64,000 nt of DNA from Phycisphaerae bacterium. Its GTDB lineage: Bacteria; Planctomycetota; Phycisphaerae; JAJVII01. A model generated the notes under the pieces. The model was not told where the DNA came from, did not search any database, and was given only the letters and a program-made list of their open reading frames with translations. The stretch lies in the NCBI GenBank assembly GCA_022072085.1, contig JAJVII010000015.1, positions 124,001 through 188,000 of the forward strand, given 5' to 3'. This document shows, piece by piece, positions 1-64,000 of the stretch (the stretch's first letter is position 1; the number at the start of each line of letters is the position of its first letter). The translations under genes were made by a program, and so were the position numbers.

Positions 1-1860
1 GCGGATTTCGATGTCCTCGTCCGGGCGGAACCCCGACAGCGTGATCATCGTCCGCGCCAGGTCCACGATGCGCACCGGCTCGCCCATGTCCAGCACGAAG
101 ATTTCGCCGCCCGAGCCCATCGTCCCGGCCTGGAGCACGAGTTGGCTGGCCTCGGGGATGGTCATGAAGTATCGCACCATCCGGGCGTCGGTGATCGTCA
201 CCGGGCCTCCGGCGGCGATCTGGGCCTTGAAGATCGGCACGACCGAGCCGGCCGACCCGAGCACGTTGCCGAACCTCACGGTCACGTATTGCGTCGGGTA
301 GTGGCGGCCGAGGTTCTGGATGTAGATCTCGGCCACCCGCTTGGAGCAGCCCATGACGCTGGTGGGGTTCACGGCCTTGTCGGTGCTGATCATCACGAAC
401 TTCTCGACGCCGACCTCGCCGGCGGCGTCGGCGACCGACTTGGTCCCGAACACGTTGTTCTTGATCGCCTCGCCCGGGTTGACCTCCATCAGCGGTACGT
501 GCTTGTGGGCCGCCGCGTGGAACACCACCGCCGGACGCTCATCGAGGAATATCTGCTGCGTCCTCCGCCGGTCCGCGATGTCGCAGATGTAGGCGCTGAT
601 CGCCAGCGACTCGTATTTCGCCCGCAGCTCGCGTTCGATGTGGAACAGGTTGTTCTCGGCCTGCTCGATCAGCACCAGCCGCCCGGGGCCGAACTCGGCC
701 ACCTGCCGGCACATCTCCGAGCCGATCGACCCGCCGGCGCCGGTGATCACGACGGTCCGGCCGTGCAGGAACGCCCCGATCCCCTCGCGGTCTAGGTTCA
801 CCGGCTCGCGGCCGAGCAGGTCGTTGATGTCCACTTCCTTGATCTGGCTGACCGACACGCGGCCGTCGATCAGGTCGCTGATTGCCGGCACGGTGCGGAA
901 CCGCAGGCTCGTCCCCTGGCAGTGGTCCACGATCCGCTGCAACTCGCGGCGCGTCGCCGAGGGGATCGCGATCAGGATTTCCTCGATCTTCTCCGACCGG
1001 CAGATGTCGCCGATCTCGTCGACCGCCCCCAGCACCGGGATGCCCATGATCCGGGCGTTCTGTTTGGCCGGGTCGTCGTCCACGAAACCGACCACGCGGT
1101 AACGCTCGATCGGCATGCGCTGAATCTCGTGCAGCATGCCCGTCCCGGCCCCGCCGGCCCCGACGATCAGCAGCCGCGTCAGGCCCCCGCTGGCTATCGG
1201 GCGCATCTCCTCGTGCCACAACCGCACGATCAGGCGGGCCCCGCCCACCAGTCCGATCGTGAGCCCCAAATCCAGCAGGTAGATCGAGCGCGGGAACCCG
1301 TTGCTGATCAGCGGCGGCAGGTTCAGCCAACCGAACGCCATCCACTGCACGTAGACGAGCATGAAGAAGATCAGCGTCGCGACGTAGCTGGCTTTGAAGA
1401 CCGCCAGCAGGTCCTTGAATCCCGCGTAGCGCCACCAGCCGTCATACAGCCGGAACGCTCCGAACACGCTGAGTTTGATCGCCAGCAGGATCGGCAGCGC
1501 GGAGAGGAAGAAGTATCGCAGCCACGACCGCCGATCGGCCCGGTTGGCCCGGTCCAGCGTGCTGACTTCCTGGCGCAACTGGCGGCTGGCCGCCTGCACT
1601 TCCTTGGGGTTGTTCAACGATCTGTCGATCTGGTCGGCCGCCTCTTTGATGCGGCCGATCGAATCGTCGAACTCCCAGATTCCCGGCCCGCCGCCGTAGG
1701 TGAGTCGGAAATCGAACCGCAGCAGAAAGGCCCCGGCGAACGCCGTCACGAACAGCAGCCCGTGCACCAGGAAGACGACCAGCCGACGATGCCGCGACAG
1801 GAGCCTCCTGGGCCCCGACGCGCTCCTGGTCTTTTCCGGCCTGGTTTCTTCCTGCGCCAT
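1..1860 (-). CDS. CapD/FlaA1-type membrane nucleotide-sugar dehydratase/epimerase, 3' end cut off
   Basis: This enzyme modifies a UDP-sugar at the start of capsule, O-antigen or exopolysaccharide synthesis and sits in the inner membrane. About 220 N-terminal residues contain several hydrophobic segments. A first Rossmann fold follows (GAGGAG near residue 230, then VVGFVDDDPAK). The extended SDR catalytic fold comes next, with TGAGGSIGSE near residue 373 and STDKAVNPTSVMG near residue 490, as in the CapD/WbpM family. The window holds 620 codons and the frame is still open at base 1. Family members usually have 600-650 residues, so only a short C-terminal tail should be missing. The start at 1860 has AGGAAG four bases upstream and a promoter candidate at 1923-1952. 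Whether it acts as 4,6-dehydratase or epimerase cannot be told. Confidence 0.9.
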   Translation of the reverse strand, partial: MAQEETRPEKTRSASGPRRLLSRHRRLVVFLVHGLLFVTAFAGAFLLRFDFRLTYGGGPGIWEFDDSIGRIKEAADQIDRSLNNPKEVQAASRQLRQEVSTLDRANRADRRSWLRYFFLSALPILLAIKLSVFGAFRLYDGWWRYAGFKDLLAVFKASYVATLIFFMLVYVQWMAFGWLNLPPLISNGFPRSIYLLDLGLTIGLVGGARLIVRLWHEEMRPIASGGLTRLLIVGAGGAGTGMLHEIQRMPIERYRVVGFVDDDPAKQNARIMGIPVLGAVDEIGDICRSEKIEEILIAIPSATRRELQRIVDHCQGTSLRFRTVPAISDLIDGRVSVSQIKEVDINDLLGREPVNLDREGIGAFLHGRTVVITGAGGSIGSEMCRQVAEFGPGRLVLIEQAENNLFHIERELRAKYESLAISAYICDIADRRRTQQIFLDERPAVVFHAAAHKHVPLMEVNPGEAIKNNVFGTKSVADAAGEVGVEKFVMISTDKAVNPTSVMGCSKRVAEIYIQNLGRHYPTQYVTVRFGNVLGSAGSVVPIFKAQIAAGGPVTITDARMVRYFMTIPEASQLVLQAGTMGSGGEIFVLDMGEPVRIVDLARTMITLSGFRPDEDIEIR

Positions 1861-1922
1861 TCGTCTTCCTGACAATCGGCCGACCTGCGGCGGGCCCGGA
1901 TCGAGGTTCCCCTTGCCGATCC

Positions 1923-1952
1923 ATTCTATGGCCCGTCACCGCTCCCCCACAA
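1923..1952 (-). promoter_or_regulatory. Candidate sigma-70 promoter of the CapD-like gene
   Basis: Read on the minus strand, TTGTGG (1947-1952) and TAGAAT (1923-1928) are separated by 18 bases. Transcription would start near 1916, leaving a leader of about 55 bases before the start codon at 1860. Confidence 0.45.
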
Positions 1953-2071
1953 GGCACAAAGTCCCCCTCCGCAGCGGCGAACTTCGCCAGTTCATAGTTC
2001 GGACAACGGACCGGGCCGATTGAGCACAATCCCGCGCCTCGGCCGATCGCGCGACCGAGAACTGCACGTCC

Positions 2072-2100
2072 TTGACAGCCCGGCGGGCCCCACGTAGCAT
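2072..2100 (+). promoter_or_regulatory. Sigma-70 promoter of the 2163 gene
   Basis: A consensus -35 box TTGACA (2072-2077) is followed after 17 bases by TAGCAT (2095-2100). The start codon at 2163 lies about 55 bases downstream of the expected transcription start. This is one of the best promoter matches in the window. Confidence 0.65.
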
Positions 2101-2162
2101 GACACTGGATGCTCGCCGGCTCGGGCAGGAGGCTTCTTCCGACGCCCGCAAGGAGGCAATCA

Positions 2163-3371
2163 ATGGCTCGCAAAAAGAAGGGCGCAGCCCTTTACGAACT
2201 TCTGTACAAGGACAAGAAGAGCCAGACCACAGACAAGGGGGCTATCAAGCTGCCGAGCTGGTGGAAGGATCGCCCCCAGAGCGCACGCCAGCCCCAACCG
2301 GTAGAAGAAATCAACGACCTGCCCGATCCGCTGCCTGCCGCCCGTGCAGCCGCCGAAGCCCCGCCCCTGCCCGCCTCGCCGCCCGCGCCCCCGCCGCTGG
2401 TTACCCGCGAGCCGGAGCCAGCTGAGGAGCGGCCCGACGAAATCGACGAACTTCCCCCGGCCGATGCGGACGAGCCCGCGCCCTCGGCAGACACGGAAGA
2501 AGAGGAAGCCGCGGCGGTCGAGGCGTATGAGCAGGACGAGCCCGTCGAGCCGGAGGAGCCGGCGGACGTTTCCCCCGCGACCCCCGTCGTCCCGGCCGCC
2601 GAAGCCGACGTCGAGGAATCGCCGCCCGTGCCCGGCGGCTTCGCCCCGACGCCGCCCCCTCTCGCGGCCGAGCCGCCTGTCCGGACGCCCCCTGCCCCGG
2701 CGGCGACACCCGAGCGTCACACCCCGACGCCGGTCACGCCCTTCGCCCACCGCCAGGAGGGTGCGAGGCGCTGGCTGAGCGTCAGCCCCGACGAGGTCCG
2801 CCTCAGCGTCTCGCCGTTCGCCGCGCTGATCGCCGTTGGCGTGGCCATCTGCGTGCTGCTGCTGTTCTTCATCGGCGGCTACTACCGCGGCCGCAGCGTC
2901 GGCATGCACCGCGTCGCCGACAAGACCGAATCGACGACCGCCTCGGACAACGGCGGCGGCAGCATTACGAACCCGCCCCCCAACTCCAATGCGAACGATC
3001 ACCCGGCCAACCCGACGGGCAACCTGACCGAGCAAGAGCGGGCCGCCCGCGGCGACAACTGCATCCGCGTCCAGTCCACCGGCACCGACGCCCGGGCCGC
3101 GGTGGAGTTGGCGGGCATCCTGAATTCGCCGCCCTACAACTTCAAGGTCGTTGCGGTCCGCGACGACCACAACGGAATCTGTTCGGTGCGAACCGACCAG
3201 GGCTGGAACTCCTCGACAGCGCTGGGCAAGCAGCGGCTGGCTGACGACATCGAGCGGCTCAAGGACGCCCTGTCCCGGATCAAGGTGGACCACCCCGGCC
3301 TGATCGGATACGACCCGAACAATCGGAATACGCACCCCTACATCGACAAGATTCCGCCGGCCTCGAACTGA
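2163..3371 (+). CDS. Single-pass membrane protein with Pro/Glu-rich cytoplasmic region, function unknown
   Basis: I do not recognise the family with certainty. The 402-residue protein begins with a very basic segment (ARKKKGAALYELLYKDKK). A long Pro/Ala/Glu-rich, disordered-looking stretch follows (about residues 40-200). One transmembrane helix lies near residues 220-243 (AALIAVGVAICVLLLFFIGG). After a Gly/Asn-rich linker, a compact C-terminal domain of about 90 residues should lie outside the cytoplasm. Its size, and its place after a single helix and a linker, recall SPOR-type domains, but I cannot confirm that. The start at 2163 is chosen because AGGAGG (2151-2156) lies six bases upstream; an upstream in-frame ATG at 2109 lacks such a site. 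The gene is divergent from the CapD-like gene. Confidence 0.75.
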   Translation: MARKKKGAALYELLYKDKKSQTTDKGAIKLPSWWKDRPQSARQPQPVEEINDLPDPLPAARAAAEAPPLPASPPAPPPLVTREPEPAEERPDEIDELPPADADEPAPSADTEEEEAAAVEAYEQDEPVEPEEPADVSPATPVVPAAEADVEESPPVPGGFAPTPPPLAAEPPVRTPPAPAATPERHTPTPVTPFAHRQEGARRWLSVSPDEVRLSVSPFAALIAVGVAICVLLLFFIGGYYRGRSVGMHRVADKTESTTASDNGGGSITNPPPNSNANDHPANPTGNLTEQERAARGDNCIRVQSTGTDARAAVELAGILNSPPYNFKVVAVRDDHNGICSVRTDQGWNSSTALGKQRLADDIERLKDALSRIKVDHPGLIGYDPNNRNTHPYIDKIPPASN

Positions 3372-3380
3372 CAAATTCTC

Positions 3381-3409
3381 TGGACGCCCTTCCCGCCGGT
3401 TGCTAGACT
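3381..3409 (+). promoter_or_regulatory. Candidate promoter of the small basic protein gene
   Basis: TGGACG (3381-3386), 17 bases and TAGACT (3404-3409) lie between the previous stop and the start at 3453. Each box matches four of six consensus positions. Confidence 0.35.
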
Positions 3410-3452
3410 ATCGGGCTCTACTTTTCGAAGCCTGGCTTGGAAGGAACCTGCA

Positions 3453-3791
3453 ATGTCCCTGGACCGGTCCCTCAAGAGCAAGAACGCCCTGCAACGCCAC
3501 CGCAACGTGCTCAGCCGCGCCGAGCGGCTTGACAAGCTGAAGGAAGAGGAGCGGTGGGACCAGGCCAGCGGCTCGGTCTTCGGCCTGCCCAAGGTCGAGC
3601 ACCGCAAGGTCGTGACCAAGAAGGAGCCGGCCAAGGCCGAAGAGGCCGCCGCGGGCGCCGAGGGCGCTGTCCCGGCCGATGGCGCTGCGGCCCCGGCTGC
3701 AGGCGCCCCTGCCGCTGCCCCGGCCGACGCGGCCAAGGGCAAGGACGCCGCCAAGGGCGGCAAGGAAGCCAAGGCCGGCAAAGGCAAGTAG
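3453..3791 (+). CDS. Small basic protein (Chlamydiae/Verrucomicrobia/Planctomycetes family) with Ala/Lys-rich tail
   Basis: The first ~55 residues (SLDRSLKSKNALQRHRNV..., ending VFGLPKVEHRKVV) match the short basic family TIGR04137, found in the PVC bacteria. Its function is not established as far as I know; its charge suggests nucleic-acid or ribosome association, which is inference. The usual family member is little longer than this core. Here the core is followed by roughly 55 residues that are almost only Ala, Lys, Gly, Pro and Glu and end in repeated AKG-like units, a tail reminiscent of those on bacterial histone-like proteins. GGAAGGAA lies upstream of the ATG. A strong terminator follows at 3851-3882, so the gene is probably monocistronic and well expressed. 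Confidence 0.85.
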   Translation: MSLDRSLKSKNALQRHRNVLSRAERLDKLKEEERWDQASGSVFGLPKVEHRKVVTKKEPAKAEEAAAGAEGAVPADGAAAPAAGAPAAAPADAAKGKDAAKGGKEAKAGKGK

Positions 3792-3850
3792 CCCCTCGTC
3801 CGTCCGCGGGCATCCCAATCTCCTGCCCCGTTGCTGATATGCCGATTCCG

Positions 3851-3882
3851 CCCCGGTCCGCCTCGGACCGGGGCTTCTTCTT
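3851..3882 (+). terminator. Rho-independent terminator after the small basic protein gene
   Basis: A perfect ten-base-pair stem, CCCCGGTCCG (3851-3860) with CGGACCGGGG (3864-3873), has a three-base loop and is followed by CTTCTTCTT. It lies 60 bases past the stop codon. Confidence 0.8.
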
Positions 3883-4057
3883 GCGCTGTTCGACGCGTGC
3901 CGCCGCGGCAGAACCCATCCCCGCCGCAAGCGGCGGGGCTTGGCCGAAGGCGATGCGTTTGTCCTTGACCCGTTTCTTGCTTGGAGTCGGGCGGCGGCGT
4001 TGCAGATGACACAGCGGGCCGATACCATATCGCCGCTGTTCTGTCCGGGAGACGATC

Positions 4058-5191
4058 ATGGACCATGCCTCGCTCATCAGCAAACGGTCAGCGGCAGTCA
4101 ACGCCAGCGGCATCCGCAAGGTGTTCGACCTGGCAGCCGACCTCAAGGATCCGATCAACCTCTCGATCGGCCAACCCGACTTCGACGTGCCCGACGCGAT
4201 CAAGTCGGCAGCGGTCGAGGCCATCCAGGCCGGCTTCAACCGCTACACTCAGACGCAGGGGACCGGCGAGCTGCGCGAGGCGCTCGCCGCCCGCTTGGCG
4301 ACGCGTCCCGGCTGGGAGAAGCCCTCGGTGCTGGTCACCAGCGGCGTCTCCGGCGGGCTGATGCTCGCGTTCATGGCCCTGCTGGACGCCGGCGACGAAG
4401 TCATCGTGCCTGACCCGTACTTCGTCATGTACAAGCACCTGGTGCGGCTGGTCGGGGCCAAGCCGGTCTTCGTGGACACCTACCCCGACTTCCGGCTGGA
4501 CGCGGCCCGCGTCGAGGCCGCCATCACCGAGCGGACCAAGCTGATCCTCGTCAACTCGCCGGCCAACCCGACGGGCAAGGTAGCGTCGGCCGACGACCTG
4601 CGGGCGGTGCTGGAGGTGGCCCGCCGGCGCGGCGTGCTGGCGCTGTCGGACGAAATCTACGACGAGTTCAACTACGACGGCGACTTCGTGTCGGCGGCGA
4701 CGCTCGCGGGGCCCGACGAACTGATCCTGCTGGGCGGCTTCTCCAAGACCTACGGCATGACCGGCTGGCGGATGGGCTACGCCGCCGGCCCGCGGCGGAT
4801 CGTCGAGGAGATGACCAAGCTCCAGCAGTACACCTTCGTCTGCGCCCCGTCGATGGTGCAGGCGGCCGGCCTCGAGGCGCTGCGGACCGACATGAGCGGG
4901 CACATCGCCGCCTACGGCCGAAAGCGAGACCTGATCTACGAGGCCCTGCGCAAGGACTTCGACGTCGAGCGGCCGGGCGGGGCGTTCTACATCTTCCCCG
5001 CGGCGCCGGGCGGATCGGCGACGGCGTTCGTGGCCAAGGCCATCGCCAACAACGTGCTCATCATCCCCGGCTCGGTCTTCAGCGAACGCGACACGCACTT
5101 CCGGATCAGCTTCGCGACGACCGAAGCCAAGCTGGCTGAGGGAGCGGCCGTCCTCTGCCGCCTGGCCCGGGAAATGAAGTCGGGCGGCTGA
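4058..5191 (+). CDS. Class I/II (aspartate family) PLP-dependent aminotransferase
   Basis: A cytoplasmic aminotransferase of fold type I, 377 residues, the usual length. Visible family marks are SIGQPDFDVP near the N-terminus, NSPANPTGK around residue 167, the DEIYDEF aspartate region, and the PLP-binding lysine K230 in GGFSKTYGMTGWRMGY. The C-terminal arginine motif appears as FRISFATT. The overall pattern fits aspartate/aromatic aminotransferases of subgroup I-gamma, but the amino-acid substrate cannot be read from sequence. GGGAGA precedes the ATG, and a weak TTGCAG/TACCAT pair lies at 3999-4028. It is followed by a 400-base gap with inverted repeats, so it is probably transcribed separately from the acyl-carrier locus downstream. 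Confidence 0.9.
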   Translation: MDHASLISKRSAAVNASGIRKVFDLAADLKDPINLSIGQPDFDVPDAIKSAAVEAIQAGFNRYTQTQGTGELREALAARLATRPGWEKPSVLVTSGVSGGLMLAFMALLDAGDEVIVPDPYFVMYKHLVRLVGAKPVFVDTYPDFRLDAARVEAAITERTKLILVNSPANPTGKVASADDLRAVLEVARRRGVLALSDEIYDEFNYDGDFVSAATLAGPDELILLGGFSKTYGMTGWRMGYAAGPRRIVEEMTKLQQYTFVCAPSMVQAAGLEALRTDMSGHIAAYGRKRDLIYEALRKDFDVERPGGAFYIFPAAPGGSATAFVAKAIANNVLIIPGSVFSERDTHFRISFATTEAKLAEGAAVLCRLAREMKSGG

Positions 5192-5594
5192 CGAAGAGGA
5201 ACACGGATTGCACCGATTGACGCGGATTGCACGGATGGAAGAAGGTCTTGGGCTTCTCCCCAGCCCCTCCCTCTCTCGGTGAAATCCGTGCCCCATCCGT
5301 GTAATCCGTGTTCCTCCCCCGCGGCCGTCCGGGCGGGGCGGGCCCGAATCGAACCTTAACGGGCCTTGAAATTCCATCCGGCGGCGGGTAAAAAGTTCGC
5401 TTCGCCGCCTCCGGGCATGTCCGGAGGGTAGCGCGAGGGGCGTCCGGCATCCGTTTTGGCGGACCGGCCCGGGCGCAAATGTGTGGAAAAGGGCCTGTTG
5501 TTCAATACAATACGCGGCTTGTGCAGGGCGGCCCGGCGGCGTCCGGCCCGACGGCGGTTGGAACCGATTCGAAACTGGAACCAGGACGGCCTGG
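5192..5594. other. Intergenic region of 403 bases with an inverted-repeat block
   Basis: The first third is the inverted repeat at 5196-5316. The remaining 280 bases up to the start codon at 5595 contain no convincing gene; the short open frames there have no ribosome-binding site and no recognisable product. Confidence 0.6.
5196..5316. repeat. Inverted-repeat block built from ACGGATT-type short-period repeats
   Basis: A 14-base arm GAGGAACACGGATT (5196-5209) is repeated inverted at 5303-5316. Both arms continue into degenerate copies of a 7-9 base unit of the type CACGGATT. The interior of about 65 bases is not coding. It resembles the other short-period inverted blocks at 6581, 11061, 13981 and 27215. 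Confidence 0.75.
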
Positions 5595-6068
5595 ATGAAA
5601 TTCGCACTGATCGACAGAGTGGTGGAACTGGAACCCGGCAAGCGGATCGTTGCGATCAAGAACGTCGCGCTGGCTGAGGAATATCTCCAGGACCACTTCC
5701 CGGCCTTTCCCGTTCTGCCCGGCGTGTTCATGGTGCAGGCGATGGTGGAGGCGGCCACCTGGCTGGTGCGGGCGACTGAGGACTTCGCCCACGCTCTGGT
5801 GACGCTGTCGGAAGTGCGGACGGTGAAGTATCAGAGCTTCCTGGCGCCCGGCGACCAGTTGCGGGTGGAACTGACCGCCGACGAGATCGGCCCGGTCGCC
5901 AGCAGTTTTCGAGGCAAGGGATCGGCCGGCGACCGCGTCGTCGTGCAGGGCAAGATCTACCTGCGGCACGAGAACCTGGCCGACCTGCCGGGCGGCTCGG
6001 CCGACCTGGACGCCCGGATGATCGAGCGCCTGCGGAAGCACTGGGAACTGATCGGGCCGGCCCGCTGA
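5595..6068 (+). CDS. FabZ/FabA-like hotdog-fold protein with Gln in place of the catalytic acid
   Basis: A 157-residue hotdog-fold protein related to 3-hydroxyacyl-ACP dehydratases. The active-site segment reads HFPAFPVLPGVFMVQAM, with the catalytic His at 34. Where FabZ has Glu (and FabA Asp), this protein has Gln48. The neighbouring paralogue at 6710 keeps both residues at the same positions, so this copy may be inactive, a structural partner, or a binding protein. It heads the acyl-carrier locus and precedes the ACP by 116 bases of repeat-rich DNA. The start at 5595 is chosen because homology begins there (MKFALIDRVVELEPGKR aligns with MRWFWIDRFEQFEPGRR of the paralogue); upstream in-frame codons give no family sequence. 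Confidence 0.85.
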   Translation: MKFALIDRVVELEPGKRIVAIKNVALAEEYLQDHFPAFPVLPGVFMVQAMVEAATWLVRATEDFAHALVTLSEVRTVKYQSFLAPGDQLRVELTADEIGPVASSFRGKGSAGDRVVVQGKIYLRHENLADLPGGSADLDARMIERLRKHWELIGPAR

Positions 6069-6080
6069 TCGGCCCGCGCG

Positions 6081-6140
6081 AAGGTTGAAGTCAGAGTTGA
6101 AGTTGAAGTTGAAGTTGAAGTCCGAGTGGACACTTTGAAC
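6081..6140 (+). repeat. GTTGAA hexamer tandem repeat
   Basis: Four perfect copies of GTTGAA run from 6096 to 6119, flanked by related units (GGTTGAAGTC, GAGTTGAA). A short inverted echo, CTTTGAACTC, follows at 6133. The block lies between the first hotdog gene and the ACP gene. Confidence 0.8.
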
Positions 6141-6184
6141 TCAGGACCGACTGGTCAAGGACCTGTTCTTAGAGGAGCATGCAG

Positions 6185-6574
6185 ATGGCAATGACACGGG
6201 AGGAAGTGTTCGCGAAAGTCCAGGAGACGCTCGTCGAGGCGCTGGGCGTGGACGACGACGAAGTGACGCCGGATGCGACGCTGACCGGCGACCTGGGGGC
6301 CGAGTCGATCGACTTCCTGGACATCGTCTTCCGCCTGGAGAAGACGTTCAACATCAAGATCCCGCGCGGCGAACTGTTCCCCGACAACATCCTGAACGAC
6401 CCGGACTTCGTCAAGGACGGCAAGGTTTCGGCCAACGGGCTGAAGGAACTCAAGGCCCGCATGCCGCACGCCGACTTCACCGACTTCGAGAAGGACCCGG
6501 ACATCAACAAGATGCCCGACCTCTTCAAGGTCCAGACGATCGTCAACTACATCGAGACCAAGGTGGCCGGGTAG
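6185..6574 (+). CDS. Acyl carrier protein, enlarged
   Basis: This carries acyl intermediates on a 4'-phosphopantetheine arm. The attachment Ser is S41 in DLGAESIDFLDIV, a variant of the usual DSLD motif. Helix 1 (EEVFAKVQETLVEAL) and the final helix (VQTIVNYI) are clear. At 129 residues it is about 50 longer than AcpP, owing to an insertion after helix 2 (about residues 58-108) rich in Asp and Lys. The start at 6185 is preferred because GAGGAG (6172-6177) lies seven bases upstream; ATGs at 6179 and 6191 are badly spaced. It sits between two hotdog genes and ahead of a ketosynthase pair, so it is the likely dedicated carrier for that system. Confidence 0.9.
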   Translation: MAMTREEVFAKVQETLVEALGVDDDEVTPDATLTGDLGAESIDFLDIVFRLEKTFNIKIPRGELFPDNILNDPDFVKDGKVSANGLKELKARMPHADFTDFEKDPDINKMPDLFKVQTIVNYIETKVAG

Positions 6575-6580
6575 TTCGAA

Positions 6581-6695
6581 ACGTTCGATGTTCGAAGTTG
6601 GAAGTGCGAGGTCGGAAGAGACGTTTCGAGCACCGATCGCAGCGTGCACGGGTCTTTCCTGCCTTGAACTTCGTATGTCGAACTCCGAACGGTTC
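6581..6695. repeat. Inverted block of TTCGAAGTT-type short-period repeats
   Basis: Degenerate 7-8 base units (TTCGAAGTTGGAAGTGCGAG) run from about 6590. They reappear inverted at about 6662-6692 (CTTGAACTTCGTATGTCGAAC). About 50 unrelated bases lie between. It fills the gap between the ACP and the second hotdog gene. Confidence 0.6.
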
Positions 6696-6709
6696 TCTGC
6701 GGAGCGCTC

Positions 6710-7219
6710 ATGCGTTGGTTCTGGATAGATCGGTTCGAGCAGTTCGAGCCCGGCCGGCGAGCCGTGGCCGTCAAGTGCTGCACGCTGGCTGAGGAGCACC
6801 TGCACGACCACATGCCAAGCTGGCCGGTCATGCCCAACTGCCTGATCCTCGAAGGCATGGCCCAGACCGGCGGCATTCTCGTCGGGCAGATGCGGAACTT
6901 CACCGAGAAGGTGATCCTGGCCAAGGTGACCAAGGCCAGTTTCCTCCGCCACGTGCGGCCCGGCGACCGCATCCTCCACGAGGCGGTCGTCGAGAGCATC
7001 AGCGAGGCCGGCGCCAGCATCCGCGGCACGGTCACCTGCGACGGCCAGACCGTCGCCGAGATTTCCCTGATGTTCAGCCACATCGATCAGAACCTCGGCG
7101 GCATGGAATTCCCCGAGGAGAATTTCGTCTTCCACGAAGGATTCAAGCTGCTGTTGGACAGCTTCAACATCCGGGACGACGCCGCCGACGGCGACGCCTC
7201 CGGCTCGCAGCAGAAGTGA
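6710..7219 (+). CDS. FabZ-like 3-hydroxyacyl-ACP dehydratase, catalytic residues intact
   Basis: A 169-residue hotdog-fold dehydratase-like protein. The active-site stretch HMPSWPVMPNCLILEGMAQTGG keeps the FabZ His (H34) and Glu (E48), so it can plausibly remove water from 3-hydroxyacyl-ACP. A C-terminal extension of about 30 residues (FHEGFKLLLDSFNIRDDAADG...) is absent from the standard ~150-residue enzyme. It aligns end to end with the degenerate hotdog protein at 5595, and the two may form a heteromer. GGAG lies upstream of the ATG. The ketosynthase-like gene follows with nearly no gap, so 6710-9852 reads as one operon. Confidence 0.88.
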   Translation: MRWFWIDRFEQFEPGRRAVAVKCCTLAEEHLHDHMPSWPVMPNCLILEGMAQTGGILVGQMRNFTEKVILAKVTKASFLRHVRPGDRILHEAVVESISEAGASIRGTVTCDGQTVAEISLMFSHIDQNLGGMEFPEENFVFHEGFKLLLDSFNIRDDAADGDASGSQQK

Positions 7220-7224
7220 CTGGC

Positions 7225-8556
7225 ATGACCGATTCGCGCCGCGTCGTCATCACAGGACTGGGACCCGTCTCACCGTTCGCGGTGGGCGCAGCGGCCTACC
7301 GCGACGGCCTGTACGGCGGCGCCGTCGGCATCCACCGCATCGCCAACTTCGACCCGGCCGGCTTCCCCAGCCAGATCGGCGGCGAGATCGCACCCGACCA
7401 GTTCGCCGTCCGCGACTACGTCCCCAAGAGCTACCGCAAGGCCACCAAGGTCATGGCCCGCGACATCGAGCTGGCCGTCGGCGCCGCTGACCTGGCCGTC
7501 CGCGACAGCGGCCTGACCACTCTGGGCGTCGAGGGCACGGGCGAACGCGTGCCGGCTGACCGCATGAGCACCAACATCGGCGCGGGCCTGATCTGCGCCG
7601 ACCTCAACGAACTGGCAGAGGCCGTCTGCTCCGTCGTCGACGAGAACGGTCAGTTCAGCATCAACCGATGGGGCAGCGAAGGCATGCAGCGTCTGACCCC
7701 GCTGTGGCTGTTGAAGTACCTGCCCAACATGCTGAGCTGCCACGTCTCGATCATCCACGGCTCCAAGGGGCCCAGCAACGCCATCACCTGCGCCGAGGCC
7801 TCCAGCCTGCTCTCCATCGGCGAGGCCGTCCGCATCATCGCCCGCGACAACGCCGACGTCGCCCTGGCCGGCGGCGCCGAGAACAAGATGCACCCCATGG
7901 GCCTGATGCGCGAGTGCCTGCTCGGCCACCTGACCACGACCCACAACGACGACCCGGCTGCCGGCTGCCGCCCCTTCGACCGCGACAGCGACGGCACGGT
8001 CATCGCCGAGGCCGGCGGCTGCGTCGTCCTGGAAGAGCTTTCACACGCGACCGCCCGCAGCGCCCGCATCTACGCCGAGGTCGCCGGCTGCGGCTTCACC
8101 TTCTCGCCGTACCGCATGGCCGACCCCGAGCCCCACGGCGCGGGCGTGGCCGACGCGATCGCCGCCGCCCTGGCTGACGCCCGCATGACGCCCGACGATC
8201 TCGACCTGATCGTTCCCCAGGCGCTGGGCGTGCCGGTGCAGGACCTGGCTGAGGCCCGCGGACTGGCGACCGGCCTGGGCGCCCGGGCGTCGCAGATCCC
8301 GACCTGGCCGATCACCCCCCACCTGGGCAACAGCGGCGCGGCCCTGGGCGCGATGAACATGATCGCCGCGGCCATGGCTATCCACGCCGGCAGGATCCCC
8401 GGCGCGGTCAAGTGCCCGAACCCTGACCCACAGTACGGGTTGCGGATCAGCGGCGAACCGATCGAATCCAAGTTTCGGGCGGCCCTGCTGACCGGCTATA
8501 CGATCGCCGGACAGAACGCGGCCGTCATTCTCAAGTCCGTCGGGCAGGTTGACTAG
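7225..8556 (+). CDS. Ketosynthase-like protein lacking all catalytic residues (chain-length-factor type)
   Basis: A 443-residue thiolase-fold protein of the KAS II (FabF) family. Against the intact enzyme encoded next door it aligns without gaps around each active-site motif. The catalytic Cys is Glu191 (AITCAEASS), the first His is Gln (VPQALGVPVQD), and the second His is Asn (PHLGNSGAAL); the conserved Lys is also lost. This is the state of the KS-beta or chain-length factor of type II polyketide synthases, where the inactive subunit pairs with the active one and shapes the product cavity. That the same holds here is inference. Start: ATG 7225 gives MTDSRRVVITGLG, matching the start of its neighbour; a GTG at 7216 overlapping the previous stop is an alternative. 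Confidence 0.9.
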   Translation: MTDSRRVVITGLGPVSPFAVGAAAYRDGLYGGAVGIHRIANFDPAGFPSQIGGEIAPDQFAVRDYVPKSYRKATKVMARDIELAVGAADLAVRDSGLTTLGVEGTGERVPADRMSTNIGAGLICADLNELAEAVCSVVDENGQFSINRWGSEGMQRLTPLWLLKYLPNMLSCHVSIIHGSKGPSNAITCAEASSLLSIGEAVRIIARDNADVALAGGAENKMHPMGLMRECLLGHLTTTHNDDPAAGCRPFDRDSDGTVIAEAGGCVVLEELSHATARSARIYAEVAGCGFTFSPYRMADPEPHGAGVADAIAAALADARMTPDDLDLIVPQALGVPVQDLAEARGLATGLGARASQIPTWPITPHLGNSGAALGAMNMIAAAMAIHAGRIPGAVKCPNPDPQYGLRISGEPIESKFRAALLTGYTIAGQNAAVILKSVGQVD

Positions 8557-9852
8557 ATGTCGCGAAGACGCGTCGTCATCACGGGCATGGGCTGCATCAC
8601 CCCGCTGGGCCACAGCGTCCCGGAATACTGGGACAACCTGATGGCCGGCGCCAGCGGCATCTCGCGCACCGAGCTGTTCGACGCCCGCACGTTCCCCTCG
8701 ACCTTCTCGGCCCAGGTCAAGGGTTTCGACCTCCAGCAACACATCGGCCCGGTGGGCCTGCACGAGACCGCCGGACGCAACACGCGGTTCGGCCTGGCCG
8801 CCGCCAAGCAGGCGTGGGAGCAGAGCGGCCTGCACCGGTTCGAGCAACTCGACCCGCGGCGGGTGGGCGTCTACCTGGGCGCCGGCGAGGGGAGCCTGGA
8901 CTTCCAGATCTTCGTCGATTCGATCGTCGCGACCTGGCAGCCGGAGCTTCGGCAGATCGACACCGTCCGCTGGGCCAAGATCGCCCTGGAAACCATGGAC
9001 GCGATGCGCGAACACGAGCAGGGACCGCACATGCCTTCGGCCCACATCGCGGCCCAGTTCAACGCCCGCGGGCCGAACTTCAACTGCCTCACCGCCTGCG
9101 CCGCCAGCACCCAGGCGACCGGCGAAGCCACCATGATCATCCGCCGCGGCGACGCCGACGTGATGATCACCGGCGGCTGCCACAGCATGATCCACCCCTT
9201 CGGCGTAACCGGGTTCAACCGTCTGACCGCGCTGAGCACGCGGAACGATTCGCCGCAGACCGCCAGCCGCCCGTTCGACGCGACCCGCGACGGCTTCGTC
9301 CTGGGCGAGGGCGGCAGCATGGTCATCCTCGAGGAACTGGAGCACGCCCGGGCCCGCGGGGCCGAGATACTGGCCGAGGTCATCGGCTACGGCTCGACGG
9401 CCGACAGCTACCGCATCACCGACATCGACCCGCAGGGCGCCGGCGGGGCGCTGGCGATGGAGTTCGCCATCCGCGACGCGGGCATCGCCAAGTCCGAGGT
9501 CCACTACATCTGCGCCCACGGCACCAGCACGACCGAGAACGACCGCACCGAGACGATGGCCGTCAAGAGCTGCTTCGGCGAACTGGCGCCGAAGATACCG
9601 GTGACCAGCCCCAAGTCGATGCTCGGGCACCTGATCGCGGCCGCCGGGGTCACCGAGCTGATCGCCTGCGTAATGGCCATCCGCACCGGGACGATCCCCC
9701 CCACCAAGAACCTGAACCACCCGGACCCCGAGTGCGACCTGGACTACGTGCCCAACACGCCGCGGAAGGCCGACGTCCGCGTCGCCGTGAATAATTCCTT
9801 TGGCTTCGGCGGGCAGAATGATACAGTGATTCTGCGGCGGTTCGAGGGGTAG
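8557..9852 (+). CDS. Beta-ketoacyl-ACP synthase II (FabF-like), intact
   Basis: A condensing enzyme that extends acyl chains with malonyl-ACP. The catalytic Cys lies in NCLTACAASTQA, the two His in AHGTSTTEND and KSMLGHLIAAAG, and the Gly-rich C-terminus is FGFGGQNDTVIL. The length of 431 residues is normal. The ATG directly follows the stop codon of the degenerate ketosynthase, which implies translational coupling and a KS/KS-like heterodimer. It could serve primary fatty-acid synthesis, but the paired inactive subunit, own ACP and own dehydratases argue for a separate acyl product. No ketoreductase, enoyl reductase or malonyl transferase is present in the locus, so those steps would be borrowed from the housekeeping system. 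Confidence 0.93.
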   Translation: MSRRRVVITGMGCITPLGHSVPEYWDNLMAGASGISRTELFDARTFPSTFSAQVKGFDLQQHIGPVGLHETAGRNTRFGLAAAKQAWEQSGLHRFEQLDPRRVGVYLGAGEGSLDFQIFVDSIVATWQPELRQIDTVRWAKIALETMDAMREHEQGPHMPSAHIAAQFNARGPNFNCLTACAASTQATGEATMIIRRGDADVMITGGCHSMIHPFGVTGFNRLTALSTRNDSPQTASRPFDATRDGFVLGEGGSMVILEELEHARARGAEILAEVIGYGSTADSYRITDIDPQGAGGALAMEFAIRDAGIAKSEVHYICAHGTSTTENDRTETMAVKSCFGELAPKIPVTSPKSMLGHLIAAAGVTELIACVMAIRTGTIPPTKNLNHPDPECDLDYVPNTPRKADVRVAVNNSFGFGGQNDTVILRRFEG

Positions 9853-9975
9853 GCGGACCGCCACGGACTTTTCGCGGGATCTTCACCAAGGCCTGACGTT
9901 AAGCAGCGACCCTCTTGCGGACCAAACGGTTCGCGAACGCGGGCCAAGGTTGCGGGTGGAATTCAGGACGAGCCG

Positions 9976-11049
9976 ATGCACCAGCCTTTCGCCAGTGCGC
10001 TTGCCACCGGATTCTGGACGCATGTCCAGTGGAACTGGGCCCTGCTGTCGATCCTGGGCACACTGTTCACCGTCATCCTGCTGTCGGCGCTGATCCTGGC
10101 CCGCTACGTCCGCATCCTGCTGAACATCCTCCAAGACACCCCCCCGCCGCTGTCGATGGGCCCGCTGGACTTCCAGCGGCTGGAAGGCGAGCAGGTGCAG
10201 TTCCGCGCCGCCGACGGCGTCAGCCTGCGCGGCATGTTCCTCTACGCCGGCCGCAACAAGCCGCGCAAAGGCATGATCGTCTTCTGCCACGAGTTCGGCA
10301 GCGACATGTACAGCTGCGCCCGCTACTGCCGCCCGCTGCTGGAGTCCGGGTTCGACGTGTTCACCTTCGACTTCCGCGGCCACGGGCGGTCGAGCAACCA
10401 GCCCGGCTACATCCCCCGCCAGTGGGCCAGCGAGCGCGAAGTCAACGACGCCATCGGCGCGTTCGCCTACGTCCAGAGCGTGCTCGCCGGCGAAGGGCTG
10501 CCCGAGGAGATCGGCGTGTTCGGGATCAGCCGCGGCGCCGGGGCGGCCATCCTGGCGATGGAACGCAACGAAACGGTCAAGTGCGTGCTCGGCGACGGGA
10601 CCTTCTCGACCGACGTGACCATCGAGAGCTTCATGAAGAAGTGGGCCAAGATTTTCGCCAAGGTCCGCATCGTCTACGAGAACCACCCGCCGGCGTTCTG
10701 GAAATTCCTCCGCTGGCTGGTTTTCCTGTTCGCCCACCGCCGCTTCAAGTGCCGGTTCCCCTCGGTCCGCAAGGCCATCGCCCGGATGAGCCCGCGTCCG
10801 ATGTTCTTCATCCACGGCGAGCGGGACAGCTACATCCGCCCGGACCAGACGAAGTACCTCTACGCCCTGGCGCCGCAGCCCAAGTTCCTCTGGATCATCC
10901 CCCGGGCCAAGCACAACCAAGGCGTCGCGATCGCCCCCGACGAATACCGCCAGCGGACCGTCGCCTTCTTCGAGTGGTTCCTCGCCGGCAACGAGTCCTC
11001 GATGGAATACGTCGAGGCCCTCACCCCCTCGATCGTCGACGTGGCCTGA
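9976..11049 (+). CDS. Membrane-anchored alpha/beta hydrolase
   Basis: A 357-residue serine hydrolase. One N-terminal transmembrane helix (about residues 21-45, WALLSILGTLFTVILLSALI) anchors it. The hydrolase fold follows, with the oxyanion region FCHEFGS, FDFRGHG, the nucleophile elbow GISRGAG (S185), a probable acid Asp in HGERDSY and the catalytic His in KHNQG. The substrate is unknown. Position after the ketosynthase suggests thioesterase-, lipase- or acyltransferase-like release of the acyl product, which is inference. AGGACGAG precedes the ATG. It is the last gene before the short repeat element at 11061. Confidence 0.85.
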   Translation: MHQPFASALATGFWTHVQWNWALLSILGTLFTVILLSALILARYVRILLNILQDTPPPLSMGPLDFQRLEGEQVQFRAADGVSLRGMFLYAGRNKPRKGMIVFCHEFGSDMYSCARYCRPLLESGFDVFTFDFRGHGRSSNQPGYIPRQWASEREVNDAIGAFAYVQSVLAGEGLPEEIGVFGISRGAGAAILAMERNETVKCVLGDGTFSTDVTIESFMKKWAKIFAKVRIVYENHPPAFWKFLRWLVFLFAHRRFKCRFPSVRKAIARMSPRPMFFIHGERDSYIRPDQTKYLYALAPQPKFLWIIPRAKHNQGVAIAPDEYRQRTVAFFEWFLAGNESSMEYVEALTPSIVDVA

Positions 11050-11060
11050 CGCGAATTCCT

Positions 11061-11160
11061 GATTTCAGATTTTCGATTTTCGATTCCCATGCGGCGGGCC
11101 TTGCGAGATGGGGGCGCCTCTTCAATCGAGAATCTTCAATCCAAAATCTGAAATCCGATT
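11061..11160. repeat. Gene-free short element with GATTTCAG-type terminal inverted repeats
   Basis: The left end GATTTCAGATTTT (11061-11073) returns inverted at 11143-11155, and both arms continue as degenerate ATTTTCGATT-type units. About 60 bases of unrelated DNA lie inside. The left 27 bases are nearly the same as the left end of the element at 13981, which carries a gene; this copy looks like its gene-less miniature. Confidence 0.7.
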
Positions 11161-11211
11161 TGCGCACCGAGCCACTGGCGTCTTTGCCTGCATTCGTGAT
11201 ACGCTGCCCGC

Positions 11212-12906
11212 ATGGCTGTCAACCCGCTCTTGCGACTGGCTGCCTGGATCGCCGGCAGGAACGCCCAGCGTAACCTGAACGCTTTCCTGCGCGCCTGCGA
11301 CGACGCCCCCGCAACCCAGCAGCGGGTGCTGGCGCGGCACGTGGCGGCGTCCGCCGCCAGCCGCTTCGGCGCGGACTTCGGCCTGGCCGGCATCCGCACG
11401 CCCGAGGAGTTCGCCGCCCGCGTGCCTGTTCAGACCTACGAATCGCTGTCCCCGTACATCGAGCCGATCAAGACCGGCGACGTGACGAGCCTGTTTAACC
11501 CCGGCACACGCGTCCGCATGTTCGCGATGACCAGCGGCACGACCGGGCAGGCCAAGTATCTGCCCGTCACCGACCGCTACCTGGCCGACTACCACCGGTC
11601 CTGGAACGCCTGGGGCATCGCGATGTACCGCGACCACATGGACGCCTGGCTGCGGACGATCCTCCAGGTCACCTCGCCGATGGACGAGACGCAGACCGAG
11701 GCCGGAATCCCCGCCGGTTCGATCAGCGGGTTCATCCAGCGGCACCAGAAGAAGATCGTGGAGCGGTTCTACGCCGTGCCGGCCGCCGTCAGCTACATCA
11801 AGGATCCTGACGCGAAATACTACACCATCATGCGGCTGTCGCTGACGCGCGACATCGCGATGATCGCGACGGCCAACCCCTCCACGACGCTGCGTCTGGC
11901 CCAGACCGGCGAGCGGCAGGCCGATTCGCTCATCCGCGACATCCGCGAAGGCACGCTGCGTGCGGACCTGGAGGTCGCGCCGGAGATCCGCACGGCTCTG
12001 GCCCGTCGGCTGGCCGCCGATCCGGCGCGGGCGGCGGCGCTGGAGCGACTGGCTTCCCGCCGCGGCCGCCTTCTGCCGATGGACTACTGGAACGTCGCGG
12101 TCCTGAACAACTGGACCGGCGGCACGGTCGGGCTCTACGTGCGGAAGCTCGTCGACTACTTCGGCGACGTGCCGGTCCGCGATCTGGGGCTGATTGCCTC
12201 CGAGGCCCGGATGAGCATCCCCATGCAGGACGCCGGCCCCGCGGGCGTGCTCGAAGTGACGGGCAGTTTCTACGAGTTCATCCCAGCCGACCAGATCGAC
12301 GCCGCGACGCCCGACGTGCTGCGCTGCCACGAGCTGGTTGAGGGCGGCGAGTATTTCATCCTGCTGACAACCGGCGGCGGGCTGTTCCGCTACAATATCG
12401 GCGACCTGGTGCGGTGCGAGGGCTTCGTCGGCCGGGCGCCGGTCATCGCGTTCCTGAACAAGGGCAAGCACGTCAGCTCGGTGACCGGCGAGAAGTTGAC
12501 CGAACATCAGGCGGTGACGGCCGCCGAGCGGGTCAGCGCCCGCCTGGGCGTGCCGCTGGAGGCATTCGTGCTCTGCCCGCGGTGGGCCGACCCGCCGCAC
12601 TACGCCCTGAACGTCGAGCCGGGCGGCACGCCGGCCCTCCGCTGGGCGGACCTCTGCGCCGAGCTGGACGCGGAGCTGGCCCGGCTGAACATCGAGTATC
12701 AGCAGAAGCGTAGCAGCGGGCGGCTGGGCCCGATCGCGTGGGCCCCGGTGGCCGACGGCTTCCTGGCCGAATTGCAGGAGCGGCAGATCCGCCAGCGTCA
12801 AGGCCGCCGCGAGCAGTACAAACACCAGTTCCTCTACACCCAGGTGGACGCCGACGGCGACTTCGCCCGCCCGGCGGCGGTTGAGTCGCGGTCGCAAGCG
12901 CGGTAA
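11212..12906 (+). CDS. GH3 (auxin-responsive) family acyl-adenylate/acyl-amide synthetase
   Basis: A 564-residue member of the GH3 branch of the adenylate-forming ANL-type enzymes. In plants these join acyl acids such as indole-acetate or jasmonate to amino acids; bacterial substrates are mostly unknown. Seen here are the ATP-binding loop (TSGTTGQAKYLPVT, about residues 105-118) and the second nucleotide motif in GGLFRYNIGDLVRCEGF (about 388), followed by GKHVSSVTGEKLTEHQ. Length is normal. It lies just after the ketosynthase locus and before a methyltransferase, so an acid made by that locus could be its substrate (inference). No good ribosome-binding site precedes the ATG. Confidence 0.88.
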   Translation: MAVNPLLRLAAWIAGRNAQRNLNAFLRACDDAPATQQRVLARHVAASAASRFGADFGLAGIRTPEEFAARVPVQTYESLSPYIEPIKTGDVTSLFNPGTRVRMFAMTSGTTGQAKYLPVTDRYLADYHRSWNAWGIAMYRDHMDAWLRTILQVTSPMDETQTEAGIPAGSISGFIQRHQKKIVERFYAVPAAVSYIKDPDAKYYTIMRLSLTRDIAMIATANPSTTLRLAQTGERQADSLIRDIREGTLRADLEVAPEIRTALARRLAADPARAAALERLASRRGRLLPMDYWNVAVLNNWTGGTVGLYVRKLVDYFGDVPVRDLGLIASEARMSIPMQDAGPAGVLEVTGSFYEFIPADQIDAATPDVLRCHELVEGGEYFILLTTGGGLFRYNIGDLVRCEGFVGRAPVIAFLNKGKHVSSVTGEKLTEHQAVTAAERVSARLGVPLEAFVLCPRWADPPHYALNVEPGGTPALRWADLCAELDAELARLNIEYQQKRSSGRLGPIAWAPVADGFLAELQERQIRQRQGRREQYKHQFLYTQVDADGDFARPAAVESRSQAR

Positions 12907-12930
12907 TCTCCACCGGGACTGAGAGCGAGC

Positions 12931-13977
12931 ATGATCCTCAAGCAGATGCTGCAACTGATCCGGCTGCTGGGCCTGCGGCGGGCCGGGCGCATGAAGCGGC
13001 GCTACGAGAAGGCGCTGCCGCACGTCCGCGGCTATGCCGCCACCTCCTGCTACTGGACGCTGTTGAAGGTCGGGCTGCTGGACGCGATGGCTGACGGGCC
13101 GGTGGAACTGGAGGCCTTCGCCCGCGACCGCGGACTCGACCTGCACGTGCTGGACTCGATCTGCTCCTACTTCGACGGCATCGCCGTGCTGGACTACGAC
13201 CACGACGCCCGGCGGGCGGGCCTCGCGAAACTCGGCCGCGATCTGCTGGCCGAGCCGCGCGGGCTCTTCGAGCTGCTCTACGCCTACGAGCCGATCTTCA
13301 CCGACCTGGAAGCCATGCTCCGCGGCGACAAGCGGCTCGGCCGCGACGTGCAGCGGCGGACCGACTGGGTGGGCATCGGCAGCGGACGGCTCTGCCGCCA
13401 GCTCCCCTACCCTGTGATGATCGACATGGTCCGCCGCAACGGCGGACGCAACGTGCTGGACCTCGGCTGCGGCGATGGCGCCCTGCTGATGGAACTGGCC
13501 GCGGCCGAGCCGGAACTTCGCGCCGTCGGCATCGACATCAACGGTCCGACGGCTGATCTGGCGACGCGGCAGATCGCAGCGGCCGGCCTGGGCGACCGCC
13601 TCTCGGCCTGCACGCGGGACATGTTCGACCTGCCGGGCAACCACGCCGACCTGGCCGCCATCGACTGCCTGACGGCCTGCGACACGTTCCACGAATACCT
13701 GTGGGACGGCGACAGCCGCGTGGTCGAGCTGCTGGCCAACCTGAAGGCCGCCTTCCCCGGCGCGCGGATGGTCATCGGCGAGTTCTGCAAGCAGAGCCAC
13801 GAGTCGCTGCGCAAGCGGCCGACCGCATTCCTCGAGCACCACCTGTTCCACCAGCTCACCAACCAGCGCATCGAGACGGCTGACCGCTGGCGGGATATCT
13901 TCGGCCGTGCGGGCCTGCGGATCGTCGAGGAAAAGGTCTTCGACCTGGTCGGCCACGGGTACTTTGTTCTCGAATGA
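12931..13977 (+). CDS. SAM-dependent methyltransferase with N-terminal winged-helix-like region
   Basis: A 348-residue class I methyltransferase. Residues ~30-95 resemble the dimerisation/winged-helix module of small-molecule O-methyltransferases (AATSCYWTLLKVGLLDAMADGPVELEAFA in outline). The SAM-binding motif I is VLDLGCGDGALLMEL around residue 175, with motif II VGIDINGP. The catalytic half ends in a typical post-SAM strand (IGEFCKQ). The substrate is unknown; as the gene starts 24 bases after the GH3-type enzyme, both probably act in one pathway. The stop codon lies three bases before the terminal repeat of the element at 13981. Confidence 0.85.
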   Translation: MILKQMLQLIRLLGLRRAGRMKRRYEKALPHVRGYAATSCYWTLLKVGLLDAMADGPVELEAFARDRGLDLHVLDSICSYFDGIAVLDYDHDARRAGLAKLGRDLLAEPRGLFELLYAYEPIFTDLEAMLRGDKRLGRDVQRRTDWVGIGSGRLCRQLPYPVMIDMVRRNGGRNVLDLGCGDGALLMELAAAEPELRAVGIDINGPTADLATRQIAAAGLGDRLSACTRDMFDLPGNHADLAAIDCLTACDTFHEYLWDGDSRVVELLANLKAAFPGARMVIGEFCKQSHESLRKRPTAFLEHHLFHQLTNQRIETADRWRDIFGRAGLRIVEEKVFDLVGHGYFVLE

Positions 13978-13980
13978 CAG

Positions 13981-14443
13981 GATTTTAGATTTCAGATTTC
14001 CGATTTTCGATATCGGAGCGGGACCTGCGTATAAGGGGGATGCCTCCGTGGATGAGGCTTCATTCAAGGACCGGACGAAGCGGTTTGCGCTGCGGGTTAT
14101 TCGGCTCGTGGAAGCCCTGCCTGAAACGAAGACGGCCCGCGTGATCGGCAACCAGCTTCTGCGGTGCGGCACGTCGGTCGGAGCCAATTATCGTGCCGTT
14201 TGCCGAGCCCGCTCGCGGAAGGATATGATTGCGAAACTCGGAATCGTGCTGGAAGAGGCCGACGAGTCGCTGTATTGGATGGACTTGCTCGCGGAGGCCG
14301 GATTGATGGAAACCCGGCGGCTGGCCGATCTGATAAAGGAAGGCGGCGAACTGGTGGCCATGACCGTCGCGTCGATCAAGACGCTGCGGTCCGGACGGCC
14401 CCGTTCGGGAAAATCCGAAATCTAAAATCTGAAATCTAAAATC
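13981..14443. mobile_element. IVS-like element: inverted repeats flanking a four-helix-bundle gene
   Basis: Perfect 19-base inverted repeats, GATTTTAGATTTCAGATTT at 13981-13999 and its complement at 14425-14443, bound a 463-base unit carrying one small gene (14048-14425). It fills the gap between two larger genes exactly, starting three bases after one stop and ending two bases before the next start. The layout matches the intervening sequences known from some bacterial 23S rRNA genes, which carry an S23-family reading frame between inverted repeats, but here the unit lies outside rRNA. I see no clear target-site duplication. Confidence 0.75.
14048..14425 (+). CDS. Four-helix-bundle protein of the 23S rRNA intervening-sequence (S23) family
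   Basis: A 125-residue all-helical protein of the TIGR02436/S23 type. Diagnostic stretches are the N-terminal FALRVIRLVEALP, the central QLLRCGTSVGANYRAVCRARS and the C-terminal EADESLYWMDLLAEAG. Structures of relatives (including Avd of diversity-generating retroelements) are pentameric, positively charged four-helix bundles; the cellular role of stand-alone members is unknown. The start is taken as GTG 14048, seven bases after AAGGGGG; the open frame extends upstream only into the preceding methyltransferase gene and the repeat. The stop codon TAA is formed by the terminal repeat of the element (GAAATCTAAAATC). Confidence 0.85.
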   Translation: MDEASFKDRTKRFALRVIRLVEALPETKTARVIGNQLLRCGTSVGANYRAVCRARSRKDMIAKLGIVLEEADESLYWMDLLAEAGLMETRRLADLIKEGGELVAMTVASIKTLRSGRPRSGKSEI

Positions 14444-14445
14444 GC

Positions 14446-15882
14446 ATGGAACTATTCAGTTTTCTGTTCGGCAAAGACGGCAAGGAAGTCGAGCTGCTGT
14501 TTCACGGGGCGGCCCGGCAGGTCACCGGCTCGATGCACTATCTCCGCGTGGGCGAGCGGTGGATCGCGCTGGACTGCGGCCTGTACCAGGGCCACCGCCG
14601 CGAAGCCGAGGAAGCCAACCGCCGTTTCCCCATCCCGCCCAAGGAACTGACCGCCGTCGTCCTCTCGCACGCCCACATCGACCACAGCGGCAACCTTCCC
14701 TACCTGGTCAAGCAGGGCTTCTCGGGGCCGATCTACTGCACGCCGGCGACGCGCGACCTGTCGGCCGTCATGCTTCAGGACGCTGCCCACATTCAGGAGG
14801 AAGACGCGGCATACTGGAACAAGAAGCACCCCGGCGACCCGATCGAGCCGTATTACACGCAGGAGGACGCGTTGGCCGCGCTCTCCTATTTCGTCACCGT
14901 CCCTTACGATCGCACGTTCCCGGTCGTGCCGCGGACGAGCTGCCAGTTCCACGACGCCGGACACATCCTGGGCTCGGCGTCGCTCTCGTTGACGGTCGAC
15001 CGCAACAACGGTCTGAGCCCGCTGCGCATCGGCTTCACCGGCGACCTCGGCCGCCGCGGCCTGCCGATCCTGCGCGATCCCGCGCCGCTGCCCGAGTGCG
15101 ACTACCTCATCAGCGAATCGACCTACGGCAACCGCCGCCACGACAACCCCAACGACATGAAGACCAAGCTGGCCGAGGTCGTCACCCGAACCGTCGCCCG
15201 CGGCGGCCGCGTCGTCATCCCGGCTTTCAGCGTCGGCCGAACGCAGACGCTGGTCTACTACCTGCGGCAGATTTTCGAGGAGAAGCTGGCCCCGCAGGTC
15301 GATGTCTTCGTCGATTCGCCGCTGGCCGTCAGCGCGACCGAGGTCTTCAAGATGCACCCCGAGATCTTCGACCGCGAGGCCCAGTCCCTGCGGCAGAGCT
15401 ACGGCGGCAGCCTCTTCGAGTGCGCCCACTGCAACTACATCACCGACGTCTCCAGTTCCAAGGCCCTCAACGACCGCAAAGAGCCCTGCGTCGTCATCTC
15501 GGCCAGCGGCATGTGCGAAGCCGGCCGCATCCTGCACCATCTCAAGAACGCCGCCCCCGACCCGCGCAACACAATCGTTATCGTGGGCTTCATGGCCGTC
15601 CACACGCTGGGCCGACGGATCGTCGACCGCGAGCCCGAGCTGCGCATCTTCGGCAAGATGTATCCGCTGGAGGCCGAGGTGAAGACGCTCAACGGTTTCA
15701 GCTCGCACGCCGACGCCGGGGAACTGGACGAGTACCTCTTCCCGCTGGCCAAGAGCGTCAAGCACTTGTTCCTGGTCCACGGCGAGACGGGCCAGTACGA
15801 GCCGCTGGCGGCCCGCTGCCGCGAGGCCGGCTTCGCCCAGGTCACTTATCCCGAGCGCGGCGACCGGTTCTCACTGGAGTAA
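14446..15882 (+). CDS. Beta-CASP metallo-beta-lactamase fold nuclease (RNA exonuclease-like)
   Basis: A 478-residue zinc-dependent hydrolase of the CPSF73/RNase J-like branch. Metal-binding motif SHAHIDHSG is at 74-82, a further His lies in HDAGHILGSA, and an Asp in FTGDLGRRG. The beta-CASP signatures follow: ISESTYGNR, PAFSVGRTQ, SASGMCEAG and the late FSSHAD. It is probably a cytoplasmic RNA endo- or exonuclease. The ATG begins two bases after the terminal repeat of the IVS-like element, so no ribosome-binding site is visible and translation may be altered by that element. It ends eight bases before the convergent gene at 15891. Confidence 0.9.
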   Translation: MELFSFLFGKDGKEVELLFHGAARQVTGSMHYLRVGERWIALDCGLYQGHRREAEEANRRFPIPPKELTAVVLSHAHIDHSGNLPYLVKQGFSGPIYCTPATRDLSAVMLQDAAHIQEEDAAYWNKKHPGDPIEPYYTQEDALAALSYFVTVPYDRTFPVVPRTSCQFHDAGHILGSASLSLTVDRNNGLSPLRIGFTGDLGRRGLPILRDPAPLPECDYLISESTYGNRRHDNPNDMKTKLAEVVTRTVARGGRVVIPAFSVGRTQTLVYYLRQIFEEKLAPQVDVFVDSPLAVSATEVFKMHPEIFDREAQSLRQSYGGSLFECAHCNYITDVSSSKALNDRKEPCVVISASGMCEAGRILHHLKNAAPDPRNTIVIVGFMAVHTLGRRIVDREPELRIFGKMYPLEAEVKTLNGFSSHADAGELDEYLFPLAKSVKHLFLVHGETGQYEPLAARCREAGFAQVTYPERGDRFSLE

Positions 15883-15890
15883 CCCCCCGG

Positions 15891-17123
15891 TCAATCGCCG
15901 TCGGGCTGGGTGGTGGGCCGATCCCGCCGATCGACGCGGACCTTGTCCACCAGCCCCCCGCGCAGCCGGAACGTTCCGACGAACAGCGCCCCCTCGCCGC
16001 CGCGCGGCTGCCAGTCGCAGAGGAGCTTCGGGGTGGACTTTCCGGCGTCCTCGATCCGCCAGGCGCCGAGCTTCTGGGCAAGCGGCAGCCGTAGCTTCAG
16101 CAGCGACAACGGCAGCCAGTCCTTCATCGTGATCTTCAGCTCGCCGGCCTCGGCGGCCTTGAAGAACTCCTCGGACGTCTCGAACTTCTGCCCCGCCGCC
16201 AGGGCCCGTGCCCAGTAGCTGGCCATCGTGGCCACCGTCGCCTCAGCGTAGAGGTCGTCGCTGGCGTTCAGGGGCAGTTCCAGCCAGTATCGCTTCCACG
16301 CCGCCTCCAGGGCGTCCAGGCTGCCGGTGTGAAACTGCTTGCGGAAGGAAATCTTCCAGTCGCGTCCGGCGCTGATGTCCTTGATGAGGCCCTCGAACGC
16401 GGCGCAGTACTTCCCGTTGTCGGCGTGAACCAGGAAGTGCACGACCGACCATGACTGGAGGTAGTTCAGCTCCGCTTCGCCCGCCGCCACCTGCTGGCTC
16501 CACTCCTCGGGCGTCAGCTTCATCACGTCCTCGAGCCGCCGCGTCTTGCCCGCCTTGATGAGCACCTTCAGCGCCGCCAGCCGCTGCGGCGAAACCGCGC
16601 CGACGACGAACCCGTCGCCGGTGAACAGGCCCTCGGCGAAATACTCAGCCAGCCCCTCGTTGGCCCACGGCGGGATGCGCCCGCGGATCACGTGGAAGGC
16701 GTACTGGTGGAACCCCTCGTGCTGCACCAGCCGCCAGGTCGAGTTGGTCGTCCGCTCGCCAGCGATCGCCATCAGGCGGCTGCCCGCGCGGTCGGAAATG
16801 AAGACGCCCCAGCTTCCCGCCGGGCCGCCGGCTGCGCGGTAGTCCTTCTCGTCGCTGTAGAGATAGAAGGGCAACCGCTCGCGGATGGCCCCGCCGAAGT
16901 TCCGCGTGCGCTTCGCGTATTCCTCAGCCATCGCCGTCATACGGATGACGGCTTCGCGGATGTCGTCCTTGTTCTCCAGGTCGGTGTAGATCGTGTAATA
17001 CTTCGACGTGTACTGGACCATGCGGCCGGCCTGCGCAGCCCGCGGCGCCGCCGCCAGGACCGCCAGCCAGGCAGCCGCAGCCGGCAACAGCCAGCCGCGT
17101 CGGCGAATTGCATCGTCGGGCAT
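15891..17123 (-). CDS. Secreted DUF1570-type putative metallopeptidase
   Basis: A 410-residue exported protein. A signal peptide (about residues 1-32, WLLPAAAAWLAVLAAAPRAAQA) is followed by a domain with LVQHEGFHQYAF near residue 135 and PPWANEGLAEYFAE about 20 residues on, the HExxH plus downstream Glu pattern of gluzincin-type zinc peptidases, as seen in planctomycete DUF1570 proteins. Peptidase activity has not been shown for most of these. GGAGGAG precedes the ATG. It lies 32 bases downstream of the TIGR03790 gene on the same strand and is probably cotranscribed with it. Confidence 0.8.
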   Translation of the reverse strand: MPDDAIRRRGWLLPAAAAWLAVLAAAPRAAQAGRMVQYTSKYYTIYTDLENKDDIREAVIRMTAMAEEYAKRTRNFGGAIRERLPFYLYSDEKDYRAAGGPAGSWGVFISDRAGSRLMAIAGERTTNSTWRLVQHEGFHQYAFHVIRGRIPPWANEGLAEYFAEGLFTGDGFVVGAVSPQRLAALKVLIKAGKTRRLEDVMKLTPEEWSQQVAAGEAELNYLQSWSVVHFLVHADNGKYCAAFEGLIKDISAGRDWKISFRKQFHTGSLDALEAAWKRYWLELPLNASDDLYAEATVATMASYWARALAAGQKFETSEEFFKAAEAGELKITMKDWLPLSLLKLRLPLAQKLGAWRIEDAGKSTPKLLCDWQPRGGEGALFVGTFRLRGGLVDKVRVDRRDRPTTQPDGD

Positions 17124-17155
17124 GAATCTCCTCCGTCAAGTCGCCGGGCCGATCG

Positions 17156-19078
17156 TCACGGCACGAAGGTCGCGTCCTTGGTCGCGGTCTCGTGGCCGGC
17201 CGGGTCGCGGGCGATCACCCGGTAATGATACGTCCTGCCCTTCTCCAGATCGCCCAGCGTCCAGCGGGCCGATCGCGAATAGCCAAACCGCCGCCCCTTC
17301 ACGCCGCGGCCCTTCTCCGGCTCGGGCCAGTCGAAGTAATCGACGGCCTGGCCGTACTGCTCCGTCGGCCCGTACTCCAGCCGGAACATCGCGACTTCCG
17401 CGTCGCGGTCAGCGTCACCGCCCTCCAGTTCGACGCTTAGCGTCACCCGCCCGCCGGCCGACGTCGCTTTGCCCGGCCCGGGCGCCGGCGGGGTCGCGTC
17501 CTTGAGTTGGAGCGACCGGAACGGCGCATACAGCGGGTCGCCCATGGCCACGCCGCACCAGCGCTGACCCAGCCGCAGCGAACCGTAGATCGACTCGGCG
17601 AAGTCGGCCCCGCGCGCCAGCGCCATCAGCCACAGGTGCCCGTGCGGGATGCCGATCGACAGCGGCTCGCTGGTCACGCCGAAGCTCGCGGCGATGCCGC
17701 GGTCCATCGCCCCCTTCGCCCAGTTCATGCAACTGCTGTCCACGTGAACGCCCAGGGCCCCGGGCGGGAAGCGGAACACGTCCTCGTATCGGCCCAGCCC
17801 GTAGAAGCCGTAGAAGATGAAGCAGTCGTCCGCGGGATACCGCCCGCCCCAGGTCGCCGTCAGCGCGTCGCCGGCTGCCCAACCCTCGCCGCCGCGGACA
17901 AGCAGGGCGTTCTCCGTTCGGCTGGCGCCGACCACTCGGCCGGTCGTCTTGCCGTTGCCCACCTCCCAGCCGACGGGGAAGTACGCCTTGCCCTGCACGT
18001 CGCTCATGGGGCCGGCCTTGCCGGGTTCAGCCAGCGTGATCTGGAAGACGCCCGGCTGGCCCGCGACGGCCGCCGCGGCGGTCGCTTTGGCAGTCACCGT
18101 CGGCAGGTGCGGCACGCCCTCCTTGCCGCCGTCGCCGATCTCGGCCGGCACGTTGTCGATGACCACCGGCCACGGCCGCCGCAGCCCCTTGTCCCCAGCC
18201 AGCGGCGAGCCCTCGGACCCGCGGACGAGGGCGACCGCCATCGCCATCGACGCCACCGCGTCGCCGGCGAAGGGGTGCTTCTGATCCAGCCAGATTGTCG
18301 GCGTCCAGGGCGGCGTCTCGCCGGCGTCGGGCAGCCGCAGGTAGCGCTCGGCCCACAGGCCGCCGTCGATCATGTTCCGGGCGTGCTCCGGAGTGTCGCC
18401 CAGACGCGTCACGAGATAGAAGTTGAACCGCCCGCCGCCGCTCTCGCGCAGTTGCCGGAACGGCACGAAGCCCTCGCGGGCGAACGCCCCGTAGGTCGGC
18501 AGGATGCACTGGGCCATCGTCGCGCCCAGCAGACGGGCGCCCACATCGCCGGGGGCGCCGCTGGTCTCGTTCACGCCGGCCTTCACGTTCTCGTCCAGGG
18601 CGATCAGCCACTGGTCCAGGCTTCGGCGGGCGGTGTAGGCGAACCAGTCGCGTTTCTTCTCCTCCGGCGGCTGGGCGTGGTGCGTGCCGAGTATCGACGG
18701 CACGCCGGGGCAGACGGCGATGTAGCAGATGTGCGCGGAAAGCGGCCGACCGTCGCCGACCTTCTCGGCCAGTCGGGCCGCCAGCGGCTTGGCCAGCCGC
18801 TCAAAGAACTCGGCATACTCGATGTCGTAGTCGCGTTTGAGCGGGGCGAGCTTGACGCCGAAGAGGTTCTCAGCCGGCACGCCGCGGCGGGCGGCGTAAT
18901 ACTTCGCGACCGCCTCGCTGTCGGGCGTGCCGTCCTTGTCGCGGTCGGCGTCGTCGGCGCGGTAGAGGACGAGAACATTGGTCGGCCCGGCCCGCCCCTG
19001 GTCGGCGCCCGCGGCGTTCAGCACGGGGCCAGTCAACAGAACCGCCGCCAGGAGAATCGCAACGCGTCGCATGTGCAC
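17156..19078 (-). CDS. TIGR03790-family secreted protein with C-terminal fibronectin-like domain
   Basis: A 640-residue exported protein with a signal peptide (about residues 1-25). The family marks are VLVLYRADDADRD, AVAKYYAARRGVPAENL near residue 58, and the late GQRWCGVAMGDPLYAPF near 525. The last ~90 residues (from about 550) look like a fibronectin type III fold (WTLGDLEKGRTYHYRVIARD). TIGR03790 has no assigned function; members occur in planctomycetes and other bacteria with large secreted proteomes. It is the promoter-proximal gene of a probable two-gene operon with the DUF1570 protein. Confidence 0.8.
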   Translation of the reverse strand: MHMRRVAILLAAVLLTGPVLNAAGADQGRAGPTNVLVLYRADDADRDKDGTPDSEAVAKYYAARRGVPAENLFGVKLAPLKRDYDIEYAEFFERLAKPLAARLAEKVGDGRPLSAHICYIAVCPGVPSILGTHHAQPPEEKKRDWFAYTARRSLDQWLIALDENVKAGVNETSGAPGDVGARLLGATMAQCILPTYGAFAREGFVPFRQLRESGGGRFNFYLVTRLGDTPEHARNMIDGGLWAERYLRLPDAGETPPWTPTIWLDQKHPFAGDAVASMAMAVALVRGSEGSPLAGDKGLRRPWPVVIDNVPAEIGDGGKEGVPHLPTVTAKATAAAAVAGQPGVFQITLAEPGKAGPMSDVQGKAYFPVGWEVGNGKTTGRVVGASRTENALLVRGGEGWAAGDALTATWGGRYPADDCFIFYGFYGLGRYEDVFRFPPGALGVHVDSSCMNWAKGAMDRGIAASFGVTSEPLSIGIPHGHLWLMALARGADFAESIYGSLRLGQRWCGVAMGDPLYAPFRSLQLKDATPPAPGPGKATSAGGRVTLSVELEGGDADRDAEVAMFRLEYGPTEQYGQAVDYFDWPEPEKGRGVKGRRFGYSRSARWTLGDLEKGRTYHYRVIARDPAGHETATKDATFVP

Positions 19079-19102
19079 CTCGCAAGACAGGGCCCGCGCC
19101 GG

Positions 19103-19453
19103 TCAGCCCGGCATCGGTTCGATGTCCACGCCCAGCGGGAAGGTCACCGGTTGGGAGGCGTAGAAATCCGTCCCGGCGCCGCGGACCTGGTCGCGCTTCA
19201 GCTCGGCGACCTCCTTGGAGCCGGACCAGACGACGGCCCGGCCGCGGGCGTGAATTTCCCGGGCCAACTGGAAGCCCTTCTCCTGGGGATAACCGAAGAC
19301 CTTCATGAAGGTCTCGATGACGTACTCGAACGTGGGCTCGTCGTCGTTGTATACGACCACCGCATAGGGCGGCTGCGGCCGGGGCTTGCCGCGGGCGCCC
19401 TGCGTCGTGCGGGCAGGCGCGTCGGCAACGGCGGCCTGAGAGTTGGATTGCAT
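19103..19453 (-). CDS. clpS: ATP-dependent Clp protease adaptor ClpS
   Basis: ClpS binds N-degron substrates and delivers them to ClpA/ClpC-ClpP in the cytoplasm. The 116-residue protein has the core PPYAVVVYNDDEPTFEYVIETF followed by GYPQEKGFQLAREIHARGRAVVWSG, including the N-end-binding Asn-Asp pair and the ClpC-contacting helix. An N-terminal 40-residue tail is Ala/Arg-rich. The start at 19453 is chosen because AGGAGG lies nine bases upstream; a longer reading from 19489 has no such site. A hairpin (GGGCC with GGCCC, 19481-19487 region) and a TAGACT box at 19496-19501 precede it. Confidence 0.92.
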   Translation of the reverse strand: MQSNSQAAVADAPARTTQGARGKPRPQPPYAVVVYNDDEPTFEYVIETFMKVFGYPQEKGFQLAREIHARGRAVVWSGSKEVAELKRDQVRGAGTDFYASQPVTFPLGVDIEPMPG

Positions 19454-19558
19454 GGTTCGACGCCTCCTTCGGGCCAAACTTCGGCCCATGATTCAAGTCT
19501 ATCGCCCCCCGGCCGTCCCGACTACGGGCAGTTCCCTTTCGCCGAAACGCCCACCCGC

Positions 19559-19586
19559 TTGACGGCCGGGCGGCGGACCTTACCAT
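19559..19586 (+). promoter_or_regulatory. Candidate promoter of the beta-mannosidase gene
   Basis: TTGACG (19559-19564), 16 bases and TACCAT (19581-19586) precede the start codon at 19618 by about 31 bases. Confidence 0.5.
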
Positions 19587-19617
19587 GCCCTTCTGACCCA
19601 TATCCACTGGAGACCCC

Positions 19618-22110
19618 ATGATCCGCATCGACCTGGGCAGCAAGACGCGATGGGAGTTCCGCCGGGCCCGCAACTGGGACGCCTGGGTGAAGGCCGCCGT
19701 CCCCGGCTGCGTCCACACCGACTTGCTGGCTGCCGGCCTGATAGACGACCCCTTCGTCGGCACGCGCGAACTGGACGTGCTCTGGATCGACCAGGCCGAC
19801 TGGGACTACCGCCGCACGTTCGACGCCCCCGCGCCGGTGCGCGAGCAGGCGGTGCAGATCCTCCGCTTCGAGGGGCTGGACACCGTTGCCGACGTTCGGC
19901 TGAACGGCCGCCGGCTCGGGTCGGCCGATAACATGTTCCGCCGGTGGGATTTCGACGTGACGGGTTTGCTCAAGCCCCGCGGCAACGAATTGCTGGTCCG
20001 CTTCACCGGCCCGGTGAAGGCGGCCCGCGCGCGGGCTGCCCGCGACGGCCGACAGATTCCCGGCGACACCTACCCCTGGGGCCAGGGCCGGACGCGCTAC
20101 ACCGCCCGCAACCGCATCCGCAAGGCCCAGTACCAGTTCGGCTGGGACTGGGGCCCGCAGTTGACCACCAGCGGCATCTGGCGCGCCGTCGAGCTGATCG
20201 CCCACAGCGGCCCGCGCATCGACCACGTCGCCCAGCGGCAGGCCCACCGCCGCGGCCGCGTGGAGGTGACCGTCACCGCCGACCTGGCCGCCCCATCGGC
20301 GACCCGCTGCACGTTGCGCGTCCGCCTCGGCGACGCGTCGGTTGACGTCGCGCTCAAGCTCCGCAAGGGGACGACGCGGGCTGAGGCGACGTTGACGGTC
20401 CGCGACCCGCGGCTCTGGTGGCCGGCCGGCTATGGCGACCAGCCGCTCTACGACCTGCGCGTCGAGCTGCGCGGCGGCGACGGGGCGGCGCTCGACTCAG
20501 CCGACCGGCGCGTCGGCCTGCGGCAGGTGGAGCTGGTCCGCAAGCCCGACAAACAGGGCGAGAGTTTCAAGCTGCGGGTCAACGGCCGCGACGTCTACTG
20601 CAAGGGCGCCAACTGGATCCCCGCCGACATCTTCCCCACACGCGTCGCCCGGGCTGACTACGAGCACCTGATCGGCCAGGCCGTCGCCGCCAACATGAAC
20701 ATCCTGCGGATCTGGGGCGGCGGCATCTACGAGCACGATGACTTCTACGACCTGTGCGACCGGCGCGGCGTGATGCTCTGGCACGATCACATGTTCGCCT
20801 GCTCGAGCTACCCGGCCACCCGCGAGTTCCTGGACAACGTGGCCGCGGAGATCACCCACCAGGTCCGCCGCCTGAGCTGCCACCCCAGCATCGTCCTGTG
20901 GTGCGGCAACAACGAGAACGAGCAGGCCGTCGTGGATTGGTGGGCCAACCGCGACGACATCGAACTGCTGCGGCGGGAGTATCGCACGCTGACCGACCGC
21001 GAGGCCGCCGTGACCCGGGCCGAGGCCCCCGACCTGCCCTGGTGGCCCAGCAGCGCGTCGTCCGGCGGGAACTTGGTCAAGCCCAACAGCACCGACCGCG
21101 GCGACTGCCACTTCTGGGAGGTCTGGCATCAGCGCAAGCCGTTCAGCCGATACCTGGAGATCAAGCCGCGGTTCCAGAGCGAGTTCGGGTTCCAGAGTTT
21201 CCCCGATCCGCGGACGCTCCACCCGGTCATCACCGGTGACGACCAGTGGAACCTGACCAGCCCGCAGATGGAGCACCACCAGCGCAGCGGCGTCGGCAAC
21301 AGCGTCATCTGCGAGACGCTCACCCGCCACTTCCGCCTGCCCGAGCGGCTGGACGACTTCTTCCACGTCAGCCAGCTCCTCCAGGCCTCGGCGATCCAGA
21401 TGGGCATCGAGCACTGGCGGCGGATCAAGCCGGTCTGCTGGGGCACGATCTACTGGCAGATCAACGACTGCTGGCCGGTCGCGAGCTGGTCGAGCATCGA
21501 CTCAGCCGGGCGACTCAAGGCCCTGCACTATTTCGCCCGGCGGTTCTACGCCCCGCTGCTGATCAGCGGCATCGAGACCGACGGACGCGTGGAACTCTGG
21601 CTGACCAGCGACCTGGCCGAGAGGCTGGCCGGCGACTGGCAGGTCGAGGTCTGGAGCCTCGCGGGCAAGCGGCGCGAGCGGATCGCCGGCCGGTTCGCCC
21701 TGGCGCCCGACCAGAGCCGTTGCATCGCGAGTTGGCCGATCGAGCGGTTCGCCGCGGACTTGGACGCCCGCGACGACGTGATGCTGCACCTGACCGCCAA
21801 GGCCGGCGGGCGCAGCGCGGAGAACTCCCTGTTTCTCGCCCCTTACAAGCGGATGGCGTTGCCCCGCGCGCGGGTCGAGGCGAAGGTCGCCCCGGCCGGT
21901 CGCGGCGCGATGAGCGTCACGCTCCGCAGCGACGCGACGGCCCTGTTCGCCTGGTGCGACGCGGGCGAGATCGCAGGCGACTGGAGCGACAACTGCGTCC
22001 ACCTGCTGCCCGGCCGCCCGCGACGGCTGCGCTTCGTCCCGCGCAAGCCCACGACGGCAGCCGCGCTGGCCAATGCCCTGACCGTCCGCACGCTGCGGGA
22101 CACCTATTGA
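19618..22110 (+). CDS. Glycoside hydrolase family 2 beta-mannosidase
   Basis: An 830-residue retaining glycosidase releasing terminal beta-mannose. The N-terminal GH2 sugar-binding sandwich (VPGCVHTDLLAAG ... WDYRRTFDAP) is followed by an Ig-like domain and a TIM barrel. The acid/base is Glu433 in WCGNNENEQA and the nucleophile Glu522 in FQSEFGFQSFP. The barrel and the start region (EFRRARNWDAWVKAAVPGCV) fit beta-mannosidases better than beta-galactosidases. No signal peptide is seen, so it likely acts in the cytoplasm on imported mannosides. GGAG lies eleven bases before the ATG. The gene converges on the small lipoprotein gene at 22147. Confidence 0.92.
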   Translation: MIRIDLGSKTRWEFRRARNWDAWVKAAVPGCVHTDLLAAGLIDDPFVGTRELDVLWIDQADWDYRRTFDAPAPVREQAVQILRFEGLDTVADVRLNGRRLGSADNMFRRWDFDVTGLLKPRGNELLVRFTGPVKAARARAARDGRQIPGDTYPWGQGRTRYTARNRIRKAQYQFGWDWGPQLTTSGIWRAVELIAHSGPRIDHVAQRQAHRRGRVEVTVTADLAAPSATRCTLRVRLGDASVDVALKLRKGTTRAEATLTVRDPRLWWPAGYGDQPLYDLRVELRGGDGAALDSADRRVGLRQVELVRKPDKQGESFKLRVNGRDVYCKGANWIPADIFPTRVARADYEHLIGQAVAANMNILRIWGGGIYEHDDFYDLCDRRGVMLWHDHMFACSSYPATREFLDNVAAEITHQVRRLSCHPSIVLWCGNNENEQAVVDWWANRDDIELLRREYRTLTDREAAVTRAEAPDLPWWPSSASSGGNLVKPNSTDRGDCHFWEVWHQRKPFSRYLEIKPRFQSEFGFQSFPDPRTLHPVITGDDQWNLTSPQMEHHQRSGVGNSVICETLTRHFRLPERLDDFFHVSQLLQASAIQMGIEHWRRIKPVCWGTIYWQINDCWPVASWSSIDSAGRLKALHYFARRFYAPLLISGIETDGRVELWLTSDLAERLAGDWQVEVWSLAGKRRERIAGRFALAPDQSRCIASWPIERFAADLDARDDVMLHLTAKAGGRSAENSLFLAPYKRMALPRARVEAKVAPAGRGAMSVTLRSDATALFAWCDAGEIAGDWSDNCVHLLPGRPRRLRFVPRKPTTAAALANALTVRTLRDTY

Positions 22111-22146
22111 GCCTCCCGAGCGCCGTTGAAATCGGGCGTTGGACGG

Positions 22147-22464
22147 CTACTTCGACTTCTTGTGCATGCTGTTGACGAAGTTGACCCAGTTGAGGTGGGC
22201 CTGGGCGGCCCACTGCGACCAGGGGTCCGCGTCGGCATCGTTGTCGGGACGCAGGCCGCTGTTGGTCAGCGTGGCGTTGCTCTTGGCGTGGGCCAGGGCG
22301 TTGATGCCCGCGTTCTCGTTGGCGTGGTCGCGGTTGGGGTTGAACTCGATGTAGCTGGTGCTGCCGGGCACGACGCGCTCGGTGGTTTCGGTTGCGCAGC
22401 CGGCCAACAGAACCAGCCCGCCCAACGCCAGCGACATCAGCATCCACCGCAGCATGCCCGCCAT
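22147..22464 (-). CDS. Small lipoprotein, function unknown
   Basis: A 105-residue lipoprotein with a type II signal peptide: RWMLMSLALGGLVLLAGC, with the lipobox Cys at about 22. The mature part is short, hydrophilic and rich in Asn and Ala, and ends in MHKKSK. I recognise no family. The start at 22464 has GGGGGAG upstream, and a perfect -10 box TATAAT lies at 22490-22495 on the minus strand. The gene is divergent from larE, whose promoter lies immediately beyond. Confidence 0.75.
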   Translation of the reverse strand: MAGMLRWMLMSLALGGLVLLAGCATETTERVVPGSTSYIEFNPNRDHANENAGINALAHAKSNATLTNSGLRPDNDADADPWSQWAAQAHLNWVNFVNSMHKKSK

Positions 22465-22533
22465 CCCGTCTCCCCCGCGGCAACTGAAGATTATACCACG
22501 ACTGGCCCAGCCGTGGGTGCGTGCGTCAGTTGC

Positions 22534-22562
22534 TTGAGGGCCTCGCGGCGGGCGAATAGAAT
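22534..22562 (+). promoter_or_regulatory. Promoter of larE, implying a leaderless transcript
   Basis: TTGAGG (22534-22539), exactly 17 bases and TAGAAT (22557-22562) are followed after only eight bases by the ATG at 22571. Transcription would then start at or next to the start codon, and no ribosome-binding site is present. Confidence 0.55.
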
Positions 22563-22570
22563 ACGGGACC

Positions 22571-23443
22571 ATGAGTAAGAACGCCGCCGCAACCGTGGAC
22601 GCGACGCAGGCAGAGGCCAGGTATGCGCAGCTGGCCGACCTGCTGAGGGGCATGGGCGAGGTCTGCGTCGCCTTCTCCGGCGGGGTCGACTCGGCGTTTG
22701 TGCTGGCGGCGGCGGTGGCGGCGCTGGGGCCGGCCCGCGTGACGGCCGTCACGGGGCTCTCCGGGGCCCTGCCCGTCCGCGAGCGGAACGAGGCACGGCA
22801 GTTCGCCCGCGACCTGGGCTGCCGCCACGTCGAGATCCGCACCTTCGAGATCGACGACGAAAACTACGCCTCCAACCCGGCGGATCGCTGCTACTTCTGC
22901 AAGAGCGAACTCTACACGCACCTGAAGCGATACGCCGCAGAGCACGGCATCGCCTTCATGCTCAACGGCGCCAACGCCGACGACCGCGGCGACTGGCGGC
23001 CGGGCATGGCGGCGGCCGACGAATTCCACATCCGCAGCCCGCTGCTGGAGTGCGAGCTGACCAAGGCCGAGGTCCGCCACCTGTCGCGGAAGCTCGGCCT
23101 GCCAACGGCCGACAAGCCGGCGATGGCCTGCCTCGCGTCGCGGTTCCCCTACGGCACGCGTGTGACGCCCGAGGCGCTGGCGAGGGTCGAGGCGGCGGAG
23201 GACTACCTCTGGGGGCTGGGGCTGCGCGACTTCCGCGTCCGGCACCACGACACACTGGCACGGATCGAGCTGCCGGCCGACCGGATCGCCGAGTTCGCCG
23301 CCCCGGACCGCCGGCGGGAACTGGTAACCCGTTTCAGGGAAATCGGGTATACCTATGCAACGCTCGACTTGCAGGGCTTCCGCAGCGGCAGCGGCAACGA
23401 AGTGCTCGCGCAGCTCAAGGCGCCGGCTGCCGATCAGGCCTGA
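22571..23443 (+). CDS. larE: LarE, ATP-dependent sacrificial sulfur transferase
   Basis: LarE adds sulfur to the nickel-pincer nucleotide precursor, using its own Cys as sulfur donor, in maturation of lactate racemase-type enzymes. The 290-residue protein has the PP-loop SGGVDS at 36-41, DRCYFCKSELY near 110, and MACLASRFPYG with Cys187, which aligns with the sacrificial Cys of Lactobacillus LarE. larB, larC and larA are not in this window, so the target enzyme is unknown; lone larE genes also occur widely. The nikR-ECF nickel operon about 33 kb away fits a nickel-using cell. Confidence 0.9.
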   Translation: MSKNAAATVDATQAEARYAQLADLLRGMGEVCVAFSGGVDSAFVLAAAVAALGPARVTAVTGLSGALPVRERNEARQFARDLGCRHVEIRTFEIDDENYASNPADRCYFCKSELYTHLKRYAAEHGIAFMLNGANADDRGDWRPGMAAADEFHIRSPLLECELTKAEVRHLSRKLGLPTADKPAMACLASRFPYGTRVTPEALARVEAAEDYLWGLGLRDFRVRHHDTLARIELPADRIAEFAAPDRRRELVTRFREIGYTYATLDLQGFRSGSGNEVLAQLKAPAADQA

Positions 23444-23514
23444 GCCGCGGATGCCCGTAGCGGCAGACCGTTCTTCACCGTCCCTGGCGAACATCCTGCT
23501 TTGGAGAACGCAAC

Positions 23515-24621
23515 ATGTCATCCCGGCCGCGCCCCCTGCTGACGTTCGCGATGATCGCCCTCTGCTCGCTCCCCGCCGTCGCCCAGGACCAGCCGGCCCC
23601 GCCGGACCCCGCCGGGCCGCAGGCGGCGCCCGAGCCGCAGCGCCCGCCGCTGCCGGACCTGGACCAGCCCGTGCCGCCTGACAAGGTGGCCGTCATGAAG
23701 GGCATGATGCAGGCGGGCCTGATCGGGATGCCCGTGCAGATCGCCAAGCGGTATAGCCTGACGGACGATCAGAAGACGCAGGCGACGGCGATCGTGCAGA
23801 ACTTCTGGGCCGGCGTGGACGAGAACGACAAAGAGCAACTCTTGCGAGTGATGTATTACTCCCGCACGCTGGTGGAGTCCGGCCAGGCCAAGCCCGAGCA
23901 TTTCCAGCGGCTGTCGTCTGACGCGCTGCCGGTCGTCGAGCGGCTGTTTCAGCAGATGGAGAACTCCAGCAAGCAGTTCGAGGCCATCCTGGACGATCAG
24001 CAGCGGGTGAAGTTCGAAGCGGACATGGAGGATTTCAGGACCGGCCAGCAGCAGGTCATCGAGCGGGCGAAGCTGGTGGCCAGCGGCGAAGTGCAGCTCG
24101 GCCCCAACGGCGAGCCCGCTGACGGCTGGCCAAACGAGGACATCAACGCCGTGCGCGTGCGGCAGGAGGAGGTCGTCGAGACCGACGCCGACGGCAACGA
24201 GGTCCGCCGATCGGTCACGCGGATTCGCAGCAAGCTGCCCACGCGGGCCGTGGTGGCCGCCGACGAGCGCTACTGGACGGCCTACGTGAAGGGCTTCATC
24301 GCGAAGTACGGGCTGAACAAGGAGCAGACCGCCCAGGCCCGGCGGCTGCTGGGCGACGCGATCACGCGGGCGCGGGAATACCGCAGGGCCAACAAGGCCC
24401 GGTTCGCCGAACTGGCTGACCGCCGCAAGCGTGACGAAGCCGAGAAGAACGTCCTGGACCTCGAACAGCTCCAGAAGGAGGAGGCCCGCATCGCCCAGCC
24501 GATCGTCAACCTCTTCGACGACATGGATCGCCAGCTCCAGAAGCTTCCGACCGAGCAACAGCGCGCCGGCGGCGCCGACCGCGGCACGTTGCTGAAGGAA
24601 GAGAAGAAAGACGGCAACTAA
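23515..24621 (+). CDS. Exported helical protein, function unknown
   Basis: A 368-residue exported protein. The signal peptide spans about residues 1-23 (LLTFAMIALCSLPAVAQ). A Pro-rich linker follows, then a long helical, Gln/Glu/Arg-rich body with repeated stretches such as YSLTDDQKTQATAIVQNFW and YGLNKEQTAQARRLLGDA. These look like two related segments ending in coiled-coil-like helices. Proteins of this general design are common in planctomycetes, but I can give no function. TTGGAG precedes the ATG. The stop codon TAA is part of the CTAAG end of the palindromic element at 24618. Confidence 0.75.
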   Translation: MSSRPRPLLTFAMIALCSLPAVAQDQPAPPDPAGPQAAPEPQRPPLPDLDQPVPPDKVAVMKGMMQAGLIGMPVQIAKRYSLTDDQKTQATAIVQNFWAGVDENDKEQLLRVMYYSRTLVESGQAKPEHFQRLSSDALPVVERLFQQMENSSKQFEAILDDQQRVKFEADMEDFRTGQQQVIERAKLVASGEVQLGPNGEPADGWPNEDINAVRVRQEEVVETDADGNEVRRSVTRIRSKLPTRAVVAADERYWTAYVKGFIAKYGLNKEQTAQARRLLGDAITRAREYRRANKARFAELADRRKRDEAEKNVLDLEQLQKEEARIAQPIVNLFDDMDRQLQKLPTEQQRAGGADRGTLLKEEKKDGN

Positions 24622-24903
24622 GAATCTATCTCAATTGCCACACGGGTCGCGACGACGGGTATTGCGGTCGCGGCCAAGGAGTCGAGGAGGAGTCGATACG
24701 AGATTGAGTATCGTCGACGACGAGCGACGCCGGCCGCGACCGCAAGACCCGCCGTCCCGGCGGGTTGGGCCACAAAGGGCCCGTCTGCGGCGTCGCCGCT
24801 CCTCGACGATGCTCCGTCCCGCATCGACTGCGTCGCGGCTTCTGGCATCCGGGCCCTTTGCGGCCCAACGCGATCCCGTGTGGCAATTGAGATAGATTCT
24901 AAG
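24618..24903. repeat. Long palindromic element (CTAAG-flanked) with multi-stem interior
   Basis: The ends are CTAAG (24618-24622) and CTAAG (24899-24903). Perfect 26-base inverted arms occupy 24621-24646 and 24875-24900; the 17 bases next to each pentamer are AATCTATCTCAATTGCC and its complement. The arms run into the family core (ACACGGGTCGCG at 24640-24651). The interior folds into two further stems: a perfect 14-base stem (24662-24675 with 24732-24745) and a 19-base stem with one mismatch (24765-24783 with 24850-24868). It would form a three-way junction as single strand or RNA. No protein is encoded convincingly. Confidence 0.85.
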
Positions 24904-24978
24904 GCCGCGTCCGCCGCTGCGATTCGGGAATCCAGCGAGACTTGCACGCGCGCGTCAGTCTGGTAGCATGTCCCGACC
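24622..24978. other. Intergenic region of 357 bases
   Basis: It is almost filled by the palindromic element (to 24903) and then by the promoter candidate of the FAD oxidoreductase (24942-24969). I see no gene in it. Confidence 0.7.
24942..24969 (+). promoter_or_regulatory. Candidate promoter of the FAD oxidoreductase gene, near-leaderless
   Basis: TTGCAC (24942-24947), 16 bases and TAGCAT (24964-24969) are followed after nine bases by the ATG at 24979. There is no ribosome-binding site in between. Confidence 0.5.
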
Positions 24979-27186
24979 ATGATCACCAAACAGATTGAAG
25001 CGGATTTCTGCGTCGTCGGCGGGGGCATCTCGGGCCTCTGCGCCGCGATCACGGCGGCCAGGCACGGCCTGCGGACCGTGCTGATCCAGGATCGCCCGGT
25101 CCTGGGCGGCAACGCCAGCAGCGAGATCCGCGTCTGGATCCAGGGCGCGACCTCCAGCGGCCGCAACCGCTACGCCCGCGAGGGCGGCGTGCTCAATGAG
25201 CTTTACCTCGAACACATGTGGCGCAACCCCGAGTCCAACGCCCACCTCCTTGACGCCCTGTTGCTGGAGATGGTCACCCGCGAGCCCAACCTAACGCTGC
25301 TGCTGGACGCGGCCGTCTACGAGTGCGCGATGGCCGCCGACGGCCGCATCGCGTCGGCCGCCGCGTTCTGCTCGCTGAACCAGACCCGCTACGTCGTGGC
25401 CGCTCCCCTCTTTGCCGACGCCAGCGGCGACGGCATCCTCGGATTCCTCGCCGGCGCCGAGTTCCGCATGGGCCGCGAGAGCCGCGACGAGTACGGCGAG
25501 CCCTTCGCTCCCGAGCAGGCCGACAACCTCACCCTCGGCGATTCGATGTATTTCTACAGCAAGCGGCACAGCCACCCGGTCCGCTTCACGCCGCCGGCCT
25601 ACGCGATCGACATCACCACCATCGGCATGAACGACTACCGATTCCGCCGCCTCTCCACGATGGCCGAGCCCTACGGCTGCGAACTGTGGTGGGTGGAATA
25701 CGGCGGCCGCCTGAACACCGTCTACGACGCCGACAAGATCAAGCACCACCTGACCTGCCTGGTCTACGGCATCTGGGACTACATCAAGAACTCCGGCAAG
25801 TTCGCCGACGTCGACGACCTCACGCTCGAATGGGTCAGCAGCTATCCCGGCAAGCGCGAGAGCCGCCGCTTCCTCGGGCCGCACGTCCTCAAGCAGCACG
25901 AGATCCTCGCCCAGGAGCCTTTCGCCGACGGCATCGGGGCAGCCGGCTGGTCCATCGACCTGCACCCCTCCGACGGCATCTACTCCAAGGAGAAGCCCAG
26001 CCAGCATCTCCACCCCGACTGGGTCTACAATGTCCCCTTCCGCTGCCTCTACAGCCGCAACGTGGACAACCTTCTGCTGGCCGGCCGCCTGATCTCCGCC
26101 TCTCACGTCGCGTTCGGCTCGATCCGCGTGATGGGCACCGGCGGCATGTGCGGCCAGGCGGCCGGCGTCGCCGCGGCCATCTGCCATCGCGACGGCACGA
26201 TGCCCAAGGACATCTCAGCCGACCCCGCGCGCGTGCGCGAGCTTCAGCAATCGCTCCTCCGCGACGGCCAGCACATCCCCGGGCTGCGCAACGAGGACCC
26301 CGCCGATCTGGCCCGGGCCGCAACCGTCACCGCGTCCAGCACCTATGCCCTCCATGACCGCACCGACGCCGACGCCGAAATCAGGTTGGCCGACGGCGGC
26401 TACATCATCCTGCCCGTCGCCGATCCGGCGACCGAGTGGGCCGAGCTTCAGTTCCGCGCCGACGCCGACACGACGCTCGAATACCAGCTCAAGCTCAACG
26501 ACCGAATCGTGAACTACCACCCCAACGTCGACGCGGGCACGCACACGCTGAACCTGCCGGCCGGCCGGGCCGTCTGGCATCGCCTCCCGCTGCCGAGACT
26601 GGCTGCCCCGCAGAACGTCTGGGTCATCCTGCCCAAGCGTTCGGACGTCGTGCTGCTCTGCACGCGGATGCGGGCCGCCGGGCTGGTCGTCGAGGACTAC
26701 AGCCAGCGTCGACTGACCTTCAGCCGGTTCCAATACTGCCCGACGATCCGCCTGCCGCGGCAGCAGCGGCTCTACGAGCCCGCCAACGTCATCGACGGCT
26801 ACCACCGGCCGCACGTCTTCCCGCACTCGTGGGTGTCGGGCCCGCTGACTGACGGCCCGCAGTGGATCGAGTTGGCCCTGCCCGGCCCGGCCGCCGTCGG
26901 CACGGTGCAACTCACGTTCAACGGCGACGTGAACATGCACATCCAGACCGCGCTGGACGAGGTCGACCGCCGCGACGTGCCGGAGTTGGTCAAGGACTGC
27001 GACGTGGAACTGCTCGACGCAGGCGGCCAGTGCACGCGGCGGATCGAAGTCCGCGACAACCACCAGATCATGCTGCGTCTGGACGCAGGCGGCGCGACCG
27101 CCAGCCGCGTGCGCGTCACGGTGCTGGCCGCTCGCGACCACGACCGCGCCGAGATCCACGAAGTCCGCCTCTACGCGAAGAACTGA
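24979..27186 (+). CDS. FAD-dependent oxidoreductase (pfam12831 type) with C-terminal sandwich domain
   Basis: A 735-residue flavoprotein. The dinucleotide-binding motif VVGGGISGLCAAITAARHG is at about residues 12-30, followed by RPVLGGNASSEIRVW, typical of the FAD_oxidored family found beside carbohydrate-use genes in planctomycetes and Verrucomicrobia. FADASGDG and the late RVMGTGGMCGQAAG also bind FAD. From about residue 440 the protein changes to beta-rich sequence, with an F5/8 type C-like C-terminal part (GPQWIELALPGPAAVGTVQLTF). No signal peptide is visible. The substrate is unknown. A near-leaderless start is likely. Confidence 0.85.
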   Translation: MITKQIEADFCVVGGGISGLCAAITAARHGLRTVLIQDRPVLGGNASSEIRVWIQGATSSGRNRYAREGGVLNELYLEHMWRNPESNAHLLDALLLEMVTREPNLTLLLDAAVYECAMAADGRIASAAAFCSLNQTRYVVAAPLFADASGDGILGFLAGAEFRMGRESRDEYGEPFAPEQADNLTLGDSMYFYSKRHSHPVRFTPPAYAIDITTIGMNDYRFRRLSTMAEPYGCELWWVEYGGRLNTVYDADKIKHHLTCLVYGIWDYIKNSGKFADVDDLTLEWVSSYPGKRESRRFLGPHVLKQHEILAQEPFADGIGAAGWSIDLHPSDGIYSKEKPSQHLHPDWVYNVPFRCLYSRNVDNLLLAGRLISASHVAFGSIRVMGTGGMCGQAAGVAAAICHRDGTMPKDISADPARVRELQQSLLRDGQHIPGLRNEDPADLARAATVTASSTYALHDRTDADAEIRLADGGYIILPVADPATEWAELQFRADADTTLEYQLKLNDRIVNYHPNVDAGTHTLNLPAGRAVWHRLPLPRLAAPQNVWVILPKRSDVVLLCTRMRAAGLVVEDYSQRRLTFSRFQYCPTIRLPRQQRLYEPANVIDGYHRPHVFPHSWVSGPLTDGPQWIELALPGPAAVGTVQLTFNGDVNMHIQTALDEVDRRDVPELVKDCDVELLDAGGQCTRRIEVRDNHQIMLRLDAGGATASRVRVTVLAARDHDRAEIHEVRLYAKN

Positions 27187-27214
27187 CCCGCGGCATCCGC
27201 GAAGAGAAGAGAAA

Positions 27215-27387
27215 GCATCCGCAGATTACGCAGATTCCGCAGACTTGGAGAAGATCGCCCACCAAGGGCCATAAGGACCCACGAAGGGATTCTGCGGGAA
27301 CGAGAGAAGAGAATCCCCTTTCACAACTTTGTGACCCTTCGCGGGAGTTCCTCGTGTCTTTCCCACAATCTGCGCAATCTGTGGATG
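27215..27387. repeat. Nested inverted-repeat block of GCAGATTACG-type short-period repeats
   Basis: An outer arm CATCCGCAGATTACGCAGAT (from 27216) returns inverted at 27367-27387 with 19 of 21 bases matching. Inside it, a second pair built on CACGAAGGG (about 27275) and CCCTTCGCG (about 27345) forms an inner repeat. The block fills the gap between two convergent genes and is not coding. Confidence 0.7.
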
Positions 27388-27394
27388 TCCTCTC

Positions 27395-28891
27395 TTACAC
27401 GCGCAGCACGCCGAAGCGGTCGGGGGCGTGGTTGGTCGGGCCGACCCAGGAGAAGACGTAGCTGCCCGGCTGCGGGCAGCGGTTGCGGCAGACGTTGAAT
27501 CGCCAAGCCGACCCCGGCTCGCAGCGGGCCCCCAGCGCCTGCACCGGAATTGCGACCTCCACCGACCAGCCGCCCAGCGACCGGCCGGCCGCCGCACGCA
27601 AGCCCTCCAGGCCAACGGTCCCGTCGGGCATGTGAACGCCGACCGATCTGCCGGCCGCGTTCACCATCACGTGCCAGTAGTCCTGCGGCCGCGACTCGTC
27701 CAGGCCCAGGAAGACCTCGACCGCGTCATCGGCCCAGATGCTCGTTCGGCCGTCTTCGGTCACTGCGGTCTTGATGCCTTCGGGCATCGGCTCGTCGCAG
27801 CGGAAGGCGAGGTAGAGCGTCCCGCCGGCGAGCAATCCGCGCACCTCCGTCGTCACCGGAGGCGGGGTTGCGCCGGGCCGGGCGTAGAATCCTCCCGCCG
27901 GCTTGGCCTGCCGCCATTGCGGGTCGCTCATCGTCCCGGTGAGCTTCGGGGCGGGGTCAACCCGCACCGCATTGAGCACCGGGACCTCCTCCAGCAGGCC
28001 GCGGAGCCGGTCCAGTTCCGCGCTGCTGAGGAACAGCGGCTGCGTCCAGGCCAGCCGGTCGCCGCGTCCGTAGCACTCGAAGCGGACGTAGGAGACGCCC
28101 AGTTCGCCGCCGTCCAGAAACATCTCGGTTGAGTCGACGTAGCCCAGCCGCTTGCCGCTCTCGCTGATCACGGCGATGCCCGTGGCGTCGGCCGTCTTGA
28201 CGTGGACGGTCGACCCGTCGACGCGGATCGACTCGATCGTGACGCCCGTCGACGCATAGAACGCCCCGCGGCGCAGGGCGTCCATCACGCCGGCGACGCT
28301 GCGGTCGGCCGTCATGACGACATTCCACCCGCGGCCGATGTCCTCGGGCTTGTGGGCGTCGTCGTTGGCGAAGCCCCACACCCGTCGCCCGCCCGTCAGC
28401 AGCATGTCCCACTTGTAGAGCGCCAGCCCGCCGCCCAGGCCCCAGTGCGTGCCGCCGTTGAATATCTCGATGCCGGCGTAGCCGGTCAAGGCGCGGAGCG
28501 TCTCGATCGGGCAGTGGTTGAAGTGGGCCTCCCAGTTGGGATGGCAGAGCACCGCCAGCCCGCCCTCGGCGTTGATGCGGCTGATGGCAGCCTGGCGATC
28601 GCGACCGCCGACTAGGCTGGCTGCCCCGATGTGCAGCATGTGCGGGCCGCCGGCGCTGATCTCGTTGCCTGGCAGCAGGACCATGCCGCAGGGGTCGAGC
28701 CCGGCCAAGTCGGCCTGCGTGTCGTGGTCGCTCATCATCAGCAGGCCGTAGCCGCACTCCGCATAGGCGCGGATGACCTCCTGAATGTCCAGCCGCCCGT
28801 CGGAACGGGTGCTGTGCGTGTGCAGGTTGCCCTTGAGATGATGAACCGGCCCGGATTGCGGGTAGGGCGACTCGAATCGAACGTCAGACAT
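27395..28891 (-). CDS. PHP-domain protein with C-terminal carbohydrate-binding-like domain
   Basis: A 498-residue protein. Residues 1-230 form a PHP metal-dependent phosphoesterase-like domain, with KGNLHTHSTRSDG near residue 20, MSDHDTQ near 53, GNEIS near 75, LCHPNWE near 115 and FANDDAH near 173. The final ~170 residues (from about 330) look like a CBM9-type beta-sandwich (FLGLDESRPQDYWHVMVNAAG). The combination suggests action on a sugar-linked substrate, which is not proven; no signal peptide is seen. It may be cotranscribed with the HTH-GspE gene 67 bases upstream. Confidence 0.82.
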   Translation of the reverse strand: MSDVRFESPYPQSGPVHHLKGNLHTHSTRSDGRLDIQEVIRAYAECGYGLLMMSDHDTQADLAGLDPCGMVLLPGNEISAGGPHMLHIGAASLVGGRDRQAAISRINAEGGLAVLCHPNWEAHFNHCPIETLRALTGYAGIEIFNGGTHWGLGGGLALYKWDMLLTGGRRVWGFANDDAHKPEDIGRGWNVVMTADRSVAGVMDALRRGAFYASTGVTIESIRVDGSTVHVKTADATGIAVISESGKRLGYVDSTEMFLDGGELGVSYVRFECYGRGDRLAWTQPLFLSSAELDRLRGLLEEVPVLNAVRVDPAPKLTGTMSDPQWRQAKPAGGFYARPGATPPPVTTEVRGLLAGGTLYLAFRCDEPMPEGIKTAVTEDGRTSIWADDAVEVFLGLDESRPQDYWHVMVNAAGRSVGVHMPDGTVGLEGLRAAAGRSLGGWSVEVAIPVQALGARCEPGSAWRFNVCRNRCPQPGSYVFSWVGPTNHAPDRFGVLRV

Positions 28892-28958
28892 CTTCGCCTC
28901 CGTGACTGGAGGCGGATTATACGCGCCTGGCCGGGCCGGCGGTAGCAGCGGCCGCCGC

Positions 28959-30560
28959 CTACTTGTTGCCCACCAGCCGCATCACCTCGGTCAGCGTCGT
29001 CCGGCCGGCCGCCGCCTGGCGGACGCCGTCGGCAGCCCAGGTCACCATGCCTTCGCTCACGGCGGTCGCACGCAACTGGTCGGCCGTCGCGTTCTCGCGG
29101 AGCGCCCTGCCGATGGCCGGCGACATTTTCAGCGTCTCGGCGATCAGCATGCGGCCGCGATAGGCGGCATGCTGCTCGACGCCGCGGGCCGCCGGCTCGC
29201 GGAAGGCCTTGTCCATCGTGTCCCATTTCAGCCCGCCGGCGCGGGCGAACTTCTCAGCCAGGCCGAGCAGTTCGGGACTGGCCATCGGGGCGGACTTCTC
29301 GGGCAGGAGGCAGCGGACCAGCCGCTGAGCGACGATCAACTTGACCGCGTCGGCGACGATGAACGGGTCGCCGCCGATATCGATCATCCGCCGCAGGGCC
29401 GAGGCCGCGTCGTCGGTGTGCAGCGTGGTGATGACCAGGTGCCCGGTCAGGGCCGCCTGGAGGCAGATCATCAGCGTGTCGCGGTTGCGGATCTCGCCGA
29501 CGAAGATCACGTCGGGCGCCGACCGCAGCATCGCCCGCATCGCCCGCTCGAAAGTCACGTCGAACTGCGGACGCACCGGCATCTGCACGACGCCCGGCAG
29601 CATGTACTCCACCGGGTCCTCGATGCTCATGACCTTGATGGCCGGGCTGACCAATTCCATCAGGCAGGAGTAGATCACGGTCGTCTTGCCGCAGCCGGTC
29701 GGGCCGGTGACGACGATCAGGCCGGACGGCTGCGTCAGGGCCTCGTCGATGCGGGCGCGGTCCTCGGGCTGGAACTTCATGCGGTCCAGCTTGAGCACGA
29801 CCTGGTCGGGGTCGAGAAACCGCACGGTCATCGACTCGCCGAACAGCGCCGGCACGAAACAGACGCGCAGGTCCATGCGCTTCTTCTCGCGTCCGAGCTC
29901 GATGAGGATGCGGCCGTCCTGCGGGCGTTTGTTCTCGTGGACGTCGCAGGCGGCCATCCGCTTGAACTGCTCGATGACGGCCGGCAGGAGCTTGAGGTCA
30001 AACTCAGCCGCCGTCCGCAGCAGGCCGTCGACGCGGAAGCGAACCAGGGCGATGTTGCCGCCGGCGGCGTTCACCTGCGGCTCGATGCTCATGTCGCTGG
30101 CGTGCATGGCCGTGCCGGCGATGACCATCAGGTGGGCGGCGCGAGCGACGGTGTCGCCCTCGGCCTCGGGCGACCAGGGGGCGCGGGCGGCCCTGGACGC
30201 CTCAGCCAGCCGATCCAGCAGGGGCTTGATGCTGACCGGCAGGTCCACCCTGGGCGATTGGCCGTGCAGGAAGCGATCGAGGTCCTCGCGGGCGAACCGC
30301 CACTGCTTGCCGACTTTGTGCCCCTTCACCCTTCCCTCGCGCACCCAGCGATAGAAGGTGGGGCGCGAGACCTTGAGCATGGCTGCCGCCTCGTCGATGC
30401 TCAGGGGCCCCTGCCCGCCGGGCCCAGCCGGCAGGTCGGACAGACCGCCCATGGGAGCGGGTCCGCCGGGTAATTTCCCTTTCGCCTTGCGGGACAATGA
30501 CTTGGACTTGCTCGACCCGCTCTTCGACTTGTCGCTGGCTGACTTTCGTCGGTTTGCCAT
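28959..30560 (-). CDS. GspE/PilB-type secretion ATPase fused to an N-terminal DNA-binding HTH domain
   Basis: A 533-residue AAA-type secretion ATPase. After a basic Ser/Lys tail, residues ~52-100 are an excisionase/MerR-like helix-turn-helix (LSIDEAAAMLKVSRPTFYRWVREGRV ... WRFAREDLDRFL). The T2SS/T4P ATPase follows, with Walker A GPTGCGKTT near 285, the Asp box, Walker B DVIFVGEIRN and the His box TTLHTDD. The tetra-Cys zinc module of classical GspE is absent. No other secretion gene is adjacent. The HTH domain suggests DNA binding or a role as a regulator or scaffold. AAAGGAGG precedes the ATG, and an operator-like palindrome lies in its promoter. Confidence 0.88.
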   Translation of the reverse strand: MANRRKSASDKSKSGSSKSKSLSRKAKGKLPGGPAPMGGLSDLPAGPGGQGPLSIDEAAAMLKVSRPTFYRWVREGRVKGHKVGKQWRFAREDLDRFLHGQSPRVDLPVSIKPLLDRLAEASRAARAPWSPEAEGDTVARAAHLMVIAGTAMHASDMSIEPQVNAAGGNIALVRFRVDGLLRTAAEFDLKLLPAVIEQFKRMAACDVHENKRPQDGRILIELGREKKRMDLRVCFVPALFGESMTVRFLDPDQVVLKLDRMKFQPEDRARIDEALTQPSGLIVVTGPTGCGKTTVIYSCLMELVSPAIKVMSIEDPVEYMLPGVVQMPVRPQFDVTFERAMRAMLRSAPDVIFVGEIRNRDTLMICLQAALTGHLVITTLHTDDAASALRRMIDIGGDPFIVADAVKLIVAQRLVRCLLPEKSAPMASPELLGLAEKFARAGGLKWDTMDKAFREPAARGVEQHAAYRGRMLIAETLKMSPAIGRALRENATADQLRATAVSEGMVTWAADGVRQAAAGRTTLTEVMRLVGNK

Positions 30561-30584
30561 GAGGCGCCTCCTTTATGTGATCAA

Positions 30585-30612
30585 GTAATATCATAGCTCT
30601 TATGATATGCAA
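30585..30612 (-). promoter_or_regulatory. Promoter with operator-like palindrome for the HTH-GspE gene
   Basis: On the minus strand, TTGCAT (30607-30612) and TATTAC (30585-30590) are 16 bases apart. A perfect inverted repeat ATATCATA/TATGATAT (30588-30595 and 30601-30608, five-base centre) lies across the spacer. The stretch is markedly AT-rich for this genome. Binding here would block polymerase. Confidence 0.55.
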
Positions 30613-30684
30613 ATATAAAATTGGAACGCCCGCCATCTTCCTTCTTGCCGGGCGCCGCGATCGCGGCCGATCCTCGTCATCGCG

Positions 30685-30713
30685 TTGCCGCAAACACCAG
30701 CCCGGCTTATAAT
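30685..30713 (+). promoter_or_regulatory. Promoter of the zinc-ribbon membrane protein gene
   Basis: TTGCCG (30685-30690), 17 bases and a perfect TATAAT (30708-30713) lie about 47 bases before the start codon at 30761. Confidence 0.6.
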
Positions 30714-30760
30714 GAATGCTGCATGGAGGCCGGGCGCCTGGCGCCAGAGGGAACTCTCCG

Positions 30761-32014
30761 ATGAAGCGACTCAAGTGCCCGCGCTGCGGCGAGCAGATCG
30801 TCATCACGCCCGAGGCGGTCACCGTTCAGTGCCCCTCCTGCTTCGAGGAATTCAACGTCCACCGGCCCTCCCCCATGGGCAAGGCGTCACAGCAGTTCCT
30901 CGAACAGGCCGAGAAGCAGACGCCCCGCGAATTCCGCCCGCCATCGGAATCCCGGCCCGCGCGGCCGCGTGCCGAGCAGACGCAGGCCTACGACGTCACG
31001 CCGGCTCAGCCGGTCATCGTTCAGCAGCCGGTCGTCCCGGCGCCGGTCCCGAGCACGCTGAGCGCCGGGCGGGCGAGGCTGATGGCCAGGCGGGCAGCCG
31101 CCCGCGAACGGCGGAAGCTCGTCGCCGTCTTCAGCCTGTTCCTCCTGATTCTGGCGATCCCGATCGGCATCTACGCCATCCATCGCTATCGCACCGTGAA
31201 TGACTCGCCGGCGACTCCGCCCAAGCCCGCCGCCGAGGAGCAGCAGACCCCGCAGCGCCAGCCCCTGCCGGGCGAGGTCGCGCCTCACATCTCGCCCGAG
31301 CCGGCAACGCGGAACCGCCCGGCCCCAGCCGGGAACCCCGCGCCCCCTCCGGCCGACCCGACTGAATCGACGCCGCCGGCCCGGTCGCAACCGCCGGTCA
31401 CGCCGGAGCCCGTGAACGGGCTGACCGTGGGGTTGATCAACCCCCTCCAGGCCGATCCGACCAACGACACGCGGGGGCAGTGCATCGGCCGAGTCACCTC
31501 CAGCCGCCAGCGTGTGCTCAGGCTGGTGATCGTCAGGGCGCGATTCGTCGACAGCGCCGGCCAGCAGGTCTACAACGACGCCGACGTGCAGGTGGTCGAC
31601 GTCGGCCCGGGCCAGAGCGTGCCCTTCGTCGTCGCGGTTGAGGGCATCAAGATATCCCGGATCGCCGACGTGAAGCTCTCGATCACCGACCCGCCGCAGG
31701 AAGCGCCCGAGAGCAGGCGGATCGCTCAGGTGCTCTCGGCCCGGGCGTCGTCGGACGACAAGGGCGTGACGGTCGCAGTGGAGGTCCAGAACCCGACCGA
31801 CGGAACGCTGTCGGACCTCGAGTTTCACGTGGAGCTGTTCAACGAGCGGCACTGGCGGACCTACTTCGACCTGTGCACGCCGCGCGAGGCCGTCACCCTC
31901 GACCCGCACGAGAAGCGGCGCGTCACCTTCATCATCCCGGCTGACCGTCTGGACAACATCCTGATCAACCCGGCGGCCGAAGTCCGGGCGGCCGGCCAGT
32001 TCAGCGAGAACTGA
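30761..32014 (+). CDS. Zinc-ribbon single-pass membrane protein, function unknown
   Basis: A 417-residue protein. Residues 1-30 form a zinc ribbon (CPRCGE at 6-11, CPSCFEEF at 24-31). A disordered Pro/Gln-rich region follows, then one transmembrane helix around 118-142 (VAVFSLFLLILAIPIGIYAI). After another Pro-rich linker, an extracytoplasmic beta-rich domain of about 190 residues comprises two similar halves that resemble FxLYD-type folds (VIVRARFVDSAGQQVYND and AVEVQNPTDGTLSDLEFHVE). Such zinc-ribbon anchored proteins are frequent in planctomycetes; their role is unknown. The start at 30761 has AGAGGGA upstream; a longer reading from 30716 lacks a site. Confidence 0.75.
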   Translation: MKRLKCPRCGEQIVITPEAVTVQCPSCFEEFNVHRPSPMGKASQQFLEQAEKQTPREFRPPSESRPARPRAEQTQAYDVTPAQPVIVQQPVVPAPVPSTLSAGRARLMARRAAARERRKLVAVFSLFLLILAIPIGIYAIHRYRTVNDSPATPPKPAAEEQQTPQRQPLPGEVAPHISPEPATRNRPAPAGNPAPPPADPTESTPPARSQPPVTPEPVNGLTVGLINPLQADPTNDTRGQCIGRVTSSRQRVLRLVIVRARFVDSAGQQVYNDADVQVVDVGPGQSVPFVVAVEGIKISRIADVKLSITDPPQEAPESRRIAQVLSARASSDDKGVTVAVEVQNPTDGTLSDLEFHVELFNERHWRTYFDLCTPREAVTLDPHEKRRVTFIIPADRLDNILINPAAEVRAAGQFSEN

Positions 32015-32081
32015 CGCCCCCCGCCCGGCTCGCCCCGCGGCGACGGAGCGGGCGCTGGCGGGCGCTTCCCTTTGGACCATG

Positions 32082-32110
32082 TTGGTTTTCCCGACAGCGG
32101 CGAGTAGGAT
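32082..32110 (+). promoter_or_regulatory. Candidate promoter of the rhomboid gene
   Basis: TTGGTT (32082-32087), 17 bases and TAGGAT (32105-32110) precede the GTG start at 32136 by 25 bases. Confidence 0.5.
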
Positions 32111-32135
32111 GTAGCGTTTACCAGGGAGCCGCTTC

Positions 32136-33332
32136 GTGTTCATCATCGTGCCGCTGAGCACCGACAACCCGATCCGCCGGCGGCCTTATGTGAACATCGC
32201 CCTGGTTGCAGCCAACGTGCTGGCGTTCGTCGCACTGGACGTGCTGGGCGACAAGAATCCGCAGTTGCGCGAGCTGAAGATCAACCTCATGCTCTGGGGC
32301 GAGAGCCCGCGCTGGTTCCAGTTCGTCACCAGCATGTTCCTGCACGGCAGTTGGGTCCACCTGATCGGCAACATGGTCTTCCTGTGGGTGTTCGGCAACG
32401 GCCTGAACCAGAAGATGGGCGGCGCCGCCTACCTGCTCTTCTATCTGGCCTGCGGCATCTTCGCCGGCGTCGGCTACACGCTGTTCTACTCGCAGCCGGT
32501 CGTGGGCGCCAGCGGCGCGGTGTTCGGCGTGGCGGCCGGTTATCTCGTGCTCTTCCCGCTCTCCCGCGTCTACTCGATCTACTGGATCTTCTTCTTCATC
32601 GGCTTCCTGGACCTCAGCGGGCTGATGCTCATCGGCTACTTCATCGTCTACGAAGCGGTGCTGGAGTTCACGCGGCTGGGCGCCGGCGACCACGTGGCCC
32701 ACATGGCCCACCTGGGCGGGGCGGCGTTCGGCGCAGCATCGGCGGCCCTGCTGCTGATCACCGGCGCGATCGCCCGCGACCAGTTCGACCTGCTCGCGTT
32801 GGCCAAACGCTGGCGCCAGCGGCATAGCTTCCGCCACCTGATGAGCAACCCGCAGCGGCAGGCCGAGGCCCGCTACGGCCGCATGGCCCGCCCGGTCGAT
32901 TCCCGCGAGGTGGCCAGCACGCCCGACAGCGACCCCCACGCCGAACGCGTCAGCGCCCTGCGGACGGACACCGCCAGCGCCCTGCGAGCCGGCGACCTGC
33001 TGGAGGCGGCCAGGCTGTACAACTCGCTGCGCCGGCTCGACCCCGACGCCGTGCTCCCGCAGGAGACGCAGCTCGACCTGGCCAACCAGCTCATGAGCGA
33101 CGGGGAGTATTCGACCGCCGCCGACGCCTATGAGGCGTTCCTCAAGCACTTCCCGCGCTACGCGACGCTCGAGCAGGTCGAACTGCTGCTGGGGCTGATC
33201 TACGCGCGTTACCTCGACCGGCCCGACCAGGCGCGGCAATATCTGACCAGCGCCCTGGCCCGCCTGACCGACGCGAACCAGCAGAAGCTGGCCCGCGACG
33301 AGTTGGCCCATCTGGATGCAGCCACTGGGTGA
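32136..33332 (+). CDS. Rhomboid family intramembrane serine protease with C-terminal TPR-like region
   Basis: A 398-residue membrane protease cleaving transmembrane substrates. Residues ~20-215 carry six hydrophobic segments. The loop-1 motif is MFLHGSWVHLIGNMVFLWVFG. The nucleophile is Ser126 in VVGASGAVFG and the catalytic His is H192 in HMAHLGGAAFG. From about residue 270, a soluble region has alternating helices like tetratricopeptide repeats (DLLEAARLYNSLRRLDPDA, GEYSTAADAYEAFLKHFP), perhaps for substrate contact. The start codon is GTG. The next gene overlaps or abuts its 3' end, so the two are probably cotranscribed. Confidence 0.92.
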   Translation: MFIIVPLSTDNPIRRRPYVNIALVAANVLAFVALDVLGDKNPQLRELKINLMLWGESPRWFQFVTSMFLHGSWVHLIGNMVFLWVFGNGLNQKMGGAAYLLFYLACGIFAGVGYTLFYSQPVVGASGAVFGVAAGYLVLFPLSRVYSIYWIFFFIGFLDLSGLMLIGYFIVYEAVLEFTRLGAGDHVAHMAHLGGAAFGAASAALLLITGAIARDQFDLLALAKRWRQRHSFRHLMSNPQRQAEARYGRMARPVDSREVASTPDSDPHAERVSALRTDTASALRAGDLLEAARLYNSLRRLDPDAVLPQETQLDLANQLMSDGEYSTAADAYEAFLKHFPRYATLEQVELLLGLIYARYLDRPDQARQYLTSALARLTDANQQKLARDELAHLDAATG

Positions 33333-33339
33333 CCTTCGC

Positions 33340-34218
33340 ATGACCGACACGATCGCATTCATCGCGGACACGCACATCGGCGCCGACGAGACGCGCTTCG
33401 CGTTCCAGCCGCACCGGCCCCAGTGGCTCGACGCCGCTTTCGCCGGCCTGGCGGAGGTGGTAAGGCGGGAGGGCGTGGACCTGGTCGTTCACGGCGGCGA
33501 CATCGGGCACGCCGGCACAGCCGAAGAGACCGCGCGTGCGATGACAATCCTGGGCGGACTGGGCACACCGGTGGCGGCCTGCCTGGGCAATCACGACATG
33601 TTCGGCGACGGCTCGTACGAGCGATGGGGCGAGTGCGTCGAGGAGGCGGCTGCACGCGGCCTGCTGCTAGCCAACCGCCGCGTGCGCCTGGCCGAGGCCG
33701 ACGTCTTCGTGCTCAACCATGCGTGGCTGCGCGAAGGCTGGCCCGCGTGGCGATGGACCGACGGCACGGCCCTGGGCTGCCTGCACGAAGAGCAACTGGC
33801 GTGGCTGGCCGACGGACTGGCAGCGTCGCCGGACCGGCCGGCCGTCATTGCGGTGCATCAGCCGATCGCACCGCCGCCGGAGCGGCTGCGTCCCGGCGCA
33901 TCCGAGGTCTATCCTTCCGACCCGCCGTTCGCCGGGCCGCTGACCGAGTTGATCGGCCGCCACCCGCGCGTGCGGCTCGTGCTCAGCGGGCACTACCACG
34001 CGACCTATCGCACCGACCATGGGCGCTGGGTCCACTGCTCGGTCGCATCGATGACGGAAATGCCGTTCGACGTGCGGATCATCCGAATCGGCCGATCCGG
34101 CATGAGCGTCGCCACCGTGCCGGCCATGCCCGCCCCGCCCGACGCCGAACTCAACCCCGAGAAGGCCTGGTGCATCGGCCAGCCGTGGGACCGGGACTTC
34201 ACGCTGACCTGGGCCTGA
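33340..34218 (+). CDS. Calcineurin-like metallophosphoesterase
   Basis: A 292-residue dinuclear-metal phosphoesterase. All motifs are present in order: IADTHIG near residue 6, VHGGDIGHAG near 49, CLGNHDMFG near 81, IAVHQPIA near 170 and SGHYHATY near 216. No signal peptide is visible, so action is probably cytoplasmic. The substrate (nucleotide, nucleic acid or protein) cannot be inferred. The start at 33340 (MTDTIAFIAD) is chosen because the family begins there; an ATG at 33316 would overlap the rhomboid gene by 17 bases. It is convergent with the VWA gene across a terminator-like hairpin. Confidence 0.85.
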   Translation: MTDTIAFIADTHIGADETRFAFQPHRPQWLDAAFAGLAEVVRREGVDLVVHGGDIGHAGTAEETARAMTILGGLGTPVAACLGNHDMFGDGSYERWGECVEEAAARGLLLANRRVRLAEADVFVLNHAWLREGWPAWRWTDGTALGCLHEEQLAWLADGLAASPDRPAVIAVHQPIAPPPERLRPGASEVYPSDPPFAGPLTELIGRHPRVRLVLSGHYHATYRTDHGRWVHCSVASMTEMPFDVRIIRIGRSGMSVATVPAMPAPPDAELNPEKAWCIGQPWDRDFTLTWA

Positions 34219-34238
34219 GGCCCGCCCCGATGAGACGA

Positions 34239-34273
34239 GACGCCCCTTGACCGATCGCCGGCCAGGGGGCGTC
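34239..34273. terminator. Terminator-like hairpin between convergent genes
   Basis: GACGCCCCT (34239-34247) pairs with AGGGGGCGTC (34264-34273), with one bulged base and a 16-base loop. It lies between the convergent genes ending at 34218 and 34301 and could serve both. There is no strong U-tract. Confidence 0.45.
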
Positions 34274-34300
34274 GCTTGATCGCGCGGGCGGCCGCCTCGC

Positions 34301-35920
34301 CTATCCCTTCAGCCTGCGGGCCTTCTTCACCAGGTCGATGAACTCGGCGCGGTAGCCGTGGGCGTCGGCGCCCTTGCCGTCGGCTGCCAACTCGCTGACC
34401 AGATCCCAGCTCGCGTTGCCCTTGTGCTCGCTGTTGCGAAGCAGCATGCCGAAGGCGGCCACCGACGCGGCGAACTTGAAGTCGCCGCTGGCCTGGCTGA
34501 GCCTGCCGCCCGGGCCCGAGACGGTCAGCCAGAGCTTCTTGCTGGTCTCGCCGGCCGGCTCCTTGTAGCGAAGCTTGACAGTCATCCACTCGCCGTCGGT
34601 CGCCTCTGCCGACGGACGGGTCGGCTGCTGATACTTCAGCGGATCGACGCCGGGCAGGTCTTCCTGCGCGCCTGCCGGCACGATCTCGTAGAGCGCGGTC
34701 ACCGTGTGGCCCGCGCCGATTTCGCCGGCGTCCTTGGTGTCGTCGTTGAAGTCCTCGGCCCGCAGCATCCGGTTCTCGTAGCCGATCAGGCGGTAGGCCC
34801 CGACGCGGACCGGGTTGAACTCGATCTGGATCTTCACGTCCTTGGCGATGGTCACCAGCGTGCCGGTGAGTTGCTCGACGAGCATCTTGCGGGCCTCGGC
34901 GGCGTTGTCGATGTAGCCGTAGTTGCCGTTGCCCTTGTCAGCCAGCTTCTCCAGCGTCGAGTCCTTGTAGTTGCCCATGCCGAAGCCCAGCACCGTCAGC
35001 GACACGCCGCTCTTGGCGTTGGTCTCGACCATGCGGACGAGCTGGCTCTGGTCGGAAACGCCGACGTTGAAATCGCCGTCGGTGCAGAGGATCACGCGGT
35101 TGACGCCCTCGGAGAGCAGGTGGTCCCGGGCGACGCGGTAGGCCAGCGCGATACCCTCGCCGCCGTTGGTCGACCCGCCGGCCGACAATGCCTCGATGGC
35201 CGACAGTATCTCGCCCTCGCGATCGCCGGGCGTCGAGTCGAGCACCAGGCCGGCCGCCCCGGCGTAGACGACGATCGCGACGCGGTCGGTGGGCTTGAGC
35301 TGCTCGACCAGCAGCTTCATCGCCCGCTTGACCAGCGGCAGCTTGTTGGGCGATTCCATCGAACCGCTAACGTCCAGCAGGAAGACCAGATTGGCGGTCG
35401 GCCGCTTGTCGTTCTCGATCACGCGGCCCTTGATGCCGACCCGCATCAGCCGGTGTTTCGCCTGCCAGGGGCAGTCGGCCATCTCGACGTGGACCGCGAA
35501 GGGGTCGCCGTCGGCCTTGGGGGCGTCGTAGGCGTAGTCGAAGTAGTTGACCAGTTCCTCGATGCGGACCGCGCCGGGCGGCGGCAGCGATCCGCCGTTG
35601 AGGAACCGCCGCACGTTGGAGTAGCTGGCCGTGTCCACGTCGATGCTGAACGTGCTCAGCGGATTGGTGCGGGCCGCCAGGAACGGGTTCTCGTAGATGC
35701 GGTCGTAGGCCTCGGTGTTATGCTGGCCGTCGGGCGCCTGGCGCGGCGGCTCGTTCACGTCCGGCTGGGCCTCGGAGGCGGCCACCCGCATGGCTGTCGG
35801 CGCGGATTGGTCGTACATGGTCGACCCGGAGTAGCGACCTTCGCACCCGGCAAAAGCCGCCAAACTGACCACCGCCAGCAGCGTCCCAACCGCCAACCCC
35901 GCTATCGCTTTCCCCTTCAT
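34301..35920 (-). CDS. YfbK-type von Willebrand factor A lipoprotein
   Basis: A 539-residue cell-envelope protein with a type II signal peptide (GLAVGTLLAVVSLAAFAGC). The conserved YfbK N-terminal module is STFSIDVDTASYSNVRRFLN followed by PPGAVRIEELVNYFDY. The VWA domain begins around residue 175 with the MIDAS motif DVSGSM, and has a Thr (STNGGEG) and an Asp (CTDGDFN) at the expected places. A C-terminal DUF3520-like domain ends the protein. Members bind divalent metal and probably assist extracytoplasmic assembly; the partner is unknown. The start at 35920 has AAGGAG seven bases upstream; a longer reading from 35986 has no site. Confidence 0.88.
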   Translation of the reverse strand: MKGKAIAGLAVGTLLAVVSLAAFAGCEGRYSGSTMYDQSAPTAMRVAASEAQPDVNEPPRQAPDGQHNTEAYDRIYENPFLAARTNPLSTFSIDVDTASYSNVRRFLNGGSLPPPGAVRIEELVNYFDYAYDAPKADGDPFAVHVEMADCPWQAKHRLMRVGIKGRVIENDKRPTANLVFLLDVSGSMESPNKLPLVKRAMKLLVEQLKPTDRVAIVVYAGAAGLVLDSTPGDREGEILSAIEALSAGGSTNGGEGIALAYRVARDHLLSEGVNRVILCTDGDFNVGVSDQSQLVRMVETNAKSGVSLTVLGFGMGNYKDSTLEKLADKGNGNYGYIDNAAEARKMLVEQLTGTLVTIAKDVKIQIEFNPVRVGAYRLIGYENRMLRAEDFNDDTKDAGEIGAGHTVTALYEIVPAGAQEDLPGVDPLKYQQPTRPSAEATDGEWMTVKLRYKEPAGETSKKLWLTVSGPGGRLSQASGDFKFAASVAAFGMLLRNSEHKGNASWDLVSELAADGKGADAHGYRAEFIDLVKKARRLKG

Positions 35921-36362
35921 CGCTCGCTCCTTCTGTAAGATTCCCTGCTCGCCATTACCCCGTCTCACGATGGAGCCGCCGGTCACAGCAATATTCCGGA
36001 CGCCCCAGCCTGCCGGCCGCTACGCACCCCCTCGCATCGTCGCACGGCCGCCCGGCATCAGGAAAGGCCAATGTCGCGGGATACCGACGCTGGGCGGACC
36101 GATGTTGCGAGAAAGCGACGCCTGATAGGATGGGCAATCCGAAGGCGTAATGATTCCAATTTTCAAATGAATCAATTCTCGGATGGCATGCAGACACTTC
36201 GGTCTAACACAGTCCTTTCATCGTCAAATCGCCCGGAATTGGCACGCGTTTTGCGGCGTATTGCCCGAGGTTCGGGGGAGCGGTCGCTTGGCTGGCGGCC
36301 TGCCTGCCGTCGGAAGTGAGAGAAGTCTATCCGCGGAATTTCACACCAGAGGAGATTGCATC
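35921..36362. other. Divergent intergenic region of 442 bases
   Basis: It separates the VWA gene (minus) from the PEP-CTERM gene (plus). It holds a sigma-54 promoter at 36240-36255 and the ribosome-binding site AGAGGAG before 36363. An AT-rich stretch at about 36150-36180 lies 60-90 bases upstream of the sigma-54 site, where an activator could bind. I see no gene. Confidence 0.6.
36240..36255 (+). promoter_or_regulatory. Sigma-54 (RpoN) promoter of the PEP-CTERM gene
   Basis: TGGCACG-CGTT-TTGCG matches the sigma-54 consensus TGGCACG-N4-TTGC. The invariant GG (36241-36242) and GC (36253-36254) are separated by the required ten bases. Transcription should start near 36266, leaving a leader of about 97 bases before 36363. 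Confidence 0.75.
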
Positions 36363-37031
36363 ATGCCAAGCGCGAAATCTGTTCGGGGTCGGCGGCCGTT
36401 CAGCGCCATCGGCCGATTGGGACTGTCGCTCGTAGCCCTCGCGATGATCCTGTGCACCGCCCCCGCCGGGCTGGCTAACGTCGTCGTGTATGAGGCCATG
36501 GGCCCCGCCAATACCTGGGAGGGCTGGGGTGGCTGGTTTGGAAACGGCCCCACCGCCAGCATGAGCTTGGCAGTGAAGTTCAGCCCGTCGGCCAGCGGGA
36601 CTTTCGAAGAGTTGTACGCTTCCTTCGTGCCCGACTCGGAGACATCCGACCGGTCGTACACGATCCGGCTGCTCGCCGACGACGGCAACTCGCCGGGGGC
36701 GGTCCTCTGGGAGAAGACGGAGTCGACCTGGCCGGTGGCGGACGGGGCGGTCTTTCATCTGGACGGCTTGAACGGACCAATGCTCACGGTCGGCCAGTCG
36801 TACTGGATTCAGGCCACCAAGCCGGACCTGGGGATCACTCAGCACGGCTGGCAACAGAATGACCAGGGCTACCTCGGCACGGTGGCCATCAGCCAGAACG
36901 GCGACCCGTGGATGATCTTCTCTGACACCGATGTCTATGCCATGCGGATCCTCACGGCGCCCGAGCCGGGAACGCTGGGTCTGCTGGCCCTGGGCGGGCT
37001 GGCGCTGGTCCGCCGGCGTCGACGGGTCTGA
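36363..37031 (+). CDS. PEP-CTERM sorting-domain protein
   Basis: A 222-residue secreted protein. A signal peptide (about residues 15-37, [20 protein letters not shown]) precedes a beta-rich body (residues ~40-190) of unknown function. The C-terminus has the PEP-CTERM sorting signal: the PEP motif in APEPGTLG, a hydrophobic helix ([10 protein letters not shown]) and the basic end RRRRRV. Such proteins are processed by an exosortase and are linked to exopolysaccharide or biofilm matrix. The exosortase is not in this window. The start at 36363 has AGAGGAG at the right distance. The sigma-54 promoter upstream implies regulated expression. Confidence 0.88.
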
Positions 37032-37058
37032 GAAAGCGCCCGGGCAAAACGCACTCCA

Positions 37059-37085
37059 CGGGCGGCCCACGCGGCCGCCCGTTTT
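37059..37085 (+). terminator. Rho-independent terminator after the PEP-CTERM gene
   Basis: CGGGCGGCC (37059-37067) pairs perfectly with GGCCGCCCG (37073-37081) across a five-base loop, followed by TTTT. It ends the PEP-CTERM transcript before the trp promoter. Confidence 0.75.
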
Positions 37086-37192
37086 GCGCGCCGGATGCGG
37101 ATCAGGTGCAGGCCCCACGGGCCTCGCGCCGCTGCGTCGCCGGCGGGGGCCTTCCCGGAATCATCTCGGAATCTCGTCCGCGACACGCGCCC

Positions 37193-37221
37193 TTGCATCG
37201 CGCGGAGGGGGCCCCTAACAT
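37193..37221 (+). promoter_or_regulatory. Promoter of trpBA
   Basis: TTGCAT (37193-37198), 17 bases and TAACAT (37216-37221) place the start of transcription about 16 bases before the ATG at 37244. The leader is too short for a classical trp attenuator peptide. Confidence 0.55.
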
Positions 37222-37243
37222 TGGGCCGAAGGAGTTTCCGACC

Positions 37244-38467
37244 ATGGCCAGCAACGCGAAGTCGGCGCCACGCCTGTCGGCCGTCCCGGACACGGAGGGG
37301 CGGTTCGGACCTCATCGGTTCGGCGGGCGCTACGTGCCCGAGACGCTCGTGCCAGCGGTACAGCAGCTCGCAGCCGCCTACGACGCGGCCCGCACGGACC
37401 CGGCGTTCAACGACGACCTGGAGCGGATGCGCCGGGACTACGCAGGTCGACCGACGCCGCTCTACCTTGCCCGTCGGCTGAGCGAGCACTACCGCGGGGC
37501 CCGCATCTGGCTGAAGCGCGAGGATCTCGCCCACACCGGCAGCCACAAGATCAACAACACGCTGGGTCAGGCGCTGCTGGCCGTCCGCATGGGCAAGAAG
37601 CGGGTGATCGCCGAGACCGGCGCCGGTCAGCACGGCGTGGCTACCGCGACCGCGGCTGCGGCGCTGGGCCTGGAGTGTGCGGTCTACATGGGCAGCGAGG
37701 ACGTGCGGCGGCAGGAGCTGAACGTCTTCCGAATGAAGATGCTCGGCGCGAAGGTCATCGCCGTGTCGGCCGGTTCGGCCACGCTCAAGGATGCGACCAA
37801 CGAGGCGATGCGCGACTGGATGGCCAGCAGCGAGCAGACGCATTACATCATCGGCTCGGTCGTCGGGCCCGACCCCTTCCCGCGGATGGTCCGCGACTTC
37901 CAGGCGGTGATCGGACGCGAGGTGCGGGCCCAGTCGGCTGCCGCAATCGGCCGACTGCCCGACGCCATTGTCGCCTGCGTGGGCGGGGGCTCCAACGCAG
38001 CCGGCGTGTTCTACGACTTCGTGGACGAGCCGGGCGTGAGGCTGATCGGTGTCGAGGCCGGCGGCCGAAGCACGAGGCTCGGCGACCACGCAGCGCCGCT
38101 GAACTTCGGGCAGCCGGGCGTGCTGCACGGGGCGCTCAGCTACGTGCTCCAGGACGAGGACGGCCAGACGGCGATCGCCCACTCCGCAGCCGCCGGCCTG
38201 GATTACCCCGGCGTCGGCCCGGAGCATTCGTACTGGAAGGACAGCGGCCGCGTGCAGTATGTCAGCCGGACCGACTTGCAGGCGATGGCGGCCTTTCGCC
38301 TGCTCTGCCGCCGCGAAGGGCTCATCCCCGCGCTGGAGAGCGCCCACGCGGTGGCGTATCTGGAGGAACTGGCCCCGGCGATGAAGCCCGACCAGTCGAT
38401 CGTGGTGAACCTGTCCGGCCGAGGCGACAAAGACTGCGCCGAAGTGATGCGGCTGGCCGGCGAATAG
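37244..38467 (+). CDS. trpB: Tryptophan synthase beta chain
   Basis: Condenses indole with serine to tryptophan in the alpha2-beta2 complex. The 407-residue protein has the PLP lysine K102 in HTGSHKINN, the catalytic Glu in [13 protein letters not shown], the phosphate-binding GGGSNA loop and the channel region of the TrpB1 type. GAAGGAG lies nine bases before the ATG at 37244. It is followed by trpA after 40 bases containing a strong hairpin (38468-38492). No other trp gene is adjacent, so only the last two activities of the pathway are linked here. Confidence 0.96.
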
Positions 38468-38492
38468 AAAAAGTGGACCTGGTCCACTTTTT
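38468..38492 (+). terminator. Perfect hairpin with U-tract between trpB and trpA
   Basis: AAAAAGTGGACC (38468-38479) and GGTCCACTTTTT (38481-38492) form a 12-base perfect palindrome around one T, beginning directly after the trpB stop codon. As RNA it is a hairpin ending in a run of U, the form of an intrinsic terminator working in both directions. It would reduce trpA relative to trpB. Confidence 0.65.
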
Positions 38493-38507
38493 CCGGTGAG
38501 GACGAAC

Positions 38508-39338
38508 GTGACGGACCTTGAACGCAAACTGCGGGCTCGGGTCGAGGCGGGCGAGAAGATGCTCGCGCCCTACGTGACGGCCGGCTATCCGGACCTGGCG
38601 ACGACCGCCGAGATCCTGCGGGCCATCGACGACCTGGGACTCGGCTGCGTCGAAATCGGCATCCCCTTCTCCGACCCGGTCGCCGACGGGCCGACCATCC
38701 AGGCGAGCTTCACCGCGGCGCTGGAGGCGGGGCTGAAGGTGAAGGACCTTTTCGCGACGTTGGGCACGCTGGCCGGCGAGCTGGTCACCCCGCGGATCGC
38801 GATGGTCAGCTACTCGGTCGCCTGCCGACACGGGCCCGACCGGTTCATCGCCGCGGCAGCCCAGGCGGGCCTGGCCGGCGTGCTCTTCCCGGACCTGCCG
38901 ATGGGCTGTGAGCCGGAGGTCGGCAGGCTGGCTGAGTCGGCAGGCCTGGCCGACGTGATGCTCGTCGCGCCGACGACGCCGCCGCAGCGACGGGCCGAGA
39001 TCGCAGCCGCCTCGACCGGGTTCGTCTACTACATCTCGGTCGCAGGCATCACCGGCGAGCGGCGGGAGCTGCCGGCCGAGGTCGGGCCCAACGTCGCGGC
39101 GCTCAAACAGGCCGGCGGCGGCAAGCCGGTCTTCGTCGGGTTCGGGATCGGCCGACCGGAACAGGTAGCCGAGGTGACCGCAGTGGCTGACGGGGCGATC
39201 GTCGGGTCGGCCCTGGTGCGGCAGATGACCGAGTGCGCCAAGGCCGCCAAGTCGCCGCAGGCAACGGGGCTGGAAATCCGGCGGTTCGTCCAGGGGCTCT
39301 GCGGCGGGCTGGGAAAGGCGGTTACGGCCCGGAAATAG
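38508..39338 (+). CDS. trpA: Tryptophan synthase alpha chain
   Basis: Splits indole-glycerol phosphate to indole for TrpB. The 276-residue barrel protein has both catalytic residues at the E. coli positions, Glu49 (VEIGIPFSDP) and Asp60 (PVADGP). The phosphate-binding loops (SVAGITGER and GFGIGRPEQV) are intact. The GTG at 38508 is preferred as start, as GGTGAGG lies six bases upstream and the length then matches the family; a GTG at 38496 adds four residues. A terminator-like hairpin between the two genes may tune its expression. Confidence 0.95.
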   Translation: MTDLERKLRARVEAGEKMLAPYVTAGYPDLATTAEILRAIDDLGLGCVEIGIPFSDPVADGPTIQASFTAALEAGLKVKDLFATLGTLAGELVTPRIAMVSYSVACRHGPDRFIAAAAQAGLAGVLFPDLPMGCEPEVGRLAESAGLADVMLVAPTTPPQRRAEIAAASTGFVYYISVAGITGERRELPAEVGPNVAALKQAGGGKPVFVGFGIGRPEQVAEVTAVADGAIVGSALVRQMTECAKAAKSPQATGLEIRRFVQGLCGGLGKAVTARK

Positions 39339-39450
39339 CGGGAATAACAGCATTTAGTGCGTTGCTTCACGATTGTTAAATATTGTCTGGCAGGTAACTT
39401 AAAAAACTTCCCCGCCACCTAACCGCCCCCCGGGCAGACTGTCTGACTAG

Positions 39451-40131
39451 ATGAAGCGTGGCCGAGGAGAGCCCAGGCAGCCGCCCGCGCAGCCCGATGA
39501 ATCGGCCCAGCGGGACGCCGCGCTGGTTGTCCGGACGCTGGCAGGAGACCGCACGGCGTTCGATGACCTGGTCCGGGCCCACGAGAAGCAGGCCCTCGCG
39601 GTGGCCTACCGGTTGCTCAACCGGGTGGCCGACGCCCAGGAGGTGGTTCAGGACGCGCTGCTGAAGGCGTATCGAGCCCTGGACACCCTGGAAAACCCGC
39701 AGGTCTTCGGCTCGTGGCTGCTGCGGATCGTCAGCAACCTGTCGCTGAATTATCGCCGGTCTCGGGCCCGCAGGACCGGGTTGAGTCTGGAGGACAGCGG
39801 CCGGCAGGATTCCCACGGCGGTCAGAATGAGTCGCTGTTGAACGTCCTGACCAGCGATCAGCAACTTCCCGAAGAGGAGTTGATGACCGAGGAGTTGCGG
39901 GGCCGGATACGAGAGGCCCTGGAGGAGTTGCCCGACCGGCAACGAACGGCCCTGGTGCTTTTCTCCATCGAGAAGATGCCCCAGAAACAAGTCGCCGACG
40001 TGCTGGGATGCTCCGTCGAAGCGGTGAAGTGGCACGTCTTCTCAGCACGAAAGAAACTGAAAGAAAAGCTCAAGCTCGAACTCTCCGACTTGATGGACAG
40101 TGACGATGAACAGGACAACGCACCCATTTGA
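39451..40131 (+). CDS. ECF-type RNA polymerase sigma factor
   Basis: A 226-residue sigma-70 family factor of the extracytoplasmic-function type. Region 2 spans about residues 38-100 (FDDLVRAHEKQALAVAYRLL, then WLLRIVSNLSLNYRR). Region 4 spans about 160-210 (ALEELPDRQRTALVLFSIEKMPQKQVADVLGC in outline, with HTH and KWHVFSARKKLKEKL). A linker of about 40 residues lies between them. The gene overlaps the anti-sigma-like gene by 26 bases, a usual arrangement. The upstream region is AT-rich (TTGTTA 39373, TAACTT 39395), but I cannot fix its promoter. Its regulon is unknown. Confidence 0.92.
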   Translation: MKRGRGEPRQPPAQPDESAQRDAALVVRTLAGDRTAFDDLVRAHEKQALAVAYRLLNRVADAQEVVQDALLKAYRALDTLENPQVFGSWLLRIVSNLSLNYRRSRARRTGLSLEDSGRQDSHGGQNESLLNVLTSDQQLPEEELMTEELRGRIREALEELPDRQRTALVLFSIEKMPQKQVADVLGCSVEAVKWHVFSARKKLKEKLKLELSDLMDSDDEQDNAPI

Positions 40132-40750
40132 CGACGACGCGTTCGACCCGCTGGCCCCGGTGTCCGGCGCCGACGAGACGCCGCCGGCCGGCTTCGACGC
40201 CGCGACGGACTCGCCCGCCGACGACGCCCTGGCCGACCTGCTGAGTCGCGCGACGCAACCGCCGACCGGCCTGCGGATCGACCACGCCCGGCTGGGCCTG
40301 ATGCTGGCGGCTGAGCCCCTGCCCGGCCGACGGCGCCCGCAGCCCGGAAGGATATTCCGGCTGGTGGCCACGAGCCTGGCGGCTGCCGCGGCCATCGTCA
40401 TCACGACCGTCGTCGTGCTCCGCGGGCCGGGCACGCCGGCGCAGAAGCCGGACACCGCCGCCCTGACGGCTGAGCCCCGCCCCCTGCGGGTCGCCCGCGT
40501 GGGCGTGGACCCGACCACCGCCGGCGAACTGGTCGCCAACTCCGCCCGCGAAGGCAAAGCCGAGGTCTTCTATCCCCGCCTGCCTGCCGGCGAGGCAATC
40601 AACGACAACGCCCCCGCGCCCTCGACCTCAACTCCCGATGCGTCCATCGTCCTGATCGACTATACGCCGTTGACCGGCACGCCCTACGGCGGGACGCCCC
40701 CGCCGGCCGGTTCGACCGACGCCGCCCTTTCCAGCTTCATGGGACAGTAG
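40106..40750 (+). CDS. Single-pass membrane protein, probable anti-sigma factor
   Basis: A 214-residue protein whose gene overlaps the end of the sigma factor gene. It has an acidic N-terminal ~85 residues, one transmembrane helix at about 90-110 (LVATSLAAAAAIVITTVVVL) and a Pro/Thr-rich extracytoplasmic part. No zinc-binding HxxxCxxC motif is present, so it is not a ZAS-type anti-sigma factor. The role is inferred from position and topology, not from sequence similarity. The start is taken as ATG 40106; a GTG at 40100 is possible. It probably transmits an envelope signal together with the next gene. Confidence 0.7.
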   Translation: MNRTTHPFDDDAFDPLAPVSGADETPPAGFDAATDSPADDALADLLSRATQPPTGLRIDHARLGLMLAAEPLPGRRRPQPGRIFRLVATSLAAAAAIVITTVVVLRGPGTPAQKPDTAALTAEPRPLRVARVGVDPTTAGELVANSAREGKAEVFYPRLPAGEAINDNAPAPSTSTPDASIVLIDYTPLTGTPYGGTPPPAGSTDAALSSFMGQ

Positions 40751-40768
40751 GAAGGAAGCAACCGACAC

Positions 40769-42004
40769 ATGCCACACCCATCGCTGCACCGGATCGTGCT
40801 TCGCGTAGCCGTCGTGGCAACGTTGACGCTGGGCCTGCTGGCCCTGCCGGCGGCTTCGGCCCTGGCCCAGCCGGCGCAGACCCCGGCAACGACGACGGCG
40901 ACAACCAAGACCTTCAGCGTCGGCGAGATTCAGAAGATGCTCGACCAGAAGGTTCGACCGATGACGGTCCGCAACGGGCAGCTGCTGAAGGTGCTGGCGG
41001 ACATTGAGTCGGCCGCTGACAGCAGCGGCCGATGGCTCGAGGTCCCGGCCCGCACGCTGGGCTGCCTGCCCTACGGCGACAAGACGCCGATCGCGTTCAA
41101 CACCACCGGCAACCAGACCGGCCGCGAACTGCTGGCCACGCTGCTTGACGCCGCAAACCTGACCTGGCAGATCGACGAGACCGGCGAAGGCAAGGCCATG
41201 CTCCGCGTGCTGCCGCGGCCCGAACTGGTGCGGATCGGCCGACGCGCAACGATCGACGAGGTCGAACTGCTGCGCGTCCTGCGGCACGAGACGGTGAAGG
41301 CCAACAAGACCTCGCTGAAGGCCCAGATTCAGGCCGCGGCGCAGCGGCACGTCGATTTCCTCTACGACGTCACCGGCGAAGACGCCGCGCAGGCCAGCAA
41401 GGACATCAACGACTCGGCGGCCAACATGCCCGAGTCGCCCTTCACCGGCGTGCTGGACCAGGTCTGCGCCGAGCATCGCTGGGCGTGGCGCGTCGACCAG
41501 AGCACCATCTGCGTGGTGGATCGTCCCAAGCAGATCATCCACCAGCTCCAGCGGACGGTCGTCGTGCAGTGGAAGAGTGCGCCGCTGGACGAGGCCCTTG
41601 TCGAACTGGGCGAGGCGTCGGGCGTGCTGGTGCAGTTCCAGCCGGCCATGATGGAAGGCGTCGAGGAGCAGAACCAGCGGATCACCTCGATGGACACGTC
41701 GCGGCGGACCATCCTTCAGACCATCGAAACGGTGTCGGCCCGCACGGGGCTGGCCTACGAAGTTCGCGAGGATTCGCTCTACTTCTTCGCGCCGCGGCTG
41801 CACTCAGGCCGCATCGACCCGGTGATCGGCATGTATCAGATGCCGCTGACCGGCGGCGGGTCGGTCAACCTGTTCCTGCGAAAGTCGATGCTGCCCGAAG
41901 ACGTCCAGCCCCTGGTGGACAAGCGTCTGGAGAAGGCCGCCGCCGAGATGGCTGACCAGCTGCGCAAGTCGGCCGCCGACGCCCCGCCGACGGCGAATCC
42001 TTAG
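40769..42004 (+). CDS. Exported protein with two STN/secretin-N-like domains
   Basis: A 411-residue exported protein with a signal peptide (about residues 1-34, ending ASALAQ). Two regions of secretin/TonB short N-terminal (STN) type are visible: about residues 60-140 (GRELLATLLDAANLTWQID) and about 265-345 (VVQWKSAPLDEALVELGEASG and ILQTIETVSARTGLAYEV). No beta-barrel follows, so it is not a secretin or TonB receptor. Position after sigma and anti-sigma genes suggests a sensing or envelope role. AAGGAAG precedes the ATG. The stop codon TAG is formed by the CTTAG end of the half-palindrome at 42000. Confidence 0.75.
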   Translation: MPHPSLHRIVLRVAVVATLTLGLLALPAASALAQPAQTPATTTATTKTFSVGEIQKMLDQKVRPMTVRNGQLLKVLADIESAADSSGRWLEVPARTLGCLPYGDKTPIAFNTTGNQTGRELLATLLDAANLTWQIDETGEGKAMLRVLPRPELVRIGRRATIDEVELLRVLRHETVKANKTSLKAQIQAAAQRHVDFLYDVTGEDAAQASKDINDSAANMPESPFTGVLDQVCAEHRWAWRVDQSTICVVDRPKQIIHQLQRTVVVQWKSAPLDEALVELGEASGVLVQFQPAMMEGVEEQNQRITSMDTSRRTILQTIETVSARTGLAYEVREDSLYFFAPRLHSGRIDPVIGMYQMPLTGGGSVNLFLRKSMLPEDVQPLVDKRLEKAAAEMADQLRKSAADAPPTANP

Positions 42005-42034
42005 AATCTATCTCAATTGCCACGCGGGATCGCC
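42000..42034 (+). repeat. Half copy of the palindromic element family
   Basis: CTTAG (42000-42004), the 17 bases AATCTATCTCAATTGCC (42005-42021, identical to the arm of the 24618 element) and the core-like ACGCGGGATCGC are present. No inverted partner follows within the next 70 bases, so only one side remains or was ever inserted. Confidence 0.75.
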
Positions 42035-42093
42035 TCGAACCATCGCCTCACCCGATTCCGCGCGCGAGCGGTTTCCCTGCCGGCCGCTTCCGA

Positions 42094-42099
42094 TATAAT
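42094..42099 (+). promoter_or_regulatory. -10 box directly before the phosphodiesterase-like gene
   Basis: A perfect TATAAT ends six bases before the ATG at 42106, which would make the transcript leaderless. The -35 region is weak (TTTCCC at 42072), and no ribosome-binding site is present. Confidence 0.4.
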
Positions 42100-42105
42100 C
42101 CAGCC

Positions 42106-43410
42106 ATGAAACGACTCTGCCTCATCAACGTCGCGGCGCTGAGCAATCGCATCATGGACCTGGCGCCGCAGGGCGGCGCCCTCAGGCGTCTGGCCTCGGG
42201 CGGGCGGCGGTCGCTGCGGCCCGTCTGCCCGGCCGTCACCTGCACCATGCAGGCGACGCTGACCACCGGCGCCCCGCCCGGTGGGCACGGCATCATCGCC
42301 AACGGCCTGCACTTCGCCGACCGCGGCCTGGTCAGTTTCTGGGAGCAGTCCAGCCGCCTGCTCGACGTGCCGCGATTCTGGCGGCGGAAGCGGCTGAGTG
42401 GGCTCCGCACTGCGATGCTCTTCTGGCAGAACTCCATGTTCGGCGCCGCCGACGTCACGCTCACGCCGCGCCCGGTCCACACGCCGGACGGCCGAACCGT
42501 CTCGTCGTGCTACAGCGATCCGCCGGACCTCTACGATCGTCTGGCCGTCGAGTTGGGCGCGTTCGAGCTCAAGCACTACTGGGGCCCGTTCGCGGCGTTG
42601 CCCGCGAGCGACTGGATCGCCCACTCGGCTGTCCGCGTCTGGGCGAGCGAGCGGCCTGACCTGCTGCTGGTCTACCTGCCGCACATGGACTACTGCCTCC
42701 AGAAGGTCGGGCCGGCCGACGCGAGCATCGCCGCCGAGGCGGCTGCGCTCGACGCCCTCGTCGGGCGGATCGCCGGCGCGGTCGAAGCCGACGGCGGCCG
42801 CGTCGTCGTCGCCGGCGACTACGGCATCGTGCCCGTCAGCCGACCGGTCATGCCCAACGTCGCCCTGCGACAGGCCGGCCTGCTGCCCGTCCGCAACGTC
42901 GCCGGAAGCGAGTGCATCGAGGTCGGCGAAGCCCGGGCCTTCGCGATGGTCGACCACCAGGTCGCACACATCTACACCGCCGACCCGTCCTGCATGGACG
43001 CCGCCCGCGGCGTGCTGGCCGACTTGCCCGGCGTCGCCGAAGTGATCGACCTGGCCGAGGACGACCGCTTCGCCCTTCGCCACCGCCGCAGCGGGCAGCT
43101 TGTCGCGCTCGCCGAGCCCGACGCGTGGTTCGCCTACTACTGGTGGACCGATGCGGCCGCCGCGCCACCCTTCGCCCGTACGGTGGACATCCACCGCAAG
43201 CCGGGCTACGACCCCTGCGAGTTGTTCATCGACCCGGCGGCTCGGGCCATCTCGCTGGACGCCACGCGGGTCAGGGGCAGCCACGGCCTGCCACCCGCGG
43301 CGCCGGCCGACATGCCCGTGCTGCTGGCCTCGACGCCCCTGCCCACCAACTCCGAAACGGTCGACGCAACGGAAGTAGCGGGCCTGCTGGAGCAGTTGAT
43401 CCTCGCCTGA
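42106..43410 (+). CDS. Type I phosphodiesterase/alkaline-phosphatase superfamily protein
   Basis: A 434-residue protein of the alkaline phosphatase/nucleotide pyrophosphatase fold. The nucleophile Thr segment is CPAVTCTMQATLTTGAPPGGHG (about residues 41-60, shown here in part), followed by metal-site candidates in LPHMDYC and GDYGIVPVS. In classical members the latter reads SDHG; here a Tyr replaces the His, so metal binding or specificity may differ. No signal peptide is present, so it is probably cytoplasmic. Its substrate is unknown. A TATAAT box just upstream and lack of a ribosome-binding site suggest leaderless translation. Confidence 0.82.
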   Translation: MKRLCLINVAALSNRIMDLAPQGGALRRLASGGRRSLRPVCPAVTCTMQATLTTGAPPGGHGIIANGLHFADRGLVSFWEQSSRLLDVPRFWRRKRLSGLRTAMLFWQNSMFGAADVTLTPRPVHTPDGRTVSSCYSDPPDLYDRLAVELGAFELKHYWGPFAALPASDWIAHSAVRVWASERPDLLLVYLPHMDYCLQKVGPADASIAAEAAALDALVGRIAGAVEADGGRVVVAGDYGIVPVSRPVMPNVALRQAGLLPVRNVAGSECIEVGEARAFAMVDHQVAHIYTADPSCMDAARGVLADLPGVAEVIDLAEDDRFALRHRRSGQLVALAEPDAWFAYYWWTDAAAAPPFARTVDIHRKPGYDPCELFIDPAARAISLDATRVRGSHGLPPAAPADMPVLLASTPLPTNSETVDATEVAGLLEQLILA

Positions 43411-43456
43411 GGCGCCCGTCAGAGCGCATGGACCCCGGAGTTTCGCGTCGGAATCT

Positions 43457-43515
43457 CTTAGAACGCGTATGAAAACCTACGCGGGTCGCGTGTAGATTTT
43501 CATACACGCTCTTAG
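43457..43515. repeat. Complete short palindromic element, CTTAG-flanked
   Basis: The layout is CTTAG (43457-43461), 17-base arm AACGCGTATGAAAACCT, 15-base core ACGCGGGTCGCGTGT (43479-43493), complementary arm AGATTTTCATACACGCT, and CTTAG (43511-43515). The arms pair at 14 of 17 positions. Total length is 59 bases, with the same spacing as the copy at 48285 but different arm sequences. Confidence 0.85.
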
Positions 43516-43522
43516 ACTGCAC

Positions 43523-43528
43523 TATAAT
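43523..43528 (+). promoter_or_regulatory. -10 box upstream of the AsmA-like gene
   Basis: A perfect TATAAT lies eight bases after the palindromic element. The best -35 candidate (TTCATA, 43499-43504, 18 bases away) lies within the right arm of the element, so the element may contribute to the promoter. Confidence 0.35.
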
Positions 43529-43581
43529 GACTGGTTGAGAGCAATCGGTTTCGCGCAAGTCTCCTGGCGACGGGGCCGGCC

Positions 43582-46500
43582 ATGGCACGCGGGCAATCAA
43601 CAGCAACATCGTCGGACGCCGCGCGCCCGCGGCGGCGCAGGCGGCCTTGGCCGGTGCGCTGCTTCCGCGGCACGCTGGCGCTGGCGATGCTGCTGGCGGC
43701 CGCCTACGTCACGCTGCCCTGGTGGCTGCCCACCGACTGGCTGCACGGCCGCATCGTCAGCCAACTCCAGCACGACCTGAACCGCAAAGTCTACCTCCGC
43801 TCGGTCCGCGTAAGCTGGTCCGAAGGCGTCGTGCTGGAAGACCTTCGGATCGCCCGCGGGCCGGGCTACGGCGAAGGCGATCTGCTCCGTGTCGGCCGTG
43901 TGCAGGCGCCCTTCACGCCGCTGCGGACCTGGCTGACCGGCCACGTCCTGCGCCTGGAGCTGAGCGACTGCGATCTGACCGTGGTCCGCGACGCCGGCGG
44001 CCGCCTCAACCTGGGCGAGCTGAAGCTGCCCGAGATGTCGCTGAAGTTCGACCGCTTCACGTGTGACCAGGCCCGCGTTCGGCTGATCAACCTCAAGAGC
44101 AGGCAGAACGCGTCGATCGACCTGCCCGATCTCAGCTTCGCCGCCGATCCCGCGACCGGACGGATGCTCTTCTCGGGCGCCGCCAGCGTCGCCTATGTCT
44201 CCGGGCCCGGCAGCGAGAGCACGCAACTCGGCTACCTGTCGGCCGATGCCGACATACTCAGCCGACCCGACGCCGCGACCGCCGCCGGCGGCAGCGTGCA
44301 GCCCGGCGGCAAGGTGCGGCTGAGCTGGCGGACCGTCGATCTCAAGAGCCTGACGGTTCACGACTGGCAGGCGGCCCATGCGATCGGCCTGCGCCGGCTC
44401 AGCGGGAAGTGCGGCGGCACATTGGCGCTGACGCTCACCCCGCAAGGCCGCATCGAGTGGACGCTGGACGCCCGCGTGCAGGAGATGGAGGTCGATCTGG
44501 CGTCGCGGCCGCACCGGCTGCACGTGCCGGCCGGGCGGTTCTTCCTCGAAGGCCTGTACGACACGCCCAGTGACACGATCACGCTCGGCCAGTTGCGGAC
44601 GGAACTGCCCGGCGTCGACCTCCAGGCCTCGGTCGAGTATCGCCCCAACGACGCCAACGTCCTGCGGCTTCAGGTCGCCGACGCCCGGCTGCGGCCGGAG
44701 CTGATCGCCCGGGTATCGCCGGACCTGATGAGCTGGCTGCCGCCGCAGTGGCGGCTCTCCGGCGAGTTGCGGCTGACCGGGAAGATCGAGCTGGCCGACA
44801 CGTTCCAGGACCTCAACCTGCGCGTCGATGCGACGGACCTCGGCGCCGCAATCCCCGGCTGGGTGGACAAGCCGGCCGGGCGGTCGGCCGAGCTTGACGT
44901 GCAGGCCCACTACCAGCAGGACCGCGACCGGCTGAACGTGCCCAGGATCTCACTCCAGATCGGCCGCAGTCGCCTGACGCTCTCCGCAGTCGCCGACAGC
45001 CTGTTTCCCATCCTGTCCGGCCGACTCCGCGTGTGGGACGTCTGGCTGAACTGGCTGGCCGAACTGGACATCGACGCCCCGGATGCCAGCGATCTGCTCG
45101 ACCGCCTGCCCGTGCTCCGCCGCGCGATGGGCGACGCGACGCTGGCCGGCCCGGTCAAGGCCCAGGTTCGTTTCGAGCCGCTGATCCGCGAGCGCCGGTT
45201 CGAGCAGGTCGTGCTCGGGCGCGAGCTGTCCGCCTCGCTGGACTTCGCGCCCCAGTCCGCGCTGCGCATCCCCTGCCCGACGCCCGACGCCCCGCCGGCG
45301 ATCGACAAGCCGCCCGGGCGGCCGCTGGCCCTGTCGATTCGGCTGCCCTTCGCGCCCGACAGCATGACGGTGCACGACGGCCAGCTCGTCATTCGCGAAG
45401 GCGTCGTGACCGACGCCGACGCTGGCCGCATTGCGCTGGCCCCGCTGTCTGGCAAGCTCGCTGTCAGCCGACCTCCGCCAGGCCAGAGCCTCCAGCGCGT
45501 CGACCTGGTGCTGGACGGCAACCTGATCGGCCGAAATGTTGAACAATTCGTCGGGCTGATGCCCTGCCTACGCGACGCGCTAGCCGAGAACGACGCGGAC
45601 CTCTCCGGCGGGTTCGACGGGGAACTGAACGTCCGGCTGGGCGGTCCGCAACTGCGGACCCGGCTGCGCCTGGACCTCGATCGGCTGGCTGTCCGCGTCG
45701 GCGGCGAACGCCTGCTGCGGACCATCGGCCACGAGCACCGCGCCACCGGCGACGCGGCTGTCCCTCCGCCCGCCGGCGCGATCCTGATCAAGCGGGCCGA
45801 CGAACCAGCCCGGCTGGAGATCAACTACTCCGGCGTCCTGCTCGGGCAGGGCGCCCGCAGTTTCCTGCCCGCGCAGATCGACTTCGCAGGCCTGGGCCTG
45901 TCCCTGCACACCGAGGGCAACCTGGTCGACCTGGGCGACCCGCAGTGCGCGACGCTTCATATCGACGACGTCCGCCACGTGCTGGCGCACTTCCCCGTGC
46001 TGGCTGACGAACTGGGGGCCCTCAAGCTGCACGAGGGGTCAGCCGACCTGCGGATCGGCTGGCTGCCCGGCGAGCCCGACGACATGACGCTCGCCATCGA
46101 CGCGACAAAGCTGGGTTTCTCGCTGCCCGCGCCCTGGGGCGGGAGCAAGGCAGCCGGCGTGCCGCTGTCTCTGAATGCGCGATTCACGACCAACCTGCCC
46201 GACGGTCCGGTGAGCCCGTGGATCAACGTCCGCCGAGGCGTCGTGCAGTCCGGCGACAGCCGCGTCGGATTCAGCGGGCTGGTCGTGCTGTTGCCGGTGC
46301 TGTGGGGGTCGGCCAGCCCGCCGCCCATCGACCAGGTGAACCTGAAGGTCGGCGGCCGACTGTCGGCTGACAGCCAGCTCCGCACGCTGCTGCCGACGCT
46401 GGCCGACTGGCTGGACGCCCGCGGCGTCAGCGGCGGCGTGACGTTTCTGACGCAACTGACCGGCGGGTGGGAGGAACTCCACCTGACCACCGACCTGGAC

Positions 46501-48228
46501 GCGCGGGACATGGCGATACGCATCCCGGGCGGGCTGGACAAGCGTGCCGGCGTCGCCGCCGGCGGCCGCATCGACCTGACCGTCAATCCGTCCGGCTGGT
46601 CGCTCTGGCAGATCAACGACCTGCGCGGGCAACTGGCCGACATCGCCTTCGCCGCGTCCGGCCAGGCCCGGCGGCAGACCGGTTCGCTCACGGCTGCCAA
46701 CTGGAACCTGCGACTGGACCTGAACGTGCCGGACCTGGGGCAGTTGTCCGAGTTGTTCCCGGCGATACTCTCCAACCGCGACTTCCTCGGCGGGCCACTC
46801 TCGGGCAGCGTCGCCTGCAACCTGCACCTGTTCGACGACGGGCAGCGCGAGCAATGGGCCAGCCGCTCCCTGCTGGGCTGGGCCCGCATGCTGCCCAGCC
46901 GCATGGACCTCCACGACGTGCGCTGCAAGCTGGCCGATTCGCCGGTCGCGATCGACGGCAGCCTTTCGCTCAGCGACCAGGCCGTCGGCAGCCCGCGGCT
47001 GCGATTGGCGCAGGGTCCCAACCGCGTCGCGGTCGCCTTCAACGTGAGCAACCCCGTCACGCATCCGATCGACCAGGACATCCAGGTCGTCGGGCGGCAC
47101 GTGGACATCGACGAGTTCCACGCATTCTGGACGCGGCTGCGTTCGCTGCCGTGGCCGTCTGCCGATGCCGGTCCGGCGGCCGCGCTGGCTGCCCCCTCCC
47201 CCGCCCGCGTCAGGACCGCGCAGGCCGCCGGCAGCATCGCGGTCAGCGGCGCGCGGCGGGCGTTCCAGTCGGTCAGCCAGCCGGTCGGCCCGCCGCTGCG
47301 CGGGCAGGTGGAGAGTCCCGAGCCGGCGCCCATGCCCCAGCGTGACACGGCCCGGCAGATCACCGACTTCGCCGCGCGGTGCGACCTGCGCGGCAGCGTC
47401 CACTTCGAGGAGGTTTACGTCACCGACAGTAAGAACCAGACGCGCTACAAGCTGTCGGAGTTCACCAGCCGATTCTCGCTGGACGACGGGCTGATCGATT
47501 TCCCATTCCAGACGGGGATGGAGGGCGGCACGCTGGACGGCCGCGTCACCTGCAACCTGGCCGACGAAGTCCCGCTGCTCCAGATTCAGTACGAGGCGCG
47601 GCGGCTGTTCCCGACGCAGCGCGTTCACCCGCTGGTCGAGGCGTTTTTCCCGGGCATGACGGTGAACGGTTACGTGACGATGATCGAGAAGAGCCACCAG
47701 AAGCTGCTGCCCGACCCGGGCGAAGCCAACTGGCCGGTCGGCGCGGGGGAGATCATTTTCAACAACGGCATGCTGGTCGGACAGGCGGCGCCCGACTGGA
47801 TGGCCCGCATCTTCCCCGGGCTGAAGTGGAAGGAATACCGCTTCGACCGCATGCACGACTGGTTCGAGCTGACCGCCGACGGGGCGGCACGCCATCACAT
47901 GCTTTTCGATGGGCAGTCCTACGACATCTACATGATCGGCGACACGCACCGCGGCTCGGGCGACGCCCACTACGAGGTCGGCGTGGACCTGCTGGCCAGC
48001 CTGGACTCCAAGACCTGGTCGGTGAACCTCCGCCAGGGGAAGATCCCGATGATGTACGTCGACGGACGCATCGTCAACCGCGAGCTGAAGGAATCGAAGT
48101 TCTCGATGGTCCTGCCGACCTCGGCGCTGTGGAAGATGCTCATCGAGAACAACCTCATCTACCGCGCGGTGGTCGAACTGGCCGCCCGCAAGTCCGCGCA
48201 GGCCCCGGAGAGCCCGCCCGCCCCGTGA
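43582..48228 (+). CDS. Giant AsmA-like envelope protein
   Basis: A 1548-residue protein with a basic N-terminus, one transmembrane helix near residues 30-50 (TLALAMLLAAAYVTLPWWLP) and a very long extracytoplasmic region. The opening after the helix (IVSQLQHDLNRKVYLRSVRVSWSEGVVLEDLRI in outline) is the AsmA/TamB-type start. The body repeats beta-strand segments ending in LxGxLxL-like units; a C-terminal AsmA-like segment includes FNNGMLVGQAAPDW. Such proteins are long beta-taco bridges thought to carry phospholipid between membranes. The assignment rests on architecture more than on identity. A shorter low-complexity linker (about 1190-1260) splits it. Confidence 0.8.
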   Translation: MARGQSTATSSDAARPRRRRRPWPVRCFRGTLALAMLLAAAYVTLPWWLPTDWLHGRIVSQLQHDLNRKVYLRSVRVSWSEGVVLEDLRIARGPGYGEGDLLRVGRVQAPFTPLRTWLTGHVLRLELSDCDLTVVRDAGGRLNLGELKLPEMSLKFDRFTCDQARVRLINLKSRQNASIDLPDLSFAADPATGRMLFSGAASVAYVSGPGSESTQLGYLSADADILSRPDAATAAGGSVQPGGKVRLSWRTVDLKSLTVHDWQAAHAIGLRRLSGKCGGTLALTLTPQGRIEWTLDARVQEMEVDLASRPHRLHVPAGRFFLEGLYDTPSDTITLGQLRTELPGVDLQASVEYRPNDANVLRLQVADARLRPELIARVSPDLMSWLPPQWRLSGELRLTGKIELADTFQDLNLRVDATDLGAAIPGWVDKPAGRSAELDVQAHYQQDRDRLNVPRISLQIGRSRLTLSAVADSLFPILSGRLRVWDVWLNWLAELDIDAPDASDLLDRLPVLRRAMGDATLAGPVKAQVRFEPLIRERRFEQVVLGRELSASLDFAPQSALRIPCPTPDAPPAIDKPPGRPLALSIRLPFAPDSMTVHDGQLVIREGVVTDADAGRIALAPLSGKLAVSRPPPGQSLQRVDLVLDGNLIGRNVEQFVGLMPCLRDALAENDADLSGGFDGELNVRLGGPQLRTRLRLDLDRLAVRVGGERLLRTIGHEHRATGDAAVPPPAGAILIKRADEPARLEINYSGVLLGQGARSFLPAQIDFAGLGLSLHTEGNLVDLGDPQCATLHIDDVRHVLAHFPVLADELGALKLHEGSADLRIGWLPGEPDDMTLAIDATKLGFSLPAPWGGSKAAGVPLSLNARFTTNLPDGPVSPWINVRRGVVQSGDSRVGFSGLVVLLPVLWGSASPPPIDQVNLKVGGRLSADSQLRTLLPTLADWLDARGVSGGVTFLTQLTGGWEELHLTTDLDARDMAIRIPGGLDKRAGVAAGGRIDLTVNPSGWSLWQINDLRGQLADIAFAASGQARRQTGSLTAANWNLRLDLNVPDLGQLSELFPAILSNRDFLGGPLSGSVACNLHLFDDGQREQWASRSLLGWARMLPSRMDLHDVRCKLADSPVAIDGSLSLSDQAVGSPRLRLAQGPNRVAVAFNVSNPVTHPIDQDIQVVGRHVDIDEFHAFWTRLRSLPWPSADAGPAAALAAPSPARVRTAQAAGSIAVSGARRAFQSVSQPVGPPLRGQVESPEPAPMPQRDTARQITDFAARCDLRGSVHFEEVYVTDSKNQTRYKLSEFTSRFSLDDGLIDFPFQTGMEGGTLDGRVTCNLADEVPLLQIQYEARRLFPTQRVHPLVEAFFPGMTVNGYVTMIEKSHQKLLPDPGEANWPVGAGEIIFNNGMLVGQAAPDWMARIFPGLKWKEYRFDRMHDWFELTADGAARHHMLFDGQSYDIYMIGDTHRGSGDAHYEVGVDLLASLDSKTWSVNLRQGKIPMMYVDGRIVNRELKESKFSMVLPTSALWKMLIENNLIYRAVVELAARKSAQAPESPPAP

Positions 48229-48284
48229 ACCGGCGGCTGGGTCTTGATCGCCGCGCCCCGTCTGCGACAATACGCCCGTCTCGA

Positions 48285-48343
48285 CTAAGGGGCTCTAACA
48301 GAACCTACGCGGGTCGCGTGTAGGTTCTGTTAGAGCCCCTAAC
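48285..48343. repeat. Complete short palindromic element, perfect 17-base arms
   Basis: CTAAG (48285-48289), arm GGGCTCTAACAGAACCT (48290-48306), core ACGCGGGTCGCGTGT (48307-48321), exact complementary arm AGGTTCTGTTAGAGCCC (48322-48338), then CTAAC (48339-48343). Length and core are identical to the 43457 copy. It lies 57 bases after the AsmA-like gene and could also act as a transcript-end hairpin, but has no U-tract. Confidence 0.88.
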
Positions 48344-48363
48344 TCCCGAACAGGACGCCCGCA

Positions 48364-49209
48364 ATGCCCCAGAAGATCGAGTTCGTACGCCTCGTCGGAA
48401 CTGAACGCCGCGTCGGTGAGACCCTCGCCTCCGTCTCCCGCCACTGGCGAGGCAAGGACGAGAAGTTCCTCTTCGTCTCCCCGCACGATGACGACGTCGT
48501 CGTCGGCGGCGGGCTGATGATGCAACTGGCCGCCCGCGAGTCGGTCCCCGTGCACCTCCTGGTCGCCACCGACGGCCGCATGGGCTACTGCTCGGCCGAC
48601 GAGCAGCGGGCCATCGCCGACATCCGCCGCCGCGAAACCTACGCCGCCTACGGCAAGCTGGGCGTGCCCGAGGAGCGCATCCACTGGCTCGGCTTTCCCG
48701 ATTGCAGCCTGACGGCGTTCCAGGGCCGTCGGCCCGCGGGCCCGGGCGAGCCCGACATCGCCGGCTACACGGGCCTCCAGAACGCGCTGACTCACATCAT
48801 CCGCAAGGTCGCGCCCAGCCAGATCTTCGTGCCCACATGGGCCGACCTGCACCCCGACCACAAGCTCGTCCACCAGGAGCTGATGATCAGTATCTTCCAC
48901 GCCGGCGGCGACATCTGGCCGGAACTGGGCCCGCCGCTGACGCGCCTGCCCCACGTCACCGAGATGGCCGTCTACTGCGATTTCCCCACGCCGCCGAGCC
49001 TGCGCATCCGCACGGCGCCCGAAATGCTCCAGAACAAGCTGGACGCGATCGCCGCCTTCGCCAGCCAGCGGCAGATCGACCTGGTCGTCCGCACCATCCG
49101 CGACGCCGGGCCGGAGGAGTTTTTCCGCTCGATCGACCTGCGCATGTACCAGCCGGCCCGATATCGCAGCATGTTCGACCAGCCGCAGGGCCTCTATGCC
49201 CTGCCCTGA
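48364..49209 (+). CDS. PIG-L/LmbE-family N-deacetylase
   Basis: A 281-residue zinc-dependent deacetylase of the LmbE type, which removes acetyl groups from N-acetylglucosaminyl compounds. The catalytic and zinc-binding motif is SPHDDDVVVGGG (about residues 39-50), followed by LVATDGRMG and the late zinc ligand in DLHPDHKLVHQE. Length is usual. The substrate may be an envelope glycan, glycolipid or small thiol precursor; nothing nearby decides this. The gene starts 20 bases after the palindromic element. Confidence 0.88.
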   Translation: MPQKIEFVRLVGTERRVGETLASVSRHWRGKDEKFLFVSPHDDDVVVGGGLMMQLAARESVPVHLLVATDGRMGYCSADEQRAIADIRRRETYAAYGKLGVPEERIHWLGFPDCSLTAFQGRRPAGPGEPDIAGYTGLQNALTHIIRKVAPSQIFVPTWADLHPDHKLVHQELMISIFHAGGDIWPELGPPLTRLPHVTEMAVYCDFPTPPSLRIRTAPEMLQNKLDAIAAFASQRQIDLVVRTIRDAGPEEFFRSIDLRMYQPARYRSMFDQPQGLYALP

Positions 49210-49257
49210 CGGCTGCGGCGGCGCAGACCGCCACGCTCACCCGGAGGCAGACCGCAG

Positions 49258-49512
49258 ATGAAACTTCCACTCCCCGGCGACGTCGCCGCGCTGGCCAACA
49301 CAGCCCGGGCGGTCGAATCCTTCGGCAACATCCTGATCGTCGGCGGTTCGGTCCTGGTCCTCCTGGGCGGCCTGTTCGGGCTGATCACCGGACGAGTCAA
49401 GCTCCGCGGCGGCCGGCAGATGAGCCCGCAAGGCGCCCGCGCCTTCAGCGCCGTCGCCCTGCTGCTGGGGGCCGCCGGACTGGCCTACGGGCTTTGGGAA
49501 ATTCTCAGGTAG
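49258..49512 (+). CDS. Small two-helix membrane protein
   Basis: An 84-residue protein with two hydrophobic segments (about 24-44, ILIVGGSVLVLLGGLFGLI, and 63-81, FSAVALLLGAAGLAYGLW) joined by a short basic loop. I recognise no family. GGAGG lies ten bases before the ATG, and codon use is like that of its neighbours, so it looks like a real gene. It starts 48 bases after the PIG-L gene and may be cotranscribed with it. Confidence 0.65.
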   Translation: MKLPLPGDVAALANTARAVESFGNILIVGGSVLVLLGGLFGLITGRVKLRGGRQMSPQGARAFSAVALLLGAAGLAYGLWEILR

Positions 49513-49529
49513 CGCTGCGGGCGTTACGG

Positions 49530-49558
49530 TTGTCTTCCCCGCTCGCGCGCGTTAGTCT
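49530..49558 (+). promoter_or_regulatory. Candidate promoter of the kelch-like lipoprotein gene
   Basis: TTGTCT (49530-49535), 17 bases and TAGTCT (49553-49558) lie about 37 bases before the ATG at 49595. Confidence 0.45.
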
Positions 49559-49594
49559 GGACCGGTCGGCCGACAGGCCGGCGGGGGCCAAACC

Positions 49595-50620
49595 ATGGGC
49601 AATCACGCCTGCGCGGGTGCGGGACGTCACTTCAGATTCCTCGCTTCAGTCTGGATCGCCGCGACGGCGCTGGCCTCGGCGACGTTGGGCGGTTGCGCCA
49701 AGGGCCCGCCGCAGTACGAGTGGGCGCGGCTCCAGACGCCGCTGACCACCGCAGTGGGCCAGATGGCCGTCGTCGACGGGCGGCTCTTCGTCCTGGGCGG
49801 CCTGGCCGACAACAACACACACCGCAACGCCCTCACTGACGCGATCTGTTCGTTCGATCCCGCCTCGGGCCATTGGAAGAAGCACGAGGCCCGCCTGCCC
49901 TACCCCCACCTGTCAGCCGGCGGCGGCCCGGTCGTCATCGGCAAACGGATCATCCTGTCGCCCGGTTTCGGGCCGACCGTCAACGGCGGATGGGGCGCAC
50001 ACAACCACGTGATTGAGTACGACGTGCAGGCCGACAAGGCCGTCGAGACCGCAGCCTATCCCCACCCGGCCATCTGGGGCTGCCTCATGGTCGCGACTGC
50101 AACCGAAGGCCGGCCGCGGGTCTTCTCCCTCGGCGGCTGGAACGGCGGGCCGGTCGGTACGGTCTTCGAATACGACCTGGACAAACGCACACTGTCGCCG
50201 GTCACATCGGCTGACGCTCAACCGAACTATCTCCAGACCTTCGCCGCCTGTCCCGACGGGCGCGTGGCGGTCTTCCGCAGCCGCCTCGATCCCTGGGCCG
50301 CCGAATGGTTCGACCCCGTGCGCGGCACTGCCAGGCCCGCCGCCGGCAAGCCGGCCGAGGCCATCGGCGGCTGGGGCCTGGCCTGGCCCGACGGCAACGG
50401 CGGCGTTCTGATCGCCGACACCCGCGCCGGCCGCGTGGCCAGGTTCGACCCGAAGACCGGGGCGTTCGCGCCGGCGGCCGTGACGCTGCCAAACGCGAGC
50501 GAGGGATTCGAGATGGGCACGTCCGCCGCCGCGCCTGGCGGCCGCACGCTCTACATCTCCGAGCAACGCTGGGACCAGGACCACTGGACGGTGAATCTCA
50601 TTGTCGGGCGGCGAATGTAG
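49595..50620 (+). CDS. Kelch-like beta-propeller lipoprotein
   Basis: A 341-residue lipoprotein. The signal peptide ends in the lipobox ATLGGC (Cys near residue 34). The mature part is a series of kelch-like blades: MAVVDGRLFVLGGLADNNTH, a GGGPVVIGKRIILSPG blade, and FSLGGWNGGPVGTVFEYD, each with a Gly pair followed by an aromatic residue. About five or six blades fit the length. Function is probably binding rather than catalysis; no partner can be named. A hairpin at 50729-50761 may end the transcript. Confidence 0.75.
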   Translation: MGNHACAGAGRHFRFLASVWIAATALASATLGGCAKGPPQYEWARLQTPLTTAVGQMAVVDGRLFVLGGLADNNTHRNALTDAICSFDPASGHWKKHEARLPYPHLSAGGGPVVIGKRIILSPGFGPTVNGGWGAHNHVIEYDVQADKAVETAAYPHPAIWGCLMVATATEGRPRVFSLGGWNGGPVGTVFEYDLDKRTLSPVTSADAQPNYLQTFAACPDGRVAVFRSRLDPWAAEWFDPVRGTARPAAGKPAEAIGGWGLAWPDGNGGVLIADTRAGRVARFDPKTGAFAPAAVTLPNASEGFEMGTSAAAPGGRTLYISEQRWDQDHWTVNLIVGRRM

Positions 50621-51081
50621 CGCCCGGCAGCACTGGCATCCCTGATTCGGCGCCGGCCTGCGAAAGCCTGCATTTGCCTGTATGTGCCTGTATCTTAAAT
50701 ATCTGGCGGGCAACAGTTTACAAGATAGCCCGGCCAATGCGATCTGACGCATTCGGCCGGGTCGCCTCGACTCCGGTCGACCAAATCGGCCGCGTCGATC
50801 CTGCGCAAGCAGACACCCCTTAGAACGCAAACGGCCGACGACGTCAGTCCGGCCGACAGTCTGCCGGCTGCCCCGACCGCGCGGCGACTCGACGGACGCA
50901 ACGCGCCGCCGGGTCCGATTACCGTCGCCGAGGGCGGCGGCTTCCCCCCCAACAGCCAGGTGGGCGACCAGGCCTTACGCAAATGGGTGATGTGGGGCCC
51001 GACGACGGCCGACACGCGGCGCTGATCGACCTGCTCCGTGAGTTCGATTCGTTGTTCGCCGGTTAGAAGTCGCTCAAGAAC
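50621..51081. other. Intergenic region of 461 bases with hairpin and possible gene relic
   Basis: It holds a hairpin (50729-50761), an open but undirected coding-like stretch (about 50826-51066) without start signal, and the half palindrome from 51062. In the stretch two frames in succession give plausible protein (ending WVMWGPTTADTRR in one and LIDLLREFDSLFAG in the next), which could be a frameshifted remnant. I cannot name a family for it. Confidence 0.4.
50729..50761 (+). terminator. Hairpin after the kelch-like gene
   Basis: CCCGGCCAATGCG (50729-50741) pairs with CGCATT (50748-50753) and GGCCGGG (50755-50761), with one bulged C and a six-base loop. There is no U-tract, so it may be a Rho-assisted or simply structural end. 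Confidence 0.45.
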
Positions 51082-51098
51082 CTACGCGGGTCGCGTGG
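51062..51098. repeat. Half copy of the palindromic element family at a gene 3' end
   Basis: GTTAG (51062-51066), 17 bases AAGTCGCTCAAGAACCT (51067-51083) and core ACGCGGGTCGCG (51084-51095) keep the family spacing. The expected complementary arm is absent; instead the methyltransferase coding sequence begins, and that gene's stop codon (complement of 51082-51084) lies where arm meets core. Confidence 0.75.
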
Positions 51099-51834
51099 CG
51101 ATCGCGATCAGACGCTGCGAGTGACGGGTCAGCCGACCCGGTCCGCCGGGGGAGTGACCCAACAGCCGCACGTCCGTGAACCCGGCCGTCCGCAGCAGCG
51201 CCCGCAGTTCCGGGCCGCTGTACAGGCGGACCGAAAGCCGGCGACGCTGCACGCGGCTGCCCAGGCGGAACGTCCAGGTCGGCTCGACGCGGCTGGTCCG
51301 CGCGTTGAAGCGGTGGCGGTCGATGATCTCGACGCCGTTGACGGTCGTGCGGCCGGCCGGCCGAAAGTTCTTCACGAGCCAGGTCTTGTTGAGCGTGTCG
51401 ATCAGCAGCCGCCCGCCCGGGCGCAGGGCGGCCAGCGCGGCCCGCGCGGTGGCCAGGTTGTCCGCGTCGCTGAAATAGCCGAAGCTCGTGAACCAGTTGA
51501 ACGCCGCATCGAACCGCCCGGCGAACGGCAGCTCGCGCATGTCGGCGCGCACGAAGTCGATCTGCACGCCGGCCTTTCTCGCCTCGCGGCGGGCCCGGGC
51601 CAGGTAGGCCGGCTGGAAGTCGACGCCGGTCATCCGCAGCCCCATGCCTGCCAGCGGGATCGTCAGCCGCCCCTGCCCGCAGGGGCAGTCCAGCACCTGC
51701 TGACCCCTGCCAAGTCCCAGCAGCCGCCGGATCATCCGCGCCTGGCGCAGCGACCGGGACGCGGCGAACTGGCCCGCCAGTATGCGTCCGTAGAGGTCGT
51801 CGAAGAACTTGTCGTGCCATCCGCGCCCGGCCAT
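51082..51834 (-). CDS. SAM-dependent methyltransferase
   Basis: A 250-residue class I methyltransferase. It has an N-terminal helical cap (HDKFFDDLYGRILAGQF), motif I VLDCPCGQGRLTIPL near residue 47, motif II GVDFQP, and motif IV FDAAFNWFTSFGYF. A C-terminal extension is typical of the small-molecule N- or C-methyltransferase branch. The substrate is unknown. TGGAGG lies seven bases before the ATG at 51834; the open frame continues upstream but without such a site. The last residues ATRPA and the stop are encoded by the core of the half palindrome at 51062. Confidence 0.85.
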   Translation of the reverse strand: MAGRGWHDKFFDDLYGRILAGQFAASRSLRQARMIRRLLGLGRGQQVLDCPCGQGRLTIPLAGMGLRMTGVDFQPAYLARARREARKAGVQIDFVRADMRELPFAGRFDAAFNWFTSFGYFSDADNLATARAALAALRPGGRLLIDTLNKTWLVKNFRPAGRTTVNGVEIIDRHRFNARTSRVEPTWTFRLGSRVQRRRLSVRLYSGPELRALLRTAGFTDVRLLGHSPGGPGRLTRHSQRLIAIATRPA

Positions 51835-51975
51835 CGAAGAGCCTCCAGCGAATCGGCAGGTTCCGCACGCGGCAAGGTTACACTCGGAATCTGGATCGAC
51901 GCAAGCGCCGCCCGCGCCCTCGCACGCCGTCGGGCAGGCCGGGTATACTTGACAGGGGGACAATGGAGGCAAGCC

Positions 51976-53214
51976 ATGTCGGCCAGGTCCGCGACGGCAG
52001 TCGGGGTGGTTCTGGCAATGCTGTCAGCCGGGGCGATCGCCCGGGCCGACGACCCGCCGCCCGCGGCATCGCCGGTCATCGACTTCAACTATGCCCGCCA
52101 GCTCATCCAGAAGGAGCGGCGGGGGGAATCGCTGACCCCGCAGGAGCGGGACTATCTCGCCCGCGCCCGCGAAGAATATCGCCGCCGCAATGGACGGGTT
52201 CCGCCGACGACCCAGCCGGACGGCCGACGCGGGCCCGGGCCGACGACGCGCCCGGACACGCCGGCGCCCCGCGCAAGCATGGGCTTCAAACCCCTGACCG
52301 AGATGACCGCCGACGACCGCTACAAGGGCGAGGACGGCGGGCTCTACGGCGGCGGGCGTAACTCGCCGGCTGACGCGCACGCGACGGCGGCGGCCGCGGC
52401 GATCGGGAACATCACGCCCCTGGACGCCGAGGGCAAGCCGGCCGCCGACGGCAAGATCGTGCTCATCTCCATCGGTATGTCGAACACGACGCAGGAGTTC
52501 TCGCGCTTCAAGCAGTTGGCCGACGCCGACCCGGCCAAGCGGCCCGAGGTCGTCATCGTCGACGGCGCCCAGGGCGGCATGGACGCCGCCAGTTGGGACC
52601 CGACGGGCAACGCCGGCGCCGAGCGTGTCTGGGGCGTGCTCGCCGATCGGCTCAAGCGCGCCGGCGTCACGCCGCAGCAGGTGCAGGCGGTCTGGATCAA
52701 GCAGGCCCTCAAGCAGCCGGCTGGCCTGGGGGCCTTCCCCGCGCACGCCCGCACCCTGCGCGATCATCTCGTCGCGATCCTCCAGTTGGCCAGGCAGAAG
52801 TACCCGAACCTCCGCGTGGCCTACCTCTCCAGCCGAATCTATGCCGGCTACGCCACCGGCGGGCTGAACCCTGAACCCTATGCCTACGAGAGTGCGTTCT
52901 CCGTCCGCTGGGTGATCCTCGACCAGTGCCGCGGCGACAAGGCCCTGAACTGCGACCCGGCCGCCGGCGAAGTGAAAGCCCCCCTGGTTCTGTGGGGCCC
53001 CTATCTCTGGTCCGATGGCACGACGCCGCGAAAGGCCGACGGCCTGACCTACGTCCGAGCCGACCTGGCCGGCGACGGCACCCACCCGTCGGCCGAGAGC
53101 GGACGCACGAAGGTCGCACGCCAACTCCTGTCGTTCTTCACGGCCGACCCGCTGGCCAAGTCGTGGTTCGCACGCCAGGCTGCGCCCGTGCCTCGGCTGC
53201 CCGATTCGCCGTAG
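51976..53214 (+). CDS. Secreted SGNH-hydrolase-like protein
   Basis: A 412-residue exported protein with a signal peptide (about residues 1-24, ending AIARA). A Pro/Thr-rich linker (to about residue 105) is followed by a domain with LISIGMSNTTQEF in the block I position and DGTHPSAESG in the block V position (Asp-x-x-His), as in SGNH/GDSL esterases. Block III may be in VAYLSSRIY. The assignment is tentative, because block I has Ser in an unusual context. TGGAGG lies six bases before the ATG, and a TATACT box lies at 51944-51949. It is divergent from the methyltransferase. Confidence 0.68.
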   Translation: MSARSATAVGVVLAMLSAGAIARADDPPPAASPVIDFNYARQLIQKERRGESLTPQERDYLARAREEYRRRNGRVPPTTQPDGRRGPGPTTRPDTPAPRASMGFKPLTEMTADDRYKGEDGGLYGGGRNSPADAHATAAAAAIGNITPLDAEGKPAADGKIVLISIGMSNTTQEFSRFKQLADADPAKRPEVVIVDGAQGGMDAASWDPTGNAGAERVWGVLADRLKRAGVTPQQVQAVWIKQALKQPAGLGAFPAHARTLRDHLVAILQLARQKYPNLRVAYLSSRIYAGYATGGLNPEPYAYESAFSVRWVILDQCRGDKALNCDPAAGEVKAPLVLWGPYLWSDGTTPRKADGLTYVRADLAGDGTHPSAESGRTKVARQLLSFFTADPLAKSWFARQAAPVPRLPDSP

Positions 53215-53315
53215 TCCTCGGCGCGGGCTGGAAAAGTCCAGATGCGCTCACAATAATCTCCGGTCGCGCGGGTCGATTGACGCGCCTGCATCGCACCTGA
53301 CCGGAGGAGCCATTC

Positions 53316-55562
53316 ATGCCCGATCGCTGGACGCACGTGGTCTGTCCGCATGACGCACATTTCCTGATCCGCCGGGCCGCCAGCGACCTCGCGGCCCGTC
53401 TGGAGGCGGCCGTCGTCGCGCCCGACGCGGCGCCGCGCGACGGAACCGTCCGACTGACCATCGAGTCCGGCGACCCGGCCGCCCCCGAGGCGTGGCACAT
53501 CGCCCGCGACCGCCGCCGCCTGGTATTGACCGCCGGCCGGCCCCGGGCCCTCTACCGGGCGGCCTGGGACCTGATCGACCGGCTGGACGCCGGTCGGCCC
53601 GTCGAGTCGTGCGTGGTGCGGCCGCCGTTGCGGGAGTTCCTGGCGATCTGGGACCAGCTCGGCTGCGGCTACAGCCGCGACAGCGTCGGCTTCGACTGGG
53701 ACGCCCACCTGGCCGAGGCTGTCCGGCTGGGCATCACGCACCTGGAGTGCAACGCGCTGGCGACGCCGTATACGATCCAGGACGACGACCCGGAAGACCC
53801 CTACATCCAGTGGAATCTGTTCGGGCCGTCGCTGGACCAGTTCGTCGCCAGCGACCTGACGGCCGGGCTCTATCCGCCGGCGTATCTGCGGGACAACCTG
53901 AACGCCCTGCGGGCGCGCGTCGCGCGGTTCCGCGCGTTCGACATCGAGCCGGTGATGCTCTGCTACGAACCGCGCTGGCTGCCGGAGCGGTTCTTCGCGC
54001 GGCGGCCGGACCTGCGCGGCCCGCGGACCGATCACCCGGGGCGCGGCACGACGCCGAGATACGCGTTGGACGTGGACCACCCGGCGGCGCTGGAGCACTA
54101 CGAGCAGCTCGTCGCGCGGCTGGTGGCTGCCGTGCCCGACCTGGCCGGCATCTGCATCATCGGCGAGGACAGCGGCGCGGGCTACAACTTCACGCAATAC
54201 CGCTACGCCGGTCCCAACGGCACGTTCCGCGCCCGCATGCACACGCTCGGCCAGCGCGTTGGCGATTTCTTCCGCGCGCTCGGCCGCGGGCTCGACGGCG
54301 ACGGCGCGCCGCGACGCCTCTGGCACGTCTGCGACAGCTTCGAGTGGGACCGCGAACTGCCCGACGTGCTCAAGGAAACCGAACCGGCCGTCGGCATCCT
54401 GCACGTTACACCGCAGGAAGACTTCTACGAACTGGACGGACAGCGGCGGGCCACGCCGTGGCACGGCGCCAACCAGGTCCACATCGACGACGTCGTGCGG
54501 CGGCACAGCGAGATGGTCCGCCAGACCGGCCATCCCGACCTGCCCGTGACGGCGATCCACGGCTGGCTGACCGATCCGGTCCTCGGCGTGCCGATGCCCT
54601 GGGTGATCGCTGAGAAGTATCGCAACTTCGCGGCCGCCGGTTACGATCGACTGGCCCTCTACGGCGGGCACCTGCCGCCGACGCACACGCCCTTCAACGC
54701 AAACCAGCACGTCGCCCGGGCCCTGCTCCGCGACCCGTCCGCCGACGCCGACGCGCTGATCGCCGCGCTGGCTGACCGCTGGGCGCCGGACCAGGCCGAC
54801 AACCTGCTCGCGGCCTGGCGGCTGGTCGACCGGGCGATGCGGCTGTGGCCGTTCCGTCCGACCGGCGACCACATGGTCTGCACCGCCGTCTGGTATCGCA
54901 ACCTCTATCGCCCGCTGATCGTGCGGCCGGACCTGCTGCCGCCGCCGGAGCGGCGGTGCGTTTACCTCCACTCGATGAGCGTCTGGTTCGACGTGGGCCG
55001 ATTCCATTTCCTGTGGGAGGGCACGCGGCGGCGATTCACCGCCGAGCAGGCCGCCGGGGCCGCCGACCGCGTCGAACGCCACCTGCTGACGCCGCTGGCC
55101 GAGGCGGGCGATTTGCTGCGAGCCGTCCCCGGCGACGCCGCCGCCGACCACGCCGAGCGCGTCGAGGCCATCCGCCTGATCGCCGCCCGGCGGGTGCGTG
55201 AGCTGCGCGTGGCCGCCCTGCTGGACGCGTATTACGAAGGCCGACCCCCGGCCGACCGCGCCCGCCGCCGCGAGGACCTGGCCGCCTTCCGCAGCCTCGT
55301 CCAACTGGACATCACCGAGGCAGACCTGCTGATCCGGCTGGTCGCCCGCACGGGCGGCCGTGTCGTCCTCCAGAGCCCGCGCCAGACGCCCTTCATCCTG
55401 GGCACGGACATCTGCGAGCGGCTGGCCGGGCGGAGCGCGATCGCGGCCCGCGAGCTGGCGTCCGACGCGACGCGGGCGTTCTTCGAGGAGCCCCTGGTCG
55501 CGGGCGAGTGGCCCTATCGCGGCGAGGCGACGATCCCGGCCCTGTTCCGCGGGTCGCTGTAG
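53316..55562 (+). CDS. Glycoside hydrolase-like protein of unassigned family
   Basis: A 748-residue protein without a signal peptide. The first ~95 residues look like the GH20b/zincin-like N-terminal domain found before many glycosidase barrels (LIRRAASDLAARLEAA, then LVLTAGRPRALYRAAWDLI). A TIM-barrel-like part follows from about residue 105 (LGITHLECNALATPY, VMLCYEPRW), with acidic candidates in GICIIGEDSGAG near 285. The C-terminal ~200 residues are helical. It is not a typical GH20, because the adjacent Asp-Glu pair motif is missing; GH67/GH115-like uronidases are another possibility. GGAGGAG lies upstream of the ATG. Confidence 0.68.
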   Translation: MPDRWTHVVCPHDAHFLIRRAASDLAARLEAAVVAPDAAPRDGTVRLTIESGDPAAPEAWHIARDRRRLVLTAGRPRALYRAAWDLIDRLDAGRPVESCVVRPPLREFLAIWDQLGCGYSRDSVGFDWDAHLAEAVRLGITHLECNALATPYTIQDDDPEDPYIQWNLFGPSLDQFVASDLTAGLYPPAYLRDNLNALRARVARFRAFDIEPVMLCYEPRWLPERFFARRPDLRGPRTDHPGRGTTPRYALDVDHPAALEHYEQLVARLVAAVPDLAGICIIGEDSGAGYNFTQYRYAGPNGTFRARMHTLGQRVGDFFRALGRGLDGDGAPRRLWHVCDSFEWDRELPDVLKETEPAVGILHVTPQEDFYELDGQRRATPWHGANQVHIDDVVRRHSEMVRQTGHPDLPVTAIHGWLTDPVLGVPMPWVIAEKYRNFAAAGYDRLALYGGHLPPTHTPFNANQHVARALLRDPSADADALIAALADRWAPDQADNLLAAWRLVDRAMRLWPFRPTGDHMVCTAVWYRNLYRPLIVRPDLLPPPERRCVYLHSMSVWFDVGRFHFLWEGTRRRFTAEQAAGAADRVERHLLTPLAEAGDLLRAVPGDAAADHAERVEAIRLIAARRVRELRVAALLDAYYEGRPPADRARRREDLAAFRSLVQLDITEADLLIRLVARTGGRVVLQSPRQTPFILGTDICERLAGRSAIAARELASDATRAFFEEPLVAGEWPYRGEATIPALFRGSL

Positions 55563-55610
55563 CGACCGCCCCGCCGCCCGTTCCTCTTCCCGCGACCGGA
55601 GCGATTGTCG

Positions 55611-55639
55611 TTGACGCGGGCGTCCGGCCGTATTACGAT
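55611..55639 (+). promoter_or_regulatory. Promoter of the nikR-ECF nickel operon
   Basis: TTGACG (55611-55616), 17 bases and TACGAT (55634-55639). The -10 box lies in the left half of the NikR operator, so NikR bound to nickel would block polymerase. Confidence 0.55.
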
Positions 55640-55657
55640 TTCATCAGACCGTAATAC
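55630..55657. promoter_or_regulatory. NikR operator
   Basis: GTATTACG (55630-55637) and CGTAATAC (55650-55657) form a perfect inverted repeat. Its geometry GTATTAC-N14-GTAATAC is that described for NikR sites (GTATGA-N16-TCATAC in E. coli, GTGTTAC-type elsewhere). It lies 14 bases upstream of the nikR start codon. Confidence 0.88.
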
Positions 55658-55670
55658 GCCGGAGGACCCC

Positions 55671-56087
55671 ATGGCGGAGATGGCCCGAGTCAGCCTTTCC
55701 ATCGAGCGGCCCCTGCTGGACAAGCTGGAGCGCATGGTGCGGCGCAGCCGCTACACCAACCGCTCCGAGTTCGTCCGCGACATGATCCGCGAACAGATCG
55801 TGCAACAGGAGTGGGAGGCCGACGAGGAGGCCCTGGGCACGATCACGATGATCTACGACCATCACCAGCGCGGCCTCAGCGACAAGCTGACCGGCCTCCA
55901 GCACGACCACCACAAGGAAATCCTGGTGACCTCGCACGTCCACCTGGACCATCACTTGTGCGCGGAGGTGGTTCTGGTCCGCGGCCGGGCCAGCCACATC
56001 CGCCAGATCGCCGACGAACTGCGGAAGCAGCGCGGCGTCCTGCACGCGGCCCTGGCGATCAGCTCGACCGGCAAGACACTGCTTTAG
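55671..56087 (+). CDS. nikR: NikR, nickel-responsive ribbon-helix-helix repressor
   Basis: NikR represses nickel uptake when nickel is sufficient. The 138-residue protein starts with the RHH DNA-binding domain (RVSLSIERPLLDKLERMV ... NRSEFVRDMIRE). The ACT-like C-terminal domain has all four high-affinity nickel ligands, His78, His89, His91 and Cys97, with E. coli spacing. CGGAGG precedes the ATG at 55671; a longer reading from 55605 would run through the operator. It is the first gene of a five-gene transport operon (nikR, cbiM, PDGLE, cbiQ, cbiO) and should regulate that operon through the operator at 55630. Confidence 0.95.
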   Translation: MAEMARVSLSIERPLLDKLERMVRRSRYTNRSEFVRDMIREQIVQQEWEADEEALGTITMIYDHHQRGLSDKLTGLQHDHHKEILVTSHVHLDHHLCAEVVLVRGRASHIRQIADELRKQRGVLHAALAISSTGKTLL

Positions 56088-56119
56088 ACGCGCCGCCCGC
56101 GCGGCGGATCGGACACGCA

Positions 56120-56791
56120 ATGCACATACCCGACGCATACGTCAGCGGACAGGTGAACGCGGCGACCGCGGTCGTCTCGGCGGTGGCGGTGGGGCTGGCG
56201 GCCTGGCGGGCCCGGCGGACGCTGGGCGAGCGGCAGGCGCCGCTGCTGGGCATGACTGCGGCCTTCGTCTTCGCCGCCCAGATGCTCAACTTCCCCATCG
56301 CCGGCGGCACCAGCGGGCACTTCCTCGGCGCCCTGCTGGCGGCGGTGCTGATGGGCCCGCTCAACGCGTTGCTGGTCATGACCGTCGTGCTGGTCATCCA
56401 GTGCCTTGTCTTCGCCGACGGCGGGTTGACGGCGCTGGGAAGCAACATCTTCAACATGGGCATCATCGGCGGACTGGCCGGCTACGCCATCTTCAGCGCC
56501 GTACGGCGATTCCTTGCGCAGACGCGGCGCGGTTTCATGGCCGCAACGGCTGTCGCAGCGTGGGCGTCGGTTGTCCTCGCGTCGGCTGCCTGCGCCGTCG
56601 AGTTGGCGATCTCGGGCGTCGTGCCGCTGCGCGGCGTCCTGGGTGCGATGGTCGGCGTTCACGCCCTGATCGGCGCGGGCGAAGCGATCATCACGACGGC
56701 GGCCCTGTCGGTCGTCATGGCTGGCCGACCGGATCTGGTCGGCGCCTGGCAGCCGGCGCCGGTCGGCGCGTCGAAGGAGGCCCAGCCATGA
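56120..56791 (+). CDS. cbiM: CbiM/NikM substrate-binding subunit of an ECF nickel transporter
   Basis: The membrane S-component that binds the metal in ECF-type nickel or cobalt transporters. The 223-residue protein starts with MHIPDAYVSG, where the free N-terminus and His2 help coordinate the ion, followed by about six hydrophobic segments and the family motif NFPIAGGTSGHFLG. Linkage to nikR points to nickel as substrate rather than cobalt. No clear ribosome-binding site precedes the ATG, which lies 32 bases after nikR. Its last four bases overlap the start of the next gene (ATGA). Confidence 0.93.
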   Translation: MHIPDAYVSGQVNAATAVVSAVAVGLAAWRARRTLGERQAPLLGMTAAFVFAAQMLNFPIAGGTSGHFLGALLAAVLMGPLNALLVMTVVLVIQCLVFADGGLTALGSNIFNMGIIGGLAGYAIFSAVRRFLAQTRRGFMAATAVAAWASVVLASAACAVELAISGVVPLRGVLGAMVGVHALIGAGEAIITTAALSVVMAGRPDLVGAWQPAPVGASKEAQP

Positions 56792-57138
56792 CGCGACGCA
56801 GCACCTGGATGTTCGTGCTGCCCGGTCTGGCGGTCGCTGTCGGCTTGGCGGTGTTCGTTTCGCCGCTGGCGTCGAGCAGTCCGGACGGACTGGAAAGGGT
56901 GGCTGAGGACAAGGGCTTTGCCGACAAGGAGGCCTCCGGCGACGGCGAGGCCTGGAAGTCCGCCCCCGTACCCGACTACGAGATGCCCGGCGTGAAGCGA
57001 GTCCCGCTGGCCAAGGCGCTGGCTGGTCTGGCCGGCACGCTGGTCACGTTCCTGGTCGGCTGGGGCGTCGCCCGCCTGGCCGCCCGGCGGAACCGGCCAA
57101 ACCCCGCAGCCGGCGCAACGGATGGAGAGGGCTCCTGA
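56788..57138 (+). CDS. PDGLE-domain (CbiN/NikN-like) small transport subunit
   Basis: A 116-residue protein with two transmembrane helices (about 7-27 and 76-96) around an extracytoplasmic loop. That loop contains SSSPDGLERVAEDKGF, the PDGLE motif that replaces or equals CbiN/NikN in many ECF nickel and cobalt systems and is needed with CbiM for metal uptake. AAGGAGG lies before the ATG, which overlaps the cbiM stop (ATGA). The stop overlaps the cbiQ start (TGATG). Confidence 0.9.
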   Translation: MTRRSTWMFVLPGLAVAVGLAVFVSPLASSSPDGLERVAEDKGFADKEASGDGEAWKSAPVPDYEMPGVKRVPLAKALAGLAGTLVTFLVGWGVARLAARRNRPNPAAGATDGEGS

Positions 57139-57890
57139 TGCACGTCCCGGCCCGCTCCCTGTCGCAGGACGATTCGCTTGTCCATCGCCTCGACGCCCGA
57201 GCCAAACTGGCGGCGCTGCTGGGTCTGGTCATCATCTGCGTCAGCACGCCGCCCGGCCGATGGGGGGCGTTTGTCTTCTACGCCGTCTTTCTCCTCGCGG
57301 TCGCGGCGCTGTCGCGCGTGTCGCCCCACCACCTGCTCAAGCGGCTGCTCGCAGTTCTGCCCTTCGTCGTGCTGGTGGCGGTCTTCCTGCCGTTCATGCC
57401 CGGCCAGCCCCGCGTCGCGGTCGGACCGCTCTCGCTGTCGCGCGGCGGGCTGGCGATGTTCGCCACGATCTCGACCAAGGGGCTGATCGCGGTCGGCGCG
57501 GTCGTGCTGCTCTCGGCGACGACGCCGGCGGCCGAACTGCTGGCCGGCCTGGCCCGGCTGCGCGTGCCGGCGATCTTCGTCATGCTGCTGGCGGTGACCT
57601 GGCGATACCTCTGGCTGCTGGCCGACGAGGCCCGGCGGATGAAGCGGGCGGCCGTCGCACGCGGGTTCACCGGGCGGTGGCTGTGGCACGCCAGGACCGT
57701 CGGCCGAATGATCGGGGCCCTGTTCCTCCGCAGCCACCAGCGCGGCGAGCGGGTCTACCTGGCGATGGCGGCCCGCGGGTTCGACGGCCGGGCCGTGGGC
57801 GTCCCGCCCGCGCGGCTGCGCGGCGGCGACCTGCTGTTCGCCGCCGGCTCGCTGGCGCTGCTCATCGCCTGCCGGGCGGTGCTGCCATGA
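57138..57890 (+). CDS. cbiQ: CbiQ/NikQ transmembrane (T) component of the ECF transporter
   Basis: The energy-coupling membrane subunit linking the S-component to the ATPase. The 250-residue protein has 4-6 hydrophobic segments and the two Ala-Arg-Gly coupling motifs: RAAVARGFTG around residue 175 and MAARGFDGR around 215. The N-terminus LVHRLDARAKLAALLGLV is typical. It overlaps both neighbours by a few bases (TGATG and ATGA), implying translational coupling in the nickel operon. Confidence 0.93.
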   Translation: MHVPARSLSQDDSLVHRLDARAKLAALLGLVIICVSTPPGRWGAFVFYAVFLLAVAALSRVSPHHLLKRLLAVLPFVVLVAVFLPFMPGQPRVAVGPLSLSRGGLAMFATISTKGLIAVGAVVLLSATTPAAELLAGLARLRVPAIFVMLLAVTWRYLWLLADEARRMKRAAVARGFTGRWLWHARTVGRMIGALFLRSHQRGERVYLAMAARGFDGRAVGVPPARLRGGDLLFAAGSLALLIACRAVLP

Positions 57891-58597
57891 CAGGCGAGCC
57901 GCTGATTGACATCCGCGATCTCACTTTCTCCTACCCCGACGGCACGCGGGCGCTGAGCGGGCTGACGGTGTCGATCCACGCCGGCCAGCGGGTCGGCCTG
58001 GTCGGCCCCAACGGCGCGGGCAAGAGTACGCTGCTGCTGCACCTGGGAGGCATGCTCAGCGGGACCGGCAGCATTCGCGTGGCCGGGTCGCCGATGGACC
58101 GCTCGCACCTGCGGGCGATCCGCGCGGCCGTCGGCCTGGTGTTTCAGAACCCCGACGACCAGCTCTTCTGCCCGACGGTTGCGGAAGACCTCGCGTTCGG
58201 CCCGCGGAACATGAAGCTGGACGAGCACGAGGTCCGGCACCGCGTCACCGCGGCGCTGGCGGCGGTGGGGCTGGCCGACCGCGGCGGCAAGAGCCCGTTC
58301 CATCTCAGCTTCGGCGAGCGAAAGCGGGCGGCCATCGCGACGGTGCTGACCATGCGGCCGCAGGCGATTGTGCTGGACGAGCCGACGTCCAACCTCGACC
58401 CGCGCGGGCGGCGGGAGATCATCGCCCTGCTGGAGCGACTGGGTGGGACGCAGGTCGTCGCGACGCACGACCTGGAACTGGTGCGGCAGTTGTGTGGGCG
58501 TGTGCTCGTGCTGTCGGGGGGCCGGCTGGTGGCCGACGGGCCGCCGGGCGAGGTGCTTGCCGACGAATCATTCCTGCTGGCGCACGGCCTGGCGTGA
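57887..58597 (+). CDS. cbiO: CbiO/NikO ATP-binding subunit of the ECF transporter
   Basis: The ABC ATPase energising nickel uptake. The 236-residue protein has Walker A GPNGAGKST (40-48), Q-loop VFQNPDDQLF, signature LSFGERKR (the usual LSGGQ replaced by SFGE, common in CbiO), Walker B AIVLDEPTSNLD and the switch His in ATHDLEL. It overlaps the cbiQ stop by ATGA and ends the operon. Only one ATPase gene is present, so it is probably a homodimer. It converges on the GH3 glycosidase gene. Confidence 0.95.
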   Translation: MTGEPLIDIRDLTFSYPDGTRALSGLTVSIHAGQRVGLVGPNGAGKSTLLLHLGGMLSGTGSIRVAGSPMDRSHLRAIRAAVGLVFQNPDDQLFCPTVAEDLAFGPRNMKLDEHEVRHRVTAALAAVGLADRGGKSPFHLSFGERKRAAIATVLTMRPQAIVLDEPTSNLDPRGRREIIALLERLGGTQVVATHDLELVRQLCGRVLVLSGGRLVADGPPGEVLADESFLLAHGLA

Positions 58598-58636
58598 ACC
58601 GGCGTCCGTGCGGCCGCCCAGTCGCTCTCGGTCTGC

Positions 58637-60343
58637 TCAGACGCCCTCGATCCTGTAGGTCTCGAGGGGCCAGACGCCGGCGGCCCGGCCCTTGCCGGCG
58701 ATCAGCGCGGCGGCGTTCTCCATGCTCCGCGGCAGCGAACTGAAAGTGACGATCAGGCAGTCGGCTTCGTCGATCGCGGTCGATTCGCGATAGGGCGACG
58801 CGGCCACGAGCACAACCTTCTTGCCCTCGGCGATCAGCTTCCTGGCGAGATGGACGTTGGTCGGGTTTCCGCGCCAATAGGTCGCGTGCATAACGACGAC
58901 GTCCGCGGCCCGGCTCATCGCCAGGACCTTCTGCTCGTCCTCCTCGGTCATCTTGAGCTGGCATTCCCAGTTGGTGACGTGCGGGAAGTGCTCGCGGAGA
59001 TACTCGGCCATCATGTGCGAGTGATACCACTGGTCCTCGGCCTTGTTCAGCCACTCGTCGTTGCGCTGGTCGGTGAAGAATATCCGCGCGTCCTTGGCCA
59101 GCGGCAGGAACTTCCCGCGGTCGCGGACGAGGATGGCGGCCCGCTCGGCGGCCTCGGCAGACAGCCGATGCGTCTCGGGGTCGCGGATCGGCGTCATCGC
59201 ATTGGCCGCATCCACCTTCGGGTGCGAGAAGATTCCGTAGTCCCACTTCATCGCCAGCACGCGGCGGACGTGATCGTCCAGCTCGGCCATCGGGATTCGG
59301 CCGTCCTGCACGTAGCGGTTCACCCAGTCGGCTGCGTCGGCGGTGTTGTTCAGGTCGCTCTTGACCAGCACCAGGTCATTGCCGGCGGCGATGCCCTCGG
59401 CCACCGCCTGGCCGAACGAGTCGAATCGGCTGACCACGCCCTTCATGCCGATCGCGTCGGTCGTGATCACGCCCTCGAAGCCCATCGCGACGCGCAGCAG
59501 GTCGTGGACGATCTTTCGGCTGACCGACGCGGGGCGATCGGGGTCGATGGCCTCATAAACCGTGTGGGCAGTCATGATCGCGGGCAGGCCGGCCGCGATA
59601 AGTTTGCGATAGGGCAGCAGTTCGACGTCGTGCAGCCGCTGGCGGGACGCCTTGTTACGGTCCTCCTGGAAGTGGACGTCGACAGCCGAGTCGCCGCGGC
59701 CGGGAAAGTGCTTGCCGGTCGCGATCAGCCCGCCGTCGCGGAAGCCGCGAAGCATGGCCAGGCCGAAGCGGGCGGCCTTTTCCGCATCGTCGCTGAAGCT
59801 GCGGGTGCAGATTTCCGGGTTCTTCGGCTCGATATTGACGTCCAGGCAGGGCGAGTGCAGCATGCGGATGCCGACGGCCCGCTGCTGCCGCGCGACGGCC
59901 AGGGCGCAGCGGTAGACGAACTCTTCGTCGCCGCTGGCGGCCAGGCCCATCTGGCTGGGGAACAGGTGCACGCCGCCGCGGCAGTAGTCCTGCGACAGGT
60001 CGCCCTCGGAATCGCTGCAGAAATACATCGGGATGCCCAGCCGCGAATGCAGCGCCAGGTCCTGCGTCCGGTTGAGCAGATCGGCGTAGGCGTCAGGCAT
60101 CGTGTAGGGGCTGTAGCGCTGGCTGCGGAGGTGGCCTTCGGGGTCGAAGCGATTGCCGTAGGGCTCAGCCGTGTAGATGTGAGGCGTGGTCCGCAGGCCC
60201 GCAGGGTTGTACTTCGTCACGAACTCGACGAGGTAGGGCGCGAGGATCGTGCCGGCCAGGTGCAGCGTCATGCACTGGCCGATCTTCTCCTGGAGCGTCA
60301 TGCGCGAAAGCAGCGTCTCGATCGTGCTCTGGCGGTCGGCCAT
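58637..60343 (-). CDS. Glycoside hydrolase family 3 protein, beta-N-acetylhexosaminidase-like
   Basis: A 568-residue GH3 enzyme. The N-terminal TIM barrel contains KHFPGRGDSAVDVH, close to the NagZ KHFPGHG-type loop that carries the His/Asp catalytic dyad. The probable nucleophile is the Asp in GVITTDAIGMKGV near residue 295. A C-terminal alpha/beta sandwich follows (from about 390), which NagZ itself lacks but longer GH3 enzymes have. It has no signal peptide. N-acetylglucosaminidase is likely; a beta-glucosidase or phosphorylase cannot be excluded. CGGAGG lies seven bases before the ATG at 60343. It is divergent from xylA. Confidence 0.88.
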   Translation of the reverse strand: MADRQSTIETLLSRMTLQEKIGQCMTLHLAGTILAPYLVEFVTKYNPAGLRTTPHIYTAEPYGNRFDPEGHLRSQRYSPYTMPDAYADLLNRTQDLALHSRLGIPMYFCSDSEGDLSQDYCRGGVHLFPSQMGLAASGDEEFVYRCALAVARQQRAVGIRMLHSPCLDVNIEPKNPEICTRSFSDDAEKAARFGLAMLRGFRDGGLIATGKHFPGRGDSAVDVHFQEDRNKASRQRLHDVELLPYRKLIAAGLPAIMTAHTVYEAIDPDRPASVSRKIVHDLLRVAMGFEGVITTDAIGMKGVVSRFDSFGQAVAEGIAAGNDLVLVKSDLNNTADAADWVNRYVQDGRIPMAELDDHVRRVLAMKWDYGIFSHPKVDAANAMTPIRDPETHRLSAEAAERAAILVRDRGKFLPLAKDARIFFTDQRNDEWLNKAEDQWYHSHMMAEYLREHFPHVTNWECQLKMTEEDEQKVLAMSRAADVVVMHATYWRGNPTNVHLARKLIAEGKKVVLVAASPYRESTAIDEADCLIVTFSSLPRSMENAAALIAGKGRAAGVWPLETYRIEGV

Positions 60344-60361
60344 CTCGTTCCTCCGGGCAGG

Positions 60362-60391
60362 TTGCACGCGGTCAGGGAAAAAGGGTAGTAT
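60362..60391 (+). promoter_or_regulatory. Candidate promoter of xylAB
   Basis: TTGCAC (60362-60367), 18 bases and TAGTAT (60386-60391) lie in the short divergent gap between the GH3 gene and xylA. Confidence 0.4.
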
Positions 60392-60450
60392 GCCAGCGAC
60401 CCGCGGAGATGTCCATGCCCATCGAGCCGCCCGACGGCAAGGAGCCGACG

Positions 60451-61614
60451 ATGCCCGCTTCGGAAGAAAACGAAAAGTTCGCGTTCGGCCTGTGGTGCCT
60501 GATGAATCGCGGCGGCGACCCGTTCGGCGAGCCGGTGCGCGAGGCCATGAGCCAGGTCGCGGCGATGGAAGGCCTGGCCCGCCGCGGATACTGGGGCTAC
60601 GAGTTCCACGACAACGACCTGTGGCCGATCAACGCCGGCCCGCGCGAGATCGGCAAGGTCGTCGCGACGCTGGCCAAGGCGATGGACCGCACGGGGCTCC
60701 GCTGCGCGTCGGGCACGACCAACCTGTTCACGCATCCGGTCTTCAAGGATGGGGCCTTCACCAGCCACGACCCGAAGGTTCGGGCACTGGCGATAGCCAA
60801 GGCCATGCGGACGATCGACGCAGCCGCCGAACTGGGCGCCGAGAACTTCATCTTCTGGGGCGGCCGCGAGGGCGCTGAGGTGGACATCGCCAAGAGCCCC
60901 GTAGACGGCATCCGCCGATATCGCGACGCGATCTGTTTCCTGGTCCAGTACATCCTGGACAACAAGTATTCGATGACCGTGACCGTCGAGCCCAAGCCCA
61001 ACGAGCCGCGCGGCGACATCTATCTGCCCACCGTCGGCAGCGTGCTGGCGTTCATCGCGACGATGCCCGCAAAGATCGGCCGGCGAGTCGGCGTGAACCC
61101 CGAGTTCGCCCACGTGAAGATGGCCGGGCTCAACGTGGTGCACGAATACGGCCAGGCGCTGGAGGCCGGCAAGCTGTTCGAGCTGCACCTGAACGGCCAG
61201 AATCCGCTGCGCTACGACCAGGACCTCAGCTTCGGCTCGGACAACCCGAAGGAGGGGCTGCTGCTGGTGCACATGCTGGAGTCCAACGGCTTCGACGGGA
61301 TCATCGCTTTCGACGCCCACCCCTATCGCGTCGAGGACAACGACGGCGTGTGGGACTTCGTCGAGCGAAACATCCGCAACTACCGGCTCTTCCGCGACAA
61401 GGCCCGGCAGATCGACGCCGATCCGCGGATCGCAGAACTGCTCGACCAGATCGGCGCCGCGTCGCCGTCGCTGGTCGGGCGCTACTCGGCCGCCGAGGCC
61501 GCCCGCATCAAGGCGATGAAGTTCGACCCCGACGCGCTGGCCACGCGCCGGCTGCCCTACGAGCGTCTGGACCAGGTGCTCACCGAAATCCTGCTGGGCG
61601 TCAACTTCAAGTAG
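60451..61614 (+). CDS. xylA: Xylose isomerase, short (Actinoplanes/Streptomyces) type
   Basis: Converts xylose to xylulose in the cytoplasm, with two divalent metals. The 387-residue protein has the catalytic His and Asp in GYEFHDNDLWP, the WGGREGAE loop, the metal-binding EPKPNEPRGDIYLPT segment around residue 183 with Glu and Lys, and NPEFAHVKMAGLN. The start at 60451 gives the usual eight residues before KFAFGLW, and AAGGAG lies six bases upstream. An ATG at 60415, also with a GGAG site, would add twelve residues. It forms an operon with xylB. Some relatives prefer glucose or other aldoses. Confidence 0.93.
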   Translation: MPASEENEKFAFGLWCLMNRGGDPFGEPVREAMSQVAAMEGLARRGYWGYEFHDNDLWPINAGPREIGKVVATLAKAMDRTGLRCASGTTNLFTHPVFKDGAFTSHDPKVRALAIAKAMRTIDAAAELGAENFIFWGGREGAEVDIAKSPVDGIRRYRDAICFLVQYILDNKYSMTVTVEPKPNEPRGDIYLPTVGSVLAFIATMPAKIGRRVGVNPEFAHVKMAGLNVVHEYGQALEAGKLFELHLNGQNPLRYDQDLSFGSDNPKEGLLLVHMLESNGFDGIIAFDAHPYRVEDNDGVWDFVERNIRNYRLFRDKARQIDADPRIAELLDQIGAASPSLVGRYSAAEAARIKAMKFDPDALATRRLPYERLDQVLTEILLGVNFK

Positions 61615-61629
61615 ACGGTGGAGGACCGC

Positions 61630-63162
61630 ATGCTGCTGGGCATCGACGTGGGGACGAGCGGGACCAAGGCGCTGCTCTGCCGGCCTGACGGGCGCGTGGC
61701 GGCGACCGCGACGGCTGAGCACCCCATCCAGCGGCCGCAGCCGGGCTGGAGCGAGCAGCGCCCAGCCGACTGGTGGCGATCCACGGTCGCCGCGGTGCGC
61801 GCGGTGCTGCGCAAGGCGCGATGCACGGGCCGCCAGGTCCGGGGCATCGGGCTGTCGGGCCAGATGCACGGGTCGGTCTTCCTGGACAAGGCCGGCCGCG
61901 TCATCCGCCCCGCTCTGCTCTGGAACGACCAGCGCACCGGCCCGCAGTGCGAAGCCATCGAGCGGGCCGCCGGCGGACGGGCCGCCCTCATCCGCATGGT
62001 CAACAACCCCGCGCTGACCGGCTACACCGCGCCCAAGGTGCTCTGGCTGCGCGAAGCCGAGCCGCGGGCCTACGATCGCCTGGCCACGATCCTGCTGCCC
62101 AAGGACTACATTCGCCTTCGACTGACCGGCGAATACGCGACCGACGTGGCTGACGCGTCCGGCACGCTGCTGCTGGACGTGCGGCGGCGGCGATGGCATC
62201 GCGGGCTGCTCGATCGGCTGGGCATCGACGCCGGCCTGCTGCCGCCGCTGGTCGAGTCGCCCGAGCCGACGGGCGGATTGACCGCGTCGGCGGCCCGCAC
62301 GCTGGGCCTGACGCCGGGGACGATGGTCGTCGGCGGCGCGGGCGACCAGCCGGCCGGCGCCGTCGGCAACGGCATCGTGACCGCGGGGGTCGTCTCGGCG
62401 ACGATGGGGACCAGCGGCGTGATCTTCGCCCACGCCGCCGGGCCCGTGGACAATCGCGAAGGCAACCTCCAGTCGTTCTGCCACGCCATGCCCGGCGCGT
62501 GGTGCGTGTTCGGCTGCATGCTGTCGGCCGGCGGGTCGCTCCAGTGGCTGCGCGACACGCTGTGGGCCGACGAAACGCAGACGCTTCGCAAGGCCGGCCG
62601 CGACCCCGGCGTGCTCTACGAGTCGATGATCGCCGAGGCGGCCAAGGCTCCGGCCGGCTGCGCGGGGCTGATCTTCCTGCCCTACCTGACCGGCGAGCGA
62701 TGCCCCCACGCCGACCCGGAAGCCCGCGGCGCGTGGGTCGGGCTGACCGCGCGGCACACGCGCTGCCACCTGGTCCGGTCGGTCATCGAGGGCGTCACGA
62801 TGGGCATGCGCGACCAGGTCGAGCTGATGCGCGGGCGCGGCATCGCAGTCCGACAGGTCCGCGCCGGCGGGGGCGGCGCCCGCAACGGATTCTGGCGGCA
62901 GATGCAGGCCGACATGTATCACGCCCCGGTCGCGACGATCAGCACCAACGAGGGCGCGGCGCTGGGGGCGGCGCTGCTGGCCGGCGTGGGGACGGGCTGC
63001 TTCGCCGGCGTGCCCGAAGCCTGCCGGTCGGCCATCCGCGTCCGTCAGACGCTGCGACCGTCGGCCAGCGGGCGCAAGGTCTACGACGCCGCCTGGCCGG
63101 TCTTCACGCAACTCTATCGCGATCTGAAGAGTCGCTTCCGGGAGTTGGAAAACCTGAAATAG
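61630..63162 (+). CDS. xylB: Xylulokinase
   Basis: Phosphorylates xylulose to xylulose 5-phosphate, feeding the pentose phosphate pathway. The 510-residue FGGY-family kinase has the N-terminal phosphate loop GIDVGTSGTKALL, LSGQMHGSV (substrate contact) near residue 76, the catalytic Asp239 in GAGDQPAGAVG and the late GGGGARN ATP-binding segment. GTGGAGG lies five bases before the ATG at 61630, 15 bases after the xylA stop, so the two genes form one operon. Confidence 0.95.
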   Translation: MLLGIDVGTSGTKALLCRPDGRVAATATAEHPIQRPQPGWSEQRPADWWRSTVAAVRAVLRKARCTGRQVRGIGLSGQMHGSVFLDKAGRVIRPALLWNDQRTGPQCEAIERAAGGRAALIRMVNNPALTGYTAPKVLWLREAEPRAYDRLATILLPKDYIRLRLTGEYATDVADASGTLLLDVRRRRWHRGLLDRLGIDAGLLPPLVESPEPTGGLTASAARTLGLTPGTMVVGGAGDQPAGAVGNGIVTAGVVSATMGTSGVIFAHAAGPVDNREGNLQSFCHAMPGAWCVFGCMLSAGGSLQWLRDTLWADETQTLRKAGRDPGVLYESMIAEAAKAPAGCAGLIFLPYLTGERCPHADPEARGAWVGLTARHTRCHLVRSVIEGVTMGMRDQVELMRGRGIAVRQVRAGGGGARNGFWRQMQADMYHAPVATISTNEGAALGAALLAGVGTGCFAGVPEACRSAIRVRQTLRPSASGRKVYDAAWPVFTQLYRDLKSRFRELENLK

Positions 63163-63202
63163 CCTGATGCGTCGCCGCCAGCGCCGGGGGACTGCATCCG
63201 GA

Positions 63203-64000
63203 TCAGACGCCGGCCAAGCCGGGTTCGGCGTCGGGCTGGTCGGCTTCGCTGTAGGCGTGGGCAGCGCCGGGCTCACGACCGGCCAGCACCGTCCGGTTTC
63301 GGCCGGCATGCTTGGCCTCGTAGAGGGCCTGGTCGGCGCGATCGACCAGTTCGTCGCCGCTCTCGCAGGGGACCTGCGGGAAGCCGGCCACCCCGACGCT
63401 CACCGTGACGCCGATCGCGCCGTCGGGCAACGTGATGCTCCGGGCAGCCAGCGACTGGCGGATGCGTTCACCCAGGTGGGCGGCCTGGGCCACGGTCGTG
63501 TGGGGCAGGATGATGGCGAACTCCTCGCCGCCATAGCGTGCGGCCACGTCGGTCTTGCGACAGACAGCGCGGACGGTCTCGGCGACGGCGCGGAGGACCT
63601 CGTCGCCGGCCATGTGTCCGTGCTTGTCGTTGACCTGCTTGAAGTGATCGATGTCCATCATCAGGATCGCCATCGCATGCCGGTGGCGGTCGCTGAGCTG
63701 GAACTCGTGATTCAGAAGGATCTGGAACTGCCGGCGGTTGGTCAGGCCGGTCAGGGGGTCGGTCTCGCTGAGCAGGACGATGCGGTCGAGCACGCTGGCG
63801 AACTTGCGGGCGACGATGCCCGCCTCGGCGAAAAGCCCGCTGGGCAGGCGGTCGCGCTTGGCGGTGACTTCGTTGTCGCCCAGCCGCCGCACGAGGATCG
63901 CCAGCGGGCGGATGAACAGCAGCCAGACCGCCGCGAACGTCAGCAGCGCCGCGACGATCAGCCAGGAGAGCTGGGCAGTGTAGGCTGTGCGGATGCGGTC
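63203..64000 (-). CDS. Membrane-bound GGDEF diguanylate cyclase, 5' part outside the window
   Basis: Makes cyclic di-GMP from GTP. The visible 266 codons start in mid-gene at base 64000 with a transmembrane helix (WLIVAALLTFAAVWLLFI), a short linker and a complete GGDEF domain. That domain has DPLTGLTNRRQF, MDIDHFKQVNDKHGH and the active-site loop RYGGEEFAIILP. The product-inhibition I-site (RKTD) lies exactly five residues before GGEEF, so the enzyme should be active and feedback-controlled. A sensor domain is expected in the missing N-terminal part. An internal GTG at 63892 would start after the helix and is not the real start. It converges on xylB. Confidence 0.9.
   Translation of the reverse strand, partial: DRIRTAYTAQLSWLIVAALLTFAAVWLLFIRPLAILVRRLGDNEVTAKRDRLPSGLFAEAGIVARKFASVLDRIVLLSETDPLTGLTNRRQFQILLNHEFQLSDRHRHAMAILMMDIDHFKQVNDKHGHMAGDEVLRAVAETVRAVCRKTDVAARYGGEEFAIILPHTTVAQAAHLGERIRQSLAARSITLPDGAIGVTVSVGVAGFPQVPCESGDELVDRADQALYEAKHAGRNRTVLAGREPGAAHAYSEADQPDAEPGLAGV

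Follow-up and report, generated by a model that had tools for sequence, protein, structure and literature searches.

Short palindromes in a Phycisphaerae genome as probable collapsed copies of a Y-folding miniature element with IS5-type ends

Two 59-base palindromes with different arms around one identical 15-base core, found in a Phycisphaerae genome, very probably belong to a family of miniature inverted-repeat transposable elements (MITEs) of about 275 bp that is moved by IS5-family DDE transposases, and the 59-base copies would be elements with a collapsed interior (probability about 0.83). The palindromes lie in the window, i.e. the whole stretch of 64,000 nucleotides that was analysed; its genome is called G000 below, and copies on other contigs are given by contig (C1, C2 and so on).

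Results

Copies in the window and in its genome

Both palindromes have the layout and the arm pairing given in the initial annotation.

43457 to 43515, no strand: short, probably collapsed, element, TIR (terminal inverted repeat) type F2, GAACGCGTATGAAAACCTAC / GAGCGTGTATGAAAATCTAC
48285 to 48343, no strand: short, probably collapsed, element, TIR type F3, GGGGCTCTAACAGAACCTAC

The first reads CTTAG-17-ACGCGGGTCGCGTGT-17-CTTAG, with arms matching at 14 of 17 positions, the core at 43479 to 43493 and a target-site duplication (TSD) TTA at 43458 to 43460 and 43512 to 43514 (C-TTA-G...C-TTA-G). The second reads CTAAG-17-ACGCGGGTCGCGTGT-17-CTAAC, with arms matching at 17 of 17 positions and a TSD TAA at 48286 to 48288 and 48340 to 48342; it is located 56 nt past the stop of the ORF at 43582 to 48228 and 20 nt ahead of the ORF at 48364 to 49209. 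In the 5.49-Mb genome, the core ACGCGGGTCGCGTGT has no exact copies besides these two. A scan of the window for arms of 17 bases that flank a centre of 15, with up to three mismatches, finds these two palindromes alone, but Markov sequences yield 0.6 per window at the same loose threshold, so that 14/17 arms are not significant by themselves; what makes the palindromes significant is that they share a core, that one has 17/17 arms and that copies recur across the genome.

Three further copies in the window keep the 17-base distance between pentamer and core, as had been noted, the pentamer at 51062 reading GTTAG.

24622 to 24899, plus strand: long form, 278 bp, TIR type F1 GAATCTATCTCAATTGCCAC at both ends, Y-folding interior
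42000 to 42034, minus strand: lone F1 right end, reversed, CTTAG AATCTATCTCAATTGCC ACGCGGGATCGC
51062 to 51097, plus strand: lone left end with short-form core, GTTAG AAGTCGCTCAAGAACCT ACGCGGGTCGCGTG, TIR variant F5

The copy at 24618 had been listed with the right spacing, although its matching right end was missed, and it is a complete long element: in a scan for direct and inverted repeats, 24618 to 24646 pairs with 24875 to 24903 as a 29-bp inverted repeat (97%), and the element is flanked by TSD TAA at 24619 to 24621 and 24900 to 24902. The end at 42000 carries a TSD-like TTA at 42001 to 42003 and has no partner end nearby, and the end at 51062 has lost its right arm.

Copies elsewhere in G000 were sought with queries for the core, the arms and the whole element at relaxed stringency. 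The genome contains roughly two dozen copies and fragments (32 BLAST pieces), which supports the proposal of a mobile-element family with numerous, arm-matched copies, about two dozen instead of the five first reported. Nine long elements, one of them truncated, were found, at least eight of them besides the copy at 24622 to 24899.

Complete long elements, eight: C1:148618, C6:74830, C12:23826, C16:113100, C23:16580, C23:65081, C28:19314, C41:49765
Truncated long element: C37
Short palindromes, about six: 43457, 48285, C14, C18, C30 and one in C2
Lone ends: 42000, 51062, C2, C15, C24, C27, C35, C41, C42

The interior common to the long elements starts with ACGCGGGTCGCGACGACGGG and stops with CAACGCGATCCCGYGT, and it is bounded by four types of TIR: F1 GAATCTATCTCAATTGCCAC, F2 GAGCGTGTATGAAAACCTAC, F3 GGGGCTCTAACAGAACCTAC and F4 GAAGCTGTTTCAAAACCTAC.

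The window (69% G+C) also contains a second repeat family, unrelated to the Y-elements, of A/T-rich imperfect palindromes at 11041 to 11175 and 13981 to 14443, GATTTTAGATTTCAGATTTTCGATTC with partners GAATCTTCAATCCAAAATCTGAAATC (repeat families D9, I3 and I12). Another inverted repeat (I6) is found at 5181 to 5217 and 5295 to 5331 around ACACGGATTGCACCGAT / ATCCGTGTAATCCGTGT, its halves 77 nt apart.

Terminal repeats, target duplication and candidate mobilisers

The TIRs comprise 18-20 bp inside a matched arm of about 26-34 bp; they match at 17-18 of 18 positions in the long copies of G000 and are perfect over up to 34-35 bp in relatives. Copies in G000 are flanked by TTA...TTA or TAA...TAA, a few flanks being unequal or degenerate, and some F4 copies have CTAG-like flanks in which TSD and TIR extension are inseparable. 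These duplications indicate that CTWAG is made up of the target duplication (TWA, or CTAG in relatives) and a terminal base of the element. The suggestion that the pentamer is a duplicated target is thus borne out, on the basis of the flanks and one empty site described below.

The ends point to IS5-type transposases. An 18-base TIR, GGCACTCTAACAAAACCT, bounds Y-elements in three relatives (G006, G015 and G024) and, with at most one mismatch, insertion sequences of 904 and 903 bp in two genomes of the window's class (G217 and G080), whose products match NCBIfam NF033580 (IS5 family transposase) and Pfam DUF4096 and DDE_Tnp_1; one of the two is flanked by TTA/TTA and the other by TTA/TAA. F3 differs from this TIR at 3 of 18 positions. 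In G016, F2-like ends, GAGCGTGTTATG, bound an 864-bp IS5 element whose transposase is 29% identical to that of the GGCACTCTAACAAAACCT type, so that the TIR types differ with the IS5 lineage. The arms are therefore transposon ends, an 18-base TIR being common to the Y-elements and IS5-family insertion sequences, which argues against the earlier idea of recognition by core and fold.

In G000, a search for a DUF4096-type IS5 transposase found none, and the four DDE_Tnp_1 matches there have other ends or none that were recognised. The mobiliser may be absent from this genome, lost or located in unassembled sequence, and mobilisation by IS5 would apply there by extension from the relatives. One candidate, the transposase at C27/C11/C46, was rejected since its ends, TGCTCTGTTCAAA..., do not match. 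It belongs to a multi-copy insertion sequence at contig ends (C27:44900-45935, C11:137200-137354 and C46:1-220) with inverted ends TGCTCTGTTCAAA, which encodes a DDE_Tnp_1 transposase and has a TIR unrelated to those of the Y-elements. In several genomes the resident IS5 elements likewise do not share their TIR with the resident Y-elements, and IS5/DUF4096 elements of Alphaproteobacteria with Y-elements were rejected as mobilisers for this reason. Elements of about 107-155 bp with other interiors (L148, G039:C3:8257-8387; L169, G161:C60; L328, G209:C95:1121-1275) have a TIR in common with Y-elements of the same class, indicating that one TIR type serves several non-autonomous elements.

IS200/IS605 elements have neither matched TIRs at both ends nor a target duplication. 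Movement of a REP or IS200/IS605-type element as single-stranded DNA by a hairpin-reading tyrosine (HUH) transposase would agree with palindromes, extragenic placement and DNA hairpins stable on both strands. This is nevertheless very improbable for a family with two matched TIRs, a target duplication and TIRs that match IS5-family DDE elements, even though REP families extend to Planctomycetes (PMC3733652).

The core as a deletion remnant

The copy in C30 has the form of the left and right interior ends joined at a shared CGCG, GGGTCGCGATCCCGCG, and removal of a further six bases (ATCCCG) from this form gives the core of the 59-base copies, ACGCGGGTCGCGTGT. The short copy in C2 has another centre, CTGCGCGATCCCGCGTAG. 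The 59-base form is found with F2 arms (43457 and C14) and with F3 arms (48285 and C18). The exact core with its CCT is absent from 60 relatives, as fits a deletion remnant.

When the element flanks were compared with all fetched loci by BLAST, one related pair was obtained, L191 (Planctomycetota YP3.bin105) and L240 (WY1.bin60), and it is the one natural filled/empty pair found. At the first site L240 carries a 274-bp element with CTAG on both sides and L191 is empty, ATTCCAGGGAG; the sequences read ATT-CCAG-GGAG in L191 and ATT-CTAG-element-CTAG-GGAG in L240, with one C/T difference. The empty site sought by the initial annotation is thus available in this related genome pair, CTAG being duplicated on insertion. 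At a second site, some dozens of bases from the first, the 278-bp element of L191 corresponds to a 46-bp palindrome in L240, CTAGTGCCCTGTTCCGGCCGTAATTATGGCCGGAACAGGGCACTAG. Since TAATTA is self-complementary, it forms a direct repeat in both arms, between which the interior was lost. The direction at this site was presumably loss rather than gain, because a palindrome is far less likely to have acquired, precisely at its centre, a complete interior typical of the family.

The centres of collapsed copies (C30, C2 and TAATTA) thus differ, indicating that the centre follows the deletion and not a recognition sequence. On these sequence comparisons, the "constant core" is a scar of the interior of a ~280-bp element and not a recognition site. 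An element recognised by a constant core and fold with arms free to vary, as the initial annotation had it, could explain why two copies that differ in their arms have the same core; it is hardly credible given that the core is a joined remnant of the interior ends, that other collapsed copies have other centres and that the arms match IS5 TIRs.

Ends uncoupled from the interior

In G000, interiors are as similar between copies with the same TIR type (95.2% identity) as between copies with different types (95.6%), whereas the arms are 96% identical within a type and 57% between types. One reading is that arms never change interiors and that the interiors of old copies with different TIRs were homogenised by gene conversion, as the flat interior identity (93-98%, whatever the TIR type) would allow. 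Such homogenisation is possible but doubtful, since the copies in C16 (F3) and C37 (F4) alone among long copies have an unusual tip, GATATGTGACCGAATATC, which suggests common descent under different ends, and since F2 as well as F3 arms bound the 59-bp form.

The two arms of a copy change in concert. The copy in C28 has the identical A-to-G change in both arms, and when copies with 85% identity or more are compared, the TIR stem shows 31 distinct both-sided Watson-Crick swaps versus 55 one-sided differences, as against 13 versus 79 in the interior. A combination of selection for two like ends and fold-back copying of one arm from the other is favoured; fold-back copying would account for these changes, although like-end selection alone could yield the same pattern.

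Distribution and genomic context

Used as a DNA query, the interior has matches (E<=0.001) in 39 of 298 class genomes, many weaker matches being short and maybe due to chance. At most of the stronger class loci examined, the element measures about 244-283 bp and has strong TIRs that are particular to the genome; one family, for example, has CTAGTGCTCTGTCACGCC. Searching with one interior pattern recovered, in named genomes, at least 116 stretches, a few of which are chance matches in coding sequence; they span Planctomycetota, Acidobacteriota and Alphaproteobacteria; the relatives are about 270-286 bp long and have different TIRs and a common Y fold. 'Actinomycetes bacterium CSMAG_2756' (JAUXAG010000001.1; L199/L200/L242) was not counted as a fourth phylum, as it is probably mislabelled and of the window's class. 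About 30 of the stretches are elements of 260-290 bp whose TIRs mostly start at a CTWAG- or TAG-like sequence and are otherwise diverse between genomes. Cultured hosts include Sphingomonas lenta (NZ_NSLI01000003) and Stappia sediminis (NZ_WUMV01000005), both Alphaproteobacteria. The interior motif is absent from viral contigs, and the Sphingomonas copy as a query gave no match in phages or plasmids.

With a crude ORF caller, an ORF stop codon lies within 14 nt of the element end in 16 of 45 elements. In the window, the stops of the ORFs at 23515 to 24621 and 40769 to 42004 fall in the duplicated TAA/TAG at 24618 to 24622 and 42000 to 42004, so that these insertions sit at, or create, the stop codon of a gene. 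Because CTWAG itself holds a stop codon, target preference and tolerance at gene ends are inseparable here. A 6S RNA (RF00013, 49.8 bits) is encoded about 80 nt from a Y-element in a relative (L119, G006:C35, 1749-1933, minus strand).

Fold

The element at 24622 to 24899 folds with -187.9 kcal/mol, as compared with -119.3 for shuffled sequence (z -14.4), and the other strand behaves likewise. RNAalifold on 23 elements, chosen at less than 90% identity, gives a Y that consists of the TIR stem, side arms A and B, and a small CCC-loop-GGG hairpin. In this set 63 of 71 pairs show compensatory change, 86.3% of the cells are paired (59.8% when shuffled and at most 41.3% with slid partners), and covariation is 0.669 versus 0.196 +/- 0.011. 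Base pairing is thus maintained by compensatory change across three phyla. Arm A contains four GA/GA steps flanked by G-C pairs, an arrangement suggestive of tandem sheared G-A mismatches. Much of this G-A-rich loop motif was part of the pattern used for the search, so that its invariance in A1 is partly due to ascertainment; among members not picked by the pattern, some have nested chains of two (three once) and others one, shuffled sequence giving about one.

A stable, covarying fold could also mean that selection acts on transcripts of the Y and of the palindromes, i.e. on a structured RNA (regulatory, terminator or mRNA-stabilising), with spread as a by-product. The placement of the elements would suit such a role: among 45 elements with flanks, a crude ORF caller gives both neighbours for 40, and 22 of these have convergent genes on either side and are thus downstream of genes, as against 4 flanked by divergent genes. 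In the stem of arm A, G-T departures exceed A-C departures (85:32, counted regardless of relatedness), as RNA pairing permits, but the two are equal in the TIR stem (87:89) and in the inner arm parts (24:23 and 13:13). The orientation relative to same-strand gene pairs (9 versus 5) is without clear bias, and Rfam gives no match in the window at the gathering threshold and none overlapping elements in six loci at E<=1. Selection as RNA is therefore improbable as the general explanation; the evidence leans to pairing of the TIR stem at the DNA level, and arm A may pair at the RNA level.

Discussion

Relation to known elements

The ~278-bp elements have TIRs, a target duplication, no transposase gene and dispersed copies, as MITEs do, and the sharing of ends with an autonomous element is found in relatives for one TIR type, not within G000. 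They resemble the IS5 family (IS427/IS1031-like) in the 18-base TIR, in relatives, and in the TWA/CTAG duplication, the transposase, with IS5 N-terminal and DDE domains, being encoded by the 903-904-bp elements. They differ from it in that they have IS5-type ends only: they encode no protein, hence no IS5-type DDE transposase of their own, and the Y-folding interior is unrelated to a transposase gene. Their two-sided TIRs and duplications also separate them from REP and IS200-IS605 elements, which have a one-sided tag, no duplication and an HUH transposase.

BrickBuilt of Porphyromonas gingivalis is an IS5-derived MITE that contains a minisatellite and has a single TIR type with varied duplications (PMC4596501). 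Like the window's family it is non-coding, has IS5-family TIRs and is present in several copies per genome, whereas in the window's family the interior is conserved across phyla under many TIR types. Correia/NEMIS, ERIC, RUP, RPE and CIR are small palindromic MITEs with stable folds, TIRs and TA-type duplications (PMC2229807). By their descriptions, Correia/NEMIS, ERIC, RUP and RPE are set apart as mostly single hairpins of 100-200 bp, and CIR (~110 bp) as having two arms without a closing TIR stem (PMC2229807). GTAG/CGTC REPs are extragenic palindromes of many phyla, often downstream of genes, but they are tagged hairpins of 20-40 bp with no TIR pair or duplication, and GTAG REPs are linked to tyrosine transposases (PMC3733652).

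Searches of Rfam and open papers gave no description of the Y interior (ISfinder and the closed literature were outside the search), and literature searches with the motif sequence and for a widespread REP-like motif produced nothing. The remark that no such family had been described therefore holds for Rfam and open papers, although small IS5-derived non-autonomous elements are known as a kind. The unusual part is the conserved, covarying interior common to three phyla under unrelated pairs of ends.

Proposed mechanism and meaning

Insertion, very probably by an IS5-type transposase, duplicates TWA or CTAG, which together with the terminal G/C of the element gives CTWAG. Replication across the fold may then slip from one arm to the other at a short self-complementary word that both contain (TAATTA at the orthologous site, CGCG/CG in G000), so that the interior would be lost and both TIRs kept. 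Arms vary between copies because one interior occurs with the TIRs of several IS5 lineages; within a copy the arms match because the transposase needs two like ends and, presumably, because a folded arm templates its partner. More tentatively, the Y interior might be an evolving module of selfish DNA that crosses phyla and swaps its pair of ends to use the resident IS5-type transposase, with fold-back copying rematching the ends and with a host or transposase factor binding the single strand once it has folded and presents its conserved G-A-rich internal loops.

Short palindromes with a fixed centre and varying arms are explained as collapsed elements. MITEs are usually viewed as worn-out deletion products of one parent transposon, whereas here a protein-less interior outlives its ends. 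As the interior can be recognised in three phyla although the TIRs are unrelated, transposase switching by a non-coding hitchhiker becomes testable, and so does fold-back copying as the keeper of long perfect arms.
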